Assembly: GCF_900115825.1 (NCBI RefSeq)
Contig: NZ_FOXW01000001.1
Coordinates: 496,001 to 560,000 of the forward strand
Origin: Desemzia incerta
GTDB taxonomy: Bacteria > Bacillota > Bacilli > Lactobacillales > Carnobacteriaceae
DNA: 64,000 nucleotides
Direction: 5' to 3'
Shown here one piece after another: positions 1-64,000 of the stretch (its first letter is position 1; each line of letters opens with the position of its first letter). The translations under genes and the position numbers were made by a program. The notes beneath the pieces are model-generated. The model worked only from the letters and a program-made list of their open reading frames with translations. It searched no databases and was not told where the DNA came from.

Positions 1-1
1 G

Positions 2-922
2 AACAAAATCAGTATAGGACAGTCAGAGTTAATGGCTTCTCAGATTTCTTTAGGAATCATGCGTATGAATGCTTTATCTGTAGAAGAAGCAAAAACGGTC
101 ATCGAAACAGCTATCAGTGAAGGTATCGATCACTTTGACCATGCGGATATATATGGTAAAGGCGCCTCAGAAACGATATTCGGTCAAGCGTTTAAAAAGC
201 TGGGTATTTCTCGCGATTCAGTCATTTTACAAACGAAGACAGGAATCGTGCCAGGAATCATGTATGATTTTTCAAAAGAGCACATCATCCAATCAGTAGA
301 AGAAAGTTTGACTCGTTTACAAACGGATTATGTCGATACCTTACTGCTTCACCGACCAGATGCACTAATAGAACCAGAAGAAGTGGCAGAAGCATTTGAT
401 GAGTTGGAAAAATCTGGAAAAGTAAGAACATTTGGAGTCAGCAACCACAATCCTTTGCAAATTGAATTGCTGAAAAAATTTGTTAATCAGCCATTGATCA
501 TAAATCAATTACAATTGAGCTTGACTCATACGCCGATGATTGATGCCGGATTGAATGTGAACCGAACGGAAGCCGGATCTGTCTTGCATGAGGGACAATT
601 AATCGACTACAGCCGAATAAACGATATGACGATCCAACCATGGTCTCCATTCCAATCAGGAAATGGGAAAAAAGGATTGTTCTTTGACCATCCTGATTAT
701 CTAGAATTGAACAAAGTCGTCAATGAAATGGCAAAAGAAAAAGGAGTGGCTCGTGAAGCCATTGCGATCGCTTGGTTATTGCGTCATCCAGCGAAGATGC
801 AGCCAATTGTTGGTACAATGAACCCAGATCGTATCAAAGCGATCACAAAAACGACTGAAATTTCTTTAAGCAGAGAAGAATGGTACAAACTTTACCTAAG
901 CGGTGGGAAAATGCTGCCATAA
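2..922 (+). CDS. Aldo/keto reductase, YdhF/YcsN type (5' end outside window)
   Basis: NAD(P)H-dependent cytosolic oxidoreductase; the physiological substrate is unknown. The reading frame is open from base 2, and the residues before the first internal Met (NKISIGQSEL) fit the family's N-terminal strand. The true start is therefore upstream of the window and the Met at 32 is not the start. The catalytic tetrad can be read: Asp and Tyr in DHADIYG, Lys in LQTKTG and His in LLLHRPD. The barrel continues to a normal C-terminus (AIAWLLRHPAKMQPIVGT). The gene ends at a strong hairpin shared with the convergent galE. Family assignment is firm; substrate is not. Confidence 0.88.
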   Translation, partial: NKISIGQSELMASQISLGIMRMNALSVEEAKTVIETAISEGIDHFDHADIYGKGASETIFGQAFKKLGISRDSVILQTKTGIVPGIMYDFSKEHIIQSVEESLTRLQTDYVDTLLLHRPDALIEPEEVAEAFDELEKSGKVRTFGVSNHNPLQIELLKKFVNQPLIINQLQLSLTHTPMIDAGLNVNRTEAGSVLHEGQLIDYSRINDMTIQPWSPFQSGNGKKGLFFDHPDYLELNKVVNEMAKEKGVAREAIAIAWLLRHPAKMQPIVGTMNPDRIKAITKTTEISLSREEWYKLYLSGGKMLP

Positions 923-930
923 AATAAAAA

Positions 931-968
931 ATGCTCTATTCCAGTGAATCTGAAATAGAGCATTTTTT
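931..968. terminator. Bidirectional intrinsic terminator
   Basis: Perfect 10-bp inverted repeat (ATGCTCTATT at 931-940, AATAGAGCAT at 954-963) with a T run on one side and an A run on the other. It serves the reductase gene and the convergent galE. Confidence 0.9.
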
Positions 969-975
969 GTTTGAT

Positions 976-1989
976 TTAATCAGTGTATCCATTTGGATTG
1001 TTTTCTTGCCATTTCCAAGAGTCACGGCACATTTCCTCTAAAGTGAATTCTGCTTTCCAGTCTAATTCTTTAGCTGCTTTTGATGCATCTGCAAAGAAGC
1101 TTGCAATGTCACCAGGTCGTCTATCAACGATCTCGTAAGGTACTTTTTGACCGGTAGCTTTTTCAAAATTATTGACGACATCTAATACACTGTATCCAAC
1201 ACCCGTACCTAAGTTGTATGCTTCGATTCGTTCAGTTTCTAGAACCTTGTTTACGGCCTTTAAATGACCTTTAGCCAAGTCGACAACGTGTATATAGTCA
1301 CGCACACCTGTACCATCTGGAGTATCGTAGTCATCGCCAAACACACTTAGATGTTCGCGTTTGCCAACAGCTACTTGAGTAATATAAGGCATTAAGTTAT
1401 TCGGGATGCCGTTTGGATCTTCTCCTATGCGTCCACTTTCATGAGCACCAATAGGGTTGAAATAACGCAATAGGGCGATGCTCCAAGAATTATCAGAAAC
1501 ATAAATGTCTTGCAAAATTTGTTCGATCATTAATTTAGTCGTTCCATAAGGATTAGTTGCACTTAATGGCATATCTTCTGTGTAAGGAGCAGGATTATTC
1601 TCGCCATAAACAGTCGCAGAAGAACTGAAGACGATTTTCTTTACATTATATTGCGCCATTAATTCACACAACACTATAGTACCTGTCAGATTGTTATGGT
1701 AGTACTTCAAAGGTTCAGCAACAGATTCGCCAACTGCTTTATAGCCAGCAAAATGAATGACTGCTTCTAGGTCGTTTTCTTTAAAAACAGGTTCAAGAGC
1801 TTCTTTATCCAAGATATTTACTTCATAGAATTTAAAGCTTTTACCAGTGATTTCTTTAATGCGATTTAAAACTTCTGGTTTACTGTTTGAATAATCATCT
1901 ACGATAACGACTTCATGACCTGCATTTAATAATTCGACTACTGTATGGCTGCCGATATACCCGGCACCGCCTGTAACTAAAATTGACAT
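976..1989 (-). CDS. galE: UDP-glucose 4-epimerase
   Basis: Interconverts UDP-glucose and UDP-galactose (and possibly the N-acetyl forms), supplying cell-envelope polysaccharides. It is an extended short-chain dehydrogenase: the NAD-binding GGAGYIGSH is at residues 7-15, catalytic Ser near 124 (FSSSATVYG), and YxxxK at Tyr148/Lys152 (NPYGTTK). Two in-frame ATGs lie close together. The upstream one (1995) directly abuts the AAGG ribosome site, so I chose 1989, which gives 6-nt spacing and 337 residues. It follows tagA by 37 bp on the same strand, so the two are probably co-transcribed from the promoter near 2.8 kb. Confidence 0.95.
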
Positions 1990-2026
1990 ATTCATCCTTC
2001 TTTCTTGTTTTTAAAGTTGGTTTAAA

Positions 2027-2758
2027 TCAATGTTTGATTTTTTGTAAGCAAACTGCTATCACGAATTTAGGCAGAGCCAGCATCCGTTTGAATCTAGTGG
2101 GTTGTTTAATCAATCTGTAAAACCATTCTAAATTGTGTTTTAAATAAAATTCAGGTGCGCGTTGAGATGTTCCCGACAACACATCGAAACTTCCGCCAAC
2201 ACCCATTAAGAAACCTTTATCTGCTACTTCAAGATACTGGCTGATCCAAAGTTCTTGTTTAGGAAAACCTAAAGCTGCAAAAACCATATCAGGTTTTTTT
2301 TGCTTGACTTCTTCCAAAACTTTTTCATCCTTAAGATCAAAGTAACCATCACGATACCCAACAATATCAATATTCGGGTATTGAGCAGCAACGTTACTAA
2401 CTGCCTTTGTGACAACTGATTCCTTAGCACCTAAAAAGTAGACTTTTAACGCTTTTTTATCCGCTTCTGCCAGCAACTCCAGTAAAAGTTCATAACCTGG
2501 GACTCGTTCTTTCAAAGGCTTGCCCAGAATCTGAGCACCTTTTACAACACCAATTCCATCTGGAATGACCATATGAGCGTGTTCTAAAATTTTCATATAA
2601 GAGGAATGGTTTCGAGCGTACATGACGATTTCAGGGTTTGCAGTTACTGCAAAAGTTTTTTCTTGTTTTTCAATCCGAGATAAAATCTCAAAAACAAATT
2701 CTTGTTTTGTTTTGTTAATGAATTCGACGCCTAATATATTTACTGATGTATCTGTCAT
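2027..2758 (-). CDS. tagA: UDP-ManNAc:GlcNAc-PP-undecaprenol ManNAc transferase (WecG/TagA/CpsF family)
   Basis: Second step of wall teichoic acid linkage-unit synthesis: adds ManNAc from UDP-ManNAc to GlcNAc-diphospho-undecaprenol at the inner membrane face. The 243 residues match the family's length. Visible signatures are TANPEIVMYA (near 39), IPDGIGVV (near 65), a nucleotide-sugar fold core, and the C-terminal GVGGSFDVLSG plus RAPEF with a basic tail (KQPTRFKRM) that in the family contacts the membrane. MnaA, which makes its donor, is encoded at 20.9 kb. No tagO is present in this window. Its promoter overlaps a 9-bp inverted repeat. Confidence 0.9.
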   Translation of the reverse strand: MTDTSVNILGVEFINKTKQEFVFEILSRIEKQEKTFAVTANPEIVMYARNHSSYMKILEHAHMVIPDGIGVVKGAQILGKPLKERVPGYELLLELLAEADKKALKVYFLGAKESVVTKAVSNVAAQYPNIDIVGYRDGYFDLKDEKVLEEVKQKKPDMVFAALGFPKQELWISQYLEVADKGFLMGVGGSFDVLSGTSQRAPEFYLKHNLEWFYRLIKQPTRFKRMLALPKFVIAVCLQKIKH

Positions 2759-2802
2759 AAGTTATTCCTGTCCTATCTATCCAGTAAAATGTGTTATTTC
2801 TC

Positions 2803-2835
2803 TAACACTATACCATTAAAATACAATAGTGTTAA
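2803..2835 (-). promoter_or_regulatory. tagA-galE promoter overlapped by a 9-bp inverted repeat
   Basis: On the minus strand there is TTAACA (2830-2835), a 17-nt spacer and TATAGT (2807-2812) with an extended TG. The perfect arms TAACACTAT (2803-2811) and ATAGTGTTA (2826-2834) sit over the -10 and the -35, with centres 23 bp apart. This suggests an operator, but the regulator is unknown. Confidence 0.6.
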
Positions 2836-2899
2836 CAAGAAAAATGAATCAAAAGACTAAAAAAACTGCTTTTCCAATCTAGTAAGAAAAAGCGGAGAG

Positions 2900-2928
2900 T
2901 TCAGAATGTAACCGTTTTATGGTACTAT
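2900..2928 (+). promoter_or_regulatory. Putative gpsA promoter
   Basis: TTCAGA (2900-2905), a 17-nt spacer and TACTAT (2923-2928) preceded by TGG (extended -10), 48 bp before the gpsA start. Confidence 0.45.
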
Positions 2929-2975
2929 AGAGTAGATAATTAAAGAAAGCAGTTAATGAATGGAGAGATTAAACG

Positions 2976-3992
2976 ATGAAAACAAAAATTGCTGTCATTG
3001 GGGCAGGTTCTTGGGGAACCGCTCTAGCTAAAGTGCTGGAAGAAAATGGACATGAGCCGATTTTATACAGTAACGTAGAAGAGCAAATCAAAGAAATTAA
3101 TGAACAACACACAAATAAAACTTTTTTACCCGAATTGGTTATATCAAAAAATATCAAAGGCACTACTGATTTAAAAGAAGCTTTAGAAGACGCACAAGTG
3201 GTATTATTTGTTGTACCGACAAAAGTTACCCGTATGGTAGCTAAGCAAGTTGCGGAATTGCTGACAGATAAAGTTATTCTAGTGACAGCTAGTAAAGGTT
3301 TGGAACAACAAACGCACAAACGCATTTCTACTATCTTAGAAGAAGAAATTCCAGAAAACAAAAGAGCGGGGGTTGTAGCTTTATCCGGCCCTAGTCATGC
3401 AGAAGAAGTTGCTGTAAATGACTTAACGACTATCACAGCAGCCTCATCTGACATGGATGCTGCTGAGAAAATTCAGCAACTATTTATGAATGATTACATG
3501 AGAATCTACACAAACAAAGATATTGTGGGTGTAGAGTATGGCGCAGCCCTTAAAAACATCATTGCTTTAGGAGCGGGTGCTTTAGCGGGTCTGGGATATG
3601 GAGATAATGCCAAAGCTGCTTTGATCACTAGAGGTTTAGCTGAGATAAGCCGCCTGGGAATAGCCTTTGGGGCTGATCCGCTTACGTTCATCGGACTGAG
3701 CGGAGTTGGTGATTTGATTGTTACGTGTACGAGTATTCATTCGAGAAACTGGCAAGCGGGCAATATGATTGGAAAAGGTCATTCTTTAGATGAAGTATTA
3801 GGAAGTATGGGGATGGTCGTTGAAGGAGCTTCGACGGTCGTAGCTGCTTATGAATTAGCGAGAGAAAAAAACATCGAAATGCCTATCACTGAAGCTATCT
3901 ATGATGTTTTATACAATAATGCAGATGTTAGAGAAACTATTGTAGCTTTAATGAATCGTGATCCAAAATCTGAAGCACATTCAAAAGATTAA
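2976..3992 (+). CDS. gpsA: NAD(P)-dependent glycerol-3-phosphate dehydrogenase
   Basis: Reduces dihydroxyacetone phosphate to sn-glycerol-3-phosphate in the cytosol, feeding phospholipid synthesis and, through TagD, CDP-glycerol for teichoic acid. The N-terminal Rossmann motif is [13 protein letters not shown] (residues 8-20), followed by VTASKGLE (catalytic Lys) and [12 protein letters not shown]. The C-terminal helical domain includes [19 protein letters not shown] and [14 protein letters not shown]. The 338 residues are typical. GGAGAG lies 8 nt before the ATG. It has its own promoter and terminator, so it is probably monocistronic, beside the WTA genes. Confidence 0.96.
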
Positions 3993-4010
3993 TAATAAAT
4001 CATTACTCGA

Positions 4011-4044
4011 GACAGCCTGGAAATTATTTTCAGGCTGTCTTTTT
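4011..4044 (+). terminator. Intrinsic terminator of gpsA
   Basis: GACAGCCTG (4011-4019) pairs with CAGGCTGTC (4031-4039), followed by TTTTT. Confidence 0.92.
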
Positions 4045-4160
4045 GAGCTATTTTATTTTTTTTGAAATCAGCTATAATAAACAGTAGTTGAACAAACTAT
4101 CACTTTTTTCTTAACAAATCTTAATTTTGATCAATAATAGAAAAAATTCAAATGATTCTA

Positions 4161-4169
4161 TGCTATAAT
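4161..4169 (+). promoter_or_regulatory. Extended -10 promoter for the tag operon
   Basis: TGCTATAAT is a perfect extended -10 about 110 bp before tagH, with no recognisable -35. The rest of 4045-4280 is AT-rich leader in which I see no other element. Confidence 0.5.
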
Positions 4170-4280
4170 CTCATAGATTATCAAAAGTTGAAAACAAAGA
4201 AAATCTATACTACTATGTATAGGTTAGTTCATAAGATTCACAGGTTTGAAGAAATTTATCAATCAAAGAATAGGTGAAAC

Positions 4281-5381
4281 ATGTTGGAAAACAAATTAAA
4301 AGTACGTATTGAGAATGTTACAAAACAATATGATCTATATAAGCAAAAGTCAGATAAAGTTAAAGCGCTGTTTAAGTTTTCTAGAAAAGATATTCCTACG
4401 TTTTGGGCTCTAAGAGGAGTTACTCTAGATGTATACGATGGCGAGACAGTTGGGTTGATAGGTGTGAATGGATCAGGTAAATCAACCCTGTCCAACATCA
4501 TTGCAGGAATCATACCGCCAACGACTGGAAAAGTAGAAGTTAATGGAGATACTTCTATTATTGCTATCTCTGCTGGTTTGAAGAATCAATTGACTGGACT
4601 AGAAAATATTCGATTAAAATCATTGATGACAGGTAAAACAAACCAAGAAATCGATGCAACCATCGATGATATCATTGATTTTGCTGAAATTGGAGATTTT
4701 ATTAATCAACCGGTAAAGAGTTACTCAAGTGGTATGAAATCGCGTCTTGGTTTTGCCATTGCAGTTCATACGGATCCGGATATTTTGATTATCGATGAAG
4801 CCCTATCAGTTGGTGATGAGACTTTCTACCAAAAGTGTGTAGACAAGATGCTAGAATTCAAAGCACAAGGAAAGACCATTTTCTTTGTTAGTCATTCATT
4901 GAATCAAGTCAAAAAGTTGTGTGATAAAATTGTGTGGATGCATTATGGTGAAGTACGTATGGCAGGTCCTGCGGAAGAAGTAGCTGCTGAATACAAAAAA
5001 TTTAGTGATGACTTTAAGAAAAAAAGTGCAAAAGACAAAAAAGCGTATCAAAACAAACACAAACAAGACCAGAAAGACTTTGATGTTCGTGCGTACTTTA
5101 AAAAACAAGAAGAACAAACAACAGACAGCAATAAATTAAAAGATTTGAATACTCAATTTGAAGAAGAAAAAGTAACCGATCGTATGAAATTGTCAACACG
5201 CTTGACGTTACTAGGTATAACATTAGCCACTGGTTTTCTAATTGGGGTGCACTTAAGCGGCAACTCACTGAGCAGTGTATTGTTTGGTGCTCAATCAGAA
5301 ACTGAGCAGACACAAGAAGCAGCAGTAGCTTTTGTTGATGAAGATACAAAATTAGTAGAAACAACTGTGGCAGACATTTAA
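4281..5381 (+). CDS. tagH: Teichoic acid ABC exporter, ATPase subunit
   Basis: Energises export of lipid-linked wall teichoic acid with the permease TagG. The N-terminal ABC domain has Walker [10 protein letters not shown] (61-69), signature YSSGMKSR (148-155), Walker B DILIIDE (167-173) and H-loop VSHS (about 203-206). The insert of [14 protein letters not shown] before the core strands is typical of polysaccharide exporters. A charged Lys-rich linker (about 240-305) leads to one transmembrane helix (about 306-325) and a short acidic, presumably extracellular tail. This is the TagH architecture, although the tail is shorter than in Bacillus. The gene is separated from tagG by a tagB-like gene, with 34-bp spacing to the latter. 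Confidence 0.93.
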
Positions 5382-5415
5382 CATAAATAGAGTTGATCTA
5401 GAAAGAAGGAGAAAG

Positions 5416-6573
5416 TTGGAACAAATCAAAAAAATAATATACGTATGGTTGATTAGGTTCTTCTCTCTTCTTTCTAAGCCTTTACCAGTCAAAAAAAGAA
5501 TTGTTTATTTAATGAGTTTTCCGAAAAATGATAATGGTTTTCTAGAGGCTTTAATCACAGAAAACCCAACCATTGAGATCGTCATTCTTTTTGAAAAAAA
5601 TTGCGAAGAAGAGGCAATAAAATTTAAAGAAGCTGGAGTTAGTCTGATGCCTATCTCTTCTTCAATAGATTTTCTACGAAAAGCAGTGCCTATTCTTATG
5701 CAAGCAAAGATCATCCTATGTGACAATTACTTCCCATTTTTAGCAGGGTTGTATCCGAACAAGGAAACAACAATCATTCAAATCTGGCATGCAAATGGAG
5801 CCATCAAACGGTTTGGTCTAGAAGATCCTACTGCCTTGAAGAGAAGCTTTTTCGATCACCTTCGCTTTAAACAAGTCTACAAACGCTTTAACGAGTACAT
5901 TGTAGGTTCAGAAATGATGGGAAGAGTCTTTCAAAAAAGTTACGGTGCAAGTAAAAGCAGTATAAAACCGTTAGGGAATCCTAGAACGGATATTTACTTC
6001 AATAAAGTATTGATGGATGAAAAAAGAGAGTTTTTCTTTGACCAGTACCCGGAGTTAAAAGATAAAAAAATTATTTTGTACGCTCCTACTTATCGAAATG
6101 GATTAGAAGACGACTATCCCTTTGATGTTCGTCGATTATATCAAGCTTTAGGAAATGAATATGCTGTTCTAATGAAAAAGCATCCCCATGTTTTGAGTAG
6201 GCCTATTGCAAATGAGTACAAAGAATTTTTTTATGGGGATTTAAGTCAGCATAAAATTGAAGATTTACTAGTAGTTACGGACATTTTGATTACAGATTAT
6301 TCTTCCATACCCTTTGATTTTACGTTGCTTGATAATGCCAAGAATATATTGTTTTACTGCTACGACTTAGAAGAATACGATCAAATAACAGGGCTGCAAA
6401 AAGATTTCAAAGAATGGGCACCTGGAGAAATCGTGCAAACGATGGATGAGTTGATCGTTCAAATAAAAAAAGAAACCTATAATGATTTTGTAGAATTTAA
6501 TGATAAATGGAATACGTACAATGATGGATATGCTATTAAACATCTTATAGAACATATTCAACAATTATTGTAG
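5416..6573 (+). CDS. tagB: TagB-like CDP-glycerol glycerophosphotransferase
   Basis: Predicted peripheral membrane GT-B enzyme that adds glycerol phosphate from CDP-glycerol to the ManNAc-GlcNAc-PP-undecaprenol linkage unit (the primase step). Family motifs in order are WHANGAIKRFG (124-134), LYAPTYRNG (221-229), KKHPHV (254-259) and ITDYSSIPFDF (292-302). The WHANGA form, rather than WHGTP, and the 385-residue length favour the TagB primase over the TagF polymerase. The start is TTG, 7 nt after AAGGAG. It lies between tagH and tagG in one operon. Role as primase versus secondary transferase is an inference. Confidence 0.78.
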   Translation: MEQIKKIIYVWLIRFFSLLSKPLPVKKRIVYLMSFPKNDNGFLEALITENPTIEIVILFEKNCEEEAIKFKEAGVSLMPISSSIDFLRKAVPILMQAKIILCDNYFPFLAGLYPNKETTIIQIWHANGAIKRFGLEDPTALKRSFFDHLRFKQVYKRFNEYIVGSEMMGRVFQKSYGASKSSIKPLGNPRTDIYFNKVLMDEKREFFFDQYPELKDKKIILYAPTYRNGLEDDYPFDVRRLYQALGNEYAVLMKKHPHVLSRPIANEYKEFFYGDLSQHKIEDLLVVTDILITDYSSIPFDFTLLDNAKNILFYCYDLEEYDQITGLQKDFKEWAPGEIVQTMDELIVQIKKETYNDFVEFNDKWNTYNDGYAIKHLIEHIQQLL

Positions 6574-6599
6574 TATCTATATGAATAAGGAGATTCAAC

Positions 6600-7409
6600 A
6601 TGAAAAATGTTATGCTTATTATAAAAGAACAATTTGATAACGTTGGAATTATAAGACGTGTGTCAAAATATGAAGAAAAAGCAACTTATCAAAGCCACTA
6701 TCTAGGCTTGATGTGGCAATTTTTAAATCCTTTAATCCAAATCGGGATTTACTATCTTGTCTTCGGTTTAGGTGTTAACGGTGGACGAAACGTTGAGGGA
6801 GTCCCTTTCATTGTATGGATGTTGATCGGGATTATTGTTTGGTTCTTTGTAAACTCTAGTCTCTTAGGTGGTTCAAATAGTATATACAATAAAGTGGGAA
6901 TGGTTTCTAAAATGAAATTCCCGGTTAGTGTCTTGCCATCGATCAATATGGCCAGTAATATTGTTTCTTATTGGTGGATGATGGCCATTCTTATAGTCGT
7001 TATGTTTATTTTTGGCGTTTATCCTACGATTTACTGGTTACAATATATTTATTATTTCATTTGTATGATAGCCTTTTTGTTTGCTATGGGGATTTTAGAT
7101 TCAACCATCACAATTTTAGTTCGTGATTACCATATTATGCTGCAATCGATTTTGAGATTACTTTTCTATGTTTCAGGTCCTATCTGGGATATTGAAACGC
7201 GTAGTTTCCCTGACTGGTTAGTTAGAATTTTCCAGATCAACCCTGTGTATTATTTTATAGACGGGTTTAGAGATACTTTTCTTTCAAGAGAATGGTTCTG
7301 GGAAAAACCAACCTTAGCATTGATTTTCTGGGGAATTATTTCTATTATTTTGATATTAGGTACACATCTGCACATGAAATTCAGAGCTCGTTTTGTAGAC
7401 TTTATTTAA
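6600..7409 (+). CDS. tagG: Teichoic acid ABC exporter, permease subunit
   Basis: ABC-2-type permease of 269 residues with six hydrophobic segments (about 35-55, 65-88, 115-138, 145-170, 178-200 and 238-258). The N-terminal amphipathic region contains the family's YLGLMWQFLNPLIQ. The ending FRARFVDFI is typical of TagG/Wzm permeases. It pairs with TagH to flip undecaprenol-linked teichoic acid. AAGGAG precedes the ATG. Confidence 0.93.
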   Translation: MKNVMLIIKEQFDNVGIIRRVSKYEEKATYQSHYLGLMWQFLNPLIQIGIYYLVFGLGVNGGRNVEGVPFIVWMLIGIIVWFFVNSSLLGGSNSIYNKVGMVSKMKFPVSVLPSINMASNIVSYWWMMAILIVVMFIFGVYPTIYWLQYIYYFICMIAFLFAMGILDSTITILVRDYHIMLQSILRLLFYVSGPIWDIETRSFPDWLVRIFQINPVYYFIDGFRDTFLSREWFWEKPTLALIFWGIISIILILGTHLHMKFRARFVDFI

Positions 7410-7450
7410 ATTGATTATAGTATCAAACAGAAAAATTGGAGGGAACAATG

Positions 7451-7897
7451 ATGAGAAAAGTATTAACTTATGGAACATTCGATCTATTACACAAAGGGCA
7501 TATATTATTATTACAACGAGCAGCTGCCTTGGGGGATCACTTAACAGTAGCTGTCTCTACAGATGAGTTCAACGCTATCAAAGGAAAAAAAGCTTACACA
7601 TCATGGGAAGATCGCAAACTAATTTTAGAAGCATTGTCATGTGTAGATGAAGTCATCCCTGAAAATGATTGGGACCAAAAAATACGCGATGTACAAAAAT
7701 ATGATATTGATGTATTTGTTATGGGAGACGACTGGGAAGGGAAATTTGATTTCCTTAAAGAATATTGTCAAGTAGTGTACTTGCCTCGAACAGAAGGAAT
7801 TTCTACTTCTAAAATAAAAGAAGACTTGAAGCAAATTAAAGCTGAAGTAGACAAAATCAGCAAAAAAATTGAAGAAGACATCGAAAGAGAGTTTTAG
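7451..7897 (+). CDS. tagD: Glycerol-3-phosphate cytidylyltransferase
   Basis: Makes CDP-glycerol from CTP and glycerol-3-phosphate in the cytosol. The nucleotidyltransferase signature GTFDLLHKGH (HxGH) is at residues 6-15 and RTEGISTSKI lies near the C-terminus of the core. An extra Lys/Glu-rich tail of about 15-20 residues (IKAEVDKISKKIEEDIE) makes it slightly longer than the usual 129-132 residues. A TTG at 7436 overlaps the ribosome site GGAGGG (7438-7443). I therefore chose the ATG at 7451 (7-nt spacing); the ATG at 7448 is also possible. Confidence 0.95.
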   Translation: MRKVLTYGTFDLLHKGHILLLQRAAALGDHLTVAVSTDEFNAIKGKKAYTSWEDRKLILEALSCVDEVIPENDWDQKIRDVQKYDIDVFVMGDDWEGKFDFLKEYCQVVYLPRTEGISTSKIKEDLKQIKAEVDKISKKIEEDIEREF

Positions 7898-7903
7898 TAA
7901 ATA

Positions 7904-9073
7904 ATGAAGCAAAAAATAATTACTTTTGTCTTAACTCTTGTTTTTAATATTTTTAAATTACTACCGATCAAACGAGGAGTATATATATTTGAATCTCAAT
8001 ATGGTGGACGATTCGATGATAATCCGAAAGCTGTTTATGATTATTTGAAAAAACAAGATAATGCTGAACATAAATTATTTTGGAGTATTCGTTACCGCGA
8101 TCGTAATATAGTGGGGGAGGAAGACGTCAACGTATTGTATCGTTTTTCTCTTCGCTGGTTGTATTACATGGCTAGAGCTGAGTTTTGGATTATTAATGCA
8201 CGTATGCCGCAATGGTTGCCAAAACGAAAAGAAACAAAATACGTTCAAACATGGCATGGCACTCCCTTGAAAAAATTAGCGTTAGATATGGATACTTTTG
8301 GTATGCCTGGGTCGAGTTTAGAAAATTACAAAAAAAACTTCTTAGCCGAAACTCAAAAATGGGATTATCTAGTAGCGCCAAATCAGTATTCTAAAGAAAT
8401 TTTTAAATCTTGTTTCGCTTTTGAAAAAACGTTTATTGAAAGTGGATACCCTCGAAATGATGTCTTGTATCAAAAGAATAACCCTGAAGATATTAGAGCC
8501 ATCAAAGAGCGTTTAGGATTACCATTAGATAAAAAAGTTATTCTTTATGCACCAACTTGGCGCGATGATTACTATATTTCTAAAGGTAAGTATAAATTTC
8601 ATGTTCCATTTGATATGAACCAGTTGATTGATGTGCTCGGCAATGATGCTGTTTTCATATTTAGAGCGCACTATCTAGTGGCTGAAAGCTTAGATGAGCT
8701 TTCGACTCATCCTAACGTATTTAATTTTTCAACGAATGTAGACATCAGTGATTTATATTTAGTTTCAGACTTACTGGTTACTGATTATTCATCGGTATTT
8801 TTTGATTACGCTAATCTTAAGAGACCGATGTTGTTCTATGCTTATGATTATGAGCATTATCGTGATAATCTAAGAGGATTCTATTTTGATTTAGAACAAG
8901 ATGCACCAGGACCGTTTGTTACAGAGGAAAACAGATTTTATAAAAAATTAAAAACTTTTATAGAAGATGCTGAAAGTTATGGAACAAAAGAAAAGCTGTA
9001 TCAATTTTACAATGAATTTTGTTTATGGGAAGACGGGAATGCTTCTAAAAAAATCATTGATAATATAAGATAG
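7904..9073 (+). CDS. tagF: TagF-like CDP-glycerol:glycerophosphate glycerophosphotransferase
   Basis: Glyphos_transf (TagB/TagF) family enzyme of 389 residues that probably extends the poly(glycerol phosphate) chain at the inner membrane face. A hydrophobic N-terminus (about 5-20) is followed by VQTWHGTPLKKLALDMDTFG (from about 115), ILYAPTWRDDYY, and LLVTDYSSVFFDYA. These carry the conserved His and Asp residues of the family. It starts 6 bp after tagD with only a weak GAGAG site, suggesting translational coupling. It lacks the extra N-terminal region of the long Bacillus TagF, so primase or short-chain activity cannot be excluded. Confidence 0.78.
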   Translation: MKQKIITFVLTLVFNIFKLLPIKRGVYIFESQYGGRFDDNPKAVYDYLKKQDNAEHKLFWSIRYRDRNIVGEEDVNVLYRFSLRWLYYMARAEFWIINARMPQWLPKRKETKYVQTWHGTPLKKLALDMDTFGMPGSSLENYKKNFLAETQKWDYLVAPNQYSKEIFKSCFAFEKTFIESGYPRNDVLYQKNNPEDIRAIKERLGLPLDKKVILYAPTWRDDYYISKGKYKFHVPFDMNQLIDVLGNDAVFIFRAHYLVAESLDELSTHPNVFNFSTNVDISDLYLVSDLLVTDYSSVFFDYANLKRPMLFYAYDYEHYRDNLRGFYFDLEQDAPGPFVTEENRFYKKLKTFIEDAESYGTKEKLYQFYNEFCLWEDGNASKKIIDNIR

Positions 9074-9100
9074 TAACTATTTTTAAAAGGAGTTTATTAA

Positions 9101-12100
9101 GTGAATAAAAAAGTTCTGAAAAGGAAAATCAAATTTATTGGGTCTCCGGTAAAAAATACTTTGATGAATACTGGATATAAGAGAAATCGCATTTATGCCA
9201 ATTTTTACGAAACAAAAAAAGTTGTAGATAATATTATTTTATATGAAAGTAGAGATGGAAAGAGCATAACTGACAGTCCTTATGCTATATTCAAATTCTT
9301 AATAAGCCAACCTCAATTTAAAAACTACAAACATATTTGGTCTGTGCAAGATTTCAAAGAACTCGAAATTGTCATGAATCGATATAAAGAATTAGACAAC
9401 GTAATTTTTGTAAAGAGAAATTCGACTAAATATCTAGAATATTTAGCTACCGCTAAGTATTTAATTAATAATTCAACGTTTCAAAATTTCTTTATACCTA
9501 AAGAAGAGCAAATTTATATTAACACTTGGCATGGCACTCCTCTGAAGAAAATGGGGTTTGAAATACCAGGGAACCCTGCAACTTCGAGAAACGTGGTAAG
9601 AAATTTCTTAAGTTCTTCCATTTTGATTAGTCCTAATGAACATACAACAGATATGTATTTGAAAAGTTATAAATTAGATGGATTATATAGTGGTGAAATA
9701 ATAGAAGACGGGTATCCAAGAATTGATTTAACCTTAAACACGTCAGAAACTAAACTTATCAATGACCTAGTTAGCGTTGGTCTAAAAATAGATACGAATA
9801 AAAAGAATATTTTGTATGCTCCTACTTGGAAAGGTACGAATGTTAATCAGGCACGTAATGATATGGAACAAATCATTTCTGATATGAACATACTAAAAGA
9901 AAAAAACGGAGATGAGTACAATATTCTTATAAAAGTTCATCCGTTTTTATACCCTACTGCAAAAAACATAATAGAGATTAAAGATATTTTAATCCCTGAT
10001 TATATTGATACAAATGAAATGCTAAGCGCAACTGATTTGTTAATAACAGATTATTCGAGTATATTCTTTGATTATTTAGTTACGGATAAACCAATCTTAT
10101 TTTATATGTGGGATGCAGAATATTATATTGACAGTAGAGGTAGTTATATTGATTTCGAAGAATTGCCTGGTCCGGTTCTTTATAACATAGGTGAAGTTAC
10201 AGAAGCAATCACTCATGTAGACGAAGTAAAAAGAAGTTATCAAAGTAACTATAATCATATGAAAGAAAGATTTACTAAATATGATGATGGAAATGTCACA
10301 TCTAGATTGGTAGATTACATTTTTGATAATGGCACTAAAGACATCAAAGTAATAAATAACTTAGATAGTAAAAAAGAAAAAATTGTTTTCTACCCAGGTG
10401 GTATGATGAATAATGGTATAACCTCATCGTTTATTAACTTAATGAATAATATAGATTATGATAAATATGATGTGAGTGTCTTTTTAAAGATACCAAATAA
10501 ACAAGAAGCCTTAAAAAACATAGCAAAAATAAACGACCATGCCCGTTTATTATTCAAGCATGGAATCCCTGTTTACACTTTAAATGAAATTTATCGTGAT
10601 CGTCTCTGTCATAATAGAGGTGTAGGGAAAAACTATCTGGAAAAAGCATATCCGGAAGCTGCCTATCAAAGAGAAGCTAAACGTTTTTTTGGAAAAACTG
10701 AATTTGATTTTTCAATTGATTTTAGTGGATATAGTCTGTTTTGGGCAAAATTTTTGCTAGCTACCAATGCTAAAAAGCGTATCTGTTATATGCACAATGA
10801 TATTTTGTCTGACAGTGAGCGAACAATCAATGGCAAAAGACCGCACTTTATAAATTTACGTGGGCTAATGACCGTGTATAATCGTTTTGATAAATTGGTG
10901 AGTGTTTCTAAAGGAACCATGGAATTGAACAAAAAAAATCTTGGCAAGTATGCTGATGATGATAAATTTGACTTCATTATTAACTCTATAAATCCAGAAA
11001 AAATACTAGGACATCGAACAAATAATGAAAATGTTTCAGAAGAAGATACGGGTATAAATACTATACCAGTGACTCTAAATAAGAAATTTGTTGCTAGAGC
11101 CCGGATAATAAACACTGATCATTTAAGCATCTGGAACAAACCAATCCATGATAGTTTTGTAAAAGAAGTTAGTTCAGCAGAGATATATAAAAACGAAGAA
11201 GTAGTTATTTCTTGGTTAACTGAAGTAGATGGAGCCAAATACTATAAATTTAGTATAAATAATAGAATCATTGGCTGGCTTGAAGAAAGAGCTTTTGAGT
11301 TGCTTCCTGATAGTGTTATGAATACTGAAAAAGTTAACATGTTGGCTGTGTTAAAACGAACAAAAAACAACGCGTTATGGACTAAACCCTATAATCTGTT
11401 TAATTCTCGTAGAGTGGCTTATAGTGGACAATACAAGAATATAATAGTGGATGTCCAAGAAATAGTTAAAACTCAACACAGCACATATAGTTTACTCTTT
11501 ATTAACGATATAAAATTAGGCTGGATTGATTCTTCTGCGCTCGATGTTTTGAAAGATTACACTTTGACTAATAAGTCATCACAAGATATAGAAAAAGAAA
11601 AAAATAAATTAAAAAGAAGTAACTATAAAAAGTTCAGCAAAGTTATTGAATATTTACCAAGTAGATCACTTAGGGACAGGAATATCGACAAGAAAGGAAT
11701 CATAAAGAATTTAGACACTTGTCGAATTTGGAATAAAATACCATCAAATCCTGATACTAAAGAGATTGAAGAACTGCCGGATATATTAAATAAGGAGCTC
11801 GACATTGTACGTGTAATGATAAATAAAAATGGCGCTTATTATTTAATTCAATATAATGGAGAACGAGTTGGTTGGGTAAATAAAAAAGCGGTAGAAATCA
11901 TACCAGATAAAAATGATTTACAGGAAAGAAATGTTTCTTATAAAGGGAAACTTTCTATAGGAAATCCTTTAATTTTGAAAAGTCCTGTAACTAAAGAATA
12001 CGTACAGCTAACAGTTGACAAAATTCTTAGCGATTCTCTAGTTTCTGTAGTAAAAGAAATGACTATTGGAGAAGAAGTATACTGCTGTCTGATGGATGAA

Positions 12101-12715
12101 GATAACTTTATCGGATGGATAAATAAAGATGAATTTATTGAAATAGAAGAACAAGGGATTGAAATAAATAATCAGATTATTGATGATCCTTCTTCTAAAA
12201 ACATAAACTTTGTTAATATGGGACGTTTATCTCCTGAAAAGGCGCAAGGTAATTTAATTTTGGCTTTTAAAGAAGTCCAAAAGAGACATTCAAATAGTAT
12301 GTTATATATATTAGGTGAGGGGCCGCTAAAGAGTGAGTTACAAGAATTAGTTGCTGACTTAAATCTGCAAGACAGAGTAATCCTCACTGGACAACAAGAA
12401 GAACCTTTCAGAATACTAGATAAATGCAACTGTTTTGTTCTTTCTTCACACTATGAAGGACAACCAATGGTTCTTTTAGAGGCACTCACGTTAGGATTGG
12501 ACATTATAGCTACCGATATTGTCGCAAACCGAACTGTATTAGAAGATGGAAAATATGGCATGTTGGTAGAAGATAGTGTAGACGGGTTGGTCAATGGTAT
12601 GATAAAATTCATAGAGTCATCAGACCACTCAGGAAGCGAAAGAAAGAATCAATTTGATTATATGGAATACAACCAGAGTGCAATACAAAACTTTTATCAA
12701 GTTATTCACAGCTAA
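9101..12715 (+). CDS. Fusion: TagF-like glycerophosphotransferase plus GT4 glycosyltransferase split by four GW modules
   Basis: A 1204-residue protein with no signal peptide or transmembrane helix, so predicted to be cytosolic. Residues about 1-405 form a complete CDP-glycerol glycerophosphotransferase domain (TWHGTPLKKMG near 140, ILYAPTWKG near 237, LLITDYSSIFFDY near 312). Residues about 425-645 look like the N-terminal half of a GT-B glycosyltransferase (KIVFYPGGMMNNGITSS), and about 1033-1204 the C-terminal GT4 half (FVNMGRLSPEKAQGN, then SSHYEGQPMVLLEAL). Between the halves, residues about 665-1015 hold four GW-like modules, each starting near SIWNKP or ALWTKP and ending at GWLEE, GWIDS, GWVNK or GWINK. 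The GTG start is 9 nt after AAAAGGAG. Probably a teichoic acid polymerase that also glycosylates; the role of the GW insert is unknown. Confidence 0.8.
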   Translation: MNKKVLKRKIKFIGSPVKNTLMNTGYKRNRIYANFYETKKVVDNIILYESRDGKSITDSPYAIFKFLISQPQFKNYKHIWSVQDFKELEIVMNRYKELDNVIFVKRNSTKYLEYLATAKYLINNSTFQNFFIPKEEQIYINTWHGTPLKKMGFEIPGNPATSRNVVRNFLSSSILISPNEHTTDMYLKSYKLDGLYSGEIIEDGYPRIDLTLNTSETKLINDLVSVGLKIDTNKKNILYAPTWKGTNVNQARNDMEQIISDMNILKEKNGDEYNILIKVHPFLYPTAKNIIEIKDILIPDYIDTNEMLSATDLLITDYSSIFFDYLVTDKPILFYMWDAEYYIDSRGSYIDFEELPGPVLYNIGEVTEAITHVDEVKRSYQSNYNHMKERFTKYDDGNVTSRLVDYIFDNGTKDIKVINNLDSKKEKIVFYPGGMMNNGITSSFINLMNNIDYDKYDVSVFLKIPNKQEALKNIAKINDHARLLFKHGIPVYTLNEIYRDRLCHNRGVGKNYLEKAYPEAAYQREAKRFFGKTEFDFSIDFSGYSLFWAKFLLATNAKKRICYMHNDILSDSERTINGKRPHFINLRGLMTVYNRFDKLVSVSKGTMELNKKNLGKYADDDKFDFIINSINPEKILGHRTNNENVSEEDTGINTIPVTLNKKFVARARIINTDHLSIWNKPIHDSFVKEVSSAEIYKNEEVVISWLTEVDGAKYYKFSINNRIIGWLEERAFELLPDSVMNTEKVNMLAVLKRTKNNALWTKPYNLFNSRRVAYSGQYKNIIVDVQEIVKTQHSTYSLLFINDIKLGWIDSSALDVLKDYTLTNKSSQDIEKEKNKLKRSNYKKFSKVIEYLPSRSLRDRNIDKKGIIKNLDTCRIWNKIPSNPDTKEIEELPDILNKELDIVRVMINKNGAYYLIQYNGERVGWVNKKAVEIIPDKNDLQERNVSYKGKLSIGNPLILKSPVTKEYVQLTVDKILSDSLVSVVKEMTIGEEVYCCLMDEDNFIGWINKDEFIEIEEQGIEINNQIIDDPSSKNINFVNMGRLSPEKAQGNLILAFKEVQKRHSNSMLYILGEGPLKSELQELVADLNLQDRVILTGQQEEPFRILDKCNCFVLSSHYEGQPMVLLEALTLGLDIIATDIVANRTVLEDGKYGMLVEDSVDGLVNGMIKFIESSDHSGSERKNQFDYMEYNQSAIQNFYQVIHS

Positions 12716-13054
12716 TAACTCTTGCTAAATAAGTCAATTTAAAATGTATGTTGTAATGGCGAAGTAAAAGCATGAAATGTTTTGACTTGCGTTTCGTTCT
12801 TGACTAACCATTTTCTTAAAATATTTTATTATTTTATTTGAAAAAATAGTGAAATTAGTTGGATTGACAGATTTAAAGCTGATCTTGAGTATCTTTTATC
12901 AAGATTAGCTTCTTTTATTTTTTTATGTCTTAAATCATATTTTTTATCAAGATACTAACGCTACTAATAAAACGTTAAACAAGTTAATAAAAAATAAAAT
13001 GGTAACAGACTAACGGACATTTAACATTACTCAAGGAAGAGGAATCAAAGAATT
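12716..13054. other. AT-rich intergenic region before yfhO
   Basis: This 339-bp gap holds the terminator at 12876-12924. A possible TTGACT (12800-12805) with an AT-rich -10 16-17 nt downstream lies upstream of that terminator. I see no small ORF with a convincing ribosome site and no other structured element. Confidence 0.5.
12876..12924 (+). terminator. Intrinsic terminator of the tag operon
   Basis: AAGCTGATCTTGA (12876-12888) pairs with TCAAGATTAGCTT (12899-12911), 13 bp with one G-U, followed by a T-rich run. Confidence 0.85.
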
Positions 13055-15826
13055 ATGAATAGTAATAAAAATAGTAACAAAAGAGGGATGTATTTATACA
13101 CATTAGCTTTTATAGCTATAAGTATGGTAGTATTTAGCGTCTTTTATTTACGAAATTTTTCTTTCGTTGCGCAATTTGATGGTGTTGGACAGCATTATCC
13201 AATGTTGGTAGAATTAAGAAATATTATAATAGATAGATTGAAAAATCCTTTTGCGCCTATTAACTTCTGGACGTGGCAATTAGGTATTGGGTCTGATGTG
13301 ATACATAGCATGTCATATTATGGATTGGGAGATGTAATTTCATATTTGATTGTACTCTTTCCAGAACAGTATTTAGAATTTGGGTATGGATTCTTAATGA
13401 TACTACGAATGTATTTAGCTGGACTGACTATGATTTTTTATTTGAAAAAGTACGAATATTCTTCTGTTGTAAACGCAGCAAGTGGAGTTTTTTATGCTTT
13501 TTGTGGAACACTTCTGATGTTTGTGCATCCTTTTTTTGCTAATCCTCTAATATTATTACCGTTACTTTTAAAGTCAATAGATAGAGTTTTTGAGGGGAAA
13601 TCAATAAAAAGCTTTGCTTGGCTTGTTGCATATACGTTTATAAATAATTTTTATTTTGCCTACATGCTAGTAATCATGGTTATTTTTTATTTCTTTTTGA
13701 ATTATATATTGATATTTAAACAAAAAGTTAATTTTTGGAATGTTTTTATAAAATTAGGTGTAAACAGTGTTATGGGAGCAATGATATCATGTGTACTATT
13801 CTTGCCCTCAGTAATAGGTACACTAAATTCAACTAGAGCAGAAAGACCTTTCGCTAATGGGATAGTTTTTTATCCTTTAGACTATTATTTAAAATTATTA
13901 AAAGGGTTTATAGGACCCGTAAACCATCTCCCTTATTCAACCAAATTGTCATTTGCTAGTATAGTAATATTTGCAATAGTTTTTACATTTTTGAATAGGA
14001 AAAAGTATAGGGTCTTGTTTGCCTCACTGGTTAGTAGCCTTATTATATTAGTATTACCATATGGAGCAGCACTAATGAATGGATTTACTTCTCCAGCAAA
14101 TAGATGGGCCTTCGGGTTGGCATTTGTATTAACTATTTGTGTTGCACACTTTTTAAATGAAATCAAAGATGTAACCATAAAAGAAATTAAAATTTACACG
14201 ACGACGTATCTTGTTTTTTTAGCTCTACATTGGGTTCATGCTGGATATAATGTATATTCTTTGAACATGATGTGGCCGTTAGTGTTTTTAACAATCAACT
14301 TAATGTTAATTGTATTCTGCTATATTCAAAGGAAAGAAAAGCTGTTTTCTATTAATTTAGTTACATTATTTTTCTTGATTATATGTTTAAATGTAGCTGT
14401 TACTGGAAATTATTATTTCAGTAACAAAGGAGACGGTGTAGCTTCTAATCGTCGACAAGGGAACACAATTAGTGAAAGTATTGAGGATCAATATAATGGC
14501 TTGAATAAGATGATTAACGATGAAAGTTTTTACAGAACGAGTCCTCTTGCACAAGGTGCGACGTACAATTTAGAAGAAGTAAATAACTCAATGCTTCGAA
14601 ATAATAGAGAAGTAGCTTCTTATTTATCCGTTCAAAATAAAAATATTGGTCAATTTTCAAGAGAAATGAAGAATAATCAATTCACTATGACAAATCCTTT
14701 AAAACAACTAGATGACAGAACTGTTCTTATGAATTATTTAGGCGTCAAGTATCTTTTTGTTGAAGAATCTGAAGGTGACAGAGTGCCTTTTCTATATGAA
14801 AAAGATATTGAGAATCCAAAAGCATCACTATATTCAACCGATTATGCTTTACCAATTGCTTTCATGAATTATAATGAAATTAGTCAAGAAAGCTACGAGG
14901 AACTTTCAGCTAACCAAAAGGAAGATTATTTAATTCAAGGGATAGTGACAGATAGAACTAAAGATAGTAGTTCAGAGATTCAAAATATAGCAGAATATGA
15001 AAATATAGACTTTAATATATCGGATATTACAGATAATAAGCTAGAGATATCTAATGATAAAAAACAGTATCGTATAACTATCAAACGTCCGGAAGATTTA
15101 GTAGATAGAGAAGTTTATTTAAAGATCAAAGGTCTGAAATATATACCATATTCATTCACTGAGCGCTGGGAAGATGTTAAAAAAAATCGAGTACCTAGAA
15201 GAACAACTTATGATTTTTTTAAAAATAATATTGGAGCACATTATTCAGATGGATACGAGATTTCATTTACTACAGATCAAAAAAAGAATACAATCAAACA
15301 GTATACAAAATATGATCCATCCTCTTATGATCCACAAGAAGATTTTCTAATAAATTTAGGAATTCATAGAGAAGAATTGAGCAGTATATTAATTGAATCA
15401 AATAGTTTAGGATTTTACACTTTTGAAAGTATAGAATTGATATCTAAAAGTTTTAATGAAGAATACGAAACTCAAATAAGACAACTACAAGACCAAAGTT
15501 TGAAACAAATAAAGTTCTCTAATAATCAATTAGAGGGAAATATTCAAAATAATCAAGATGGTTACTTAGTTACGTCTATTCCATATTCCAGTGGATGGGA
15601 AATCTATGTTAATGATGAATTAGTGGAATCAGAAAAAGCTAATATTGGGTTTTTATCAGTCTATTTAGAGGAAGGGAGTCATCAGGTAAAATTTGTTTAC
15701 CATTCACCCGGATTCAAAATAGGTCTTATCATTTCTATAATAGGTATTCTGTTTTGGGTGCTCTTATTATTAAAACCAATCACCAATCGTAAAAAAACAG
15801 TAGCTGAAGGAGATTCAAAAAAATGA
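13055..15826 (+). CDS. yfhO: YfhO-family GT-C membrane glycosyltransferase
   Basis: Large integral membrane protein (923 residues) with about a dozen N-terminal transmembrane helices, a hydrophilic region from about 475 to 885 (presumably outside the membrane), and a final helix near 890-910. The first-loop FDGVGQHYPMLVELRN carries the Asp region typical of GT-C/YfhO proteins. In Bacillus, Listeria and Staphylococcus, YfhO homologues work with CsbB-type enzymes: CsbB makes a polyprenyl-phosphate sugar and YfhO moves the sugar to teichoic acid outside the cell. Here the last 4 bp overlap the csbB start, so the pair is translationally coupled. The sugar and acceptor are inferred. Confidence 0.85.
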   Translation: MNSNKNSNKRGMYLYTLAFIAISMVVFSVFYLRNFSFVAQFDGVGQHYPMLVELRNIIIDRLKNPFAPINFWTWQLGIGSDVIHSMSYYGLGDVISYLIVLFPEQYLEFGYGFLMILRMYLAGLTMIFYLKKYEYSSVVNAASGVFYAFCGTLLMFVHPFFANPLILLPLLLKSIDRVFEGKSIKSFAWLVAYTFINNFYFAYMLVIMVIFYFFLNYILIFKQKVNFWNVFIKLGVNSVMGAMISCVLFLPSVIGTLNSTRAERPFANGIVFYPLDYYLKLLKGFIGPVNHLPYSTKLSFASIVIFAIVFTFLNRKKYRVLFASLVSSLIILVLPYGAALMNGFTSPANRWAFGLAFVLTICVAHFLNEIKDVTIKEIKIYTTTYLVFLALHWVHAGYNVYSLNMMWPLVFLTINLMLIVFCYIQRKEKLFSINLVTLFFLIICLNVAVTGNYYFSNKGDGVASNRRQGNTISESIEDQYNGLNKMINDESFYRTSPLAQGATYNLEEVNNSMLRNNREVASYLSVQNKNIGQFSREMKNNQFTMTNPLKQLDDRTVLMNYLGVKYLFVEESEGDRVPFLYEKDIENPKASLYSTDYALPIAFMNYNEISQESYEELSANQKEDYLIQGIVTDRTKDSSSEIQNIAEYENIDFNISDITDNKLEISNDKKQYRITIKRPEDLVDREVYLKIKGLKYIPYSFTERWEDVKKNRVPRRTTYDFFKNNIGAHYSDGYEISFTTDQKKNTIKQYTKYDPSSYDPQEDFLINLGIHREELSSILIESNSLGFYTFESIELISKSFNEEYETQIRQLQDQSLKQIKFSNNQLEGNIQNNQDGYLVTSIPYSSGWEIYVNDELVESEKANIGFLSVYLEEGSHQVKFVYHSPGFKIGLIISIIGILFWVLLLLKPITNRKKTVAEGDSKK

Positions 15827-16761
15827 AATTAGTCACTATTTGCACACCTATGTATAATGAAGGGGAAAATATTGAGAAATTTTATAAGGAAATTACTAAG
15901 GTAATTGCTCCTATAATTGATAAGTATAAATTTGAGTTTTTGTTTATAAATGATGGAAGTTTAGATGATTCTCTTGAAAAAGTAAAAGAAATCAGACAAT
16001 ACGATAAGAGAGTAAAATACGTTGATCTATCAAGAAATTTTGGAAAAGAAGTAGCTATGGCAGCCGGTTTTGATTATGCATTAGGTGATGCTGTCATTAC
16101 TATGGATAGTGATTTGCAACACCCTCCGAAAATAATCTTAGAAATGATTAAAGAATGGGAAAATGGCTATCAAGACGTTTACGGTAAACGTAGGGAGCGA
16201 CCTGGAGAATCAAAATTTAAAAAAAAGAGTTCCAGTATGTACTATGAGATGTTAAAAAAATTCTCGAAAACACCAGTTTTGCCTGGAGTTGGAGACTTTA
16301 GATTACTGGATAGAGTCTGTATAGAAGGTATAAAAAAATTGAGAGAGTCTCAACGTTATACTAAGGGATTGTATATGTGGATCGGCTATTCAAAGAAAGA
16401 AGTTTTATTTGATGCGGAGGAACGTTACGCTGGTGAGACTAAGTGGAAATTATCTTCCCTAATCAATTTAGCAATAGATGGTATTACATCAAACACGGTA
16501 TTTCCTTTGCGAGTTGCATCAATCGTAGGAGCGATAATATCCATAATTGCTTTTATATATATGGTATATATCTTAGTTTCTACATTGTTTTTAGGAAATG
16601 ATGTTAGCGGGTATCCTTCAACTATAATAATCATGCTGTTTCTAGGTGGGTTACAAATTTTATTTTTAGGAATTATCGGAGAATATGTTGGTAAAATTTT
16701 TGTTGAAACAAAAAATAGACCGATATATTTAATTAAGGAATACAGTGATGAAATAGAATGA
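15823..16761 (+). CDS. csbB: Polyprenyl-phosphate glycosyltransferase, CsbB/GtrB type
   Basis: Transfers a sugar (often GlcNAc or glucose in homologues) from a nucleotide donor to undecaprenyl phosphate. The N-terminal GT2 domain includes TPMYNEGENIEKFY, LFINDGSLDDS, VDLSRNFGKEVAMAAG and the metal-binding MDSDLQHPP (about 103-111). Two C-terminal transmembrane helices (about 230-252 and 264-288) and the tail KNRPIYLIKEY are typical of the family. It overlaps yfhO by 4 bp (ATGA), giving a two-gene extracellular glycosylation module next to the teichoic acid genes. Confidence 0.9.
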   Translation: MKLVTICTPMYNEGENIEKFYKEITKVIAPIIDKYKFEFLFINDGSLDDSLEKVKEIRQYDKRVKYVDLSRNFGKEVAMAAGFDYALGDAVITMDSDLQHPPKIILEMIKEWENGYQDVYGKRRERPGESKFKKKSSSMYYEMLKKFSKTPVLPGVGDFRLLDRVCIEGIKKLRESQRYTKGLYMWIGYSKKEVLFDAEERYAGETKWKLSSLINLAIDGITSNTVFPLRVASIVGAIISIIAFIYMVYILVSTLFLGNDVSGYPSTIIIMLFLGGLQILFLGIIGEYVGKIFVETKNRPIYLIKEYSDEIE

Positions 16762-16798
16762 AAAAGTAGTTTAATTCGCAAATAAAATAATAAAATTT

Positions 16799-16846
16799 AG
16801 AAATAGTAGTATATGGAAAAGTAAGAGTCTATATACTACTATTTCT
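16799..16846. repeat. 16-bp perfect inverted repeat, possible terminator
   Basis: AGAAATAGTAGTATAT (16799-16814) and ATATACTACTATTTCT (16831-16846) pair perfectly. No clear T run follows on either strand, so it is either a weak terminator for csbB or an RNA-stabilising hairpin. Confidence 0.55.
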
Positions 16847-17005
16847 ATATAATTAAGCAATTTTACTTAAACAATTTAATGAACGTTCAAATAATGTCCA
16901 TATACAACTAAAACCTTTTAAAAAAAACACGCCTATACCTAGATAAGAAAAATAATAAATAGTATATTTAAAAGGTGGTTAATTAAAAAAGGAGGAATTT
17001 ATTAA

Positions 17006-20000
17006 GTGTTGAAAAAGGCAATACAAAAAGTTGTCATTGTTTCTATGGTTGCAGGTATGATAAGCCCGATAATTTTATCAACGGGAGTTTCAGCAGTTGA
17101 AAGTAAACAATGGAACACCGATGTAGAACAAAGTATAGTTGAGCAAAACGAATCCGAGTCCGTTGAAAGCAGTGAACAATCTAAATCAGACACTGTGCAA
17201 GAAGATTACATAAATGAATTAGAAGACGTAGATTCTAATGAGAATGATATACCTAATGAACCAGAAAAGGATGCTATAAAACAACAGGAGCCTGCTTTAG
17301 AAGATTTGTCTGAAAGCAGCGAGGAAGTTGTAGGTGAATATTTTTCATTAGATGAAAACAGAGAAAAAGCAGTTGAAATGATGGAACAAGAAAACCAGAC
17401 TTTCAGTACATTTAGCATGAAGGCAAGAACTGTTTCGAAAACTGATGCATTTATCAATGCTATTTCTTCTTATGCAGTCTCAATAGCTAATGAATATAAA
17501 CTGTATGCGTCTGTAATGATTGCTCAAGCGGCTTTAGAGAGCGCATGGGGGACAAGTATACTGGCTTACGCTCCAAATTATAACTTGTTTGGTATCAAGG
17601 CAGGAACTGGAGAACCATATTTTACAAAGTACTCTAAAGAGTATAGTGAAGAAAAAGGCTGGACAGTAGAGAAATCTAATTTCAAAAAATATCCTTCCTA
17701 TAAGGATACTTTTGTAGACTATGCTAAAAAATTACGTAATGGACCAGATTGGAATAGGGCGCAAGGATCATGGGAGCCAAAGCGGTACGCTGGTGCATGG
17801 AAAGAGAATGCATCAACTTATCAAGCAGCTACTAAAGCACTTACCGGAAAGTATGCCACTGATCCGGATTATCATACTAAACTAAATGATCTTATTCAAA
17901 AATACAATTTAACTCAGTATGATAAAGTTACCTCGAATAATGGTGAAGATAAGAGTTTAGATGAAATCGCAAGTATTTCGTATGATGAAGTTAAATCTAC
18001 TGTTAATGTAAAAGATTATAAGGCTTACATCACTGGTGACACAGACGGAATATACACTCAGCCTAAAGGTACTGTTAATTCTAAAGTAGTGGCAGACGCT
18101 TCACAATACTTCAATAAACAAGTAGTAGTAACAGAAGAATCTACCACTGTTAATGGGGTAACATGGGCAAAAATCACTTTAAATGGCAAAGTTTTAGGTT
18201 GGATTGATAAAAAAGGTATAACAATTTACGACATTATTTTGTCTGAAAAACCTATAAATTACGTAGCGAAAATTTCTCGTAAAACAGATGGGATTAATTC
18301 ACGACCATACGGCACACAAGGATATAAGATGAATGCCTACTCATCAAAGTATTATGGTAAAGAAGTTAAAATTATCAAAGAAGCAGTAACTTCACGTGCA
18401 ACCTGGGCTTTAATTACTTTAAATGGAAAAGAGTTAGGTTGGATAGATAAGAACGGTTTGTCTATTGAAAAAGTAACTTCAACCAAAAATGTTAACTATT
18501 TAGCTTCTGTAAACCGTAAAACTGATGGTATCAATACGAAACCATGGGGAACAGAAGGGTATCAGTTAGTTGCAATGTCTTCTCAGTATTTTGGAAAAGA
18601 AGTAAAAGTAACTAAAGAAGCAGTAACTCCCCGTGCAACTTGGGCTCTGATTTCTATAGGTGGAAAAGAACTAGGTTGGATTGATAAAGCGGCATTAACA
18701 ACAAAAGACGTAATATTATCTGAAAAAGATATTAATTACTCTGCAACGATTAATCGTAAAACCGATGGGATTAACACCAAACCATGGGGAACGGAAGGAT
18801 ATCAATTAGTAGCGATGTCTTCTCAATACTTCGGAAGAGAAGTTAAAATTACTAAGGAAGCTGTTACTCCTCGAGCAACGTGGGCTTTGATCTCAGTGGG
18901 TGGTAAGGAACTAGGTTGGATTGATAAGGCAGCTCTTAATATAGAAAAAATAACATCTATAAATGATATTAGCTATACGGCTGTTGTAGCTAGTAAAACC
19001 GACGGGATCAATACCAAACCATGGGGAACTGAAGGTTATCAACTGGTTTCAATGTCTTCAGAATATCTTGGTAGTGAAGTACAAGTCATTAAAGAAGCTC
19101 AAACAAGAAGAGCAACCTGGGCTTTGATTACTTTAAAAGGTAAAGAGTTGGGCTGGATTGATAAGAATGGTCTAGAAACTTTTGATGCTATTTTATCTGA
19201 GAAAACTGTCAATTATGTTGCTAAAATCAACCGTAAAACAGATGGAATCAACACTAAACCATGGGGAACAAATGGTTATGAATTAGTAGCAATGTCTTCT
19301 CAATATGTTGGAAAAGAAGTAAAAGTTACTAAAGAAGCTGTCACACCTCGAGCAACGTGGGCTTTGATCTCAGTGGGTGGTAAGGAGCTGGGATGGATTG
19401 ATAAAGCAGGACTTGAGGTTGAAAAAATAACTTCTACCAAGAATATCAATTATCAAGCAAAGATCAAACGTGCAAATGATGGAATTAATACCCAGCCATG
19501 GGGAACAGAAGGATATCAATTAGTAGCTATGGCTTCAGAATATCTTGGCAAAGAAGTTAAGATTACAAAAGAAGCAGTAACACCTCGTGCAACATGGGCA
19601 TTAATTTCACTAAATGGAAAAGAATTAGGCTGGATTGATAAGGCAGGACTTGAAGTTGAAAAAATAACTTCTACCAAGAATATCAATTACCAAGCAAAAA
19701 TTAAACGTTCAAATGATGGAATTAATACAAAACCTTGGGGAACAGAAGGATATGAATTGGTTTCAATGTCTTCTGCTTATCTAGGTAAAGAAATTAAAGT
19801 TATCAGAGAAGCTGTAACACCCCGTGCAACTTGGGCATTAATCAGTCTAAATGGAAAAGAATTAGGTTGGATTGATAAAAATGGTTTAGACGTTGAAAAA
19901 ATCACGTCACAAACTAATGTGGCAGATTATAAAGCTCGCATTGTAAGAACTAACGATGGGATTAATACAAAGCCTTGGGGAACTGAAGGATATAAAACAG

Positions 20001-20737
20001 CTTACTATTCAAAAGATTATTTTGGAGCAGAAATAACTGTTAAAAAAGAAGCTAAAACCCGACGTGCAACATGGGCATTGATTGCTTTCAATGGTAAAGA
20101 ACTAGGTTGGATCGATAAAGCTGCATTGAAAAAACTAGATCCGAATAAAAAGGTCGTTGTAATTGATGCAGGACATGGTGGATCAGATCCTGGAGCTCAA
20201 AGAGTTGGCGTTAGAGAAAAAGATCTTAATTTATCCGTTGCGAAAAAAGTTCAAAGCAAACTAAAAGCAGCTGGATACGAAGTTATTATGACAAGAACTA
20301 ATGATACTTTTATTGCTTTATCTGAAAGAGCAAGAATCGCAAATATATCGAATGCTGATATCTTTGTAAGTATTCATACTAATTCATTTAATGGAATTAC
20401 TAGTGGTATTGAAACTTTCTCTTATGACTTAAAAGGAAGTGCGAAAAATCCTATCGTTGCGAACGATCGTAATAGAATGTTGAAGAGCAATACTCTATCA
20501 AGCTACATTCAAAAATCTTTAATTAGTGCTACAAGTACTCCAAAAGAAAAGAATAGAGGAACTAAAATAGCTAATTTCCATGTACTTCGTGAAACTGGGA
20601 TGCCAGCAGTATTAACTGAGATTGGTTTTATTGATAATAATAGCGAAAGAAACAAGATGGTAACAAACAGTTACCAAGAAAAATTAGCAAATGGTATTAC
20701 GAATGGGATCAAAGAGTATTTCAGATTAGTTAAATAA
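17006..20737 (+). CDS. Bifunctional autolysin: glucosaminidase, nine GW modules, amidase
   Basis: Secreted murein hydrolase of 1243 residues. The signal peptide is 1-30 (cleavage after GVSA). An acidic Glu/Ser-rich linker (31-140) precedes a GH73-type endo-beta-N-acetylglucosaminidase domain (about 144-310; AALESAWGTS holds the expected catalytic Glu, followed by YNLFGIK). Nine GW modules of 79-80 residues (about 336-1045) each end in LGWIDK. The C-terminal Amidase_3 domain (about 1049-1243) has zinc-ligand motifs DAGHGG, a Glu in REKDLNL, and SIHTNS, plus a late catalytic Glu in LTEIGF. GW modules in other Gram-positives bind lipoteichoic acid. The start is GTG, 10 nt after GGAGG. The domain order differs from staphylococcal Atl (amidase first). 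Confidence 0.93.
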   Translation: MLKKAIQKVVIVSMVAGMISPIILSTGVSAVESKQWNTDVEQSIVEQNESESVESSEQSKSDTVQEDYINELEDVDSNENDIPNEPEKDAIKQQEPALEDLSESSEEVVGEYFSLDENREKAVEMMEQENQTFSTFSMKARTVSKTDAFINAISSYAVSIANEYKLYASVMIAQAALESAWGTSILAYAPNYNLFGIKAGTGEPYFTKYSKEYSEEKGWTVEKSNFKKYPSYKDTFVDYAKKLRNGPDWNRAQGSWEPKRYAGAWKENASTYQAATKALTGKYATDPDYHTKLNDLIQKYNLTQYDKVTSNNGEDKSLDEIASISYDEVKSTVNVKDYKAYITGDTDGIYTQPKGTVNSKVVADASQYFNKQVVVTEESTTVNGVTWAKITLNGKVLGWIDKKGITIYDIILSEKPINYVAKISRKTDGINSRPYGTQGYKMNAYSSKYYGKEVKIIKEAVTSRATWALITLNGKELGWIDKNGLSIEKVTSTKNVNYLASVNRKTDGINTKPWGTEGYQLVAMSSQYFGKEVKVTKEAVTPRATWALISIGGKELGWIDKAALTTKDVILSEKDINYSATINRKTDGINTKPWGTEGYQLVAMSSQYFGREVKITKEAVTPRATWALISVGGKELGWIDKAALNIEKITSINDISYTAVVASKTDGINTKPWGTEGYQLVSMSSEYLGSEVQVIKEAQTRRATWALITLKGKELGWIDKNGLETFDAILSEKTVNYVAKINRKTDGINTKPWGTNGYELVAMSSQYVGKEVKVTKEAVTPRATWALISVGGKELGWIDKAGLEVEKITSTKNINYQAKIKRANDGINTQPWGTEGYQLVAMASEYLGKEVKITKEAVTPRATWALISLNGKELGWIDKAGLEVEKITSTKNINYQAKIKRSNDGINTKPWGTEGYELVSMSSAYLGKEIKVIREAVTPRATWALISLNGKELGWIDKNGLDVEKITSQTNVADYKARIVRTNDGINTKPWGTEGYKTAYYSKDYFGAEITVKKEAKTRRATWALIAFNGKELGWIDKAALKKLDPNKKVVVIDAGHGGSDPGAQRVGVREKDLNLSVAKKVQSKLKAAGYEVIMTRTNDTFIALSERARIANISNADIFVSIHTNSFNGITSGIETFSYDLKGSAKNPIVANDRNRMLKSNTLSSYIQKSLISATSTPKEKNRGTKIANFHVLRETGMPAVLTEIGFIDNNSERNKMVTNSYQEKLANGITNGIKEYFRLVK
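18010..20142 (+). repeat. Tandem GW-module coding repeats, period 237/240 bp
   Basis: Nine in-frame copies; successive LGWIDK codons start near 18197, 18437, 18674, 18914, 19151, 19391, 19628, 19865 and 20105. Copies 3-8 are the most similar (GINTKPWGTEGYQLV and TPRATWALIS recur), while the first and last are more diverged. This suggests internal duplication and homogenisation. Confidence 0.9.
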
Positions 20738-20748
20738 AGTGATTTTTT

Positions 20749-20791
20749 GAAGAAACAATGAGGCTTAAACCTTATTGTTTCTTCTTTTTTG
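20749..20791 (+). terminator. Intrinsic terminator of the autolysin gene
   Basis: A 15-bp stem (20749-20763 with 20770-20784, one G-U) followed by TTTTTT. Confidence 0.93.
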
Positions 20792-20820
20792 TTAAGAGTA
20801 AACTATTTGTATGGTAAAAT
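20792..20820 (+). promoter_or_regulatory. Putative mnaA promoter
   Basis: TTAAGA (20792-20797), a 17-nt spacer and TAAAAT (20815-20820) preceded by TGG, directly after the autolysin terminator. Confidence 0.5.
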
Positions 20821-20881
20821 AGGGTTTGCTAGAAGAATATACTTCTCAATTGATTTAGTAAATGAAAGCGAGTAGATAAAT

Positions 20882-22027
20882 TTGCATAAAATAAAAGTGA
20901 TGTCCATATTTGGGACGAGACCGGAAGCTATCAAGATGGCTCCGATTGTATTAGCATTGGAAAATCAATCCGATAAGTTCGAGTCTATTGTCACAGTAAC
21001 AGCTCAACATCGTGAAATGTTGGATCAAGTGTTGTCTTTGTTTGACATCAAACCGGATTACGATTTAAATATCATGAAGAAACAACAATCTCTATCTGAG
21101 ATTACAGCTAATGTATTATTGGGACTAGATCAAGTCATGAAAGAAGCGAAACCAGACATTGTCTTGGTTCACGGGGATACAACAACAACTTTGGCAGCTG
21201 GGATGTCAGCCTTTTACAACCAAATAATGATTGGACACGTTGAGGCAGGATTACGCACATGGAATAAAATGTCTCCATATCCAGAAGAAATGAATAGACA
21301 AGTGACAGATATCATGGCTGACTTATATTTTGCTCCAACTGAACAAAGTAAAGAAAATCTGTTAAAAGAAAACCACCCTTCAGATAAAATTTTTATTACA
21401 GGAAATACGGCTATAGATGCTCTTAAAGAAACTGTGAAAGAAGACTATACACACGAAGTATTAAGCAAGATCAAAAAAGACAGCCGGTTAATCTTAATGA
21501 CTATGCATAGAAGAGAAAATCAAGGCCAACCTATGGCACGAGTTTTTAAAGCTATTCGAAAAGTAGTCGAAGAAGATGAAAGTATTGAGTTAGTCTATCC
21601 TGTTCATTTGAACCCGGTCGTGCAGCAGTTGGCGGCTGAAGTTTTAAGTAACCATGACCGGATTCATCTAATTGATCCGCTTGGTGTGATCGATTTTCAC
21701 AATATAGCTTCTCGAAGCTATTTGATCATGACAGATTCAGGTGGTGTTCAGGAAGAAGCACCTTCTCTTGGTGTGCCTGTTTTAGTATTGCGTGATACGA
21801 CAGAACGTCCTGAAGGTGTGGATGCAGGTACTTTGAGGTTGATAGGAACTGACGGAGCAGATGTTGAGCGCGCGTTAAGAGAGCTTTTAACGAATGAAGA
21901 AGTGTACCAATCTATGAGTTTGGCAAGTAATCCGTATGGAGACGGCGAATCAGCTGAACGAATACTTGAGGCAATAGCTTACTCGTTTGAACAAATAGAA
22001 GAACGACCACAGGATTTCTTAATCTGA
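20882..22027 (+). CDS. mnaA: UDP-N-acetylglucosamine 2-epimerase (non-hydrolysing)
   Basis: Converts UDP-GlcNAc to UDP-ManNAc in the cytosol, the donor for TagA. The 381-residue GT-B-like epimerase shows the signature FGTRPEAIKMAP (10-21), VHGDTTTTLA, HVEAGLRT, PEEMNRQ and TDSGGVQEEAPSLGVPVLVLRDTTERPEG (key residues Asp, Ser, Glu and Arg). The TTG start with MHKIKVMSIFGT matches the usual N-terminal length; the ATG six codons later would cut into the first strand. The ribosome site is weak. It is followed by the LCP gene. Confidence 0.95.
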   Translation: MHKIKVMSIFGTRPEAIKMAPIVLALENQSDKFESIVTVTAQHREMLDQVLSLFDIKPDYDLNIMKKQQSLSEITANVLLGLDQVMKEAKPDIVLVHGDTTTTLAAGMSAFYNQIMIGHVEAGLRTWNKMSPYPEEMNRQVTDIMADLYFAPTEQSKENLLKENHPSDKIFITGNTAIDALKETVKEDYTHEVLSKIKKDSRLILMTMHRRENQGQPMARVFKAIRKVVEEDESIELVYPVHLNPVVQQLAAEVLSNHDRIHLIDPLGVIDFHNIASRSYLIMTDSGGVQEEAPSLGVPVLVLRDTTERPEGVDAGTLRLIGTDGADVERALRELLTNEEVYQSMSLASNPYGDGESAERILEAIAYSFEQIEERPQDFLI

Positions 22028-22120
22028 AAGATAGGTAATTTGTTGTAAAATAGTCACAAATTTGTATAGATTACTTTTAAATAACATAGTATGATAGAAA
22101 AGAATTAGTTTTTATTTAAA

Positions 22121-22134
22121 AACGTCCAGACGTT
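22121..22134. repeat. Short palindrome in the LCP gene leader
   Basis: AACGTC-CA-GACGTT just before the ribosome site of the LCP gene. Possible operator or small hairpin; no regulator is assigned. Confidence 0.35.
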
Positions 22135-22149
22135 GAAAGTAGGAGAAAA

Positions 22150-23121
22150 ATGGATAACAATACACGTAGTCAAAGAAGACAACCTTCTCAAAAGAAAAAG
22201 CCTTCCTTCATGAAAAAACTAGGATGCGGAATCGGAATCGTCTTTATGATTTTATTAGTAGCTGTCGGTGTTTTTGTGTTTAAAGTCTATAGTGATGTAA
22301 CAAGTACAACAGATGAAATCTATCAAGATGTGGAAAAAGACGAACGTCGTGAAAATCCAATCGAAGTAAAAAATAAAGAACCCTTTTCTGTCTTATTGCT
22401 AGGAGTAGATACGGGAGATCTAGGCCGTACGGAACAAGGAAGATCGGATACCATGATGGTCTTAACGGTCAACCCGAATACAAATCAAACGTCTATCGTA
22501 AGTATTCCAAGAGATACTTACACAGAAATCATCGGTCGAGGAACGATGGATAAAATCAATCACGCTTATGCATTTGGTGGAGCGTCTATGTCTGTCAATA
22601 CTGTTCAAAATCTATTGGACATTCCAATCGATTACTATGTTGAAGTGAATATGCAAGGGGTCAAAGATATCGTGGATGCATTAGACGGAGTACAAGTTAC
22701 ACCGGCATTATCATTCAGTTATGATGGATACTCATTTGCAGAAGGACAGACTACTACTTTAGATGGTAATGCGGCTTTGGCTTACTCACGTATGCGTTAC
22801 GATGATCCTAATGGAGACTACGGTCGTCAAGCTCGCCAAAGACAAATCATTATGGCATCTATGAACAAAGTGGCTTCTTTATCTTCCATTATGAACTACC
22901 AAGGTATTTTAGGAACGTTAGAAAATAATATGCAAACGAATCTTACTTTTGATGACATGCTCTCTATCTTTAATAACTATAGAGGAGCAGTATCAAACGT
23001 AGAGCAAATTCAATTAGAAGGTGCTGGAACGAAAATTGACGGTATCTACTACGCTATTGTGGATGATAGTGAATTAGCTGCAGTTTCGGGAGCTTTAAAA
23101 GAACAACTTGAAATCGAATAA
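22150..23121 (+). CDS. LytR-CpsA-Psr family glycopolymer-peptidoglycan ligase
   Basis: Membrane-anchored phosphotransferase that moves undecaprenol-linked teichoic acid or capsule onto peptidoglycan outside the cell. A basic cytosolic N-terminus (1-23) and one transmembrane helix (about 24-45) precede the extracellular LCP domain. The domain shows LLLGVDTGD, GRSDTMMV, SIPRDTYTEI, MDKINHAYAFGG and AYSRMRYDDPNGDYGRQARQR (Arg/Asp residues that bind the pyrophosphate and metal). The 323 residues match TagT/U/V. Position beside mnaA in the WTA island suggests a wall teichoic acid role, though the exopolysaccharide made from 38.7 kb is another possible substrate. Confidence 0.92.
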   Translation: MDNNTRSQRRQPSQKKKPSFMKKLGCGIGIVFMILLVAVGVFVFKVYSDVTSTTDEIYQDVEKDERRENPIEVKNKEPFSVLLLGVDTGDLGRTEQGRSDTMMVLTVNPNTNQTSIVSIPRDTYTEIIGRGTMDKINHAYAFGGASMSVNTVQNLLDIPIDYYVEVNMQGVKDIVDALDGVQVTPALSFSYDGYSFAEGQTTTLDGNAALAYSRMRYDDPNGDYGRQARQRQIIMASMNKVASLSSIMNYQGILGTLENNMQTNLTFDDMLSIFNNYRGAVSNVEQIQLEGAGTKIDGIYYAIVDDSELAAVSGALKEQLEIE

Positions 23122-23130
23122 ATAACAAGA

Positions 23131-23165
23131 AAAAAATTCCATGATTGAATTCATGGGATTTTTTT
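23131..23165 (+). terminator. Intrinsic terminator of the LCP gene
   Basis: ATTCCATGA (23136-23144) pairs with TCATGGGAT (23151-23159), followed by T7; flanking A and T runs extend the stem. Confidence 0.85.
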
Positions 23166-23228
23166 GTGTTCTCTGTTTCCTTTTGCTAGTATTGGTTTAT
23201 TAGGTTGTCTAAGACGGGAGTGAATAAA

Positions 23229-24296
23229 ATGGAACAGAAATGGGTAGTTTTTTATGTGTCTTCTCATGGTTTTGGGCATATGACGAGAAGTTTGGCGGTT
23301 ATTGAAGAAATCATGAAACAAACATCTGATCATGTTTATTTAGTTTCTGGTGCGTACCAAAATGAGTTTGCCCGAAATTATTTAAAGAAATTTGCTGATC
23401 GTATGCAGTATAAAGATCTAAAAACAGATATCGGACTAGTAGCTGTTCAAAATGGGTTAACGGTTGATGTGGAAGAAACCGAACAGCAATTGACTCCATT
23501 TGTAGCTAGTTGGGAAAATATTGTGGCAGAAGAAGTGGTGCAGTTAAAAGACATGTCTATCAAATGTGTTCTGACCGACATCACACCTATAGGAGCTTTA
23601 GTGGGAGAGAGATTGAAATTGAGAACCATAGGGTTGTCTAATTTCACTTGGGTAGAACAATATGAGTTTTTTCATATCCAACAGGAGATTATTGAGGCTT
23701 TTAAACAAGCTTATTCTCAGTTAGATTTGTTTGGTGAGTATGCGTTGGCTTTATCCATGGAATCTGTTAATTGTCCTAGAAAGTCTATTGGATTTTTGTC
23801 TCGAGAATTGGATTGGAGTAAAATAAGTGATTTGAAACAGCAGTATGGTCATAGTCTATTTATTTCTTGCGGCAAAGCGGTAAAAATAGATCGTGTTCAT
23901 ATTGAGAATTATCACGGGACTGTATTTACCACAAGCGGTATAACGGTTACTGGAAGTGATCAAATCATTGAGTTGGCAACTGACACACAAGATACTCACA
24001 ATTATCTTGCAGCGAGCGATTTAGTGATCGCCAAAGCAGGATGGGGAACAATTTCTGAAGCTATTACGGCAAGTAAAAAATTGGTATTGATTGAACGGGA
24101 AAGTGTTTTAGAAGACACTCACAACATTCAACAGTTAAAAGAGGACCATTTGGCTATCTCAATAAAAGAAAGTGAACTGGCTTCGTTGGATATTTCTCAG
24201 TTAGAAGCGAGGGCTGACCGGAGTATTTCATTAGAGCGACTAAACCAGTATAGCAATCAACAAGATAAAGTAGTCGAGTTGCTTGGGTTGAAGTAA
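23229..24296 (+). CDS. MurG-like (GT28-type) glycosyltransferase family protein
   Basis: Predicted cytosolic GT-B protein of 355 residues. The N-terminal glycine-rich loop VSSHGFGHMTRSLAVI (about 9-24) and the C-terminal nucleotide-sugar site KAGWGTISEAITASKKLVLIE with a following acidic stretch (ESVLEDTHN) resemble the uncharacterised branch also found as the N-terminal part of L-arabinokinases. The substrate is unknown. I chose the ATG at 23229 (GGGAG 8 nt upstream) over an in-frame TTG at 23205 that has no ribosome site. It lies between the LCP gene and phosphoketolase, each side separated by a terminator or promoter. Confidence 0.7.
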   Translation: MEQKWVVFYVSSHGFGHMTRSLAVIEEIMKQTSDHVYLVSGAYQNEFARNYLKKFADRMQYKDLKTDIGLVAVQNGLTVDVEETEQQLTPFVASWENIVAEEVVQLKDMSIKCVLTDITPIGALVGERLKLRTIGLSNFTWVEQYEFFHIQQEIIEAFKQAYSQLDLFGEYALALSMESVNCPRKSIGFLSRELDWSKISDLKQQYGHSLFISCGKAVKIDRVHIENYHGTVFTTSGITVTGSDQIIELATDTQDTHNYLAASDLVIAKAGWGTISEAITASKKLVLIERESVLEDTHNIQQLKEDHLAISIKESELASLDISQLEARADRSISLERLNQYSNQQDKVVELLGLK

Positions 24297-24324
24297 ACTT
24301 TTACTTGTCTCTAACTTCGTATAA

Positions 24325-24354
24325 TTGTATCTTTTTCAGCAAAAACGTTATAGT
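24325..24354 (+). promoter_or_regulatory. Putative phosphoketolase promoter
   Basis: TTGTAT (24325-24330), an 18-nt spacer and TATAGT (24349-24354), 34 bp before the start. A second TATAAT at 24320-24325 lacks a -35. Confidence 0.45.
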
Positions 24355-24387
24355 AAGAGCATATTAAAGTGAAAAGGAGTCTTGAAA

Positions 24388-26754
24388 ATGGCACATTCTA
24401 TAGATTATTCTTCGAAAGAGTATTTGGATAAGGTGGATGCTTGGTGGCGAGCGGCCAACTACCTTTCTGTAGGGCAGTTGTATTTGAAAGACAACCCGCT
24501 CTTACGAACACCTCTAAAAGCGAATGATTTAAAATTCAATCCAATCGGACACTGGGGAACGATCCCGGGACAAAATATGATTTATGCTCATTTAAATAGA
24601 GTCATCAATAAATATGATCTCAATATGTTTTTTATTGAGGGACCTGGTCATGGTGGACAAGTAATGGTTTCCAATTCTTATTTAGATGGCAGTTATAGCG
24701 AAATTTATCCTAAAATCACTCAAGACGAAGCTGGTATGCAAAAACTGTTTAAACAATTTTCATTTCCAGGCGGAATCGGTTCTCATGCGGCACCTGAAAC
24801 ACCAGGATCTATTCATGAAGGAGGAGAACTGGGATATTCGTTATCTCATGGAGTAGGAGCAATCTTAGATTATCCTGATGTGATTGCTGCGGTCACGATA
24901 GGGGATGGAGAAGCTGAAACTGGGGCTTTAGCCACTGCTTGGTTCTCGAATGTTTTTATCAATCCGGTAACTGATGGAGCAGTACTCCCAATTTTGCATT
25001 TGAACGAATACAAAATTGCCAATCCTACCATTCTGTCTAGAAAGACAAATGAAGAATTGACGCAATATTTCAAAGGATTAGGGTGGGACCCGATTTTTGT
25101 AGAAGGATCTGATCCAGAAAAAGTGCATCCATTGATGGCTGAAAAAATGGATACAGCGATTGAAAAAATTCATTCAATACAAGAACAAGCACGGAAAAAA
25201 GACGCTGCGGAAGCAGAAATAGGTGTGTGGCCTGTATTGATCGTGCGTACACCAAAAGGATGGACAGGACCAGAAGAATGGGAAACTGAACCAGTAGAAG
25301 GATCTTTCCGTTCGCACCAAGTTCCAATACCGGTAGATGCAGAACATACAGAGCATCTAGATGCACTAGTAAACTGGTTGCAATCGTATCGACCAGAAGA
25401 ATTGTTTGATGCTAATGGCACAGTGCTGGATGACATCAAAGAGCTGGCTCCAAAAGGCAATCAACGAATGGCAGCCAATCCGATCACTAATGGGGGAATC
25501 GATCCTAAGCCATTAACGTTGCCTGATTGGAGAAATTATGCCATAGATATCAAAGTACCTGGACAAGAGGATGCTCAAGACATGACGGAATTCGGAGGTT
25601 ATGTACGCGACATCATTACAGCTAATCCGACTCATTTTCGGGCATTCAGTACAGACGAATTAAAATCCAATCGTTTGAATCGGGTATTCGAGGTAACCAA
25701 TCGGCAATGGTTAGAAACCGTCAATGAACCGGAAGATGAATTCCAAGCCGCCAGTGGGCGAGTGATTGATTCTCAGTTATCAGAAAACCAAGCTGAAGGT
25801 TGGCTGGAAGGTTATACGTTGACCGGAAGACATGGTTTCTTTGTCAGCTATGAAGGCTTTTTGCGAGTCATCGATTCGATGTTGACTCAACATTTCAAAT
25901 GGCTGCGTAAAGCGGATGAATTAAAATGGCGGAAAAAATATCCGTCTTTAAACATCATAGCTTCTTCGACAGTATTCCAACAAGATCATAATGGATATAC
26001 TCACCAAGATCCTGGAATATTGACTCACTTAGCAGAGAAAAAAGTGGAATACATTCGAGAATATTTACCAGCAGATGCCAATACACTACTGGCAGTAATG
26101 GACAAAACTTTTCGATCATCACAAAAAATCAATTTGATCGTATCCAGCAAGCATCCTAGACCTCAATTTTACAGCAAAGAAGAAGCAGAAGAATTAGTTG
26201 AGAAAGGGCTGAAAATCATCGATTGGGCAAGTAATGATGATGGAGAACCAGACGTTGTCGTCGTTACAGCAGGAACTGAACCAAATTTAGAAGGGTTAGC
26301 TGCGGTATCGATTTTACGAGAACACTTCCCAGAATTGAAGATCCGCTTTATCAATGTTGTGGATTTATTGGTGTTGCGCAGTCAGAAAAAATCACCGCAT
26401 GGATTAAGCGATAAAGTTTTTGATGAATACTTTACTAAGGACACACCGATTGTATTTGCTTTTCATGGTTATGAAGGGTTGATTCGCAATATGTTCTTTG
26501 ACCATAATAATCGAAATCTGACGGTTCACGGCTATAGAGAAAATGGTGATGTGACCACTCCGTTTGATATGCGAGTCGTCAATAAGGTGGACCGCTTTAA
26601 TTTAGCCAAATCGATCGCTTCGGTTGGTTTAGGATGGAAATCTGACGAATTCACGAAAGAGATGGATGATTTGCTGCAAAAACATCATGAGTACATTCGC
26701 GAAGAAGGAAGAGATATCCCTGAAGTGACGGAATGGAAATGGAGCAATCAGTAA
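24388..26754 (+). CDS. xfp: Xylulose-5-phosphate/fructose-6-phosphate phosphoketolase
   Basis: Thiamine-diphosphate enzyme that splits xylulose-5-P (and/or fructose-6-P) with phosphate into acetyl phosphate and a triose or tetrose phosphate, central to heterolactic pentose breakdown. The 788 residues are typical. Motifs include [18 protein letters not shown], the substrate/cofactor His in EGPGHGGQ, and [17 protein letters not shown] for ThDP/Mg binding. The ATG at 24388 is 8 nt after AAGGAG; an in-frame TTG at 24382 is too close to it. Monocistronic, with its own promoter and terminator. Its presence supports a lactic acid bacterium. Confidence 0.97.
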
Positions 26755-26779
26755 ACAGCTAGTATCGATCAGCATCAAG

Positions 26780-26809
26780 AAAAGCTCACAAATATCGTGA
26801 GCTTTTTTT
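26780..26809 (+). terminator. Intrinsic terminator of xfp
   Basis: AAAAGCTCAC (26780-26789) pairs with GTGAGCTTTT (26797-26806), continuing the T run. Confidence 0.92.
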
Positions 26810-26916
26810 GATGGGACGTTAAATTCTTCTTTACAGACTAGCTACTGAAGGATAAGTTCGATATAATAAACTGAAAAGCAAAGGTATCTGAGAGAACATG
26901 AAGGAGTGTTAGAAGA

Positions 26917-27684
26917 ATGATTGATCTGCATTGCCATATTTTGCCAGGTGTTGATGATGGCGCTAAAACGATCGAAGATTCAATGGACATGGCCAGAACA
27001 GCTGTGGAAGAAGGAATCACCCATATATTGGCAACCCCTCATTATAAAAATGGACATTGGGATATTGAGAAAAAAGACATTTTACCTTTAGTAGAAGAGG
27101 TGCAAGACGAATTAGATGCTAGAGGAATCCCGTTGACGATTTTTTCTGGACAAGAAGTTCGAATCAATGGAGAACTTATGGAAGACATTGAGTTGGAAAA
27201 AGTTCAATTTATCGACGAAGGACAACAGTATGTGTTGATTGAATTTCCAACGCCATCTATACCGGCATATACAGAATCTTTATTTTTTGAATTGCAGCGT
27301 TCAGGCGTTACTCCGGTGATTGTTCATCCAGAACGGAATCATGCAGTGTTGAAAGATCCGAATGTCCTGCTGCCGTTTATTGAACGGGGTGCGTTAGCTC
27401 AGCTGACAGCAGCCAGCTATACAGGCGGATTTGGAAAAGAGATTCAACAAGTCAGCAAAAAATTGATTGAAGCGAACTTGGTTCATTTCATTGCATCAGA
27501 TGCACATAGTGTTTCTAAACGTTCGTTCCATATGAAAGCAGCTTTTGAAAAATTGGAAAAAGAGTACGGTGCTCGTAAAGTAGAAGAATACCATCAAGTA
27601 ACTAAAGACTTGATCAATGGGGACGTAGTTGTTCCACCGACACCTTCAAAAATCAAACGCAGCAAATTATTCGGGCTATTTTAA
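26917..27684 (+). CDS. PHP-family protein-tyrosine phosphatase (CpsB/YwqE type)
   Basis: Metal-dependent phosphatase of the PHP superfamily; homologues dephosphorylate the BY-kinase that controls capsule or exopolysaccharide chain assembly. Metal-binding motifs can be read: MIDLHCHILPGVDDGA (1-16), ATPHY, GQEVRI, VHPERN and ASDAHS. The 255 residues are standard. The ribosome site AAGGAG is 11 nt before the ATG. TATAAT at 26862-26867 may be its -10. It lies about 23 kb from the Wzz/CpsC-like gene, and no CpsD kinase is encoded in this window. Confidence 0.88.
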   Translation: MIDLHCHILPGVDDGAKTIEDSMDMARTAVEEGITHILATPHYKNGHWDIEKKDILPLVEEVQDELDARGIPLTIFSGQEVRINGELMEDIELEKVQFIDEGQQYVLIEFPTPSIPAYTESLFFELQRSGVTPVIVHPERNHAVLKDPNVLLPFIERGALAQLTAASYTGGFGKEIQQVSKKLIEANLVHFIASDAHSVSKRSFHMKAAFEKLEKEYGARKVEEYHQVTKDLINGDVVVPPTPSKIKRSKLFGLF

Positions 27685-27686
27685 TC

Positions 27687-27730
27687 ACACAAAAAAGAAG
27701 AGGCGCATATAAGCCTCTTCTTTTTTGTGT
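27687..27730. terminator. Bidirectional intrinsic terminator
   Basis: A perfect 18-bp stem (27687-27704 with 27713-27730) with A/T runs on both flanks, between convergent genes. Confidence 0.95.
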
Positions 27731-27732
27731 AC

Positions 27733-27948
27733 TTAATCTGCTGTGACGCTCAATGCGATTCCTTTGGCGAAAGCTTGTTTTTTAAGCAGCTGTTTTGCAT
27801 AGTCAGCAGCTTGGGTTTCATTTAAAGAAGTAGTGTCAAAGTGCAATTGGATGCCTTGTTTTTTAATGTATGTATAAGATGGATCTTCATTCTTCTCTAA
27901 AAGAGTGATGATTTCTTTTTGCATGAACGGACTAGTGACTTTTATCAT
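27733..27948 (-). CDS. Small protein of unknown function (71 aa)
   Basis: I do not recognise this family. It is supported as a real gene by a near-perfect AAAGGAGG 7 nt before the ATG, no overlapping gene, and a strong terminator right after its stop. The sequence looks like one small alpha/beta domain: MIKVTSPFMQKEIITLLE (strand-helix), a middle stretch with HFDTTS, and AADYAKQLLKKQAFAKGIALSV (helix-strand). There is no signal peptide, membrane segment or cysteine. It is convergent with the CpsB-like phosphatase and divergent from galU. Confidence 0.75.
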   Translation of the reverse strand: MIKVTSPFMQKEIITLLEKNEDPSYTYIKKQGIQLHFDTTSLNETQAADYAKQLLKKQAFAKGIALSVTAD

Positions 27949-28177
27949 TATAATACCTCCTTTTATACGCTATTATTTTAACCGTTTTCATTTGAGGAAT
28001 CAATCTATTTTCAAAACAGATTTTACAGCATCTGTTATAAGATGCAGATTGAACGATAGAAACGTCGAGGTGTATTTTCTGACTAGGAAAAAAAGGCTAA
28101 ATTTAGTATACTGAAGGAGTGCATAAGAAATACGGATAAATTACAAAGAAAATTTATTATTACTTAGGAGGAACGAA

Positions 28178-29074
28178 ATGAAAAAAGTTAGAAAAGCGAT
28201 TATACCAGCGGCGGGATTGGGAACACGATTTTTACCTGCAACAAAAGCAATGGCAAAAGAAATGCTGCCGATTGTTGATAAACCGACTATCCAATTTATC
28301 GTAGAGGAAGCAATTGCTTCTGGAATCGAAGAAATCTTAGTGGTGACAGGTAAGAGTAAACGTTCTATCGAAGACCATTTTGATTCTAATATCGAATTGG
28401 AAGAAAATTTGAAAGAAAAAAACAAACTGGAACTATTGAGGTTAGTAGAAGAAACAACGAAAATCAAATTGCATTTTATCCGTCAATCTTATCCAAAAGG
28501 TCTTGGAGATGCTGTATTGCATGCTAAAGCTTTTGTAGGAGACGAGCCATTTGTGGTTATGCTTGGGGATGACTTGATGGAAGATGAAGTACCATTGACG
28601 AAGCAATTGATCGATGAGTACAACAAAAACAAAGCTTCGAATATTGCCGTTATGGAAGTACCAAAAGAAGAAACATCTAAATACGGGATCATCAATCCTG
28701 AAAGACAAGTGGGTAAAAAATTATACAACGTCCGCAACTTTGTTGAGAAACCTAAACCAGAAGAAGCTCCAAGCAATTTAGCGATTATTGGTCGTTACTT
28801 ATTGACACCGGAAATTTTCAACATACTGGAAACACAAAAACCAGGTGCCGGAAATGAAATTCAATTAACGGATGCTATTGATAAACTAAATACGACTCAA
28901 CGCGTGTTTGCTCACGTCTTTACCGGTAAACGTTACGATGTAGGAGACAAGTTCGGCTTTATGCAAACTAGTATCCAATACGGATTAACGCATCCTGAAA
29001 TAAAAGATTCTTTATGTCAATACATTATCGATCTAGGAAAAGAACTAGAAGGCAAATCCAATAAAAGTAAATAA
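28178..29074 (+). CDS. galU: UTP-glucose-1-phosphate uridylyltransferase
   Basis: Makes UDP-glucose in the cytosol for GalE, glycolipid anchors and polysaccharide synthesis. N-terminal nucleotidyltransferase signature [21 protein letters not shown] (residues 8-28; the GLGTRFLP loop and Lys bind UTP), then [21 protein letters not shown] (metal Asp) and [19 protein letters not shown]. The 298 residues match the family. TAGGAGG is 6 nt before the ATG, with a possible -10 TATACT at 28107-28112. The 229-bp divergent gap to the small minus-strand gene also contains a small GCATCT/AGATGC hairpin (28028-28045). Confidence 0.96.
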
Positions 29075-29084
29075 CGCATGAAAG

Positions 29085-29124
29085 AAACAGTTGCTCTCAT
29101 TATACTTTGAGCAGCTGTTTTTTT
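29085..29124 (+). terminator. Intrinsic terminator of galU
   Basis: AAACAGTTGCTC (29085-29096) pairs with GAGCAGCTGTTT (29109-29120), then T5. Confidence 0.9.
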
Positions 29125-29199
29125 CATATTATTGTCGCACTTAGAAGGTTGCAGCTATGATATACTGCACGTAAGTTAAGGGACTAGGGTGTGGTAAAA

Positions 29200-30006
29200 A
29201 TGAAAATAAAATGGCGAGTCAAAATGATTTTACTTAGTGTAGGCTCAGTGCTATTCATCAGCGGAATTTTTCTATTTGTTGAAATGAGAAATAATCAAAA
29301 ACAAGCCCGGTTGACGACTGAGTATATGACTTCAGATGTCTATCAACGCGAAAGCATTCGAGACCGTGCTGAATTTGTCACTCAAAGAGATGGAGAAATG
29401 GACATTGTAGTTTTAGGCAGCAGTGTAACGAAGGGATTGGGTGCTACTGAAAGCCAACCGGTTTGGGGCGAATTAATGGAACGTCATTTGAACGCTCATA
29501 ATAATATTCAAGTCTCTGTTCACAATTATGGATATAGTGGGTACAGTACATCGGATTTGATAGAAAAGAATAAGATTAGACCTGTAGTAGAAGCTGCACC
29601 AGATTTAATTATTTTTGAGTTGTGTTTGATCAATAATAATCGATACCCGCAAAATTCGTTGGTACAGACTACAGCAGATATCCAGTGGATCATGGAGACC
29701 TTTACTAGAGAACTTCCAGATACGTTGGTCATCTTCACTACTGCGAATCCTACCATTTTTAATAATGTGTTGTTGGCTGACGGAAAGCTGACTTATGACC
29801 AATACAATAAAGCTGTCAGTGCATTCATTGAAGAACAAAACTGGCCGTTGATTGACATTTACGAACTAATGATGCAGGAATTGAACAATCAGCATAGACC
29901 TGTTGAAGACATTCTAACGGATCATGTCCATCCCAATGGAAATGGTTATCAGTTGTGGTTCGATGTAATGCAAGAAAAATTGTTTGTTCCTGTGAGTGGA
30001 TTGTAG
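29200..30006 (+). CDS. Membrane-anchored SGNH/GDSL-type hydrolase
   Basis: Predicted extracellular esterase or deacetylase anchored by an N-terminal helix (about 10-28). Block I is VVLGSSVTKGLGA (nucleophile Ser in GSS), the oxyanion region includes NYGYSGYST and ELCLINNN, and the C-terminal catalytic pair is DHVHPNGNGYQLW (Asp and His). The 268 residues fit single-domain SGNH hydrolases. Substrate unknown; acetyl esters on wall or exopolysaccharide are a reasonable guess. I chose the ATG at 29200 (AGGGTG upstream) over the GTG at 29191, which overlaps that site. Confidence 0.75.
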   Translation: MKIKWRVKMILLSVGSVLFISGIFLFVEMRNNQKQARLTTEYMTSDVYQRESIRDRAEFVTQRDGEMDIVVLGSSVTKGLGATESQPVWGELMERHLNAHNNIQVSVHNYGYSGYSTSDLIEKNKIRPVVEAAPDLIIFELCLINNNRYPQNSLVQTTADIQWIMETFTRELPDTLVIFTTANPTIFNNVLLADGKLTYDQYNKAVSAFIEEQNWPLIDIYELMMQELNNQHRPVEDILTDHVHPNGNGYQLWFDVMQEKLFVPVSGL

Positions 30007-30093
30007 GAAAAAGTCATCAAGCATATAAGTTGCGATTTCGACCAATTTTTTTTATTCTATTAATGTACTAAAAAAACTTTTAGGAGGCTAATG

Positions 30094-30285
30094 ATGAATC
30101 AAAAATTTGATGAATTGAAACAGAAGCTTAAAAGTGTTGATAAAGCGCAGGTTGGTGATTTGATGAAAGATTTCGAACGGGCTAAAGACGACGGAAAAAT
30201 CAACGAAAAAGAACGCCAAGAACTGATGGATGCAGCAAAAAACGCAATAGGTGGAAAAGATCATTCTAAAGGGTTTGGCCTCTAA
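30094..30285 (+). CDS. Small charged helical protein (63 aa), function unknown
   Basis: Highly charged, probably all-helical peptide (MNQKFDELKQKLKSVDKAQV, then ERAKDDGKINEKERQELMDAAKNAIG). TAGGAGG is 6 nt before the second of two adjacent ATGs, which I take as the start. It has its own downstream terminator and sits next to YtxH, LapA and YsnF-like stress proteins, so a stress-related role is possible. I do not assign a function. Confidence 0.7.
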   Translation: MNQKFDELKQKLKSVDKAQVGDLMKDFERAKDDGKINEKERQELMDAAKNAIGGKDHSKGFGL

Positions 30286-30300
30286 ATTGAATAAAAAACA

Positions 30301-30342
30301 AAACTTAGATTTGTCTGAATTCAGGCCAGTCTAAGTTTTTTT
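30301..30342 (+). terminator. Intrinsic terminator
   Basis: AAACTTAGA (30301-30309) pairs with TCTAAGTTT (30330-30338); the loop contains a smaller CTGAATTCAG palindrome, and T7 follows. Confidence 0.85.
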
Positions 30343-30405
30343 ATGGTTGAAAATAAAATGATGTCTACTCAGGGCGTTATTGTTTAGCAAATGAAAAGAA
30401 TAACG

Positions 30406-30411
30406 TATAAT
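30406..30411 (+). promoter_or_regulatory. Putative -10 for the ytxH-like gene
   Basis: A perfect TATAAT 46 bp before the start; the -35 region (TTTAGC at 17-nt spacing) is poor. Confidence 0.35.
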
Positions 30412-30456
30412 ATGATTAGATTCATAACTACTATATTATAGAAAAGAGGAATTCTT

Positions 30457-30846
30457 ATGACAAAAGTTGGTTCATTTCTTAAAGGTGCTTTAATCGGTGC
30501 TGCAATAGGATTGTTATATGCTCCAAAATCAGGGAAAGAATTACGCGCAGAATTGATGCAAAAGAAAGAAGATGCAAGAGATAGAGCTATGGATTACACA
30601 AACATGGCAAAAGAAAAAGGCTCTGATTTGCAGCAGGTTGCAAAAGATACTTCAGACGACATCAAAGTAACATTAAAAGCAGGATTTGAAGATGTAAAAG
30701 GTCAAGTTCAAGAAACTGCTGAACAAGTGAAAAGTGATGCTAGTACTGTAGTTGATACTGCAAAAGAAACAGCGGAAGAAGTAAAAGGAAAAGCTGAAGA
30801 AGGTAAAGCGGAAGCTGATCAAACAGCAGAAGTGGAAAAACCTTAA
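30457..30846 (+). CDS. YtxH-domain general stress protein
   Basis: A 129-residue protein with an N-terminal glycine/alanine-rich hydrophobic segment (FLKGALIGAAIGLLYAPKSG, 7-26), the hallmark of the YtxH family, followed by a long Lys/Glu/Ala-rich amphipathic or coiled-coil tail with repeated AEQVKSD-, AKETAEEVK-like stretches resembling LEA or apolipoprotein-type repeats. Usually linked to general stress response and associated with the membrane. GAGGA precedes the ATG. No enzymatic role is visible. Confidence 0.85.
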   Translation: MTKVGSFLKGALIGAAIGLLYAPKSGKELRAELMQKKEDARDRAMDYTNMAKEKGSDLQQVAKDTSDDIKVTLKAGFEDVKGQVQETAEQVKSDASTVVDTAKETAEEVKGKAEEGKAEADQTAEVEKP

Positions 30847-30915
30847 GTTTGACGGTTAGAAAAATAATAGGGGTTTGAGTGTCGAATAGAGAAATGAATG
30901 AGGGGAGGAAGTAAA

Positions 30916-31425
30916 ATGGGTCTTGCTATAGGAATCGTGTTGGTTCTCTTGGCTGCTGGTTTGATTTTTTTGAATTTAGATTCGATGGTAATGCTGAATT
31001 TAGGTTTCACAGAATTCAATCTGCCGTTATGGGCCATCATGACAGGTTTGTTAGTAGCTGGTTTGATTGCTGGTTGGTTGATCATGCTTTCAAAAGAAAA
31101 GAAGAGTAAAGAAAAGTTGCATGAGAAAAATGAGAAGCTGAGAGATCACGAAGACAAAATTCGGATTGCTGATAAAACTAAAGAAGAAGCTGTTGATCAA
31201 GCGAAAAAAGAAACACAATCAGAGTTGATTAGGAAAAATGCTGAAATTGAAGGATTAAAACAACAAGTCCATACTCTAGAACAAGAGCTGAACAAACAGT
31301 TTCCTCACAATACTGCTGAACTTTCAAATACATCATCAAAAACTTCGAAAACTCCTGTTACACAAACTGAAAAACGTGTAAGAGAAGTACAAGTTGAGCC
31401 AGAGAACGAGAAAAAGACTAAATAA
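30916..31425 (+). CDS. LapA-domain (DUF1049) membrane protein
   Basis: Two transmembrane helices (about 2-22 and 38-58) joined by LNLDSMVMLNLGFTEFNLPL, matching the LapA/DUF1049 domain, followed by a long cytosolic coiled coil (about 62-130) and a Ser/Thr/Lys-rich tail. An upstream ATG at 30898 overlaps the ribosome site AGGGGAGG; the ATG at 30916 has 7-nt spacing and is preferred (169 aa). Function in Gram-positives is unclear. It probably forms a transcription unit with the ytxH-like gene 69 bp upstream. Confidence 0.8.
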   Translation: MGLAIGIVLVLLAAGLIFLNLDSMVMLNLGFTEFNLPLWAIMTGLLVAGLIAGWLIMLSKEKKSKEKLHEKNEKLRDHEDKIRIADKTKEEAVDQAKKETQSELIRKNAEIEGLKQQVHTLEQELNKQFPHNTAELSNTSSKTSKTPVTQTEKRVREVQVEPENEKKTK

Positions 31426-31458
31426 GTTTTCTCCAATGAGTACTTTATTTCATAGACA

Positions 31459-31496
31459 AAACAAAAAAGTGAGGCACATGCCTCACTTTTTTGTTT
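31459..31496. terminator. Bidirectional intrinsic terminator
   Basis: A perfect 17-bp stem (31459-31475 with 31480-31496), 4-nt loop, with A and T runs on both sides between convergent genes. Confidence 0.95.
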
Positions 31497-31509
31497 GCTT
31501 ATATTGTTT

Positions 31510-32505
31510 TTAAGGTCTATTAGTTAAATCATCATCATTGTCTACAGTAACGTCACCTTGAGTATCCACATCTAAATCTTCTTTTCGCACAGTTTCTGAA
31601 ACTTCTTTGGTTTCTTCTTTGGTTTCCTTATTAATGACAACTTCATCTGTCACAACAGGACGCTTGGTGACTTCAATTTGTTCTTCAGTGATTGGAATAG
31701 TAATTTCTTCATCACCGATAGTTCCGTCAGCAGGTTCGTTTCCTGAAACAGGACGTTTTTCAATCGTCACTTCTTCATGTTGAACAGGGACTTCTACTGT
31801 TTTTGTTTCTTCTGTGACATTTTTCTTAACATGTACTTCACCAGTTTGGACTTCGTTGGTGTCTACATCTAATCTTTCTTCTTGAAGAGAGATTCTTTCT
31901 TCATCCGTTACAGAACGGTCAGTTGTTGGAACAGGATCAATCGTATGATCCACATCATTGTTTAGAGTGTCATCTGTTCCAAGATCTGGGGCAGGATCTA
32001 CTACTCCGTCACCTGGTAATGGAGTAATACCTTCGCCTGGAACCGGAGTAGGATCTACGATTGGAGGAACTGCACTAGGATTAGAAGTGTCTAACGTATC
32101 TCCTTCAGTGTAGTTCGTATCCGCTGTACTTCTATCAATATTAGGATTGTCTTCCACTAACACAACGATGTTCCCATTGTCGATATCTTCTTTATAGTTG
32201 TATAGAACATCTTCGTCTCGGTTATAGTCAGGAGAATCGTAGGATGACTCATCATAAGAGTCTACTGTAAAGACATCTTTGATTTTGTCCCACATCGACT
32301 TGTCGTCATTACCAGTATCTCCATTAGACGTTTCATCATAATCTGTTGTAACCTCTACATCAGTATCGAGAGAAAGAGAATCTTTCACCGATTGATTGGT
32401 CACCAAAGTAATGTCATTTTCAGAATACCCTTGCGAAACTAGGACGTCAATTGCTTTCTGTGCTTCTTCTATAGATAGATAACTTCCTTCTACAAACTTG
32501 CTCAT
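31510..32505 (-). CDS. Stress protein: GS17M/YflT-like N-terminus plus YsnF/AvaK (DUF2382) domain
   Basis: 331-residue acidic protein. Residues 1-125 resemble general stress protein 17M (SYLSIEEAQKAIDVLVSQGY, then NGNIVVLVE). A Pro/Asp-rich linker (about 135-205) follows. The C-terminal DUF2382 domain has its typical repeats (LQEERLDVDTNEVQTGEVHV, EVPVQHEEVTIEKRP, ITEEQIEVTKRPVV). There is no signal peptide. I chose the ATG at 32505, which has AAAGGAGG upstream, instead of an ORF start 22 codons earlier without one. Likely a general stress or envelope-associated protein; molecular role unknown. Confidence 0.82.
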   Translation of the reverse strand: MSKFVEGSYLSIEEAQKAIDVLVSQGYSENDITLVTNQSVKDSLSLDTDVEVTTDYDETSNGDTGNDDKSMWDKIKDVFTVDSYDESSYDSPDYNRDEDVLYNYKEDIDNGNIVVLVEDNPNIDRSTADTNYTEGDTLDTSNPSAVPPIVDPTPVPGEGITPLPGDGVVDPAPDLGTDDTLNNDVDHTIDPVPTTDRSVTDEERISLQEERLDVDTNEVQTGEVHVKKNVTEETKTVEVPVQHEEVTIEKRPVSGNEPADGTIGDEEITIPITEEQIEVTKRPVVTDEVVINKETKEETKEVSETVRKEDLDVDTQGDVTVDNDDDLTNRP

Positions 32506-32690
32506 AATGAATTTCCTCCTTTTATTCTGCGTGGTTTCTTGATACAAATTCATTGTACATACTTTTGTCATATTTGGCTAATGATATGTTTATAGAGTAA
32601 CCAGTTCAATTATGAAAATAAAGTAAACCTTATCATATTAACAAATTAAACTGATTTAGAAAAAATGAAGACAAATTATTTTTCACTAAA

Positions 32691-32735
32691 TGAAAATATT
32701 TCCTTAATTTAAATGTTGACGAAAATATTTTCATG
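32691..32735 (+). promoter_or_regulatory. Two candidate RpiR-type operators before the PTS-nanE operon
   Basis: TGAAAATATTTCC (32691-32703) and the 12-bp palindrome GAAAATATTTTC (32721-32732). The second lies between the -35 and -10 of the promoter, so binding would block transcription. The RpiR-type gene at 35.3 kb is the likeliest regulator (inference). Confidence 0.55.
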
Positions 32736-32744
32736 CAGTAGAAT
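32716..32744 (+). promoter_or_regulatory. Promoter of the PTS-nanE operon
   Basis: TTGACG (32716-32721), a 17-nt spacer and TAGAAT (32739-32744); start codon 47 bp downstream. Confidence 0.75.
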
Positions 32745-32791
32745 GAAATCAAGAAATGTATAAAAGCACTTACAAAATGGAGGGGTAAGAA

Positions 32792-34342
32792 ATGAAAAAC
32801 AAGTTTTTTGAACGGGCACAGCAATTTGGGAAATCTTTTATGTTGCCAATTGCGATTTTGCCTGCAGCAGGTTTATTGTTGGGGATTGGGGGAGCTTTAT
32901 CTAATCCAAATACGATAGGGGCATATCCTATATTGGATGTAGCTTGGTTGCAAAGTATTTTCACGATTATGAGCAGTGCAGGGAATATTGTGTTTGCCAA
33001 CTTGCCGGTTATCTTTGCAGTCGGTCTAGCAATTGGTTTGGCAAAATCTGATAAAGGTACTGCAGCATTAGCTTCATTGATTGGTTACTTGGTAATGAAT
33101 GCTACAATGAATGCGATATTGGTGTTAACAGGTGATTTGGCTGCAGATAATTTGGCAGCTGCGGGACAAGGTATGACATTAGGGATTCAAACTTTAGAGT
33201 CTGGTGTTTTCGGTGGTATCGTAGTTGGTATTCTTGCAAGCTGGTTGCACAATCGTTACAATAAGATCGAATTGCCGCAATACTTAGGGTTCTTCGGTGG
33301 TTCTCGTTTTGTACCGATCGTGACTTCGTTTGCAGCTATTTTATTAGGTGTAGTCATGTACTTTGTATGGCCGCTATTCCAAAATGTGATTGCTGGAGTA
33401 GGGGATGTTGTCAATGCAACTGGTTATGTAGGAACGCTATTATATGGATTTATTTTACGCATGCTTGGACCACTTGGTTTGCACCACATTTTCTATCTGC
33501 CATTTTGGCAAACAGCTGTCGGCGGATCATTAGAAGTTGGTGGAGAAATTGTTCAAGGAACTCAAAACATTTTCTTTGCTCAATTAGGCGACCCTAGTAC
33601 GACAGAATTTTTTGCAGGAACATCACGCTTCATGTCAGGTCGTTTCATTACCATGATGTTTGGATTGGTAGGGGCTGCATTTGCGATTTATAAAACAGCA
33701 AAACCTGAGAATAAAAAAGTTGTGGGTGGATTGATGTTGTCAGCAGCTTTAACTTCTTTCTTAACTGGGATCACTGAACCACTGGAATTCTCATTCCTGT
33801 TTGTAGCTCCAGTATTGTACGTTGTTCATGCTGCATTTGATGGTTTTGCTTTTATGTTTGCACATATTTTTGACATCACTATTGGACAAACGTTCTCTGG
33901 CGGTTTCATTGACTTTATTTTATTCGGAGTATTGCAAGGTAATGCTCGCACGAACTGGTTGTTAGTTCTTCCAATCGGAATAGCTTGGTTCTTCTTGTAT
34001 TACTTTACATTCACATGCTTGATCCGCAAATTTAATTTCAAGACGCCAGGCAGAGAAGAGAAATTAGCAGCAACACCTACAGGAAATACTGTAAAAGAAG
34101 GAAGAGCTGTAAATATCATTGAAGCATTAGGCGGAAAAGATAATTTAGTAGACGTAGATAACTGCGCCACTCGTTTACGTGTGACTGTAAAAGATGGTTC
34201 TTTAGTTAACAAAGAATCATTGAAAGCTACAGGCAGCAGTGGAGTGTTGGTAAAAGGAAATGGGATCCAAGTTGTGTACGGACCGCAAGTTTCTGTTATT
34301 AAAAATGAAGTGGAAGAAGTATTGGAGGAATATGAAGGATGA
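32792..34342 (+). CDS. PTS amino-sugar transporter, EIICB (glucose/GlcNAc family)
   Basis: Imports and phosphorylates a sugar. The EIIC part (about 1-410) has around ten transmembrane segments and family motifs [35 protein letters not shown] and [13 protein letters not shown] linker joins it to EIIB (about 435-516) with the phosphorylated Cys458 in [13 protein letters not shown]. No EIIA domain is attached, so a separate EIIA is needed. The 4-bp overlap with nanE suggests that N-acetylmannosamine or a related amino sugar is the substrate rather than glucose. GGAGG precedes the ATG. Confidence 0.88.
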
Positions 34343-35022
34343 AAATGATTGATCAAGTAAAAGGTGGTTTGATCGTTTCTTGTCAAGCCTTGCCAGACGA
34401 ACCATTGCACAGTTCTTACATTATGGGGCGTATGGCAGTAGCCGCTGAACAAGGCGGGGCAGTAGGGATTCGTGCTAATACAAGAGAAGATATTATTGAA
34501 ATCAAGAAAAATACAGAGTTGCCGGTCATTGGAATCGTTAAACGCGACTATGACGATTCTCCAGTTTTCATCACAGCCACAATGAAAGAAATCGATGAGT
34601 TGATGGAATCTGGTTGTGAGATGATTGCTTTAGATGCAACCGATCGCATTCGTCCAAATGGGCAAACATTGCAAGAGTTCGTCTCTACAATACGTGAAAA
34701 GTATGGAGATATCCAATTGATGGCTGACTGTTCAACTGTTGAAGAAGTGTTTGAAGCTGAGAGACTGGGCTTTGATGTAGTTTCAACTACTTTAATGGGG
34801 TATACAGAAGCATCTAAAGGACACGACATTGCTGAAAATGATTTTGCACGACTAAAAGAAGTTTTAGCTCATGTAAAAGCACCCGTTATCGCAGAAGGAA
34901 ATGTCAATACTCCTGCAAAAGCTAAACGTTGCTTAGAGTTAGGGGTAACTTCAGTGGTAGTCGGAAGTGCCATAACAAGACCACAACTTATCACAAAGAC
35001 ATTTGTAGAAGGTATGAAATAA
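34339..35022 (+). CDS. nanE: N-acetylmannosamine-6-phosphate 2-epimerase
   Basis: Converts ManNAc-6-P to GlcNAc-6-P in the cytosol, channelling imported ManNAc or sialic-acid-derived sugar to the NagA/NagB route. TIM-barrel of 227 residues with [35 protein letters not shown] (catalytic Lys region), [10 protein letters not shown] and [15 protein letters not shown]. Its start overlaps the PTS stop (ATGA), so translation is coupled. No nanA lyase or nanK kinase is present nearby, which favours ManNAc uptake as ManNAc-6-P over full sialic acid use. Confidence 0.93.
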
Positions 35023-35038
35023 AAAATGATTTAAATGT

Positions 35039-35070
35039 GAGCTCTCACTCTTGTGGGAGCTCTATTTTTT
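35039..35070 (+). terminator. Intrinsic terminator of nanE
   Basis: GAGCTCTCAC (35039-35048) pairs with GTGGGAGCTC (35053-35062), one T-G, followed by TATTTTTTT. Confidence 0.88.
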
Positions 35071-35083
35071 TGTGAGAGGAAAT

Positions 35084-35232
35084 CTATTAGTCAAGTAATT
35101 CAGTGAGTCAGGTTCACTTGACTAATAGAGATGGTCTATTAATCAAGTAGATGAACTTATATTGAGCACTTGATTAATAGGAGGATGCTATTGATCAAGT
35201 ACTAGCATTTTTTATGATCACTTGACTAATAG
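35084..35232. repeat. Array of three inverted-repeat hairpins, 52-nt period
   Basis: Three consecutive units of 13-nt arm, 19-nt loop and 13-nt arm, separated by 7 nt. Arms are at 35084-35096/35116-35128, 35136-35148/35168-35180 and 35188-35200/35220-35232. The arm consensus is CTATTARTCAAGT and its complement. Units 1 and 2 pair perfectly; unit 3 has one wobble and one mismatch. Loop sequences are unrelated. The array sits between the ends of convergent nanE and the rpiR-type gene. Confidence 0.9.
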
Positions 35233-35278
35233 ATCTATAAATTCAATTAAATAGAGTTTTTCACTGTTCATTCACTCA

Positions 35279-35317
35279 ATAAAAGAAGTTCACCTATTTT
35301 AGGTGAACTTCTTTTAT
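35279..35317. terminator. Bidirectional terminator after the rpiR-type gene
   Basis: A perfect 17-bp stem (35279-35295 with 35301-35317), 5-nt loop, directly after the stop of the minus-strand regulator. Confidence 0.93.
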
Positions 35318-35320
35318 GTA

Positions 35321-36127
35321 TTATTTTAATTTTAGTGCTTGAAGTGTTTTGTTTCTGTTGTCTAAGTATGTTGGATTTTTTAACAAAGAGTAGCAGAGGA
35401 TATCTAAAATAAAGATGATGGAGATCTGGCTATTAATGAAACGTTCATCTGTAATGTATTGATTTTCAGAAGTAAACAACACGCCATCCGAAACTTCTGT
35501 AAGAGGGGTATGGTTACGATTCGTTATCGTAAAGACGGGAGCTCCAACTTGATTTGCTGCCTTTCCGGCTTCAATGACCGACTGAGAAGTTCCTGAATTG
35601 GAGATGCCGATAAAGAGATCATTCTCATCTAGTAAAGAAGCGCTCATCAGCATTTTATGGGGATCTAAAGCTACGTCGGCATTCAACCCCATCCGGATCA
35701 ATCGGCTTTTTAATTCCTCAGCGCTCAACCCGGAACTGCCTAGCCCGCAAATTAAAATTTTGTTAGCTTGATCAATGGTATTGACCAAAGCTCTTAATTG
35801 ATGGATATCCATCAGTTCAGTAGAAGATTGGATCAATTGATTATAATAAGAAGCAATCGTTTCAGGAACTTCCAACTTTTCATTTTGCTCCGTATTTAAT
35901 TCTTGAGCGACGAAAGTTTTGAACTCAGCAAAACTAGTGTAGCCGACCTTATGACAAAATCGAGAAATAGTCGAAATTGAGGAATCCGTTAATTTTGCGA
36001 GGTCTTTGATATTCCAATGCGTGATTTCTGGCAAATGTTTGGAAATAAATTCTGCTATATTGCGTTCTTTCTTAGACAGCAAAGAATAGTTTTGTGATAT
36101 TCGATTGGAAAAGTTTAGATTCTGCAT
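35321..36127 (-). CDS. RpiR/MurR-family transcriptional regulator
   Basis: 268-residue sugar-phosphate-responsive regulator. The N-terminal HTH_6 domain (1-75) has LSKKERNIAEFI and DSSISTISRFCHKVGY as recognition region. The C-terminal SIS domain (about 120-250) has ILICGLGSSGLSAEELKSRL and GISNSGTSQSVIEAGKAA, which bind phosphosugars. TTTTGGAGG precedes the ATG. Convergent with PTS-nanE, so it probably senses ManNAc-6-P, GlcNAc-6-P or MurNAc-6-P. Candidate operators lie before PTS-nanE and around 63.4-63.6 kb. Confidence 0.88.
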   Translation of the reverse strand: MQNLNFSNRISQNYSLLSKKERNIAEFISKHLPEITHWNIKDLAKLTDSSISTISRFCHKVGYTSFAEFKTFVAQELNTEQNEKLEVPETIASYYNQLIQSSTELMDIHQLRALVNTIDQANKILICGLGSSGLSAEELKSRLIRMGLNADVALDPHKMLMSASLLDENDLFIGISNSGTSQSVIEAGKAANQVGAPVFTITNRNHTPLTEVSDGVLFTSENQYITDERFINSQISIIFILDILCYSLLKNPTYLDNRNKTLQALKLK

Positions 36128-36245
36128 AAGTCATCCTCCAAAAAGTATAAATGTCTTTACTAATAGTATACCACTCTAAAAGGAAAAAATAAGTGATTCT
36201 TTACCAAAGCAAGTACTAGCTAAGAACTCTTTATATTTTGGGGAC

Positions 36246-36285
36246 AAAGAAGCCAGGTAAGAAATAATTCTTACCTGGCTTTTCA
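36246..36285 (-). terminator. Intrinsic terminator of glmS
   Basis: AAGCCAGGTAAGAA (36250-36263) pairs perfectly with TTCTTACCTGGCTT (36268-36281); 4-nt loop, and a T-rich run follows on the minus strand. Confidence 0.85.
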
Positions 36286-36294
36286 TTGAGTCGA

Positions 36295-38103
36295 TTATTC
36301 TACTGTAACACTTTTAGCTAAGTTTCTTGGTTTATCCACGTCATTGCCGCGGTGTAAACTAGTATAGTAAGCAATCAATTGAGTCGGGATGACACTCACT
36401 AACGGAGTTAACAATTCATGAACTTTTGGCAATACATACGCATCTTCTGGCTGGTTTAATCCATCCATCGAAATGATCATGCTGTGTGCTCCGCGAGAAA
36501 TAACTTCGTGCGCATTTCCACGAGTGTGTCCCGCTGTTTTTTTGTCTGTGATGATAGAGATGACTGGAGTATTGTCTTCAATCAAAGCAATGGTTCCGTG
36601 TTTCAATTCCCCAGCAGCGAAACCTTCCGTTTGAACGTAAGAAACTTCTTTCAATTTCAATGAAGCTTCCATCACTAAGTAGTAGTCGATTCCGCGTCCA
36701 ATGTAGAAAGCGTTGCGGCTAGTGCTTAAATGAGTCAATGATAACTGTTCAAAGATTTCTTTATCATCAATCACAGATTCAATAGCTGAAGCTACGATAG
36801 CTAATTCATGAGCAACATCCATTTCTACAGGTAAACCTTTTGCTTTTGCAGTCAATTCAGCTAAGATAGACATGACAGCGATTTGAGCTGTGTAAGCTTT
36901 TGTTGATGCTACAGCGATTTCCGGACCAGCATACAGTAATAATGTAAATTGAGCTTCACGAGAAAGAGTAGAGCCTGGCACATTTGTCAGTGTAAGAGAC
37001 GGATAACCCATTTCATTTACTTGAACCAACACTTGACGGCTGTCGGCAGTTTCTCCACTTTGTGATAAGAAAATGAAGAATGGTTTTTCCGTCAATAATG
37101 GCATATTGTAACCAAATTCGCTCGATAAATGAACTTCGGTCGGGATATTGGTAGTTTTTTCAAGCAATTGTTTCCCAACCCAACCAGCATTGTAGCTTGT
37201 GCCACAAGCAACGATATAAATGCGGTCGCTAGCTAGAATAGAATCTAAGATCTCTGGATCCATTTCTAGTTCGCCTTGTTCATTTTGGTAGTTTTGGATG
37301 ATTTTACGCATAACAGCAGGCTGCTCATCAATTTCTTTAGCCATATAGTATGGGTAAGTACCTTTTCCTAAATCGTTCGCATCTAAGTGAGCTGTATAAG
37401 GAGCGCGGTCGATAACGTCTCCAGCCAAGGTTTCGATTTGAATGCCTTCATGTGATAATGTAGCTACTTCACCGTCCATCAGCTCGATGAATTGATTTGT
37501 TTCTCTAATCATAGCCATTGCATCACTACAAATAACATTGAACCCATCACCTGTACCTAACAATAGAGGACTCTTGTTTTTTGCTGCATAAATCACATCA
37601 GGATTTTCATTGTCCACTAAAGCAAGAGCGTAAGAACCTTTCAAAGCAACGATAGCCTTTTTGAAAGCATCCATCGTGTCTAATTCTTCAGACTCCGCAA
37701 ACCAAGCAATCAATTGAACAATGATTTCAGTATCTGTATCACTGTGCAGTTCAACATCTTGCAAATAAGCGTCGCGAACTTCTGCAAAATTTTCAATTAC
37801 TCCGTTGTGGACAATCGAAAAACGACCGCTGTTTGATTGATGAGGATGAGCATTGTCTACACTAGGTGCTCCATGAGTAGCCCAACGTGTATGGCCGATT
37901 CCTGAAAAAGCAGCAACTGATTGATCGACTTTATCGCGTAAAGCAGCGATACGTCCTTTTTCTTTGAATAAATGACCAGTTTGACTGTCATCCATTACAT
38001 AAATTCCAGCTGAGTCATAACCACGATATTCTAAAGTATCTAAACCATGTAATAAAATTTCTTTTGCATCTTTATTTCCGATATACCCAACGATTCCGCA
38101 CAT
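36295..38103 (-). CDS. glmS: Glutamine-fructose-6-phosphate aminotransferase (isomerising)
   Basis: Makes glucosamine-6-phosphate from fructose-6-P and glutamine, the entry to UDP-GlcNAc. The class II amidotransferase domain starts MCGIVGYIG; Cys2 must become the N-terminal nucleophile, which fixes the start at 38103 and rules out the in-frame TTG four codons upstream. GHTRWATHG and NAHPHQS follow; two SIS domains lie at about 285-420 and 455-590 ([17 protein letters not shown]), ending in the conserved [12 protein letters not shown]. 602 residues. The promoter is flanked by two NagR-type operators, and no glmS ribozyme is visible. Confidence 0.97.
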
Positions 38104-38197
38104 TTGCTGTTCCAACTTTCTTTTTATGATTTTTTTTATGAACTTTTCTAATGTAGTAGTTGTCAGACCTGTATCTAACCAAATACAATACTACGAT

Positions 38198-38211
38198 AAA
38201 TTGGTATAGAC
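38198..38211. promoter_or_regulatory. NagR-type (dre) operator, proximal
   Basis: AAATTGGTATAGAC in the glmS leader, just downstream of the predicted transcription start. It matches the GntR/HutC-family NagR site core TGGTATAGAC known from Bacillus and streptococci. Confidence 0.75.
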
Positions 38212-38245
38212 AATAAATTGGAGGCAAAACAACGAGAACAGTTAC

Positions 38246-38274
38246 ATAATATAGCACCAAAAAATAGAAGTCAA
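38246..38274 (-). promoter_or_regulatory. glmS promoter
   Basis: On the minus strand, TTGACT (38269-38274), a 17-nt spacer and TATTAT (38246-38251). Confidence 0.75.
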
Positions 38275-38296
38275 ACATTTATTTCTTTTTTATTTT

Positions 38297-38310
38297 AAAT
38301 TGGTATAGAC
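38297..38310. promoter_or_regulatory. NagR-type (dre) operator, distal
   Basis: A second copy of AAATTGGTATAGAC, upstream of the glmS -35 and 99 bp from the proximal copy. This spacing would allow cooperative binding or looping. Confidence 0.7.
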
Positions 38311-38370
38311 GTTTAATCGGAGAGGGGGAGTATTGTGCTTCTAGAGAGGGAATGTCTATCAGAATAACTA

Positions 38371-38416
38371 AAAAGTCCCTTGTTGATTTAACCTGAGTCA
38401 ACTAGGGATTTTTTTG
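38371..38416. terminator. Intrinsic-terminator-like hairpin without an upstream gene
   Basis: TCCCTTGTTGA (38376-38386) pairs with TCAACTAGGGA (38398-38408), one T-T mismatch, followed by T7 on the plus strand. The nearest plus-strand gene upstream ends at 35022, so it may end a small RNA or insulate the exopolysaccharide operon. Confidence 0.6.
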
Positions 38417-38444
38417 TTTTGTCAAAAAAACGACACATTTAGAG

Positions 38445-38486
38445 GGAGAAAAAAAGTCGAAAAAGGTTATCGTTTTTCTCCTTTTT
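38445..38486 (+). terminator. Second terminator-like hairpin before the exopolysaccharide operon
   Basis: GGAGAAAAA (38445-38453) pairs with TTTTTCTCC (38473-38481), then T5. It lies just upstream of the extended -10 at 38494-38502. Confidence 0.5.
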
Positions 38487-38493
38487 GAAAACG

Positions 38494-38502
38494 TGCTATA
38501 CT
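38494..38502 (+). promoter_or_regulatory. Putative promoter of the exopolysaccharide operon
   Basis: TGCTATACT is an extended -10 about 205 bp before the first gene. The leader 38503-38707 is pyrimidine-rich and G-poor; I see no known riboswitch in it. Confidence 0.45.
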
Positions 38503-38707
38503 CTATGCAAATTAAAAAACACACCTTTTTGATTTTACTCCAGTTTTAACCTCAGATTTTACCGCTTTTTCTCATCTAGATGGATCCAACACAAGTATCT
38601 TTTTCTATTAGTTCGTTTGTTTTGTTTTTTTGGTGCACTATTATTTTGTAAGAAAATACAGCAGTTTATTTGAGTTTGCCAAATCACAAAGAAAAGAGGT
38701 CTAATGT

Positions 38708-39730
38708 ATGAAAGAAACGAGAAAAAGAATTGTCACAGAGTTGCCCGAAAAGCAGGTCGCGGATGTTTATTTTGATGGACGTTATGGAGCATTGTACGAG
38801 GAAAAAGAACAAGCTTCGTTAGAATTGTTCACATACTGTTCAGATTATGGCGAAATTCAGTATAGATATCTGAAAAGATCGGTCCCTTACTTAATTAGCG
38901 GCGAACAATATTATGATATCATTACTCCTTATGGCTATGGAGGACCGAATATTGTAGCAGCTATAGATGCTGAGAAGCTTATCGTAGAATTCCAAAAAGC
39001 ATTTGCCCAACACTGCAAGGAACAAAAAATTGTCAGTGAATTCATCCGGTTTCATTTGCTGAAAAATAAAGAAGTTGTGAATAGATTTTATGGGGAAGCA
39101 GTCTTTTCCGGAATGAATATTGTCAAAGACTTGCGCGAGCCTATTCTCCAAGATTGTAGTAAAAGCGTTAAAAGAACTATGAAGAAAGCACAGCAACAAG
39201 GCTTTGAGGTTATCTATGATACATCAGGAGAACGGTTAGATGATTTCTTAACAGTTTACTATTCTACTATGGACAGAAACGGTGCGAATAATTATTATTA
39301 CTTTGATGAAGATTTCTTTAGACGCTTAAATCAAGAAATGGAAGGTCATTACGTCTATGTCCATGTTTTGCTGGAAAATAAAGTAATCGCAACCGGATTA
39401 ACCCTTTATGGATCAACTTACAGCTATGGATTTCTAGGAGGGACCTTGAGCGATTATTTTACTTACAACCCCACAACCTTTTTAGAAATCAAAAGTATGG
39501 AATGGCTGAAAGAAAAACAGGTTGACTATTATATACTCGGAGGGGGTTACGAACCTGATGACGGTATCTATCGTTTCAAACGCAGCTTTGCTAAGACCAC
39601 TGGAGATGTCCCCTTTTATATCGGTAAAAAAGTCCATGATTCCACTATTTATCAACAGTTAGTCCAACAACGTTCTAAAGAACCAAACTTCGATCCATCT
39701 AACTCGTACTTTCCTTTATACCGCTCCTAA
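38708..39730 (+). CDS. FemAB/GNAT-like acyltransferase, paralogue 1
   Basis: 340-residue cytosolic protein of the FemAB-like/Acetyltransf_6 group. The N-terminal part has YYDIITPYGYGGPNI; the centre has the basic patch SVKRTMKKAQQQGFEV then VYYSTMDRNGANNYYYF, and the C-terminal GNAT-like core has KVIATGLTLYGSTYSYGFLGG and DYYILGGGYEPDDGIYRFKRSF. The ending FYIGKKVHD... SYFPLYRS is shared with the paralogue at 40.6 kb. Such proteins transfer acyl or aminoacyl groups; donor and acceptor here are unknown. First gene of the exopolysaccharide operon. AAAAGAGG precedes the ATG. Confidence 0.72.
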   Translation: MKETRKRIVTELPEKQVADVYFDGRYGALYEEKEQASLELFTYCSDYGEIQYRYLKRSVPYLISGEQYYDIITPYGYGGPNIVAAIDAEKLIVEFQKAFAQHCKEQKIVSEFIRFHLLKNKEVVNRFYGEAVFSGMNIVKDLREPILQDCSKSVKRTMKKAQQQGFEVIYDTSGERLDDFLTVYYSTMDRNGANNYYYFDEDFFRRLNQEMEGHYVYVHVLLENKVIATGLTLYGSTYSYGFLGGTLSDYFTYNPTTFLEIKSMEWLKEKQVDYYILGGGYEPDDGIYRFKRSFAKTTGDVPFYIGKKVHDSTIYQQLVQQRSKEPNFDPSNSYFPLYRS

Positions 39731-39850
39731 CATCAAAAAATTCCAAAAACAGATTTAAAATCCATACAACTTCGCATTACCCTTACTCGCAACACAACCA
39801 CGAAAACCACTTCTCAAAAAACTCAAAAAATCCTCATCCACCATAAAACT
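39731..39850 (+). other. C-rich, G-poor intercistronic leader
   Basis: By my count this 120-nt stretch has about 37 C and only 4 G, and shows no hairpin. It lies between two genes of one operon. The composition resembles Rho-loading sequences (inference). Confidence 0.5.
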
Positions 39851-39878
39851 CAATTGAAAAGAAAGAAGGGAACTGGTT

Positions 39879-40508
39879 ATGTACAAGACCGTTAAACCTT
39901 TAGTCGATGTTATTGGCGCGTTGATCCTGTTCTTTTTTGTATGGCCAATCATCCTTTTTTGCGGAATCTGCATTAAATTGGAAGACCCCTCTGGTCCAGT
40001 CTTTTTCCTTCAAAAACGAGTTGGAAAAGAAGAAAAGATTTTTCATATCTATAAGTTGAGAACGATGAATTCAAACACAGATCGAAAAGGAACTTTATTG
40101 TCTGATTCTGAACGAATGCTGCATTGCGGAAAATGGATTCGAAAGTTAAGTTTGGATGAGTTGCCTCAGATCATCAATATCTTAAAAGGAGAAATGAGCT
40201 TCATTGGACCTAGGCCGCTATTGCCGGAGTATTTAGCTTTTTATACTGAAAAAGAGACCAAGCGTCATTCAGTGAAGCCCGGCATAAGCGGCTGGGCTCA
40301 AATCAATGGGAGAAACTCCTTAACTTGGGAAGAGCGGTTCGCATTAGACCTAGATTACATTGATCAGTTGTCTTTTAAATTGGACACTAAAATCGTTTTG
40401 TTAACGATAAAAAAAGTACTGTCTGGCTCTGATGTGATAGAAGACGAATCGGAAGAATTAGCAGATTTTGATGTCTACCGAATGAACCAAATGCGCAGAT
40501 CAAAATAG
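39879..40508 (+). CDS. Phosphoglycosyl transferase (EpsL/PglC-type bacterial sugar transferase)
   Basis: Starts repeat-unit synthesis by moving a phospho-sugar from a UDP-sugar to undecaprenyl phosphate. The 209 residues contain a re-entrant hydrophobic N-terminus (about 10-34), KRVGKEEKIFHIYKLRTM, the catalytic Asp-Glu pair in LSLDELPQIINILKGEMSFIGPRPLLPEY, and KPGISGWAQINGRNSLTWEER. This is the small monotopic type without the long WcaJ membrane domain. EpsC and EpsN homologues in the operon suggest that its donor is a UDP-trideoxy-diamino sugar. GAAGGG precedes the ATG. Confidence 0.92.
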   Translation: MYKTVKPLVDVIGALILFFFVWPIILFCGICIKLEDPSGPVFFLQKRVGKEEKIFHIYKLRTMNSNTDRKGTLLSDSERMLHCGKWIRKLSLDELPQIINILKGEMSFIGPRPLLPEYLAFYTEKETKRHSVKPGISGWAQINGRNSLTWEERFALDLDYIDQLSFKLDTKIVLLTIKKVLSGSDVIEDESEELADFDVYRMNQMRRSK

Positions 40509-40556
40509 GCATGAACATCCTTCCGTTATCGATTTATTTAGAAAAGAGGCGTATGT

Positions 40557-41642
40557 ATGATACAAAAAAGTATGTTGACCAAAGAAATCACGCAAAAATC
40601 AGAATGGGACGAAGCAATTGGTTTGTTTCAAGAAAAAGATATTTATTTCACTTATGACTATATGCAGCCGTTTCGAAAAAATGGTGATGGAGAGCCGATA
40701 TTGTTTTATTTTGAGTCGTATTTAGGTAAAGCAGCTTATCCCTTTATGTATCGTGATATTGCTGAATCTGCTCACTTGAAAGGGAAGATTCCTAACCGAA
40801 CCTACTTTGACATCAGCGGTGTTTATGGATATGGAGGTCCGCTGGTAGAAGTAAATCCTTTATATGATTTTAGTAGTGTGATAGAAATACTCAAACATGA
40901 TTTCCAAGAAATTTTTTCAGCATACTGCAAAGAAAAAGGGATTGTTTCTCAATTTGACCGTTTTCATCCTTTGTTGAATACTCATGAATTTTTTGCAGAT
41001 TATTGTACGGTCACACCAAATAAAAAAACGATTTGCTTAGACCTAAAAAGTGTAGAGTTTCTTACTCAAAATTTAACTTCAGGGTGTCGAAATAAAATTC
41101 GTCAGGCTGAAAAAAATGAGATAACAGTAGTTGTAAATGATCGAGTAGAGACGTTAGAAGCATTTAAGCAAATGTACCATTCTACGATGACACATAACCA
41201 AGCTTCGGATTATTACTTTTTCAACCCCCACTTTTTTGACGATATAAAACTTCACCAATCGTCACATCTGATAGTAGCGAATGCTTACTATCAAGATAAA
41301 ATCATTGCCTCCGCATTGATTTTGAGCTTCGATCACTTTCTTCATCATCATTTTTCAGGATCCTTATCAGAATACCGTCATTTGAAACCGAACAACCTAT
41401 TGTTCTACGAAATTGCCAAATGGGGAAGCGAACAGGGTTACCAAAGCTTTCATTTAGGCGGAGGACATGAATCAGAAGGAGATTCTTTATTCCGCTTCAA
41501 AAAAAGTTTCTCTAAATCAGAACCAAAAGATTTTTATATCGGAAAAAAACTCCACGATCCAGTTAAGAGTGATTTTTTAGCACAGATTGCTGGAAAATTT
41601 TCTAACGGACCCTCTGATTATTTCCCGATCTACCGCAGTTAG
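40557..41642 (+). CDS. FemAB/GNAT-like acyltransferase, paralogue 2
   Basis: 361-residue paralogue of the product at 38.7 kb with the same layout: RTYFDISGVYGYGGPLV, GCRNKIRQAEKNEITV, MYHSTMTHNQASDYYFF, KIIASALILSFDHFLHHHFSG, FHLGGGHESEGDSLFRFKKSF, and the C-terminal FYIGKKLHDP ... DYFPIYRS. The two copies flank the phosphoglycosyl transferase gene. Likely role: acyl or aminoacyl decoration of an amino sugar in the repeat unit (inference). AAAGAGG precedes the ATG; 48 bp after the transferase gene. Confidence 0.72.
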   Translation: MIQKSMLTKEITQKSEWDEAIGLFQEKDIYFTYDYMQPFRKNGDGEPILFYFESYLGKAAYPFMYRDIAESAHLKGKIPNRTYFDISGVYGYGGPLVEVNPLYDFSSVIEILKHDFQEIFSAYCKEKGIVSQFDRFHPLLNTHEFFADYCTVTPNKKTICLDLKSVEFLTQNLTSGCRNKIRQAEKNEITVVVNDRVETLEAFKQMYHSTMTHNQASDYYFFNPHFFDDIKLHQSSHLIVANAYYQDKIIASALILSFDHFLHHHFSGSLSEYRHLKPNNLLFYEIAKWGSEQGYQSFHLGGGHESEGDSLFRFKKSFSKSEPKDFYIGKKLHDPVKSDFLAQIAGKFSNGPSDYFPIYRS

Positions 41643-41678
41643 CTGTTAGCTGATAAAAAGACAGAAAGGAGTACAGCT

Positions 41679-42911
41679 ATGAGAAAAGTCTTAATCGTTG
41701 CTTCTGTTTCTGAAATGATTGAAGCGTTCCTGCTGCCTAATATTGAATTGTTGCAAAACATGGGGAATGAAGTTCATGTAATGGCTAATTTCAAAGATAC
41801 GGATGCATTGAGACAAGAGCGGATCAATTTGTTCAAAGAGCAGTTATTGAACAGAGGAGTTATTTCCTATTCTTTGCCTATCCATCGCGATCCCTTTCAT
41901 GTAGAAAATAAAAGAGCCTACCATCAAATGAAGGAGATTATTGAAACCGAACAATTTTCTATGATCCATTGCCACACACCGATTGGCGGAGTATTAACTC
42001 GTTTAGCTTCCAGAAAAGTGAGAGAATCTGGAACAAAAGTAGTCTATACAGCTCATGGATTTCACTTTTTTAAAGGAGCACCGCTAAAGAATTGGGCAAT
42101 TTTTTATACAATTGAAAAAATGTTGTCTAAGTACACTGATTGTTTGATCACGATCAACCAAGAAGATTATTCTGCGGCACATTCCCATCAGTTCAAAACG
42201 AAAATAATCGAAATGATTCCAGGTGTAGGGATCAATCCATTAAAGTTCAGACCAGTTACTGAATCCAAAAGAAAATACTTGAGACAGCAGTATGGATATG
42301 AAGACGAGGAATTTATTTTGATCTATGTAGCAGAATTAAGTTATCGAAAACACCAAGACATGCTCATTTCAATGATGCCGAAATTACTGGAGACTGTTCC
42401 GACTGCCAGATTGCTGTTAGTAGGTGATGGGGATGAAGACAAATTGTATGAGTATCATTCCTTGATCCACGAACTAGGTATTGAGGACCAAGTGAATATG
42501 TTGGGTTTCAGGAGGGATGTCAATGACTTGATGTCTTTATCAAATGTTGTAGTCTCCGCTTCCAGACAAGAAGGACTTCCGGTAAATGTGTTGGAAGCGA
42601 TGTCGATTGGATTGCCGTTAGTAGTGACTGATTGCAGAGGGAACAGGGATCTGGTCCATGATGGGGAAAATGGATTTGTAGTCGATATAGATGATACAGA
42701 TCGTTTTGTTGAAAGAATCATAGAATTGCATCAAGACAAAGAAAAAAGAACAGCCTTTAGTAAAGAAAATTTAAGAGCTATCAAAAGTTACAGTGTGCAC
42801 CACGTTAACGATACGTTACAAGCTATCTATCAAAAAGTTTTCCATCTCATTGAGCAAGATGAACTGAAAAAAGAACATGCAGCTTCTTCTGCGAAGACTA
42901 CTACGCAATAA
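41679..42911 (+). CDS. Glycosyltransferase family 4 (EpsD-like)
   Basis: Cytosolic GT-B retaining glycosyltransferase of 410 residues. N-terminal half: VLIVASVSEMIEAFLLPNIELL, HCHTPIGGVLTRLA and VYTAHGFHFFKG, close to the EpsD/PglA-type group. C-terminal half: YVAELSYRKHQDMLI, LLLVGDGDE, LGFRRDVNDLMSLSNVVVSASRQEGLPVNVLEAM (the E-x7-E motif binding the nucleotide sugar). Probably adds the second sugar after the phosphoglycosyl transferase. GAAAGGAG precedes the ATG. Confidence 0.9.
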   Translation: MRKVLIVASVSEMIEAFLLPNIELLQNMGNEVHVMANFKDTDALRQERINLFKEQLLNRGVISYSLPIHRDPFHVENKRAYHQMKEIIETEQFSMIHCHTPIGGVLTRLASRKVRESGTKVVYTAHGFHFFKGAPLKNWAIFYTIEKMLSKYTDCLITINQEDYSAAHSHQFKTKIIEMIPGVGINPLKFRPVTESKRKYLRQQYGYEDEEFILIYVAELSYRKHQDMLISMMPKLLETVPTARLLLVGDGDEDKLYEYHSLIHELGIEDQVNMLGFRRDVNDLMSLSNVVVSASRQEGLPVNVLEAMSIGLPLVVTDCRGNRDLVHDGENGFVVDIDDTDRFVERIIELHQDKEKRTAFSKENLRAIKSYSVHHVNDTLQAIYQKVFHLIEQDELKKEHAASSAKTTTQ

Positions 42912-43029
42912 ACCAGAAAAAATCCTCGTTTATCCTCTTTTGATGTACCAGCTTTTTTAAAAACCACTCTTTTCATAGAACAGCATAAACTACTGGAGCC
43001 TGACTCTAGTAAGATTTGAGGTGTTACTT

Positions 43030-44487
43030 TTGCCAAAAAGCATAAAAAAAAATTTAGGTTATCAAGTCTTATTTCAAACGATTCGTATTTTGATGCCAAT
43101 CATCACAATTCCCATTGTTTCCAACGCCCTTGGTTCAAAAGGAATTGGTATCAGTTTATTTTCCGGATCAATTGCAGAGTATTTTGTGTTGTTTTCCAGT
43201 CTGGGGATAGGCATTTATGGGAATAGAGAAATTGCCATAGTCAGAGATGATTCTGAAAAGTTGACACGTACTTTTTCAGAACTGATCATTTTAAAAATCC
43301 TGACAACCGGAACTTCCCTCATCGGCTATTTCGTATTGGTTCATCTATTTTTTGAAGGGAATATTTTTATTTACTTTCTTCAATCGTTTCATATTTTAGC
43401 CGTGTTGTTTGATATTTCCTGGTTTTTCATGGGACTGGAAGATTTTAAAAAAGTAACCTTATCAAACTTATCGATACAAGTATTGATGTTCTTGTCGATT
43501 GTTTTGTTCATCAAAGATTATTCAGATCTGTATTTATACGTCTTTATCATTGCTTTTGCCAACACCTTATCTCAAGCGGTCATATGGATATTCGCTCGTA
43601 AATACGTTCGTTTTCAGCACATCGAACTCTCTTCTTTACTGCACCATTTGAAGCAGATGTGGGTTTATTTCATTCCTCAAATCGCCATCACCCTGTACAG
43701 CACATTGAATCAAACCATTTTAGGTGTGATTTCCGGCGAAGTAGAAGTAGGGATTTATGGAAATGCCGTCAAATTGAGTACTACGATCGTTACGATGATA
43801 TCCACTATCAATAATGTCATGCTGCCTAGAATGAGCAATCTTTTTGCCAATCAGCAACTCCAGCTTATTAAAACCTCTTTAAGCGATGTGATTCATGGGC
43901 AGTTGTTTATTTCAATTCCTGCTGTATTTGGATTATGCGCAGTCATTTCTTCTTTGGTTCCTTGGTTTTTTGGTCAAGATTTTTTAGGCTTGATTCAGTT
44001 GATTCCCATTTATTCTGTTGTGATCATTGCTGTTCCTCTAGGAATGTCCGTTTCCAATCTTTATTTGCTGCCGACTGGAAACACTCGAACATATACTTTT
44101 TCTGTTTTTTTAGGCGCTGGAATGAGCGTTGTCTTGAATCTCTTACTGATCCCTTCATTTGGAGCATTGGGAGCCATCTTGACGACGATTTTAGTAGAGA
44201 TGTTTGTCACAACCTATCGCTTGATGTACCTAAGAAGAAAAATACAGTTTGCATTGGATTATCGCTTGATAGGAAAGTATGTAACAGCTGCAGTGACTAT
44301 GTATATTGGAATTGTTTTTCTGACCCGTCATTTAGCGCCCAATATGCTGACCAATTTGATTCAGTTGATGATAGGCGTCGTCATTTATACAGGTATGTGT
44401 CTCGTGTTAAAGGTGCCTTTAGTCAAAACCATTTTTCTTCGTCTATTCTTAAAAATGAAAGATGTAAGCAGCAAAGTCATCCAATAA
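43030..44487 (+). CDS. wzx: Polysaccharide flippase (Wzx/MATE-like)
   Basis: Translocates the undecaprenol-linked repeat unit across the membrane. About 12-14 transmembrane helices; N-terminal NLGYQVLFQTIRILMPIITI and GSKGIGISLFSGSIAEYFVL are typical of the PST/Wzx family. The frame is open from a GTG at 43021, but that codon lies within the best ribosome site (GAGGTG, 43018-43023), so I prefer the TTG at 43030 (485 aa, starting MPKSIKKNLGYQ). The region from 42912 is again G-poor. Confidence 0.88.
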   Translation: MPKSIKKNLGYQVLFQTIRILMPIITIPIVSNALGSKGIGISLFSGSIAEYFVLFSSLGIGIYGNREIAIVRDDSEKLTRTFSELIILKILTTGTSLIGYFVLVHLFFEGNIFIYFLQSFHILAVLFDISWFFMGLEDFKKVTLSNLSIQVLMFLSIVLFIKDYSDLYLYVFIIAFANTLSQAVIWIFARKYVRFQHIELSSLLHHLKQMWVYFIPQIAITLYSTLNQTILGVISGEVEVGIYGNAVKLSTTIVTMISTINNVMLPRMSNLFANQQLQLIKTSLSDVIHGQLFISIPAVFGLCAVISSLVPWFFGQDFLGLIQLIPIYSVVIIAVPLGMSVSNLYLLPTGNTRTYTFSVFLGAGMSVVLNLLLIPSFGALGAILTTILVEMFVTTYRLMYLRRKIQFALDYRLIGKYVTAAVTMYIGIVFLTRHLAPNMLTNLIQLMIGVVIYTGMCLVLKVPLVKTIFLRLFLKMKDVSSKVIQ

Positions 44488-44513
44488 TTTAAGATAAATA
44501 AGGAGAGATTGCG

Positions 44514-46490
44514 ATGAATCAAAAACCTCGAACTAAACTACTTCCAAACTATTCGATCAAAGAGATGAGTCAACTGTTCTTCCGGCAACACAGAGTCGCG
44601 ATACGTAAAGTGGCTTTTTTAGGGCTAGACAACAGCATGATTTACTTAGCGACCGTACTGTCTTACATCTTTTTGGATCCTTACATTCTTATCCCAGTAG
44701 AAACGTTCTTTGTCGTTGCAAATTTATTTATACTGGTTTATTCGATTTTAGCGTTGAAATTTGATTTATGTGCGACGTTGTATCGTTATACAGGGGTTAA
44801 AGATTTAATCACATTGTTTATGAGTTTGACGATTTCTTTTCTTGTAGTGGTCGTAATTACACCGTTTATTCTCTCTTTCAGCAGCATGCGCTTGAACTTG
44901 TTGGTCTATTTACTTTCTTTATTGATTGTAGGCAGTAGACACATTTTGTTCCGCATCTTTTTTGAACTGAGAGTTTCATTTGAAAAGAACGGCTTAACGA
45001 AAAGGCAGATTCGTACTTTAGTAGTCGGCGCAGGAGATGGCGGCAGTATTTTTATCAAAAGTATCCAAAGTCATCCTTCTGATATTCAATTGGTTGGAGT
45101 GGTAGATGATGATGCTGCAAAACAACAATTGAACTTTTATGGGGTAAAAATTTTGGGAACCACAAGAGACATTTCAGAACTGGTCAAACAGTATGAAATA
45201 GAACAAATCACCATCGCCGCCCCGAGCTTAAGCCCGGAAGAGCTGGATCGAATCTTAGGCATTTGCAATAGCAGCGGTGTTACAGCAAACCTTATTCCAT
45301 CCATAGAAGATGTCATGAATGGCAAGTTGACCGTTAGTCGTTTCAGATCGATCGATGTAGTCGATTTATTGGGCAGGGAAGAGATCGAGTTGGACACGAC
45401 TGCTTTATCGAATTCTATTTGCGGAAAAGTGATTTTGATCAGCGGTGCCGGCGGATCAATCGGCTCAGAAATTTGCAGAATCGTAGCGACATTTTCACCC
45501 AAAAAAATCGTCTTGCTTGGGCACGGAGAAAATTCTATTTATCAAATCCATAGAGAGCTGTCTAAAAAATATGGAAGCCGCATTGAATTGTCTCCTGTAA
45601 TAGCCGACGTTCAAGATCGAAAAAGAATTTTTGAAGTGATGCAAACCTATCGACCAGATATCGTGTATCATGCAGCGGCTCACAAACACGTTCCTATGAT
45701 GGAATACAATCCGATTGAAGCTGTAAAAAACAATGTTTTTGGATCTAAAAATATGGCGGAAGCTGCTAAGGCGGCCAATGTCCAAACATTTGTCATGGTT
45801 TCTACAGATAAAGCAGTCAATCCGCCAAATGTCATGGGAGCCACTAAGCGGATCGCAGAAATGATCGTTACAAGCTTGAATGAAAAAGGGAAAACAAGGT
45901 TTGCCGCTGTGCGATTTGGAAATGTGTTAGGCAGCAGAGGCAGTGTGATTCCGCTGTTTGAAGAACAAGTGAGAAATGGTGGCCCTGTAACGGTAACCGA
46001 TTTTCGAATGACACGTTATTTTATGACGATTCCGGAAGCGAGCCGATTGGTGATTCAAGCAGGTGCGTTAGCTCAAGGAGGAGAAATATTTGTCTTAGAC
46101 ATGGGGAATCCAGTCAAAATCGTAGAACTGGCGAAGAAAATCGTTAAATTAAGCGGATTTTCAGAAGAGGAAATCCCTGTTGTGGAAACGGGTATCAGAC
46201 CGGGAGAAAAGTTATATGAAGAACTCTTGGTTGCCAATGAACGAACCGATAAAAAAGTTTACGATAAGATTTTTGTTGGAAAAGCTGTCAATCGTCCAAT
46301 GGAAGATGTCCTCTTCTTTTTAGACCAATTAGCAGGTTGCAAGCCTGAAGAATACAAAGAAAAGCTGATTCAATTTGCTAAAGTGGGCGAAAAATCTATC
46401 GTTGAAAAAGATGCACAAGTTGTCCAAATGAACCAGCCGTTTTCCAAAGAATTTTCTGCTGCAAAAGAGAAGTCTCTAGCGCCGGCTTAA
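44514..46490 (+). CDS. epsC: Membrane UDP-GlcNAc 4,6-dehydratase (EpsC/CapD/PglF family)
   Basis: Converts UDP-GlcNAc to a 4-keto-6-deoxy sugar, the first step to trideoxy-diamino sugars. Four N-terminal transmembrane helices (about 35-150) are followed by a regulatory Rossmann-like domain (VVGAGDGGSIFIKS near 170). The catalytic SDR domain has ISGAGGSIGSEI (about 310), HAAAHKHVPMME, VSTDKAVNPPNVMGATKR and MTRYFMTIPEA. The 658 residues match EpsC. EpsN, 34 bp downstream, would use its product. Cation and polymer repeat unit are not deducible. Confidence 0.92.
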   Translation: MNQKPRTKLLPNYSIKEMSQLFFRQHRVAIRKVAFLGLDNSMIYLATVLSYIFLDPYILIPVETFFVVANLFILVYSILALKFDLCATLYRYTGVKDLITLFMSLTISFLVVVVITPFILSFSSMRLNLLVYLLSLLIVGSRHILFRIFFELRVSFEKNGLTKRQIRTLVVGAGDGGSIFIKSIQSHPSDIQLVGVVDDDAAKQQLNFYGVKILGTTRDISELVKQYEIEQITIAAPSLSPEELDRILGICNSSGVTANLIPSIEDVMNGKLTVSRFRSIDVVDLLGREEIELDTTALSNSICGKVILISGAGGSIGSEICRIVATFSPKKIVLLGHGENSIYQIHRELSKKYGSRIELSPVIADVQDRKRIFEVMQTYRPDIVYHAAAHKHVPMMEYNPIEAVKNNVFGSKNMAEAAKAANVQTFVMVSTDKAVNPPNVMGATKRIAEMIVTSLNEKGKTRFAAVRFGNVLGSRGSVIPLFEEQVRNGGPVTVTDFRMTRYFMTIPEASRLVIQAGALAQGGEIFVLDMGNPVKIVELAKKIVKLSGFSEEEIPVVETGIRPGEKLYEELLVANERTDKKVYDKIFVGKAVNRPMEDVLFFLDQLAGCKPEEYKEKLIQFAKVGEKSIVEKDAQVVQMNQPFSKEFSAAKEKSLAPA

Positions 46491-46523
46491 TCTTAACGAT
46501 GAAGAGAACGGGAGGAAAATACT

Positions 46524-47699
46524 ATGATGAAATCAAAACAAATCTTATTGTCTTCACCTCATATGTCTGGAAATGAACAAAAGTATATTGATGAAGCTTT
46601 TGAGACCAATTGGATAGCCCCTTTAGGACCTAATGTCAATCACTTTGAAACAGAATTAGCCAGGTATTCTGGGACTGTTGGAGCTTCTGTAACCAGTTCT
46701 GGTACAGCAGCAATTCACTTAGCTTTAACTACTCTGGGAGTGAAAAAAGGGGACACTGTGTTTTGTTCCACATTCACATTTATTGCCAGTGCAAACCCGG
46801 CAGTATATTTAGGGGCAGAAGTGGTGTTCATTGATTCCGAATTGGACAGTTGGAATATGTCTCCTGAAGCTTTAGAACGTGCGCTGGTTGCAGCGAAAAA
46901 AGTTAATCGCCTGCCCAAAGCCATTATCGTCGTCAACTTGTATGGTCAAAGCGCAAAAATGGATGAACTTTGTGTCATCGCAGATGCTTATGGAGTGCCT
47001 ATTGTAGAAGATGCTGCCGAATCGTTGGGAGCAGAGTATAAAGGCAAAAAGAGCGGCAGTATTGGGAAAATCGGTATCTACTCCTTTAATGGAAATAAAA
47101 TTATTACGACCTCAGGAGGCGGGGCGATGGTTTCCAATGACGAAGAACTGCTGATTAAATCACGCTTTTTGGCCACACAAGCAAAGGATGCCGCGCCACA
47201 CTATGAACACAGTCAAATCGGATATAATTACCGGATGAGCAACATCTTGGCAGGAGTAGGAAGAGCTCAATTAGCCATTTTAGACGAGAGAGTTCAACAA
47301 AGACGAACTGTTTTTGAACGGTATACAGCAGAACTCGAATCTCTTGAAGGTCTTCATTTCATGCCTGAACTAGCTAATACAAAATCCAATCGTTGGTTGA
47401 CAACGATGTTGATAAATCCAGCAGTTATCAAGACCAACCCATTTGACGTGATGGTGGAAATGAATGAACAAGGTATTGAAACAAGAGCGTTGTGGAAACC
47501 GCTGCATCTCCAACCTGTTTTTAAACACACAGCTTTCTATGCTCATCGACCAAATGAAATGCCTATTTCCGAAGCCTTATTCACCACTGGAATTTGCTTG
47601 CCAAGTGGCTCGAACATGACAGAAGATGATCAATACAGAGTCATTGATGCACTGAAAAAAGTGTTGAATAAGCAACCTGCAACAGTAAAAGCTGTATAA
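46524..47699 (+). CDS. epsN: PLP-dependent sugar aminotransferase (EpsN/PglE, DegT family)
   Basis: Adds an amino group at C4 of the keto sugar made by EpsC, using PLP. DegT/DnrJ/EryC1 fold of 391 residues: TSSGTAAIHLAL, CSTFTFIASANPAVYLGA, VNLYGQSAKMDEL, EDAAESLGAEYKG and the Schiff-base Lys in SFNGNKIITTSGGGAM, then the C-terminal GIETRALWKPLHLQP. GGGAGG is 8 nt before the first of two ATGs. No EpsM/PglD-type left-handed beta-helix acetyltransferase is encoded in the operon. Confidence 0.93.
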   Translation: MMKSKQILLSSPHMSGNEQKYIDEAFETNWIAPLGPNVNHFETELARYSGTVGASVTSSGTAAIHLALTTLGVKKGDTVFCSTFTFIASANPAVYLGAEVVFIDSELDSWNMSPEALERALVAAKKVNRLPKAIIVVNLYGQSAKMDELCVIADAYGVPIVEDAAESLGAEYKGKKSGSIGKIGIYSFNGNKIITTSGGGAMVSNDEELLIKSRFLATQAKDAAPHYEHSQIGYNYRMSNILAGVGRAQLAILDERVQQRRTVFERYTAELESLEGLHFMPELANTKSNRWLTTMLINPAVIKTNPFDVMVEMNEQGIETRALWKPLHLQPVFKHTAFYAHRPNEMPISEALFTTGICLPSGSNMTEDDQYRVIDALKKVLNKQPATVKAV

Positions 47700-47780
47700 C
47701 CCCCTCCTAAAAAACATCTGCTTTACATTCATCAAACAAGATTTTCCTTTCCATAAATCATTCGCTTTCCATCTTAAGTA
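47700..47780 (+). other. C-rich, G-poor intercistronic leader
   Basis: About 23 C versus 4 G in 80 nt after epsN, with no hairpin; a second example of the composition seen at 39731-39850. Confidence 0.4.
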
Positions 47781-47803
47781 CCGAAAGAGGAGTGTGACAT
47801 TAA

Positions 47804-48733
47804 ATGAAAAAAATCGGTTTAATTGTGCCGTACTTCGGGGAATTCCCTAACTATTTTGACTTATTTTTGAAAAGCTGTGCATTCAATCCATCTATCGATT
47901 GGTTGATTTTTACAGATAATGAAGTTGAAGAATTGCCAAGTAACGTCAAAATAGTGTCTATGACATTTGATCAGTTGAAAAGCCTGATTTCTTACAAATT
48001 AAACACCTCAGCTGCTTTACTCGATCCGTATAAATTATGCGACTACAAACCTGCTTACGGAAAAATATTTGCTGATTATTTAGAGGAGTATGATTTCTGG
48101 GGACATTGTGATATTGATTTGATTTTTGGCAATTTAAGACAATTCATTACAGAAGAAATCTTAACCGAATACGATAAGATTTTTATGGACGGACATCTTA
48201 TCCTTTACCGGAATACGAAAAAAGTCAATCATTCATTCGATTTGATAGGAGATAAAGATACGAGCTTCAGGTACTGTATTCAAGTTCTTGAAGTGATGTA
48301 CTTTGATGAATGGGGAATCAATTTGTTGTACGAGAAATATGGGTTGCGGCAATACAATAATCCTAGATACGCAGATATTCTTCCTCAGTCTCCTTATTTT
48401 AGAAATGTTTTGTTTGGGGATGATCAGCATCATAAAAATCAGTTCTTCCAATGGAGAAACGGACATGTTTACAAATGCTGGGAAGAGAATGGAGAAATCC
48501 AGCAACGAGAATACAGTTATATCCATCTACAAAAACGTGCTTTCCCAACGCCCCCTTCCTCACTGACAAAAGAAGAAGCTTTTGTCATTTCTGCTTACGG
48601 ATTTTACTCCTCTAATGAAACGGTCGAAATCAATAAGGCCAATTACAAACAAGCCTTTCAGTATCATGTCAAACGGCTTAAAGGCATCACCCCTATAAAA
48701 GTAAAACGTACTCTTAAGGGGTTGATGTTGTAA
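47804..48733 (+). CDS. DUF6625-type putative GT-A glycosyltransferase
   Basis: 309-residue cytosolic protein of a family found in polysaccharide clusters. The start KKIGLIVPYFGEFPNYFDLFLKSC and DYKPAYGKIFADYLEEYDFWGHCDIDLIFGNL resemble a GT-A fold with a DxD-like metal site (CDIDLIFG, about 103-110). A conserved aromatic-rich C-terminal part includes YSYIHLQKRAF. Probably adds one sugar of the repeat unit; donor unknown. AAAGAGGAG precedes the ATG. Confidence 0.72.
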   Translation: MKKIGLIVPYFGEFPNYFDLFLKSCAFNPSIDWLIFTDNEVEELPSNVKIVSMTFDQLKSLISYKLNTSAALLDPYKLCDYKPAYGKIFADYLEEYDFWGHCDIDLIFGNLRQFITEEILTEYDKIFMDGHLILYRNTKKVNHSFDLIGDKDTSFRYCIQVLEVMYFDEWGINLLYEKYGLRQYNNPRYADILPQSPYFRNVLFGDDQHHKNQFFQWRNGHVYKCWEENGEIQQREYSYIHLQKRAFPTPPSSLTKEEAFVISAYGFYSSNETVEINKANYKQAFQYHVKRLKGITPIKVKRTLKGLML

Positions 48734-48770
48734 AAAAGTAACCCATTATAGGAAAGAAAGGAGTCTTTAA

Positions 48771-50063
48771 ATGATGGTTTCACGACCCATAGAACTCGGT
48801 AAATCCACTAAAAGTTCTACAGGAAGCAGTGTACTGATTGTGATGACGTATTTCATAGGAGCCTTGTTGAATCAATCAGATGTACTATTTGGAATGAATA
48901 TTTCATTGGCTGATTTTTTCATTGTTTTATTTATTGGAGCGCTGATCAATTATAATTTGTTCCATATATCATCCACTCACATCTTGGTATTTTTGCTTTT
49001 TTCAGTTGTGATTTTTATAAATGCGGTATTTGTCATCCCGAATCTATACCAAATCCCTGTTTATGCAGGAGCTGTATTGACGGATTATATCAAGGTAGTG
49101 GTCAGCTTTTTGTATTTTTTGGTTGGCTACTTGATCGCAAAAAACGGATTGAGTCAAACGCTTTTTAAATGGTTTGCGATCGCAGCTGTAATATTGGGTT
49201 GTTTAGGGATTATTTTTTCTCTTGTGCCTATTCCTCAAATGGTCGATTTATTATTTTATGAACAAGTGAGGTTGAAGGGGCTGATGAATGATCCAAATTA
49301 CTTTTCGGTCATTCAATGTGCAGCGATAGCGATCCTATTGCGTTATAAACCTCTGCCTAGTTTATTCAAAATCGGTTCGATCTCTATACTAATTCTTTCT
49401 ATTTTTAGTTCCGGTTCGAAAACTGGGTTTCTTACATTAGGATGTTTGCTTGTCTTTTGGATGTTCAATACTTTTCTGGAAGGCAAAATTGAAGTGAGGA
49501 AACTGATTTTCAACCTCATTTGCTTGTTTGTGGTGTTTTTCTTTCTTCCAAATATCCAAGCGATTTTAAGCAGCTTTTTAGAAATGATTTCCGATAAGTT
49601 CCCAGTTTTTTCCAGAGTAGAACTCTTGCTGACAGACTTTGACCAAGCCGTTACAGCAAATGGGTCTGGGCGGGAGGAGCAATGGGTCATCGCAATGGAT
49701 TTGATTCAAGAATTTCCTTTATTAGGAGTAGGAAATACAGCCAACTACTTAACGGTTGTTCAAGGGATGAGCCCTATGGGAAATCTTGCTCACAATACGT
49801 ATTTGCAAATGGCAGGAGAATGGGGTATACCTATAACCCTTTTTATGATGTATTACATTACTCGAGTATTTTTTATTTCGGTTTCTAAAGGGAAAAATAA
49901 ACAAGTCCACCTTACTACAAAAGAAATGCTGGTTGCTTTTTTAGTCAGTTCGCTGTCCCTCTCTTTTAATAATTCCCGTATTTTTTGGCTTCTGCTAGGG
50001 ATGGCAGTGTGGTATTCGGTAGAACTAAAGGAAAAAAACCACACAACAAAAAAAGACAGATGA
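48771..50063 (+). CDS. wzy: O-antigen/exopolysaccharide polymerase (Wzy-like)
   Basis: Joins flipped repeat units on the outer face of the membrane. 430 residues with about 10-12 transmembrane helices and a large loop holding FSRVELLLTDFDQAV, SGREEQWVIAMDLI and the Wzy_C motif GVGNTANYLTVVQG with AHNTYLQMAGEWG (conserved His). The N-terminal half has LKGLMNDPNYFS. GAAAGGAG precedes the ATG. It lies between the DUF6625 gene and the Wzz-like gene. Confidence 0.88.
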   Translation: MMVSRPIELGKSTKSSTGSSVLIVMTYFIGALLNQSDVLFGMNISLADFFIVLFIGALINYNLFHISSTHILVFLLFSVVIFINAVFVIPNLYQIPVYAGAVLTDYIKVVVSFLYFLVGYLIAKNGLSQTLFKWFAIAAVILGCLGIIFSLVPIPQMVDLLFYEQVRLKGLMNDPNYFSVIQCAAIAILLRYKPLPSLFKIGSISILILSIFSSGSKTGFLTLGCLLVFWMFNTFLEGKIEVRKLIFNLICLFVVFFFLPNIQAILSSFLEMISDKFPVFSRVELLLTDFDQAVTANGSGREEQWVIAMDLIQEFPLLGVGNTANYLTVVQGMSPMGNLAHNTYLQMAGEWGIPITLFMMYYITRVFFISVSKGKNKQVHLTTKEMLVAFLVSSLSLSFNNSRIFWLLLGMAVWYSVELKEKNHTTKKDR

Positions 50064-50089
50064 AGAACAGAATAAGTGGAGGGATACGG

Positions 50090-50812
50090 ATGAAAAGTAC
50101 GATTAGTTTAATGGAACTTTTATTGGTCCTTAAAAATAATTGGTATGTGCTGCTTATTGGTGGTGCTGCTTTTGCAATAGCAGCTTTTCTAGCTAGTACA
50201 TATCTTATGACGCCGCAATACTCAGCCTCTACCAATCTTTTGGTCTGTCAAGGGGTTTCGGATTCTCAAGCGATAGAATTAGGAGAAATCGAAACCAATC
50301 TGCGAATGATCCAGACTTATCGGGATGTCATACAAGATCCTATAGTATTAGATGATGCTGCAGAAAATCTAGGGAATGAATTTACCGCAGAGGAGTTGAA
50401 AGAGAAAATCGAAGTCACCATTGAAGAAAATTCTCAAGTATTTTCTCTGACAGCTTTTGCAGATCACCCAGATAAAGCCGCATTGATTGCTAACGAAATA
50501 GCTGCTTCATTCCAAAAAAATATCATGGAAGTGATCAGTATAGAAAATGTAGCTATTTTATCTCCAGCAAAAAGCAGTTCCTCTTCTATCTATCCAAATG
50601 TGCCTTTCCATACAATCTTGGGTGGATTGATTGGGATGCTTTTCGGAACCATTTATGCGCTGATCATGACTTTAGCAGATCAAAAAATCCGTACTGAAAA
50701 GATGATTCCTCAGTTATTAAAGTGGAATGTTATTGGAGTGATCAGTTCTATAGAAACTGTAGGGGATGCAGGCTTTGTAACTAAGAACCAGATGAATGGG
50801 AGGTCATATTAA
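50090..50812 (+). CDS. Chain-length/tyrosine-kinase modulator (Wzz/CpsC/YwqC type)
   Basis: 240-residue membrane protein with transmembrane helices at about 20-40 and 180-202 flanking an extracellular Wzz domain (QYSASTNLLVCQGVSDSQ, then NLRMIQTYRDVIQDP). The pre-TM2 Pro-rich motif is present (YPNVPFHTILGGLIGMLFG). In Firmicutes such proteins activate the CpsD/EpsB tyrosine kinase, but no kinase gene follows here. The reading frame is open further upstream, but GGAGGG 6 nt before the ATG at 50090 fixes the start after wzy. Confidence 0.88.
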   Translation: MKSTISLMELLLVLKNNWYVLLIGGAAFAIAAFLASTYLMTPQYSASTNLLVCQGVSDSQAIELGEIETNLRMIQTYRDVIQDPIVLDDAAENLGNEFTAEELKEKIEVTIEENSQVFSLTAFADHPDKAALIANEIAASFQKNIMEVISIENVAILSPAKSSSSSIYPNVPFHTILGGLIGMLFGTIYALIMTLADQKIRTEKMIPQLLKWNVIGVISSIETVGDAGFVTKNQMNGRSY

Positions 50813-51795
50813 TGAATCCTTTAATCAGTATCATTGTTCCAGTATATAATGTTGAAAAATATGTCCAACGATGCATTGAAAGCATATTAAACCAAACGTA
50901 TAAACAAATTGAAGTGATTCTAGTGGATGATGGTTCGCTAGACAGCTCTGGAGTTATTTGTGAGGAATATGCTTTTCTGGATTCGAGAGTAAAAGTTATC
51001 CATAAAGAGAACGGAGGACTAAGTTCCGCTAGAAATGTTGGATTAGATAATGCTAAAGGAAAGTTTATTGGATTTGTCGATAGTGATGACTGGATCGATA
51101 GTCACATGTATGAGTCTATGCTTCATTTAGCTCTCTCCTATCAAGCAGAGGTTGTACAATGCGGCTATACATTGATCAACGGGCAAGGGAAAATCACACG
51201 TGAAATCCACTTTGGGGACAGACGATTCGATACTAAATCAGAAGTTGAAAAAGCGTATTATATAACAAATGAATTTAGTTCTGTGGTGTGGAACAAATTG
51301 TATAAAGTTGAGTTATTTGAAGAACTGCGTTTTAAGGTCGGTAAGAACAATGAAGATGTTTTTATCTTGACAGACGCTTTACTGCACATTCAAAGAATGG
51401 TGAACACTCCTAAGTGTCATTATCATTATTTGCAGCGAAAAGAAAGTATCATGGGGGCTCAATTCACCGAGAAAAAATTTGATCGACTAGAAGCCGGAGA
51501 ATATTTGTTGCAGCAGTGTTTGCTTCACTCGCCTCAATATCAAAACTGGGCAAGAATTGAATTATGCAAAATCTGTATTTTTCTATACATTGATTTGATG
51601 CACAGTAAAAATCAAATCGATCAAGGATACAAAAATAAATTGGTTTCAAATTTTAATCTCCATTTTCGAACGCTGAAAGGCAGTTCGGAATTAAAACAAG
51701 CTAAATTAGTGGATAAAATACTGCTTCACAGCTTTTCATTAAATAGATCTTTTACTCATTATTCGTATGATTTGTATCGACTAGTACGAGGATAG
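50812..51795 (+). CDS. Glycosyltransferase family 2
   Basis: Inverting GT-A enzyme of 327 residues: SIIVPVYNVEKYVQRCIESI, VILVDDGSLDSS, KENGGLSSARNVGLDNAKG, FVDSDDWID (metal-binding DxD) and NEDVFILTDALLH (catalytic base region). The ATG overlaps the wzz stop codon (TAATG), so the two are coupled. Adds a side or backbone sugar of the repeat unit; donor unknown. Confidence 0.9.
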   Translation: MNPLISIIVPVYNVEKYVQRCIESILNQTYKQIEVILVDDGSLDSSGVICEEYAFLDSRVKVIHKENGGLSSARNVGLDNAKGKFIGFVDSDDWIDSHMYESMLHLALSYQAEVVQCGYTLINGQGKITREIHFGDRRFDTKSEVEKAYYITNEFSSVVWNKLYKVELFEELRFKVGKNNEDVFILTDALLHIQRMVNTPKCHYHYLQRKESIMGAQFTEKKFDRLEAGEYLLQQCLLHSPQYQNWARIELCKICIFLYIDLMHSKNQIDQGYKNKLVSNFNLHFRTLKGSSELKQAKLVDKILLHSFSLNRSFTHYSYDLYRLVRG

Positions 51796-51827
51796 CCAGT
51801 AAAAGGACCTGAGGGGAGAGAAGTTAA

Positions 51828-52829
51828 ATGGATCATCCTTTAGTCAGTGTCATCATACCAACTATAGAACGGCCATATTATTTAAAGAGAGCTATAGAAA
51901 GTGTGTTGAAACAAAGTTATGACAATTTAGAGATTATTGTGGTCATAGATGGAATGTCATCCAAGACTGTTGAACTGATAGATTCTTACAAAAATAAAAG
52001 TGGGATTTCTCTGCAATGGATCGAAACAGGAAAGAAAGTAGGGGGAAGTGAAGCTAGGAATATCGGCGCCCAAAAAGCTCAAGGAGACTTTATCGCGTTA
52101 TTCGACGACGATGACGAATGGTTAGGGGATAAAATTGTTGCTCAATTAAATTTGATTAAAGAATATACTTTAACTGAAAAAGACTCGTTCGTTTGTTTTA
52201 CGTCCATTTATGTCTATGAATCGAGCGATCAAAAAAAATACAAACAACTGCCGATCGTAACTTATTTAGATAGTCGTAAAGAAAGAATAGCTGACTACTT
52301 ATTTGAAGCGAATGGATTAAAAAGAATCGGTTTGATTCAAACTTCAACCATCCTCACACCAAGACATTTGCTGTTGCAATATCCTTTCACAAAAGGACTG
52401 CCCAAACACCAAGACTGGGACTGGCTGTTGAAAGTAGATCAACTACCTGATTTGCAAGTTCTTCAAGTGAATCAACCGATGGTGATCTATCATTCAGATG
52501 TGCCAAAAGAAAAACGGATTGGACTAGCGAACCATTGGCGTTTTAGTGAAGAGTGGTTGTCAGAGCATCGAGATAGTTTTGGAAAAAATGCTTATGAAAC
52601 ATTCCTATTGGACATACTCATCCCAGGCATTATTACGGATGAATCATTATCTGGGACAGAACGTACCATAGAAATCAAAAGAATACTTTACAAATTATCT
52701 TTAAGGGCGTATAGTCGGCCGTTTACTTGGAAAATGTTGAGTTACTCCATCATCAGAAAGAATGACTACTTTTTTAAAAAAATACAGCATTCTTCCTTAC
52801 TAATGAGTGTCAAAAATTGGCTGTTTTAA
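51828..52829 (+). CDS. Glycosyltransferase family 2
   Basis: 333-residue GT-A enzyme and last gene of the exopolysaccharide operon: VIIPTIERPYYLKRAIESVL, IIVVIDGMSSKT, GGSEARNIGAQKAQGDFIALFDDDDEW (acidic metal site), and QDWDWLLKVDQLPDLQVL, followed by a basic amphipathic C-terminus. GAGGGGAG precedes the ATG. No clear terminator follows it; the next promoter begins 4 bp after the stop. Confidence 0.88.
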   Translation: MDHPLVSVIIPTIERPYYLKRAIESVLKQSYDNLEIIVVIDGMSSKTVELIDSYKNKSGISLQWIETGKKVGGSEARNIGAQKAQGDFIALFDDDDEWLGDKIVAQLNLIKEYTLTEKDSFVCFTSIYVYESSDQKKYKQLPIVTYLDSRKERIADYLFEANGLKRIGLIQTSTILTPRHLLLQYPFTKGLPKHQDWDWLLKVDQLPDLQVLQVNQPMVIYHSDVPKEKRIGLANHWRFSEEWLSEHRDSFGKNAYETFLLDILIPGIITDESLSGTERTIEIKRILYKLSLRAYSRPFTWKMLSYSIIRKNDYFFKKIQHSSLLMSVKNWLF

Positions 52830-52832
52830 TGT

Positions 52833-52861
52833 TTGACAAATCAGTGAACCTTTGTTAAGAT
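52833..52861 (+). promoter_or_regulatory. Strong promoter of the Cys-leader/symporter operon
   Basis: Consensus TTGACA (52833-52838), a 17-nt spacer and TAAGAT (52856-52861) with extended TGT. It is the best -35 in this window. Confidence 0.75.
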
Positions 52862-52872
52862 TGTTCCAGTTT

Positions 52873-52891
52873 CACTTAAGTGCGCGCTTAA
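52873..52891. promoter_or_regulatory. Palindromes at the transcription start, candidate operator
   Basis: CACTTAAGTG (52873-52882) is a perfect palindrome that overlaps TTAAG-TGCGCG-CTTAA (52876-52891). Position about 12-30 nt after the -10 suits a repressor site or a 5' stabilising hairpin. Confidence 0.4.
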
Positions 52892-52937
52892 ACAAACGAA
52901 ACATAAAAAATGATTCAATAAAAAAGGAGGAAACCAA

Positions 52938-53021
52938 ATGTTGATGTTTAACTGTTGTTGTTCATGTTGTATCAAAAACTCATGTAATCAGTTGACATCG
53001 TATGCGGTTTCTTTCAGCTAA
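52938..53021 (+). CDS. Cysteine-rich leader peptide (27 codons)
   Basis: A short ORF encoding a 27-residue peptide that starts MLMFNCCCSCCIKNSC, with six Cys codons (all TGT) among codons 6-16. It has one of the strongest ribosome sites in the window (AAAAAAGGAGG, 5-7 nt before the ATG), lies 77 bp after a strong promoter, and is followed 97 nt later by an intrinsic terminator in front of a transporter gene. This is the layout of an amino-acid attenuator leader. Poly-cysteine upstream ORFs that act as cysteine sensors are known in mycobacteria; I know of no description for this lineage. Alternative: a small metal-binding peptide. Confidence 0.72.
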   Translation: MLMFNCCCSCCIKNSCNQLTSYAVSFS

Positions 53022-53117
53022 ATAGTCTTTTTGTGTTCTATTAAATAACAGAATGTTACGGTTTTTAGGGAAAACTGTAGGCTTTTTAGATTAAACCAAT
53101 TATGAACGTAGACTGTC

Positions 53118-53155
53118 CATGAGAATTTATTTTCTCATGCACTTTTTTGTTTTTT
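53118..53155 (+). terminator. Attenuator-like intrinsic terminator
   Basis: CATGAGAA (53118-53125) pairs with TTCTCATG (53132-53139), then a T-rich tail. It lies between the leader peptide and the symporter start (53176). Leader nucleotides CTCATG (within codons 14-16) could pair with the 5' arm, but only over 6 bp. Confidence 0.75.
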
Positions 53156-53175
53156 ATAAAGAGGAGTGGAAGAAT

Positions 53176-54432
53176 GTGGAAAAAAGAGGACAATTGAAAA
53201 GGCCCAGCCTAATGATCCAAGTGGTTATAGGAGCCGTTATCGGGACTTTATTAGGTTATTTAAGCCCAGCTGTAGGAATGGAAATGGAATTTTTAGGTAC
53301 TTTATTTATGAATTTTATTCAAATGGTCATTGTGCCGTTGATTTTTCCTTTGATCGTATTAGCGATTGTAGAAATCAGCAAAGCAAAACGATTCGGCAAT
53401 GTTGCATTTAAATCTTTTGCGTATTTTTTTGTGGTAACGACATTCTTGATTGTCTTAACGCTGATTATCGGTGCTTTGAGCAACGTAGGGAACGGTCTAT
53501 TGATCGATTCCATCAGTACGGAAGCTTTGGATGGGATTGCCAACAGTATTGATTTTAGAACATTCATTTTAGGAATCATCCCAAGCAATGTTTTCCAAGC
53601 GTTTGCGGACGGCAATTTATTGCCGATCATTTTCTTCGGTATTTTCTTAGGTATTTCTCTAGTCACTATTCAAGAAAAAGCAAAACCAGTATTAGATTTT
53701 TTTGATGCTTGGATAAGTGCTATGTTCAAAATGGTCAATTACGCGATTGCCGTTGCACCGATTGGAGTATTTGGATTTTTAGCGTATGATGTGGCTACTT
53801 ACGGAGTCAGTAATTTATTGTCTCTAGGTCAGTTTGTTATTTGGGCCTATCTAGCGTATGCTGTTGTAGCATTTGTAGTGTACCCGATAATCGGTCTAGG
53901 ATTTAAGGTTCCTTATTTTTCTCTGTTAAAAGAAACAAGTGATTTATCTTTATTAGCTTTTTCAACCGGCAGTTCCAGTGTAGTGTTGCCATCTTTAATT
54001 GATCGATTGAAGAAGTTCGGTGTTCCGAGTTCAGTGGCGTCGTTTGTTACTACTCTGGGTTATTCCTTTAATCTTGGAGGAGCAGCTGTTTATACGACAT
54101 TAGCCGTCATGTTTGTAGTAAATTTATACGGTGCTTCTTTAAACGTCACTGATTATATCGCATTGGTCTTTTTCCTTACCATTATCACTAAAAGTATTGC
54201 AGCAGTCCCATCAGGAGCAGTTGTTGTTTTATTAGCTTCTGCTACTCAATTAGGCTTGCCGCCACAAGGAGTTGCGCTGCTGGTATCGATCGACTTTTTT
54301 GTCAATGCGGGACGTACAGCGCTGAACGTTGTAGGAAATGCATTAGCACCAGTAGTTATCGCGAAAACGGAAGGGAAATTTGTTCCTTCAGGCGTTTTGA
54401 ATGAAAAAGAGAGCTCAAATTTGGTAAAATAA
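53176..54432 (+). CDS. DAACS-family amino acid:cation symporter
   Basis: 418-residue glutamate-transporter-fold protein with eight helices and two re-entrant hairpins. The HP1 serine-rich tip is FSTGSSSVVLP, TM7 is SFNLGGAAVYTT (in place of the NMDGT motif), HP2 is AAVPSGAVVVLL, and TM8 is DFFVNAGRTALNVVGN. The missing TM7 Asp and the Asn at two usual Asp positions in TM8 argue against a standard aspartate/glutamate carrier. The frame is open from 53119, but that ATG lies inside the terminator. The GTG at 53176 has GAGGAG 9 nt upstream. The poly-Cys leader suggests cysteine or cystine uptake (inference). Confidence 0.82.
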   Translation: MEKRGQLKRPSLMIQVVIGAVIGTLLGYLSPAVGMEMEFLGTLFMNFIQMVIVPLIFPLIVLAIVEISKAKRFGNVAFKSFAYFFVVTTFLIVLTLIIGALSNVGNGLLIDSISTEALDGIANSIDFRTFILGIIPSNVFQAFADGNLLPIIFFGIFLGISLVTIQEKAKPVLDFFDAWISAMFKMVNYAIAVAPIGVFGFLAYDVATYGVSNLLSLGQFVIWAYLAYAVVAFVVYPIIGLGFKVPYFSLLKETSDLSLLAFSTGSSSVVLPSLIDRLKKFGVPSSVASFVTTLGYSFNLGGAAVYTTLAVMFVVNLYGASLNVTDYIALVFFLTIITKSIAAVPSGAVVVLLASATQLGLPPQGVALLVSIDFFVNAGRTALNVVGNALAPVVIAKTEGKFVPSGVLNEKESSNLVK

Positions 54433-54461
54433 GAAGATAAGAAATGGAGTGGACATGAAAT

Positions 54462-55424
54462 ATGAAAAAAGTTTATATTATTCACGAAAATGATGATTGG
54501 ACAAGACACTTGACAGCTCGATTAGACGAATTGAACGTACCTTATGAAAACTGGGATCTATCTGAAGGGTTAGTAGATATTCAAGCTGCACCGCCAGAAG
54601 GTATTTTTTATAATCGTATGAGTGCTTCTTCTCATACCAGAGGTCATCGTTATGCTCCAGAATTGACAGACAATTTATTGCATTGGTTAGAAAGCTATGG
54701 AGCTACAGTAATCAATGGTACCGGAGCAATTGAATTAGAAGTCAGCAAATTAAAACAACATTTAGCATTGAAAACAAACGGAATCAACACTCCAGAAACT
54801 ATTGGTGCTGTAGGAAAAGAAAATATTATCCAAGCAGCTGAAAAGTTGAATCGTTTTCCATTTATCATCAAACACAATCGTGCCGGAAAAGGGCTCGGAG
54901 TACGTTTGATGTATACAATCCAAGATCTGAAAGACTATGTTTATGGGCCGGAATTTGAAGATTCTATTGATGGAATCAGCTTGATCCAACAATACGTTCG
55001 CCCAGCTGATGGAAACATTGTCCGTTCTGAATTTATTGGCGGAAAATTCTTTTATGCTGTAAAAGTTGATTCCAGTGATGGTTTTGAACTTTGTCCAGCA
55101 GATAATTGCCAAATTCCTATTGGAACAGAAATGTGCCCAGCAGAAGAACCTGAAGAGTTGACACCAAGTAAATTTAAAATCAAAGAAGATGGATTACCAC
55201 AAGCTCAAATCGACTTATACGAAGCATTCTTAAAACAACAACGTATTGACGTGGCAGCGATTGAGTTCATCGAAACCGAAGGCGGTCAAAGGTATGCGTA
55301 TGATGTAAACACCAATACAAATTACAATGCAGACGCCGAAAGAGAAGCTGGCAAATATGCTATGTTGCAATTAGCAACGTATTTGAAAAATGAGTTGGAA
55401 AAAACAGCAGCTGTAGAAGTTTAA
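54462..55424 (+). CDS. ATP-grasp ligase (RimK/glutathione-synthetase-like)
   Basis: 320-residue cytosolic ATP-dependent carboxylate-amine (or thiol) ligase. ATP-grasp elements: LEVSKLKQHLALKTNGI, FPFIIKHNRAGKGLGVRLM (ATP-binding Lys and glycine loop, about 125-143), SLIQQYVRP, and AAIEFIETEGGQRYAYDVNTNTNYN (metal-binding Glu and Asn, about 265-289). It follows the symporter by 29 bp in the same operon, so its substrate is probably the imported amino acid. Which peptide or conjugate it makes cannot be told from sequence. Confidence 0.82.
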   Translation: MKKVYIIHENDDWTRHLTARLDELNVPYENWDLSEGLVDIQAAPPEGIFYNRMSASSHTRGHRYAPELTDNLLHWLESYGATVINGTGAIELEVSKLKQHLALKTNGINTPETIGAVGKENIIQAAEKLNRFPFIIKHNRAGKGLGVRLMYTIQDLKDYVYGPEFEDSIDGISLIQQYVRPADGNIVRSEFIGGKFFYAVKVDSSDGFELCPADNCQIPIGTEMCPAEEPEELTPSKFKIKEDGLPQAQIDLYEAFLKQQRIDVAAIEFIETEGGQRYAYDVNTNTNYNADAEREAGKYAMLQLATYLKNELEKTAAVEV

Positions 55425-55447
55425 GATTATTTAGTTTAAAATCGTAA

Positions 55448-55487
55448 AAAATTCTTCCTGTGATTTTTCATCAGGAAGAATTTTTTT
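55448..55487. terminator. Bidirectional intrinsic terminator
   Basis: AAAATTCTTCCTG (55448-55460) pairs with CAGGAAGAATTTT (55472-55484) between convergent genes. Confidence 0.92.
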
Positions 55488-56361
55488 ATAGTTTGTATTC
55501 TGAAGGCACTATGTCAATATAGTCGGTAAAGATACCAGTAGCGCCGATATCAATCAAATCTAAAATTTCATCTTCAGAATTAACTGTATAAGGATGTAAT
55601 TCGAGGCCTGCTTGACGAACTTGTTGCGCAAACGATTCAGTTACTGATTTATAGTTTACTCCAATACCTATAGCATATTTCTTTATCTCTGTGATTCTTT
55701 CTTGAGAAATAATGGCATTCTCGTTGTATTGAACTAACTGAATTAAAGGGATATCTGGGCAGATTTCATGAACAGCTTCGAGACTTTTTTGACTAAAAGA
55801 TTGGATAATAACTTTATTGTTCGATGTATTATCCACTAGTTGATATTCATCTACTAGTTTTAATAACTTTTGTTCCATGTGTTTATAGTCATCTGGCGAT
55901 TTAGTTTCAATATAATAATTAACAGAAGTTCCAAATCTTTCAAAAACTTCTCTTAAAGTAGGTACAGTTAATCCGATATAGTTTTCATGCGCTTTATTAG
56001 GAAACTTTTCATTAAACCAGCTTCCAGCATCCAATTGCTGCAACTCTTTTAAAGTATAAGACTTCACTAAACCCTTACCATTTGTCGTACGTTCAAGGCT
56101 CTCATCGTGCATGGCTATCAATTCGCCATCTTTTGTTTGTTGTAAGTCAATTTCCAAGTAGTCAGCGCCCATTTCAGTAGCTAACTGATAAGATTCTAAC
56201 GTATGCTCAGGGGCATAGCCACTTGCTCCGCGATGACCTATTATTAAAAACTGTTGCGATTCATTTTGTGTTAAGGTTTCAACTGTATCTTCTTGAACTA
56301 TTGTTTTTAAAAAGAGAATACTTCCTATTAATAAAACTATTCCAACTCCTATTTTTTTCAT
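55486..56361 (-). CDS. Secreted or membrane-anchored glycerophosphodiester phosphodiesterase
   Basis: 291-residue GDPD enzyme with an N-terminal hydrophobic segment (4-21), so extracellular. TIM-barrel motifs are IIGHRGASGYAPEHTLESY (catalytic His and Arg), GADYLEIDLQQTKDGELIAMHDESLERTT (metal Glu/Asp, second His), YYIETKSPD and LELHPYTVNSEDE. It releases glycerol-3-phosphate from glycerophosphodiesters, including possibly poly(glycerol phosphate) teichoic acids. The stop codon overlaps the tail of the shared terminator. Confidence 0.9.
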   Translation of the reverse strand: MKKIGVGIVLLIGSILFLKTIVQEDTVETLTQNESQQFLIIGHRGASGYAPEHTLESYQLATEMGADYLEIDLQQTKDGELIAMHDESLERTTNGKGLVKSYTLKELQQLDAGSWFNEKFPNKAHENYIGLTVPTLREVFERFGTSVNYYIETKSPDDYKHMEQKLLKLVDEYQLVDNTSNNKVIIQSFSQKSLEAVHEICPDIPLIQLVQYNENAIISQERITEIKKYAIGIGVNYKSVTESFAQQVRQAGLELHPYTVNSEDEILDLIDIGATGIFTDYIDIVPSEYKL

Positions 56362-56530
56362 TTAATTGGCTCCTTCATTATTTGCTTCTCATCTCTATTT
56401 TACACAAAAACTTATTAGCTAACGTAATTTTTTATAAAATCTTAAAAAGATATAGGTAAATTTAGTAGAAGATTTGAATTCTAAAAACTAGTCGTTAAAA
56501 GTGTCTACAAAAATATGAAAATAGTAGCTA

Positions 56531-56539
56531 TGATATAAT
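56531..56539 (+). promoter_or_regulatory. Extended -10 promoter for the cytosolic GDPD gene
   Basis: TGATATAAT (perfect -10 with TG), 35 bp before the start; no good -35. Confidence 0.5.
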
Positions 56540-56573
56540 AAATGTAAATTGGTAAAAAAAGGAGTTGAAGAGA

Positions 56574-57314
56574 GTGCAAAAGAAACCTTTGAACTTTGCT
56601 CATAGAGGATTCAGCGGAAAATATCCGGAAAATACTATGCTGGCTTTTCAAAAAGCTTTCGAAGTAGGAGTGGACGGTATCGAGATTGATATTCAATTGA
56701 CGAAAGATCAAGAATTGATCGTGATTCATGACACTACTGTTAATAGAACAACGGATGGAAAAGGGTATGTCAAAGATAAGACGCTAAAAGAGCTGGAGCA
56801 GCTCAATGCGGCTCACAAGTTTCCTGAAATCCATGACAAGGAAAAAATACCAACCTTACGAGAGTACTTCGATTGGGTAAAAGAAAAACCTTTAGTGACT
56901 AATATAGAATTAAAAACGAATGTATTTGAATATGCGGGTATTGAGGAAATGGTGGTAAAACTCATCCAAGAATATCAATTGCAGCATACAATCATTTTTT
57001 CTTCATTCAACCATTACACTATCCAGAAATTGAAAGCATTAGATCCGACAATCAAATGCGGCTTATTATCTTCGGATTGGCTCGTTGACTTTGGAGAATA
57101 TGCTAGGAAAGTCGGGGTAGAATGTGTTCATCCTGCTCACTATACGTTGCAGAATTCTGTAGTCTTAAAAAATATCCAAGAGAGTCATCTAGAAATCAAC
57201 ACTTGGACAGTCAATAAAGAAGAGCAAATGAGAAACTTGGTCCAATCTGGTGTGACGAGCATCATTACAAATTATCCAGATAAATTAAATAAAGTACTAG
57301 CAGAATCGAAATAA
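56574..57314 (+). CDS. ugpQ: Cytosolic glycerophosphodiester phosphodiesterase
   Basis: 246-residue GDPD without signal peptide. NFAHRGFSGKYPENTMLAF (catalytic His/Arg, about 8-26), GVDGIEIDIQLTKDQELIVIHDTTVNRTT, VTNIELKTN and EINTWTVNKEEQM match the short UgpQ type. It hydrolyses imported or lipid-derived glycerophosphodiesters to glycerol-3-phosphate. A TTG at 56565 overlaps the ribosome site AAGGAG; the GTG at 56574 has 9-nt spacing and is chosen. Confidence 0.9.
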   Translation: MQKKPLNFAHRGFSGKYPENTMLAFQKAFEVGVDGIEIDIQLTKDQELIVIHDTTVNRTTDGKGYVKDKTLKELEQLNAAHKFPEIHDKEKIPTLREYFDWVKEKPLVTNIELKTNVFEYAGIEEMVVKLIQEYQLQHTIIFSSFNHYTIQKLKALDPTIKCGLLSSDWLVDFGEYARKVGVECVHPAHYTLQNSVVLKNIQESHLEINTWTVNKEEQMRNLVQSGVTSIITNYPDKLNKVLAESK

Positions 57315-57328
57315 AAGATTCTATGCTA

Positions 57329-57372
57329 AACACCAAAAAGGCGGCTGAAAAAAAAGCTGCCTTTTTGGTGTT
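57329..57372 (+). terminator. Intrinsic terminator of the cytosolic GDPD gene
   Basis: An 18-bp stem (57329-57346 with 57355-57372, one G-U) with the T run inside the 3' arm. Confidence 0.85.
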
Positions 57373-57568
57373 ATTCAAACAATTCTGTACGTTAAAAGCA
57401 TGCAAAAAAGTGCGTTTATCTAATCAACTGGTCAGGAAATACATATGTCATCTGAATTTGAAATGAAAGTACAAATCTGACAATTTGGTGTATTTGGTAT
57501 TCTACCTTGAATTCATCAGTTCTTTTACGTATAGTGTTGGGTAATAGAATGGAACAGGAGTGAAGTGT

Positions 57569-58240
57569 GTGACGAGAAAAATAATGATGAATGTGATCTG
57601 TGTAGTTTTAGGCACAACTTTAGTAGGTATAGGCGGAAGTTTGTGTATCAAAGCGGCTATAGGCGTTTCAGCAGTAGATGCTTTCAACAGCGGAATCAGT
57701 GAATTGACTACGATCAAAGTAGGGACCGTCTCAGTTATCATTAATGTATTGTTGGTATTTGTGCAATGGATAATTCAAAAACGTGATTTCAAACTGTTTC
57801 AGTTGATGCAAATCCCTTTATCTCTATTAATCGGCGAAGTTATCAATACAATGGTTTATGTTGTATTGCCTTCTCTTGTTTTAGAAGAATACTATATGAA
57901 TGTCTTATTGGTCATCTTAGGCAACTTAACAGCTGCTTTAGGAGTAGGGTTGTGTACAGCGTTAGACTTCGTCAGTTTCCCATTAGAATCTCTGTGTATG
58001 GTCATCAGTAAGCGTGCAAAAGCTAGTTTTGGAAAAATCAGACAATCCGCAGACATCATTCTTATTATTGCCTCTTTAACACTTTCTTTGCTATTTGGCG
58101 GTTCTTTCTTTATACGTGAAGGGACAATCATCGGTGCGTTGTTATTTGCTCCAATGATGAATTTTATCTACTTGAATATTTCTCGTGTTTTTCCACTCCA
58201 CCATATTAAGCTCACACCAGTTGCGAAAAAGATGATGTAA
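57569..58240 (+). CDS. YczE/YitT-like membrane protein
   Basis: 223-residue protein with about five or six transmembrane helices. GTTLVGIGGSLCIKAAIGVSAVDAFNSGISEL and the repeated LTAALGVGLCTALDFVSFPLESLCMVIS show the internal repeat typical of the YczE/YyaS/YitT group. Function is unknown in the family. A GTG at 57560 overlaps the ribosome site CAGGAG; the GTG at 57569 (8-nt spacing) is preferred. Monocistronic. Confidence 0.8.
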   Translation: MTRKIMMNVICVVLGTTLVGIGGSLCIKAAIGVSAVDAFNSGISELTTIKVGTVSVIINVLLVFVQWIIQKRDFKLFQLMQIPLSLLIGEVINTMVYVVLPSLVLEEYYMNVLLVILGNLTAALGVGLCTALDFVSFPLESLCMVISKRAKASFGKIRQSADIILIIASLTLSLLFGGSFFIREGTIIGALLFAPMMNFIYLNISRVFPLHHIKLTPVAKKMM

Positions 58241-58265
58241 AAGATCAGCTGAGCTGATCTTTTTT
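58240..58265 (+). terminator. Intrinsic terminator
   Basis: AAGATCAGC (58241-58249) pairs with GCTGATCTT (58253-58261), then T4. Confidence 0.88.
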
Positions 58266-58290
58266 AAATAAAGAAGAATCCGGAAACGAG

Positions 58291-58319
58291 TTGACAAACT
58301 ATCTTTTAAAGCATACACT
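58291..58319 (+). promoter_or_regulatory. Promoter of the lacI-kdgK unit
   Basis: TTGACA (58291-58296), a 17-nt spacer and TACACT (58314-58319). Confidence 0.7.
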
Positions 58320-58333
58320 TAAATAAATGATAA

Positions 58334-58361
58334 CGATTTCTAAAACCGATTAACGAAATCG
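58334..58361. promoter_or_regulatory. Inverted repeat, candidate autoregulatory operator
   Basis: CGATTTC (58334-58340) and GAAATCG (58355-58361), with AAACCGATTAAC between them, just downstream of the promoter of a LacI-family gene. Confidence 0.45.
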
Positions 58362-58400
58362 ATACACAAAATAATTCAGTAAAAGAGCAGGTGTGGCATT

Positions 58401-59447
58401 TTGGCTAAAAAGAAAGTGACTTTAAAAGATATTGCTAAAGCAGCAAACGTCAGTGGAACGACTATATCTCGTTATTTGAACGGGAAATTCGATTATATGT
58501 CAGCAGATACTCGTCAGACGATTGAAAGAGTGATTAAAGAATTGGAGTACCGACCAAGCAATATAGCGCGGTCTTTAAAATCACAAAAAAGTATGCTCCT
58601 TGGAGCAGTCATTGCAGATATTGAAAATCCATTTTCGAACACGATCATTAAGGGATTATCAGACCGTGCGAATGAGTTGAACTATTCTTTGATGGTGGCC
58701 GTTTCCGACGGCTCAAAAGAACGGGAACAAAAGCATATCCAACGTTTTTTAGATAATCGAGTAGATGGATTGGTCATCAATACAGTAGGAGAGAATGAGG
58801 ATTATTTAGTATCGTTGAAAAATGAACACGTTCCCATTGTATTGTTAGACAAATCCATGTCGGATAAAAGCTATGACTGTATCACCTCAAATAATTACGA
58901 TCTCAGCAAAGAGCTGACGCAACATTTGGTGGAAGAGGGCTTTGCTTCAATTGGCTATTTTACGCCGACTATAAAATCCAATACCGTTCAACAAAGTAGA
59001 TCCCAAGCTTTAGAAGATGTCTTAAAAGACCATTCAGAAATCGAGATGAAACAATATGTGATGGCGAAAGGACAAACTGACTTGTTGATTGAAGCGATAG
59101 AAAGTTTCTTTAAGCTGCCCGAACCTCGAGTTTTGATTGCTGCAAATGGTTTGATTTTACTGAACGTATTGAAAGAAATCGAAAAAATGGGGAAAAGAAT
59201 AGCTGTCGATTATGGCATTTGCGGATTCGACGATATTTTGGCTGCTTCCATCATTAGTCCAGGGATCACAACGGTTGCTCAAAATTCTTATGGTTTGGGG
59301 AAAGAAAGTGCATCTTTACTGGTCCAAAAAATCAATGAAGACAAAGAAGAGTATTCCATTATATATAAGGAATTACCTGGAGAACTGAAAATACGAAAAT
59401 CTACAAGAGTAGAAGAGTGGAACAGAAAGGACGAAATCAATGAGTGA
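58401..59447 (+). CDS. LacI-family transcriptional regulator (KdgR-like)
   Basis: 348-residue regulator. N-terminal HTH: VTLKDIAKAANVSGTTISRYLNGKFDYMSADTR with hinge helix YRPSNIARSLKSQKS. The periplasmic-binding-like domain has GAVIADIENPFSNTIIKGL, VDGLVINT, HVPIVLLDKSM and YGICGFDD. Adjacent kdgK suggests control of 2-keto-3-deoxygluconate (hexuronate) use. The TTG start has CAGGTG about 8 nt upstream. It overlaps kdgK by 8 bp. Confidence 0.9.
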   Translation: MAKKKVTLKDIAKAANVSGTTISRYLNGKFDYMSADTRQTIERVIKELEYRPSNIARSLKSQKSMLLGAVIADIENPFSNTIIKGLSDRANELNYSLMVAVSDGSKEREQKHIQRFLDNRVDGLVINTVGENEDYLVSLKNEHVPIVLLDKSMSDKSYDCITSNNYDLSKELTQHLVEEGFASIGYFTPTIKSNTVQQSRSQALEDVLKDHSEIEMKQYVMAKGQTDLLIEAIESFFKLPEPRVLIAANGLILLNVLKEIEKMGKRIAVDYGICGFDDILAASIISPGITTVAQNSYGLGKESASLLVQKINEDKEEYSIIYKELPGELKIRKSTRVEEWNRKDEINE

Positions 59448-60392
59448 TGTAATTTTGATTGGGGAACCAATGGGGTTGTTTATTTCAAATGAATATGGAG
59501 AATTGGAAGACGGTAAGACCTTTTCCAAGGGATCGCTGGTGCTGAAGTCAATGTAGGAACAGGGTTGGCCAGACTTGGATTCGAAGTGGACTTTCTTACG
59601 AAATTAGGAAAAGATCCATTTGGACAATATATTTATAAATATCTGCAAAATGAAAGAATCGGTACAGAACATATTACATTTGATGAAGAACTGAATACAG
59701 GGATCATGTTGAAGAACAAAACTAAAGAAGGCGATCCTATTACAGCTTACTACCGTAAAGGCAGTGCTTTTACAAACTTCTCCATTGAAGATGTGATGGA
59801 TATCGATTTTTCTGAGGTGCGTTTATTGCATGTGACAGGCATACCTCCTGCTGTAAATCGAGTGACTCGCGGAGCGGTGTACCATTTGATGGCAAAAGCG
59901 AGAGAAGCAGGTAGTTTCATTACTTTCGATCCGAATATGCGTCCTGAGTTATGGAAAAATGAAGAAACGATGATCAAAGTATTGAACAACATGGCTCGTT
60001 ATGCAAATGTGGTCCTTCCCGGAATCAGTGAAGGCGAAAAATTAACGGGTTCTAGAGACAAAGAGACGATCGCGCAATTTTATTTAGACATGGGTGTAGA
60101 GTATGTTGTGATTAAAACCGGCTCTGACGGTGCATTTATAAGAAAACAAGGTCAAGAAATGAAAAATGTACCTGGGTTTACTGTGAAAGAAGTTGTTGAT
60201 ACAGTAGGAGCTGGAGACGGATTCGCAGTTGGAGTCATCAGCGCCTACTTGGATGGATTAGACATGGAAAATAGCGTACTTCGTGGGAATGCTATAGGTT
60301 CATTGCAAGTACAAAACCAAGGCGATAATGAAGGGTTGCCTTCACGTGATGAGTTAGAAAAATACATTCAAGAAAATAATCCATTAAATTAA
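59440..60392 (+). pseudogene. kdgK: 2-keto-3-deoxygluconate kinase gene with a frameshift
   Basis: PfkB-family sugar kinase broken by one missing base. The first frame (ATG 59440, after GAAAGGA) reads MSDVILIGEPMGLFI and runs into a stop at 59554. The downstream frame carries the rest: NVGTGLARLGFEVDFLTKLGKDPFG, PGISEGEKLTG, VIKTGSDGA and the catalytic VDTVGAGDGFAVG. Adding one G to the GGG at 59529-59531 restores FSKGIAGAEVNVGTG and a normal 317-residue protein. Expression of the downstream part from the TTG at 59565 would lack the substrate-binding N-terminus. Either a real pseudogene or a sequencing error. Confidence 0.85.
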
Positions 60393-60404
60393 AGTGTCTG
60401 ATTC

Positions 60405-60439
60405 AAGAGCTCTTCACTAAAAAGTGAGAGCTCTTTTTT
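60405..60439 (+). terminator. Intrinsic terminator of lacI-kdgK
   Basis: AAGAGCTC/GAGCTCTT plus TCACT/AGTGA (60405-60435, one bulge), followed by T run. Confidence 0.88.
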
Positions 60440-60451
60440 AACCCGTATGAT

Positions 60452-60480
60452 TTGAATCATTTTTACGGACTATTTATACT
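60452..60480 (+). promoter_or_regulatory. Promoter of the Cys-rich four-helix protein gene
   Basis: TTGAAT (60452-60457), a 17-nt spacer and TATACT (60475-60480). Confidence 0.6.
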
Positions 60481-60517
60481 GAATTTGTAAACTAAAAAAT
60501 GAAAGAGGGATCGCAGT

Positions 60518-60844
60518 ATGAATACAACAATAGAAGAAGTGGCTCAAAAAGCGTTAGAGTGTCAAGAGACCTGTAACCAGTGTTTCAGTGCTTGTTTGAA
60601 AGAAGATCATGTAAAAATGATGGCTGAATGCATTCGTTTAGACCGAGATTGTGCAGATATTTGCGGTTTAGTAGCAAGTTTTTCTAGTAGAGAGAGTCGA
60701 TTTACAAAAGAATTGATTCAGTTATGTGCAGAGATTTGTCAAGCTTGCGGAGATGAATGCCAGAAACACGACCATGATCATTGCCAAGAATGCGCAAAAG
60801 TCTGTCATGAATGTGCTGAAGTATGCCGGGCTTACGTAGCATAG
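60518..60844 (+). CDS. Four-helix-bundle copper-binding protein (Csp/DUF326-like)
   Basis: 108-residue protein with 16 cysteines arranged in CxxxC-type spacings along four helices (ECQETCNQCFSAC, AECIRLDRDCADIC, LCAEICQACGDEC, CQECAKVCHECAEVC) plus His residues (HDHDHC). There is no signal peptide, like the cytosolic Csp3 copper-storage proteins that load Cu(I) inside the bundle. GAGGGAT precedes the ATG. No copper exporter or CopY-type gene lies nearby, so the copper role rests on family resemblance. Confidence 0.85.
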   Translation: MNTTIEEVAQKALECQETCNQCFSACLKEDHVKMMAECIRLDRDCADICGLVASFSSRESRFTKELIQLCAEICQACGDECQKHDHDHCQECAKVCHECAEVCRAYVA

Positions 60845-60993
60845 ATCATAGATTAGTAGATGAATCACTAGGAGTTCTCATAGGACTTCTAGTGATTTTT
60901 TACTACTGTCTTGTAACGGGTGTGGTATGGTATATTAACAGTAACAATGAAGTCGATAACATCATTTAACAATGTTCAAGGGATGGTACAGGG

Positions 60994-61547
60994 ATGAAAA
61001 AAAAAAGTTTAACTGCTTCTCCAATAAAGTGGGTAGGGTTAAAACCCTATCGATTTAAAAAATACCGAACATGGATCAATCGCGTAAAACCAGGGATTTG
61101 TGGGACTTATGCAAGTGCAGCTTTAGTCCATGATACTTTTTTACAAGAATATAAAGTTGATTTAGCCAAAGACAATTTATTGAACGGCTTAAAATCGGTC
61201 ATTGATGATTTGTTTCCATATAAGGGAACTTTTCCTTGGGATTTAAAATGGGATTGGATTATGTCTTGAGAGATATCCCTGAATTGAAAGTAAAAATGAG
61301 TTTAGTTCCGGAAACAACAGTGGTGAATGTCTTGAATCAGCCAAATCCTACGCCTCTAGCGGTCGGCACAGCCAAGTTATTCGGCAGCAACTATAAAAAT
61401 CATTGGTTGTTGGTGTATGCATATGGATACAATCAAGACGGAAAATTATTCTTTAAAGCGTATGACAATCATGGAAGATATCAAGCAGTTGTACCTGCCT
61501 CTCAAACGATTGGTTGTGTATGGATAAAGAAACAAGACATCTCTTAG
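60994..61547 (+). pseudogene. Papain-like/C39-like cysteine peptidase gene with a frameshift
   Basis: Two overlapping frames encode halves of one protein. The first (ATG 60994) has KPGICGTYASAALVHDTF with a likely catalytic Cys and continues to GTFPWDLK. The second, shifted -1, continues MGLDYVLRDIPELKV and holds NHWLLVYAYGYNQDGKLFFKAYDNHGRY (likely catalytic His and Asp/Asn). A missing A at 61245-61248, or -1 slippage on the in-phase heptamer TTTAAAA (61242-61248), would join them into 184 residues. No signal peptide. Function unknown; the fold resembles C39-like peptidases. Confidence 0.72.
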
Positions 61548-61666
61548 TCGGTTAAAATAGCAGCAAAAAAATAGTTGTATGGAGCAAATGGAAAGAAACA
61601 GAACATCCACTTGATGATATGTACATGATTTGAAGTGTAAAGAAGTTATACAGATTCTTATTCATT

Positions 61667-61703
61667 AAAAAAGACACTGAGATTTTCTCTCAGTGTCTTT
61701 TTT
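61667..61703. terminator. Bidirectional intrinsic terminator
   Basis: A perfect 16-bp stem (61667-61682 with 61688-61703), with A and T runs on the flanks. Confidence 0.93.
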
Positions 61704-61708
61704 ATCTG

Positions 61709-62392
61709 TTATGGAGAAACGACAGGAGCAGTTTCAGTTTCACTGCGTACTTCGTTCAATCGTTTTTTTACCATATCAATAATCGCTTCAGCATGCTCGG
61801 GATTTTCTAGGTCGTATTGATCAATGTCGATCGTTAATGTAGCACTCTTATTGTACCCATTGAACCAGCCGTCATAGCGACTATGTAAATGTTTGTAATA
61901 GTCTAACAGACCTGAATTTTTTTCGACTTGTTCGTAGTCGCGCCCGCGTTTTTCGATGCGTTCTAGAACGGTATCTAGAGAACCTCTTAAATAAATCAAT
62001 AGATCTGGAGATTTTTTTGGCATGCTGTCTAATTCTTCCATCATGTTTTCCAACAAATCTAAATAAGTATCCATTTCCGGTTCGCTCATATTGCCTTGTT
62101 CATAGTTGATGCGCGTGAATAAAGCATCTTCATAAATAGAACGGTCTAAGACGTTATTTTTATGTTTAAAAGCATCTTTGATACTTCTAAAACGAGTGTT
62201 TAAAAAATAAATTTGCAGCGAGAAAGCCCATCTTTTCGGATCCTCATAAAATTTTTCTAAAATACGGTTGTCGTCTACACTTTCATAAAATGCCTCACTG
62301 CCAAGTGCTTCGGATATCAAAGCGGTATAAGTGCTTTTTCCTGCGCCAATCATTCCTGCCAATACAATCACTGCGTTTTGTTCTCCTTTCAT
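61709..62392 (-). CDS. Deoxynucleoside kinase (dAdo/dGuo kinase family)
   Basis: 227-residue P-loop kinase that phosphorylates deoxyribonucleosides for salvage. P-loop AGMIGAGKST (about 12-21), ESVDDNRILEKFYEDPKRWAFSLQIYFL (substrate-binding Glu and the family FxLQ motif), LDRSIYEDALF (DRS motif) and the lid ERIEKRGRDYE. C-terminal tail is short and Pro/Thr-rich. AAAGGAG overlaps the first codons (ATGAAAGGAG), so the upstream ribosome site is weak; GGATGACC is the only candidate. Confidence 0.9.
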   Translation of the reverse strand: MKGEQNAVIVLAGMIGAGKSTYTALISEALGSEAFYESVDDNRILEKFYEDPKRWAFSLQIYFLNTRFRSIKDAFKHKNNVLDRSIYEDALFTRINYEQGNMSEPEMDTYLDLLENMMEELDSMPKKSPDLLIYLRGSLDTVLERIEKRGRDYEQVEKNSGLLDYYKHLHSRYDGWFNGYNKSATLTIDIDQYDLENPEHAEAIIDMVKKRLNEVRSETETAPVVSP

Positions 62393-62745
62393 TTAACGGT
62401 CATCCTCCCAAACAAAGACCGATCGTGTCTTTATCATTTATTTAAAAAAGCTTCAGCTTTCCTCAAATAGCCTTAATCAGTATAGCATATTTTTCCTGTT
62501 TTAGAGATCAGATTATAAGAGTTTTGTTTTTTTCTGTAAACATGATTGTGTAAAATAATGAAAACAAGAAAACTAAAGATGCAAATGTTACGAAAGATTG
62601 ACGAAATAATAAATGAATGACCACAGTGAAAGTTCTGTTTATGAAAATCGATGATGAATAAGCAACGAAAAAAGGCTCTCCAAATAAGAGAGGCTTTTGG
62701 ATGCAATTAGTGGGTGAATGTAAATCACCAACAATCCTTCAGCAG
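62393..62745. other. Intergenic region between two minus-strand genes
   Basis: It holds a probable extended -10 for the kinase gene (minus strand TGCTATACT, 62479-62487) and the terminator at 62668-62697. Nothing else was recognised; no ORF here has a convincing ribosome site. Confidence 0.5.
62668..62697 (-). terminator. Intrinsic terminator of the phosphatase gene
   Basis: On the minus strand, AAAAGCCTCTC and GAGAGCCTTTT pair with one C-C mismatch and end in a T run. Confidence 0.7.
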
Positions 62746-63369
62746 CTATGCTAAGTGGTCGATGCCATTCCATTTTTCTAAAGAATAATGACCATCAGTC
62801 AAGTTCAAAATTGAAATGCTCGTATTTTCAAGCGGAGGGGAAGAACGCAGATCTTTGGTTTCTTTTTTGAGTAGGGAAAGCATGGTACAAGTAATTGTGA
62901 TGCTGTGACCGACAAACAAAAGATCTTTTCCTGGGAAAGCTGCACAGGCTGTTTCTACCACTGCAATACCTCTTTTGACTAATTCGAGGTAAGTTTCGCC
63001 TCCAATTTCAGTTGGATCATACAACTCTGGTCTTACTCTTAGGTGATGAAACATTTCTGGAAAAGATTGCTTTAATTGTGGGATAAAAGCTCCTTCCCAG
63101 TCACCATATTTCAATTCTTTAAACTTTTCATCGAAATGAACTGTAAAGGGATGTTCAAATTGATTGGTAATTAATTCAGAGGTTTCCACTGCACGGTGTT
63201 GCGGGCTGGTAATCACGTGTGAGATTCTTTTGTCTTTCAAAGCGATACCAGTTTTGATGGCATCTTCTTTGCTTTCTGGAAGAAGCGGTGAATCAACATC
63301 TCCGCCTTGTACTCGATCAGCAAGATTGTATTCTGTTTTTCCATGGCGAACAAAATAAAGTTTAGTCAT
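62746..63369 (-). CDS. Histidine phosphatase (phosphoglycerate-mutase-like)
   Basis: 207-residue cytosolic enzyme with the catalytic LYFVRHGKTEYN (phospho-His in RHG, residue 9), TSPQHRAVETSE, KFKELKYGDWEG (proton donor Glu) and LLFVGHSITITC (second His). The branch is the broad-specificity PhoE-like phosphatase rather than glycolytic GpmA. TAGGAGAG precedes the ATG. A palindrome of the type also found before mupG sits 17 bp upstream of its start, suggesting it belongs to an amino-sugar regulon. Confidence 0.88.
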   Translation of the reverse strand: MTKLYFVRHGKTEYNLADRVQGGDVDSPLLPESKEDAIKTGIALKDKRISHVITSPQHRAVETSELITNQFEHPFTVHFDEKFKELKYGDWEGAFIPQLKQSFPEMFHHLRVRPELYDPTEIGGETYLELVKRGIAVVETACAAFPGKDLLFVGHSITITCTMLSLLKKETKDLRSSPPLENTSISILNLTDGHYSLEKWNGIDHLA

Positions 63370-63385
63370 GTCATCTCTCCTAAAT

Positions 63386-63400
63386 TGAAATTTAATTTCA
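63386..63400. promoter_or_regulatory. RpiR/MurR-type operator, copy 1
   Basis: TGAAAT-TTA-ATTTCA, perfect 6-bp arms, just upstream of the ribosome site of the minus-strand phosphatase gene. Confidence 0.6.
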
Positions 63401-63559
63401 TGATAACATATTAAATCGAAAATAAAAGAGGTGTGAAATGATTATCGAAAGTGAAACGGATACATTTTTGAAAAAGGTATAACATTGTTATGTCATGTAT
63501 TTAAACGATAATGCTGCATTAAATTTTAATGGTATATCTGACAAGTGCAAAAAAAGTAG

Positions 63560-63587
63560 TTGAAATAAAATTTCAGTGTGTTAATAT
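63560..63587 (+). promoter_or_regulatory. mupG promoter overlapped by RpiR/MurR-type operator copy 2
   Basis: TTGAAA (63560-63565), a 16-nt spacer and TAATAT (63582-63587). TGAAAT-AAA-ATTTCA (63561-63575) covers the -35, with the same arms as copy 1. Confidence 0.6.
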
Positions 63588-63597
63588 GAAGTTGCAA

Positions 63598-63612
63598 ATG
63601 AAAACGCTGTAA
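63598..63612 (+). promoter_or_regulatory. Candidate catabolite-responsive element (cre)
   Basis: ATGAAAACGCTGTAA matches the CcpA consensus WTGNAANCGNWNNCW except at the penultimate C. Position right after the mupG promoter suits repression. Confidence 0.55.
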
Positions 63613-63623
63613 GGAGGAATGCC

Positions 63624-64000
63624 ATGTTTGGCTTATCTGTATTCTTAGGTGACGAGTTGACTCAAGAAAGAAAAAGGTATTTGAAGCAAATGAAAGAAGC
63701 AGGTTTCACAAAAGTTTTTACTTCCTTACATATTCCAGAAGAAAATGCCGATCAATACTTAGAAAGATTGGCTGAGTTGGGATTAGTAATGAAAGAACTA
63801 GAAATGGAACTAGTAGCAGATGTTTCTAAAGGAGCTTTGGCTAAGATTGGAGTCTCTAACCTTTCAGTTGATGGATTAAAACGATTGAAAGAAAAAGGGG
63901 TAAACGGTCTTAGAGTCGATTACGGTTTTTCAAACCAAGAAATTGCTTTTATGTCTCATGAATTAAATATCGTTTTAAATGCTAGTACAATCACTCAGAA
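63624..64000 (+). CDS. mupG: MupG-type 6-phospho-N-acetylmuramidase (DUF871), 3' end outside window
   Basis: The frame is open from ATG 63624 (AAGGAGG 6 nt upstream) to the window end, about 125 residues. MFGLSVFLGDELTQERKRYLKQMKEAGFTKVFTSLHIPEE and the TIM-barrel stretch VNGLRVDYGFSNQEIAFMSHELNIVLNAST match the N-terminus of DUF871/MupG proteins. These cleave imported MurNAc-6-P-GlcNAc during peptidoglycan recycling in staphylococci. The expected partners MurQ and MurP would lie beyond the window. Confidence 0.85.
   Translation, partial: MFGLSVFLGDELTQERKRYLKQMKEAGFTKVFTSLHIPEENADQYLERLAELGLVMKELEMELVADVSKGALAKIGVSNLSVDGLKRLKEKGVNGLRVDYGFSNQEIAFMSHELNIVLNASTITQ

Follow-up and report, generated by a model that had tools for sequence, protein, structure and literature searches.

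The window (the whole 64-kb stretch of Desemzia DNA that we analyzed) includes an operon that encodes a symporter and an ATP-grasp ligase. Ahead of these genes lie a promoter, a short ORF that is rich in cysteine codons, and an intrinsic terminator:

52833–52861, + strand: sigma-70-type promoter, with TTGACA at 52833–52838, a 17-nt spacer, and TAAGAT at 52856–52861 (read directly)
52876–52891, + strand: palindrome TTAAGTGCGCGCTTAA, directly past the expected transcription start; operator or 5' hairpin (read directly)
52926–52935, + strand: 5' arm of a helix whose other arm is at the end of the leader ORF; it includes the leader's Shine-Dalgarno GGAGG at 52926–52930
52938–53021, + strand: poly-Cys leader ORF of 27 codons, MLMFNCCCSCCIKNSCNQLTSYAVSFS, with ATG at 52938 and stop at 53019–53021
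52953–52985, + strand: cluster of six TGT codons (codons 6, 7, 8, 10, 11, and 16), read directly and conserved in relatives
52979–53016, + strand: leader arm of the predicted antiterminator, with core CTCATG at 52979–52984 and CAGTT at 52989–52993 (from duplex computation and the synonymous-recoding null)
53006–53015, + strand: GGTTTCTTTC, the 3' arm that pairs with the leader's own Shine-Dalgarno
53088–53124, + strand: distal arm of the predicted antiterminator, which takes in the terminator's 5' arm, CATGAG at 53118–53123 (from duplex computation)
53118–53148, + strand: intrinsic terminator hairpin and T6 run, with the stem at 53118–53125/53132–53139 and T6 at 53143–53148
53176–54432, + strand: SDF/DAACS-family symporter (PF00375), starting with GTG at 53176; the longest start in the ORF list is at 53119, in the same frame
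54462–55424, + strand: RimK-like ATP-grasp ligase (PF08443), the second gene of the operon

The symporter's GTG is 36 nt past the terminator hairpin, and the upstream neighbor of the leader region is a glycosyltransferase-like ORF (read by eye). A preliminary description of this DNA had listed the promoter, the 27-codon ORF with its six TGT codons, the ribosome site, the terminator, and the symporter's start, and direct reading bore out all of them. We also scanned both strands of the 64 kb for ORFs of 8–60 codons that have a ribosome site and 3 or more Cys within a stretch of 7 codons. This yields the leader ORF and one minus-strand ORF; at a threshold of at least 4 Cys, it yields the leader ORF only.

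Beyond the operon are two divergent ORFs (55486–56361 on the − strand and 56565–57314 on the + strand) that resemble glycerophosphodiester phosphodiesterases by eye. Among the 80 of 105 loci listed, the relatives of the ATP-grasp ligase (54462–55424) are 51–92% identical to it and are mostly from Bacilli and Gammaproteobacteria.

Conservation of the leader at the symporter/ligase operon

Within an 18-genome family, seven genomes besides the window's have orthologs of the symporter (62–81% identity). The preliminary description had suggested a search for the leader at homologous symporters, and the leader is present at all 7 of these. Including the window, each of the 8 close orthologs is preceded by a terminator and a leader that has 6 or 7 Cys, and is followed by the ligase. 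Outside these eight, Atopococcus (L038/L114, MKKQMCVQTVCCCCPCCPTKGSSCC...) has the leader, the symporter, and the ligase. In the window and in 7/7 of the other close orthologs, the short ORF with its ribosome site is kept as an ORF. In all, we collected 19 leaders, and a hairpin with a T run follows each of the 19 in this first collection. Another locus (L152 in genome G792, MLMCNCMGMCMCCHQ...) has the leader and the symporter, and ends inside the symporter, before any ligase. We use “Carnobacterium-type” for genus g4 (including G011), which we take to be Carnobacterium.

For codon conservation, we considered the 14 of the 19 collected leaders that are free of gaps. Both Desemzia-type leaders, including the window's, have a short deletion and are outside this count; these two keep the Cys cluster despite the deletion. 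Among the gap-free leaders, Cys is found at codons 12, 14, 15, and 20 in 14/14, at codon 11 in 13, and at codon 6 in 12, while codons 7, 8, 9, 13, 16, 17, and 21 are variable. In other words, the Cys codons are kept in these 14 leaders while the flanks drift, which is what the preliminary description had proposed to look for.

More broadly, a search of 395 genomes from the order gave the symporter at E ≤ 1e-90 in 22; we found the leader in 9 of these 22 and did not find it at the other 13 symporter orthologs. The orthologs in f4 g9 (n = 2) and in f3 g8 (n = 11; presumably Streptococcus) have the ligase downstream, and there is no poly-Cys ORF among their listed upstream ORFs.

The symporter leaders (in the window, L003, L004–L009, and L038) also have a palindrome past the promoter. 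Its sequence differs by genus (TTAAGTGCGCACTTAA, GGTGAGCGCTCACC, TTTGAGGCCTCAA), and by eye, its outer arms co-vary. It could be either a stabilizing hairpin at the 5' end or an operator.

RNA pairing and a model of ribosome stalling

On its own, the leader RNA from the window folds little better than shuffled sequences do (z = −1.81, 8/200). A consensus fold of 8 leaders (from RNAalifold) includes the terminator as well as a helix between the leader's GGAGGAAGCC and the end of its own ORF. We then counted standard pairs in alignment A4, which includes 17 of the 19 leaders (L114 and L137 were left out). Standard pairs account for 91.1% of cells in the Shine-Dalgarno helix and 94.1% of cells in the antiterminator core (CACTCATG:CATGAGTG), as compared to 38–57% in slid controls for the two together. 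Covariation is modest: both sides change in 3 of 18 pairs, and 19 of 500 shuffles reach that.

The full predicted antiterminator is a long, imperfect duplex. It joins the 3' half of the leader ORF to a 45-nt segment whose end lies just beyond the 5' arm of the terminator. In the first collection, these leader:terminator duplexes have energies of −21 to −33 kcal/mol. The preliminary description had seen no strong antiterminator, only a 6-nt pairing of CTCATG with CATGAG; this pairing turns out to be the core of the window's longer duplex (−21.1 kcal/mol), which is matched by 2/300 synonymous recodings of the leader and by 9/300 shuffled partners. Across the 19 leaders, at most 15/300 synonymous recodings do as well in 17 cases, and at most 9/300 shuffled partners do as well in 18 cases. 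L142 is the exception in both nulls, and its row is void because of a wrong anchor (as L232, it gives 3/200). The synonymous null was failed by L137 (115/300) and by the L219 leader (51/300). We also swapped leaders and terminators among six classes. On average, a class's own partner was best in 5 of 6 terminator columns and in 4 of 6 leader rows, and with foreign terminators, several single leaders pair at least as well as with their own.

In L152, the reading frame of the leader (1522–1626) is shifted past the Cys cluster, relative to the Desemzia leaders, while the cluster, the terminator, and the pairing are kept. (The leader:terminator duplex is −24.1 kcal/mol, and 8/300 synonymous recodings are equally good.) This frameshift is a natural test, and it suggests that the RNA, and not the peptide, is what matters there.

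The preliminary description had read the locus as a cysteine-responsive leader, and the fixed Cys codons, the complementary segments of the antiterminator, and the recurrence of the leader at other genes for cysteine supply (see below) support this. Judging from its sequence, the window's leader is most likely a transcription attenuator that is mediated by the ribosome and responds to cysteine by sensing charged tRNA-Cys. If cysteine is short, the leading ribosome would stall in the TGT cluster and would keep the 5' half of the leader open, including the Shine-Dalgarno helix. The stall would free the segment from about codon 15 to the stop codon, which would pair with the sequence through the 5' arm of the terminator. 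This pairing would block the terminator, and the symporter/ligase operon would be transcribed. If cysteine is ample, the ribosome would cover that same segment, so the terminator would form and transcription would end; also, the helix between the Shine-Dalgarno and the end of the leader would limit re-initiation. We infer that the leader is translated, that ribosomes stall on it, and that the terminator is then read through; the symporter would import cysteine/cystine or a precursor of cysteine.

We modeled the stall by hiding all RNA up to a point 15 nt beyond where the A-site codon starts and computing, for a transcript that does not yet include the terminator's 3' arm, how far the 5' arm pairs upstream. 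In 7 of 8 leaders, this pairing is 0.67–1.0 when the A site is at the first few Cys codons of the cluster, 0.09–0.69 when it is at the last one or two, and below 0.1 by codons 11–20. In the window, the pairing is 0.67 at codons 6–9, 0.55 at codon 10, 0.09 at codon 11, 0.02 at codon 12, and about 0.5 at codons 14–16; in several leaders, it is back at 0.3–0.75 at later codons. L003 shows no clear drop with ribosome position (0.46–0.82). If there is no ribosome, then the pairing is 0.06 in the window and 0.41–0.88 in the other seven leaders. With full-length RNA, the terminator is favored nearly everywhere (the exceptions are L135 at codons 4–10, with 0.29–0.41, and L009 at codon 10, with 0.33), so antitermination would have to be kinetic.

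Poly-cysteine leaders at other genes

With a covariance model built from the leader (R1), we found matches in 13 of the 395 genomes of the order, in some of them twice. We read the genes downstream of the leaders found with R1 or a second model (R2) by eye, and we scanned ten of them for domains. At L139–L143 and L135, the leader precedes a cysK-like PLP enzyme (below the NCBIfam cut-off) and then a cystathionine gamma-lyase-type enzyme (above the cut-off of PRK07671); these operons are from 5 genomes of g4 and from G004. In L226, such an operon also includes a methyltransferase and LuxS (above its cut-off). Other leaders precede OppA-like binding proteins (SBP_bac_5; L136/L224 and L133/L223, and, by eye, L138/L225) or a pair of LysR and CysK (L137/L220). 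The L137 genome has a second leader (L219, found by R2 with E = 5.2e-4), which precedes a peptidase C26 protein. What the preliminary description noticed at one operon extends further than it thought.

In L223 (from G007; 2752–3789 and 4382–6016), the oppA-like gene is separated from the leader's terminator by an inserted gene for a reverse transcriptase (RVT_1; by eye, it resembles that of a group II intron).

With stricter filters, the window was R2's only match among 398 genomes of the phylum, which means that R2 does not recognize leaders of this type outside close relatives. We read five weak matches of R2 in the genome of the window, none of which is poly-Cys, and another R2 match (L202) is an unrelated ORF of 73 aa.

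To survey the order, we used a Carnobacterium-type cysK-like protein as the query, which gave 88 matches in 86 of the 395 genomes. We read the upstream regions of 70 of the 88 matches and of 3 of 201 plasmid records, or 73 in all, and looked for a small ORF that has a ribosome site and 3 or more Cys within 7 codons. Such a leader lies upstream in 56/73 cases, versus 1/73 on the antisense strand and 0–2/73 in eight shuffles. If we separate orthologs of cysK/CBS from paralogs (L288–L295, under 50% identity; this split was drawn after the scores were known), then the leader is found at 56 of 65 orthologs and at 0 of 8 paralogs. The 53 chromosomal orthologs with leaders span six families and 22 genera. 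The leader peptides are diverse (for example, CCCMVxKSSI..., NCCSTTRFRCCTAC, and GCCCTCCTVYSSC) and have little in common beyond the Cys run. A terminator lies behind 53 of the 56 leaders, and for 26 of 53 leader:terminator duplexes, no more than 5% of synonymous recodings do as well. In E. faecalis, the gene for the hypothetical protein WP_002355203.1 (L259 3274–3411; 45 aa, with CCC) lies upstream of one for cysteine synthase, and the protein is probably a leader peptide of this kind.

We counted all nine of the remaining orthologs as misses. Five of them (L249, L255, L257, L266, and L286) have Cys-rich leader ORFs that fall just outside our criterion, L279 has a remnant with one Cys, and L235–L237 have none. 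Outside the 73, a Priestia megaterium plasmid has a 60% identical cysK; by eye, the 500 nt ahead of this gene do not include a poly-Cys leader.

We ran the stall model for ten of the order-wide cysK leaders, with a fixed edge of 15 nt. L259 (from an E. faecalis plasmid) and L244 behaved as expected, L234 and L262 did so in part, and six did not. As modeled, the stall mechanism suits the window's class better than most other leaders, so for many of those leaders the mechanism is less certain.

On balance, we lean toward a broader view, which is that leaders across the Lactobacillales form an order-wide and previously undescribed class of cysteine leader-peptide attenuators. This class would have taken over reverse transsulfuration (cysK/CBS–cystathionine lyase) and, in the Carnobacteriaceae line, would have been copied into a cysteine regulon of several operons (symporter/ligase, peptide uptake, the peptidase C26 gene, and LysR–cysK). 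Leaders of very different sequence would have nothing in common but the Cys run and the logic. In the window's class, the end of the ORF would shut the leader's own ribosome site.

Could the poly-Cys ORF act via Rho or translational coupling, as proposed for mycobacterial cysteine leaders, with the hairpin as a mere 3' end or RNA stabilizer? In the accessible part of PMC1262725, the mycobacterial leaders are said to be without conserved terminator hairpins and may use Rho, and the poor results of the stall model for six of ten order-wide leaders would fit. We consider this unlikely, because a hairpin with a T run follows 19/19 leaders of the first collection and 53/56 order-wide leaders, and because in the window's class, the terminator's 5' arm is complementary to the leader. 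Alternatively, a DNA-binding regulator at the palindrome near the transcription start might be the main control, with a leader that is minor or decayed. By eye, the symporter leaders of Desemzia, Carnobacterium-type genomes, and Atopococcus do have a palindrome past the promoter, but its sequence varies from genus to genus and the Cys codons do not, and such a regulator leaves the recurrence of the leader at other cysteine genes unexplained, which makes this very unlikely.

It is even less plausible that the ORF encodes a functional small Cys-rich peptide (for binding metals or thiols) and is linked to cysteine through its product. The Cys content is high, and the N-terminal MKKM is conserved in Carnobacterium-type leaders. 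However, the order-wide leaders share little beyond the Cys run, L152 is frameshifted past the Cys cluster and keeps its RNA pairing, and codon choice in the collected leaders serves pairing of the RNA. Finally, small ORFs are common, but given the recurrence, the antisense and shuffle controls, and the conservation of the Cys codons in relatives, we give almost no weight to a random small ORF that happens to be near a terminator.

These leaders are likely to act as a cysteine sensor for genes in bacteria of food and of the gut, and they offer a testable candidate mechanism for the control of cysK2-ctl1-cysE2 in L. paracasei. A role in cysteine or thiol metabolism is also probable for the ATP-grasp ligase and for this branch of SDF symporters.

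Comparison with known systems

No T-box was found by Rfam in positions 52000–54600 of the window at E ≤ 5, and in 13 related loci, no Rfam family reached its gathering score. (Two sub-threshold Rfam matches in the window region were set aside as chance.) For L. paracasei FAM18149, the accessible part of PMC6004538 reports that cysK2-ctl1-cysE2 has high coverage of its 5' UTR and a terminator, that it is induced without cysteine and has no T-box, and that the mechanism is “yet to be discovered.” L258, a plasmid operon from a different strain of L. paracasei, has the same gene order, with MTQSMFNAINCCCRTTRFWRCSAC ahead of a terminator that resembles the one in FAM18149, and we infer that the two operons are equivalent. 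The accessible part of PMC6004538 also quotes a palindromic motif of lactobacilli, AAAGGGCGCGAA-N-TTCGCGCCTTTT (Liu et al. 2012), and treats it as a motif covered by the terminator; the terminator in L258 is close to this motif and lies there behind the ORF MTQSMFNAINCCCRTTRFWRCSAC. The term “leader peptide” is absent from the main text of PMC6004538. In the open-access literature, we found no report of a cysteine leader peptide in Lactobacillales, which is a weak negative, as subscription papers were mostly outside the scope of the search.

The leader-peptide attenuator is a kind of regulator that is already known; what is new is the bacterial group, the breadth, and the regulon. Classical attenuators of the trp/his type have a run of regulatory codons in a short ORF and an antiterminator that competes with an intrinsic terminator. 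The leaders described here share with them the codon run in an ORF with a ribosome site, a predicted antiterminator versus the terminator, and downstream genes that supply (or, for the symporter, would supply) that amino acid. They differ in that the amino acid is cysteine, the bacteria are an order of Firmicutes, the end of the leader ORF pairs back onto its own Shine-Dalgarno, and the system is known from sequence.

In 2020, Canestrari et al. reportedly described polycysteine short ORFs in mycobacteria that are leaderless. They and the window's leader would have in common a cysteine-responsive poly-Cys ORF ahead of an operon, but the window's leader has a Shine-Dalgarno (52926–52930) and starts about 70 nt past the expected transcription start. 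According to the accessible part of PMC1262725, cysteine leader peptides are on record in Actinobacteria, and the mycobacterial ones are without conserved terminator hairpins, whereas the window's leader has an intrinsic terminator.

Leader-peptide attenuation in place of T-boxes has a parallel within the Firmicutes: the accessible portion of PMC2965389 describes histidine leader peptides at hisS and hisZ in Bacilli, which differ from ours in the amino acid and the genes. As far as the accessible text of PMC8632094 goes, the uORFC-8-2 motif of Rhodobacterales, upstream of cysS, shares with the window's leader a uORF with Cys codons, an intrinsic terminator, and proposed attenuation. That motif has two tandem Cys codons and is found at one gene (cysS) in Alphaproteobacteria, whereas the window's leader precedes a symporter/ligase operon in Desemzia.
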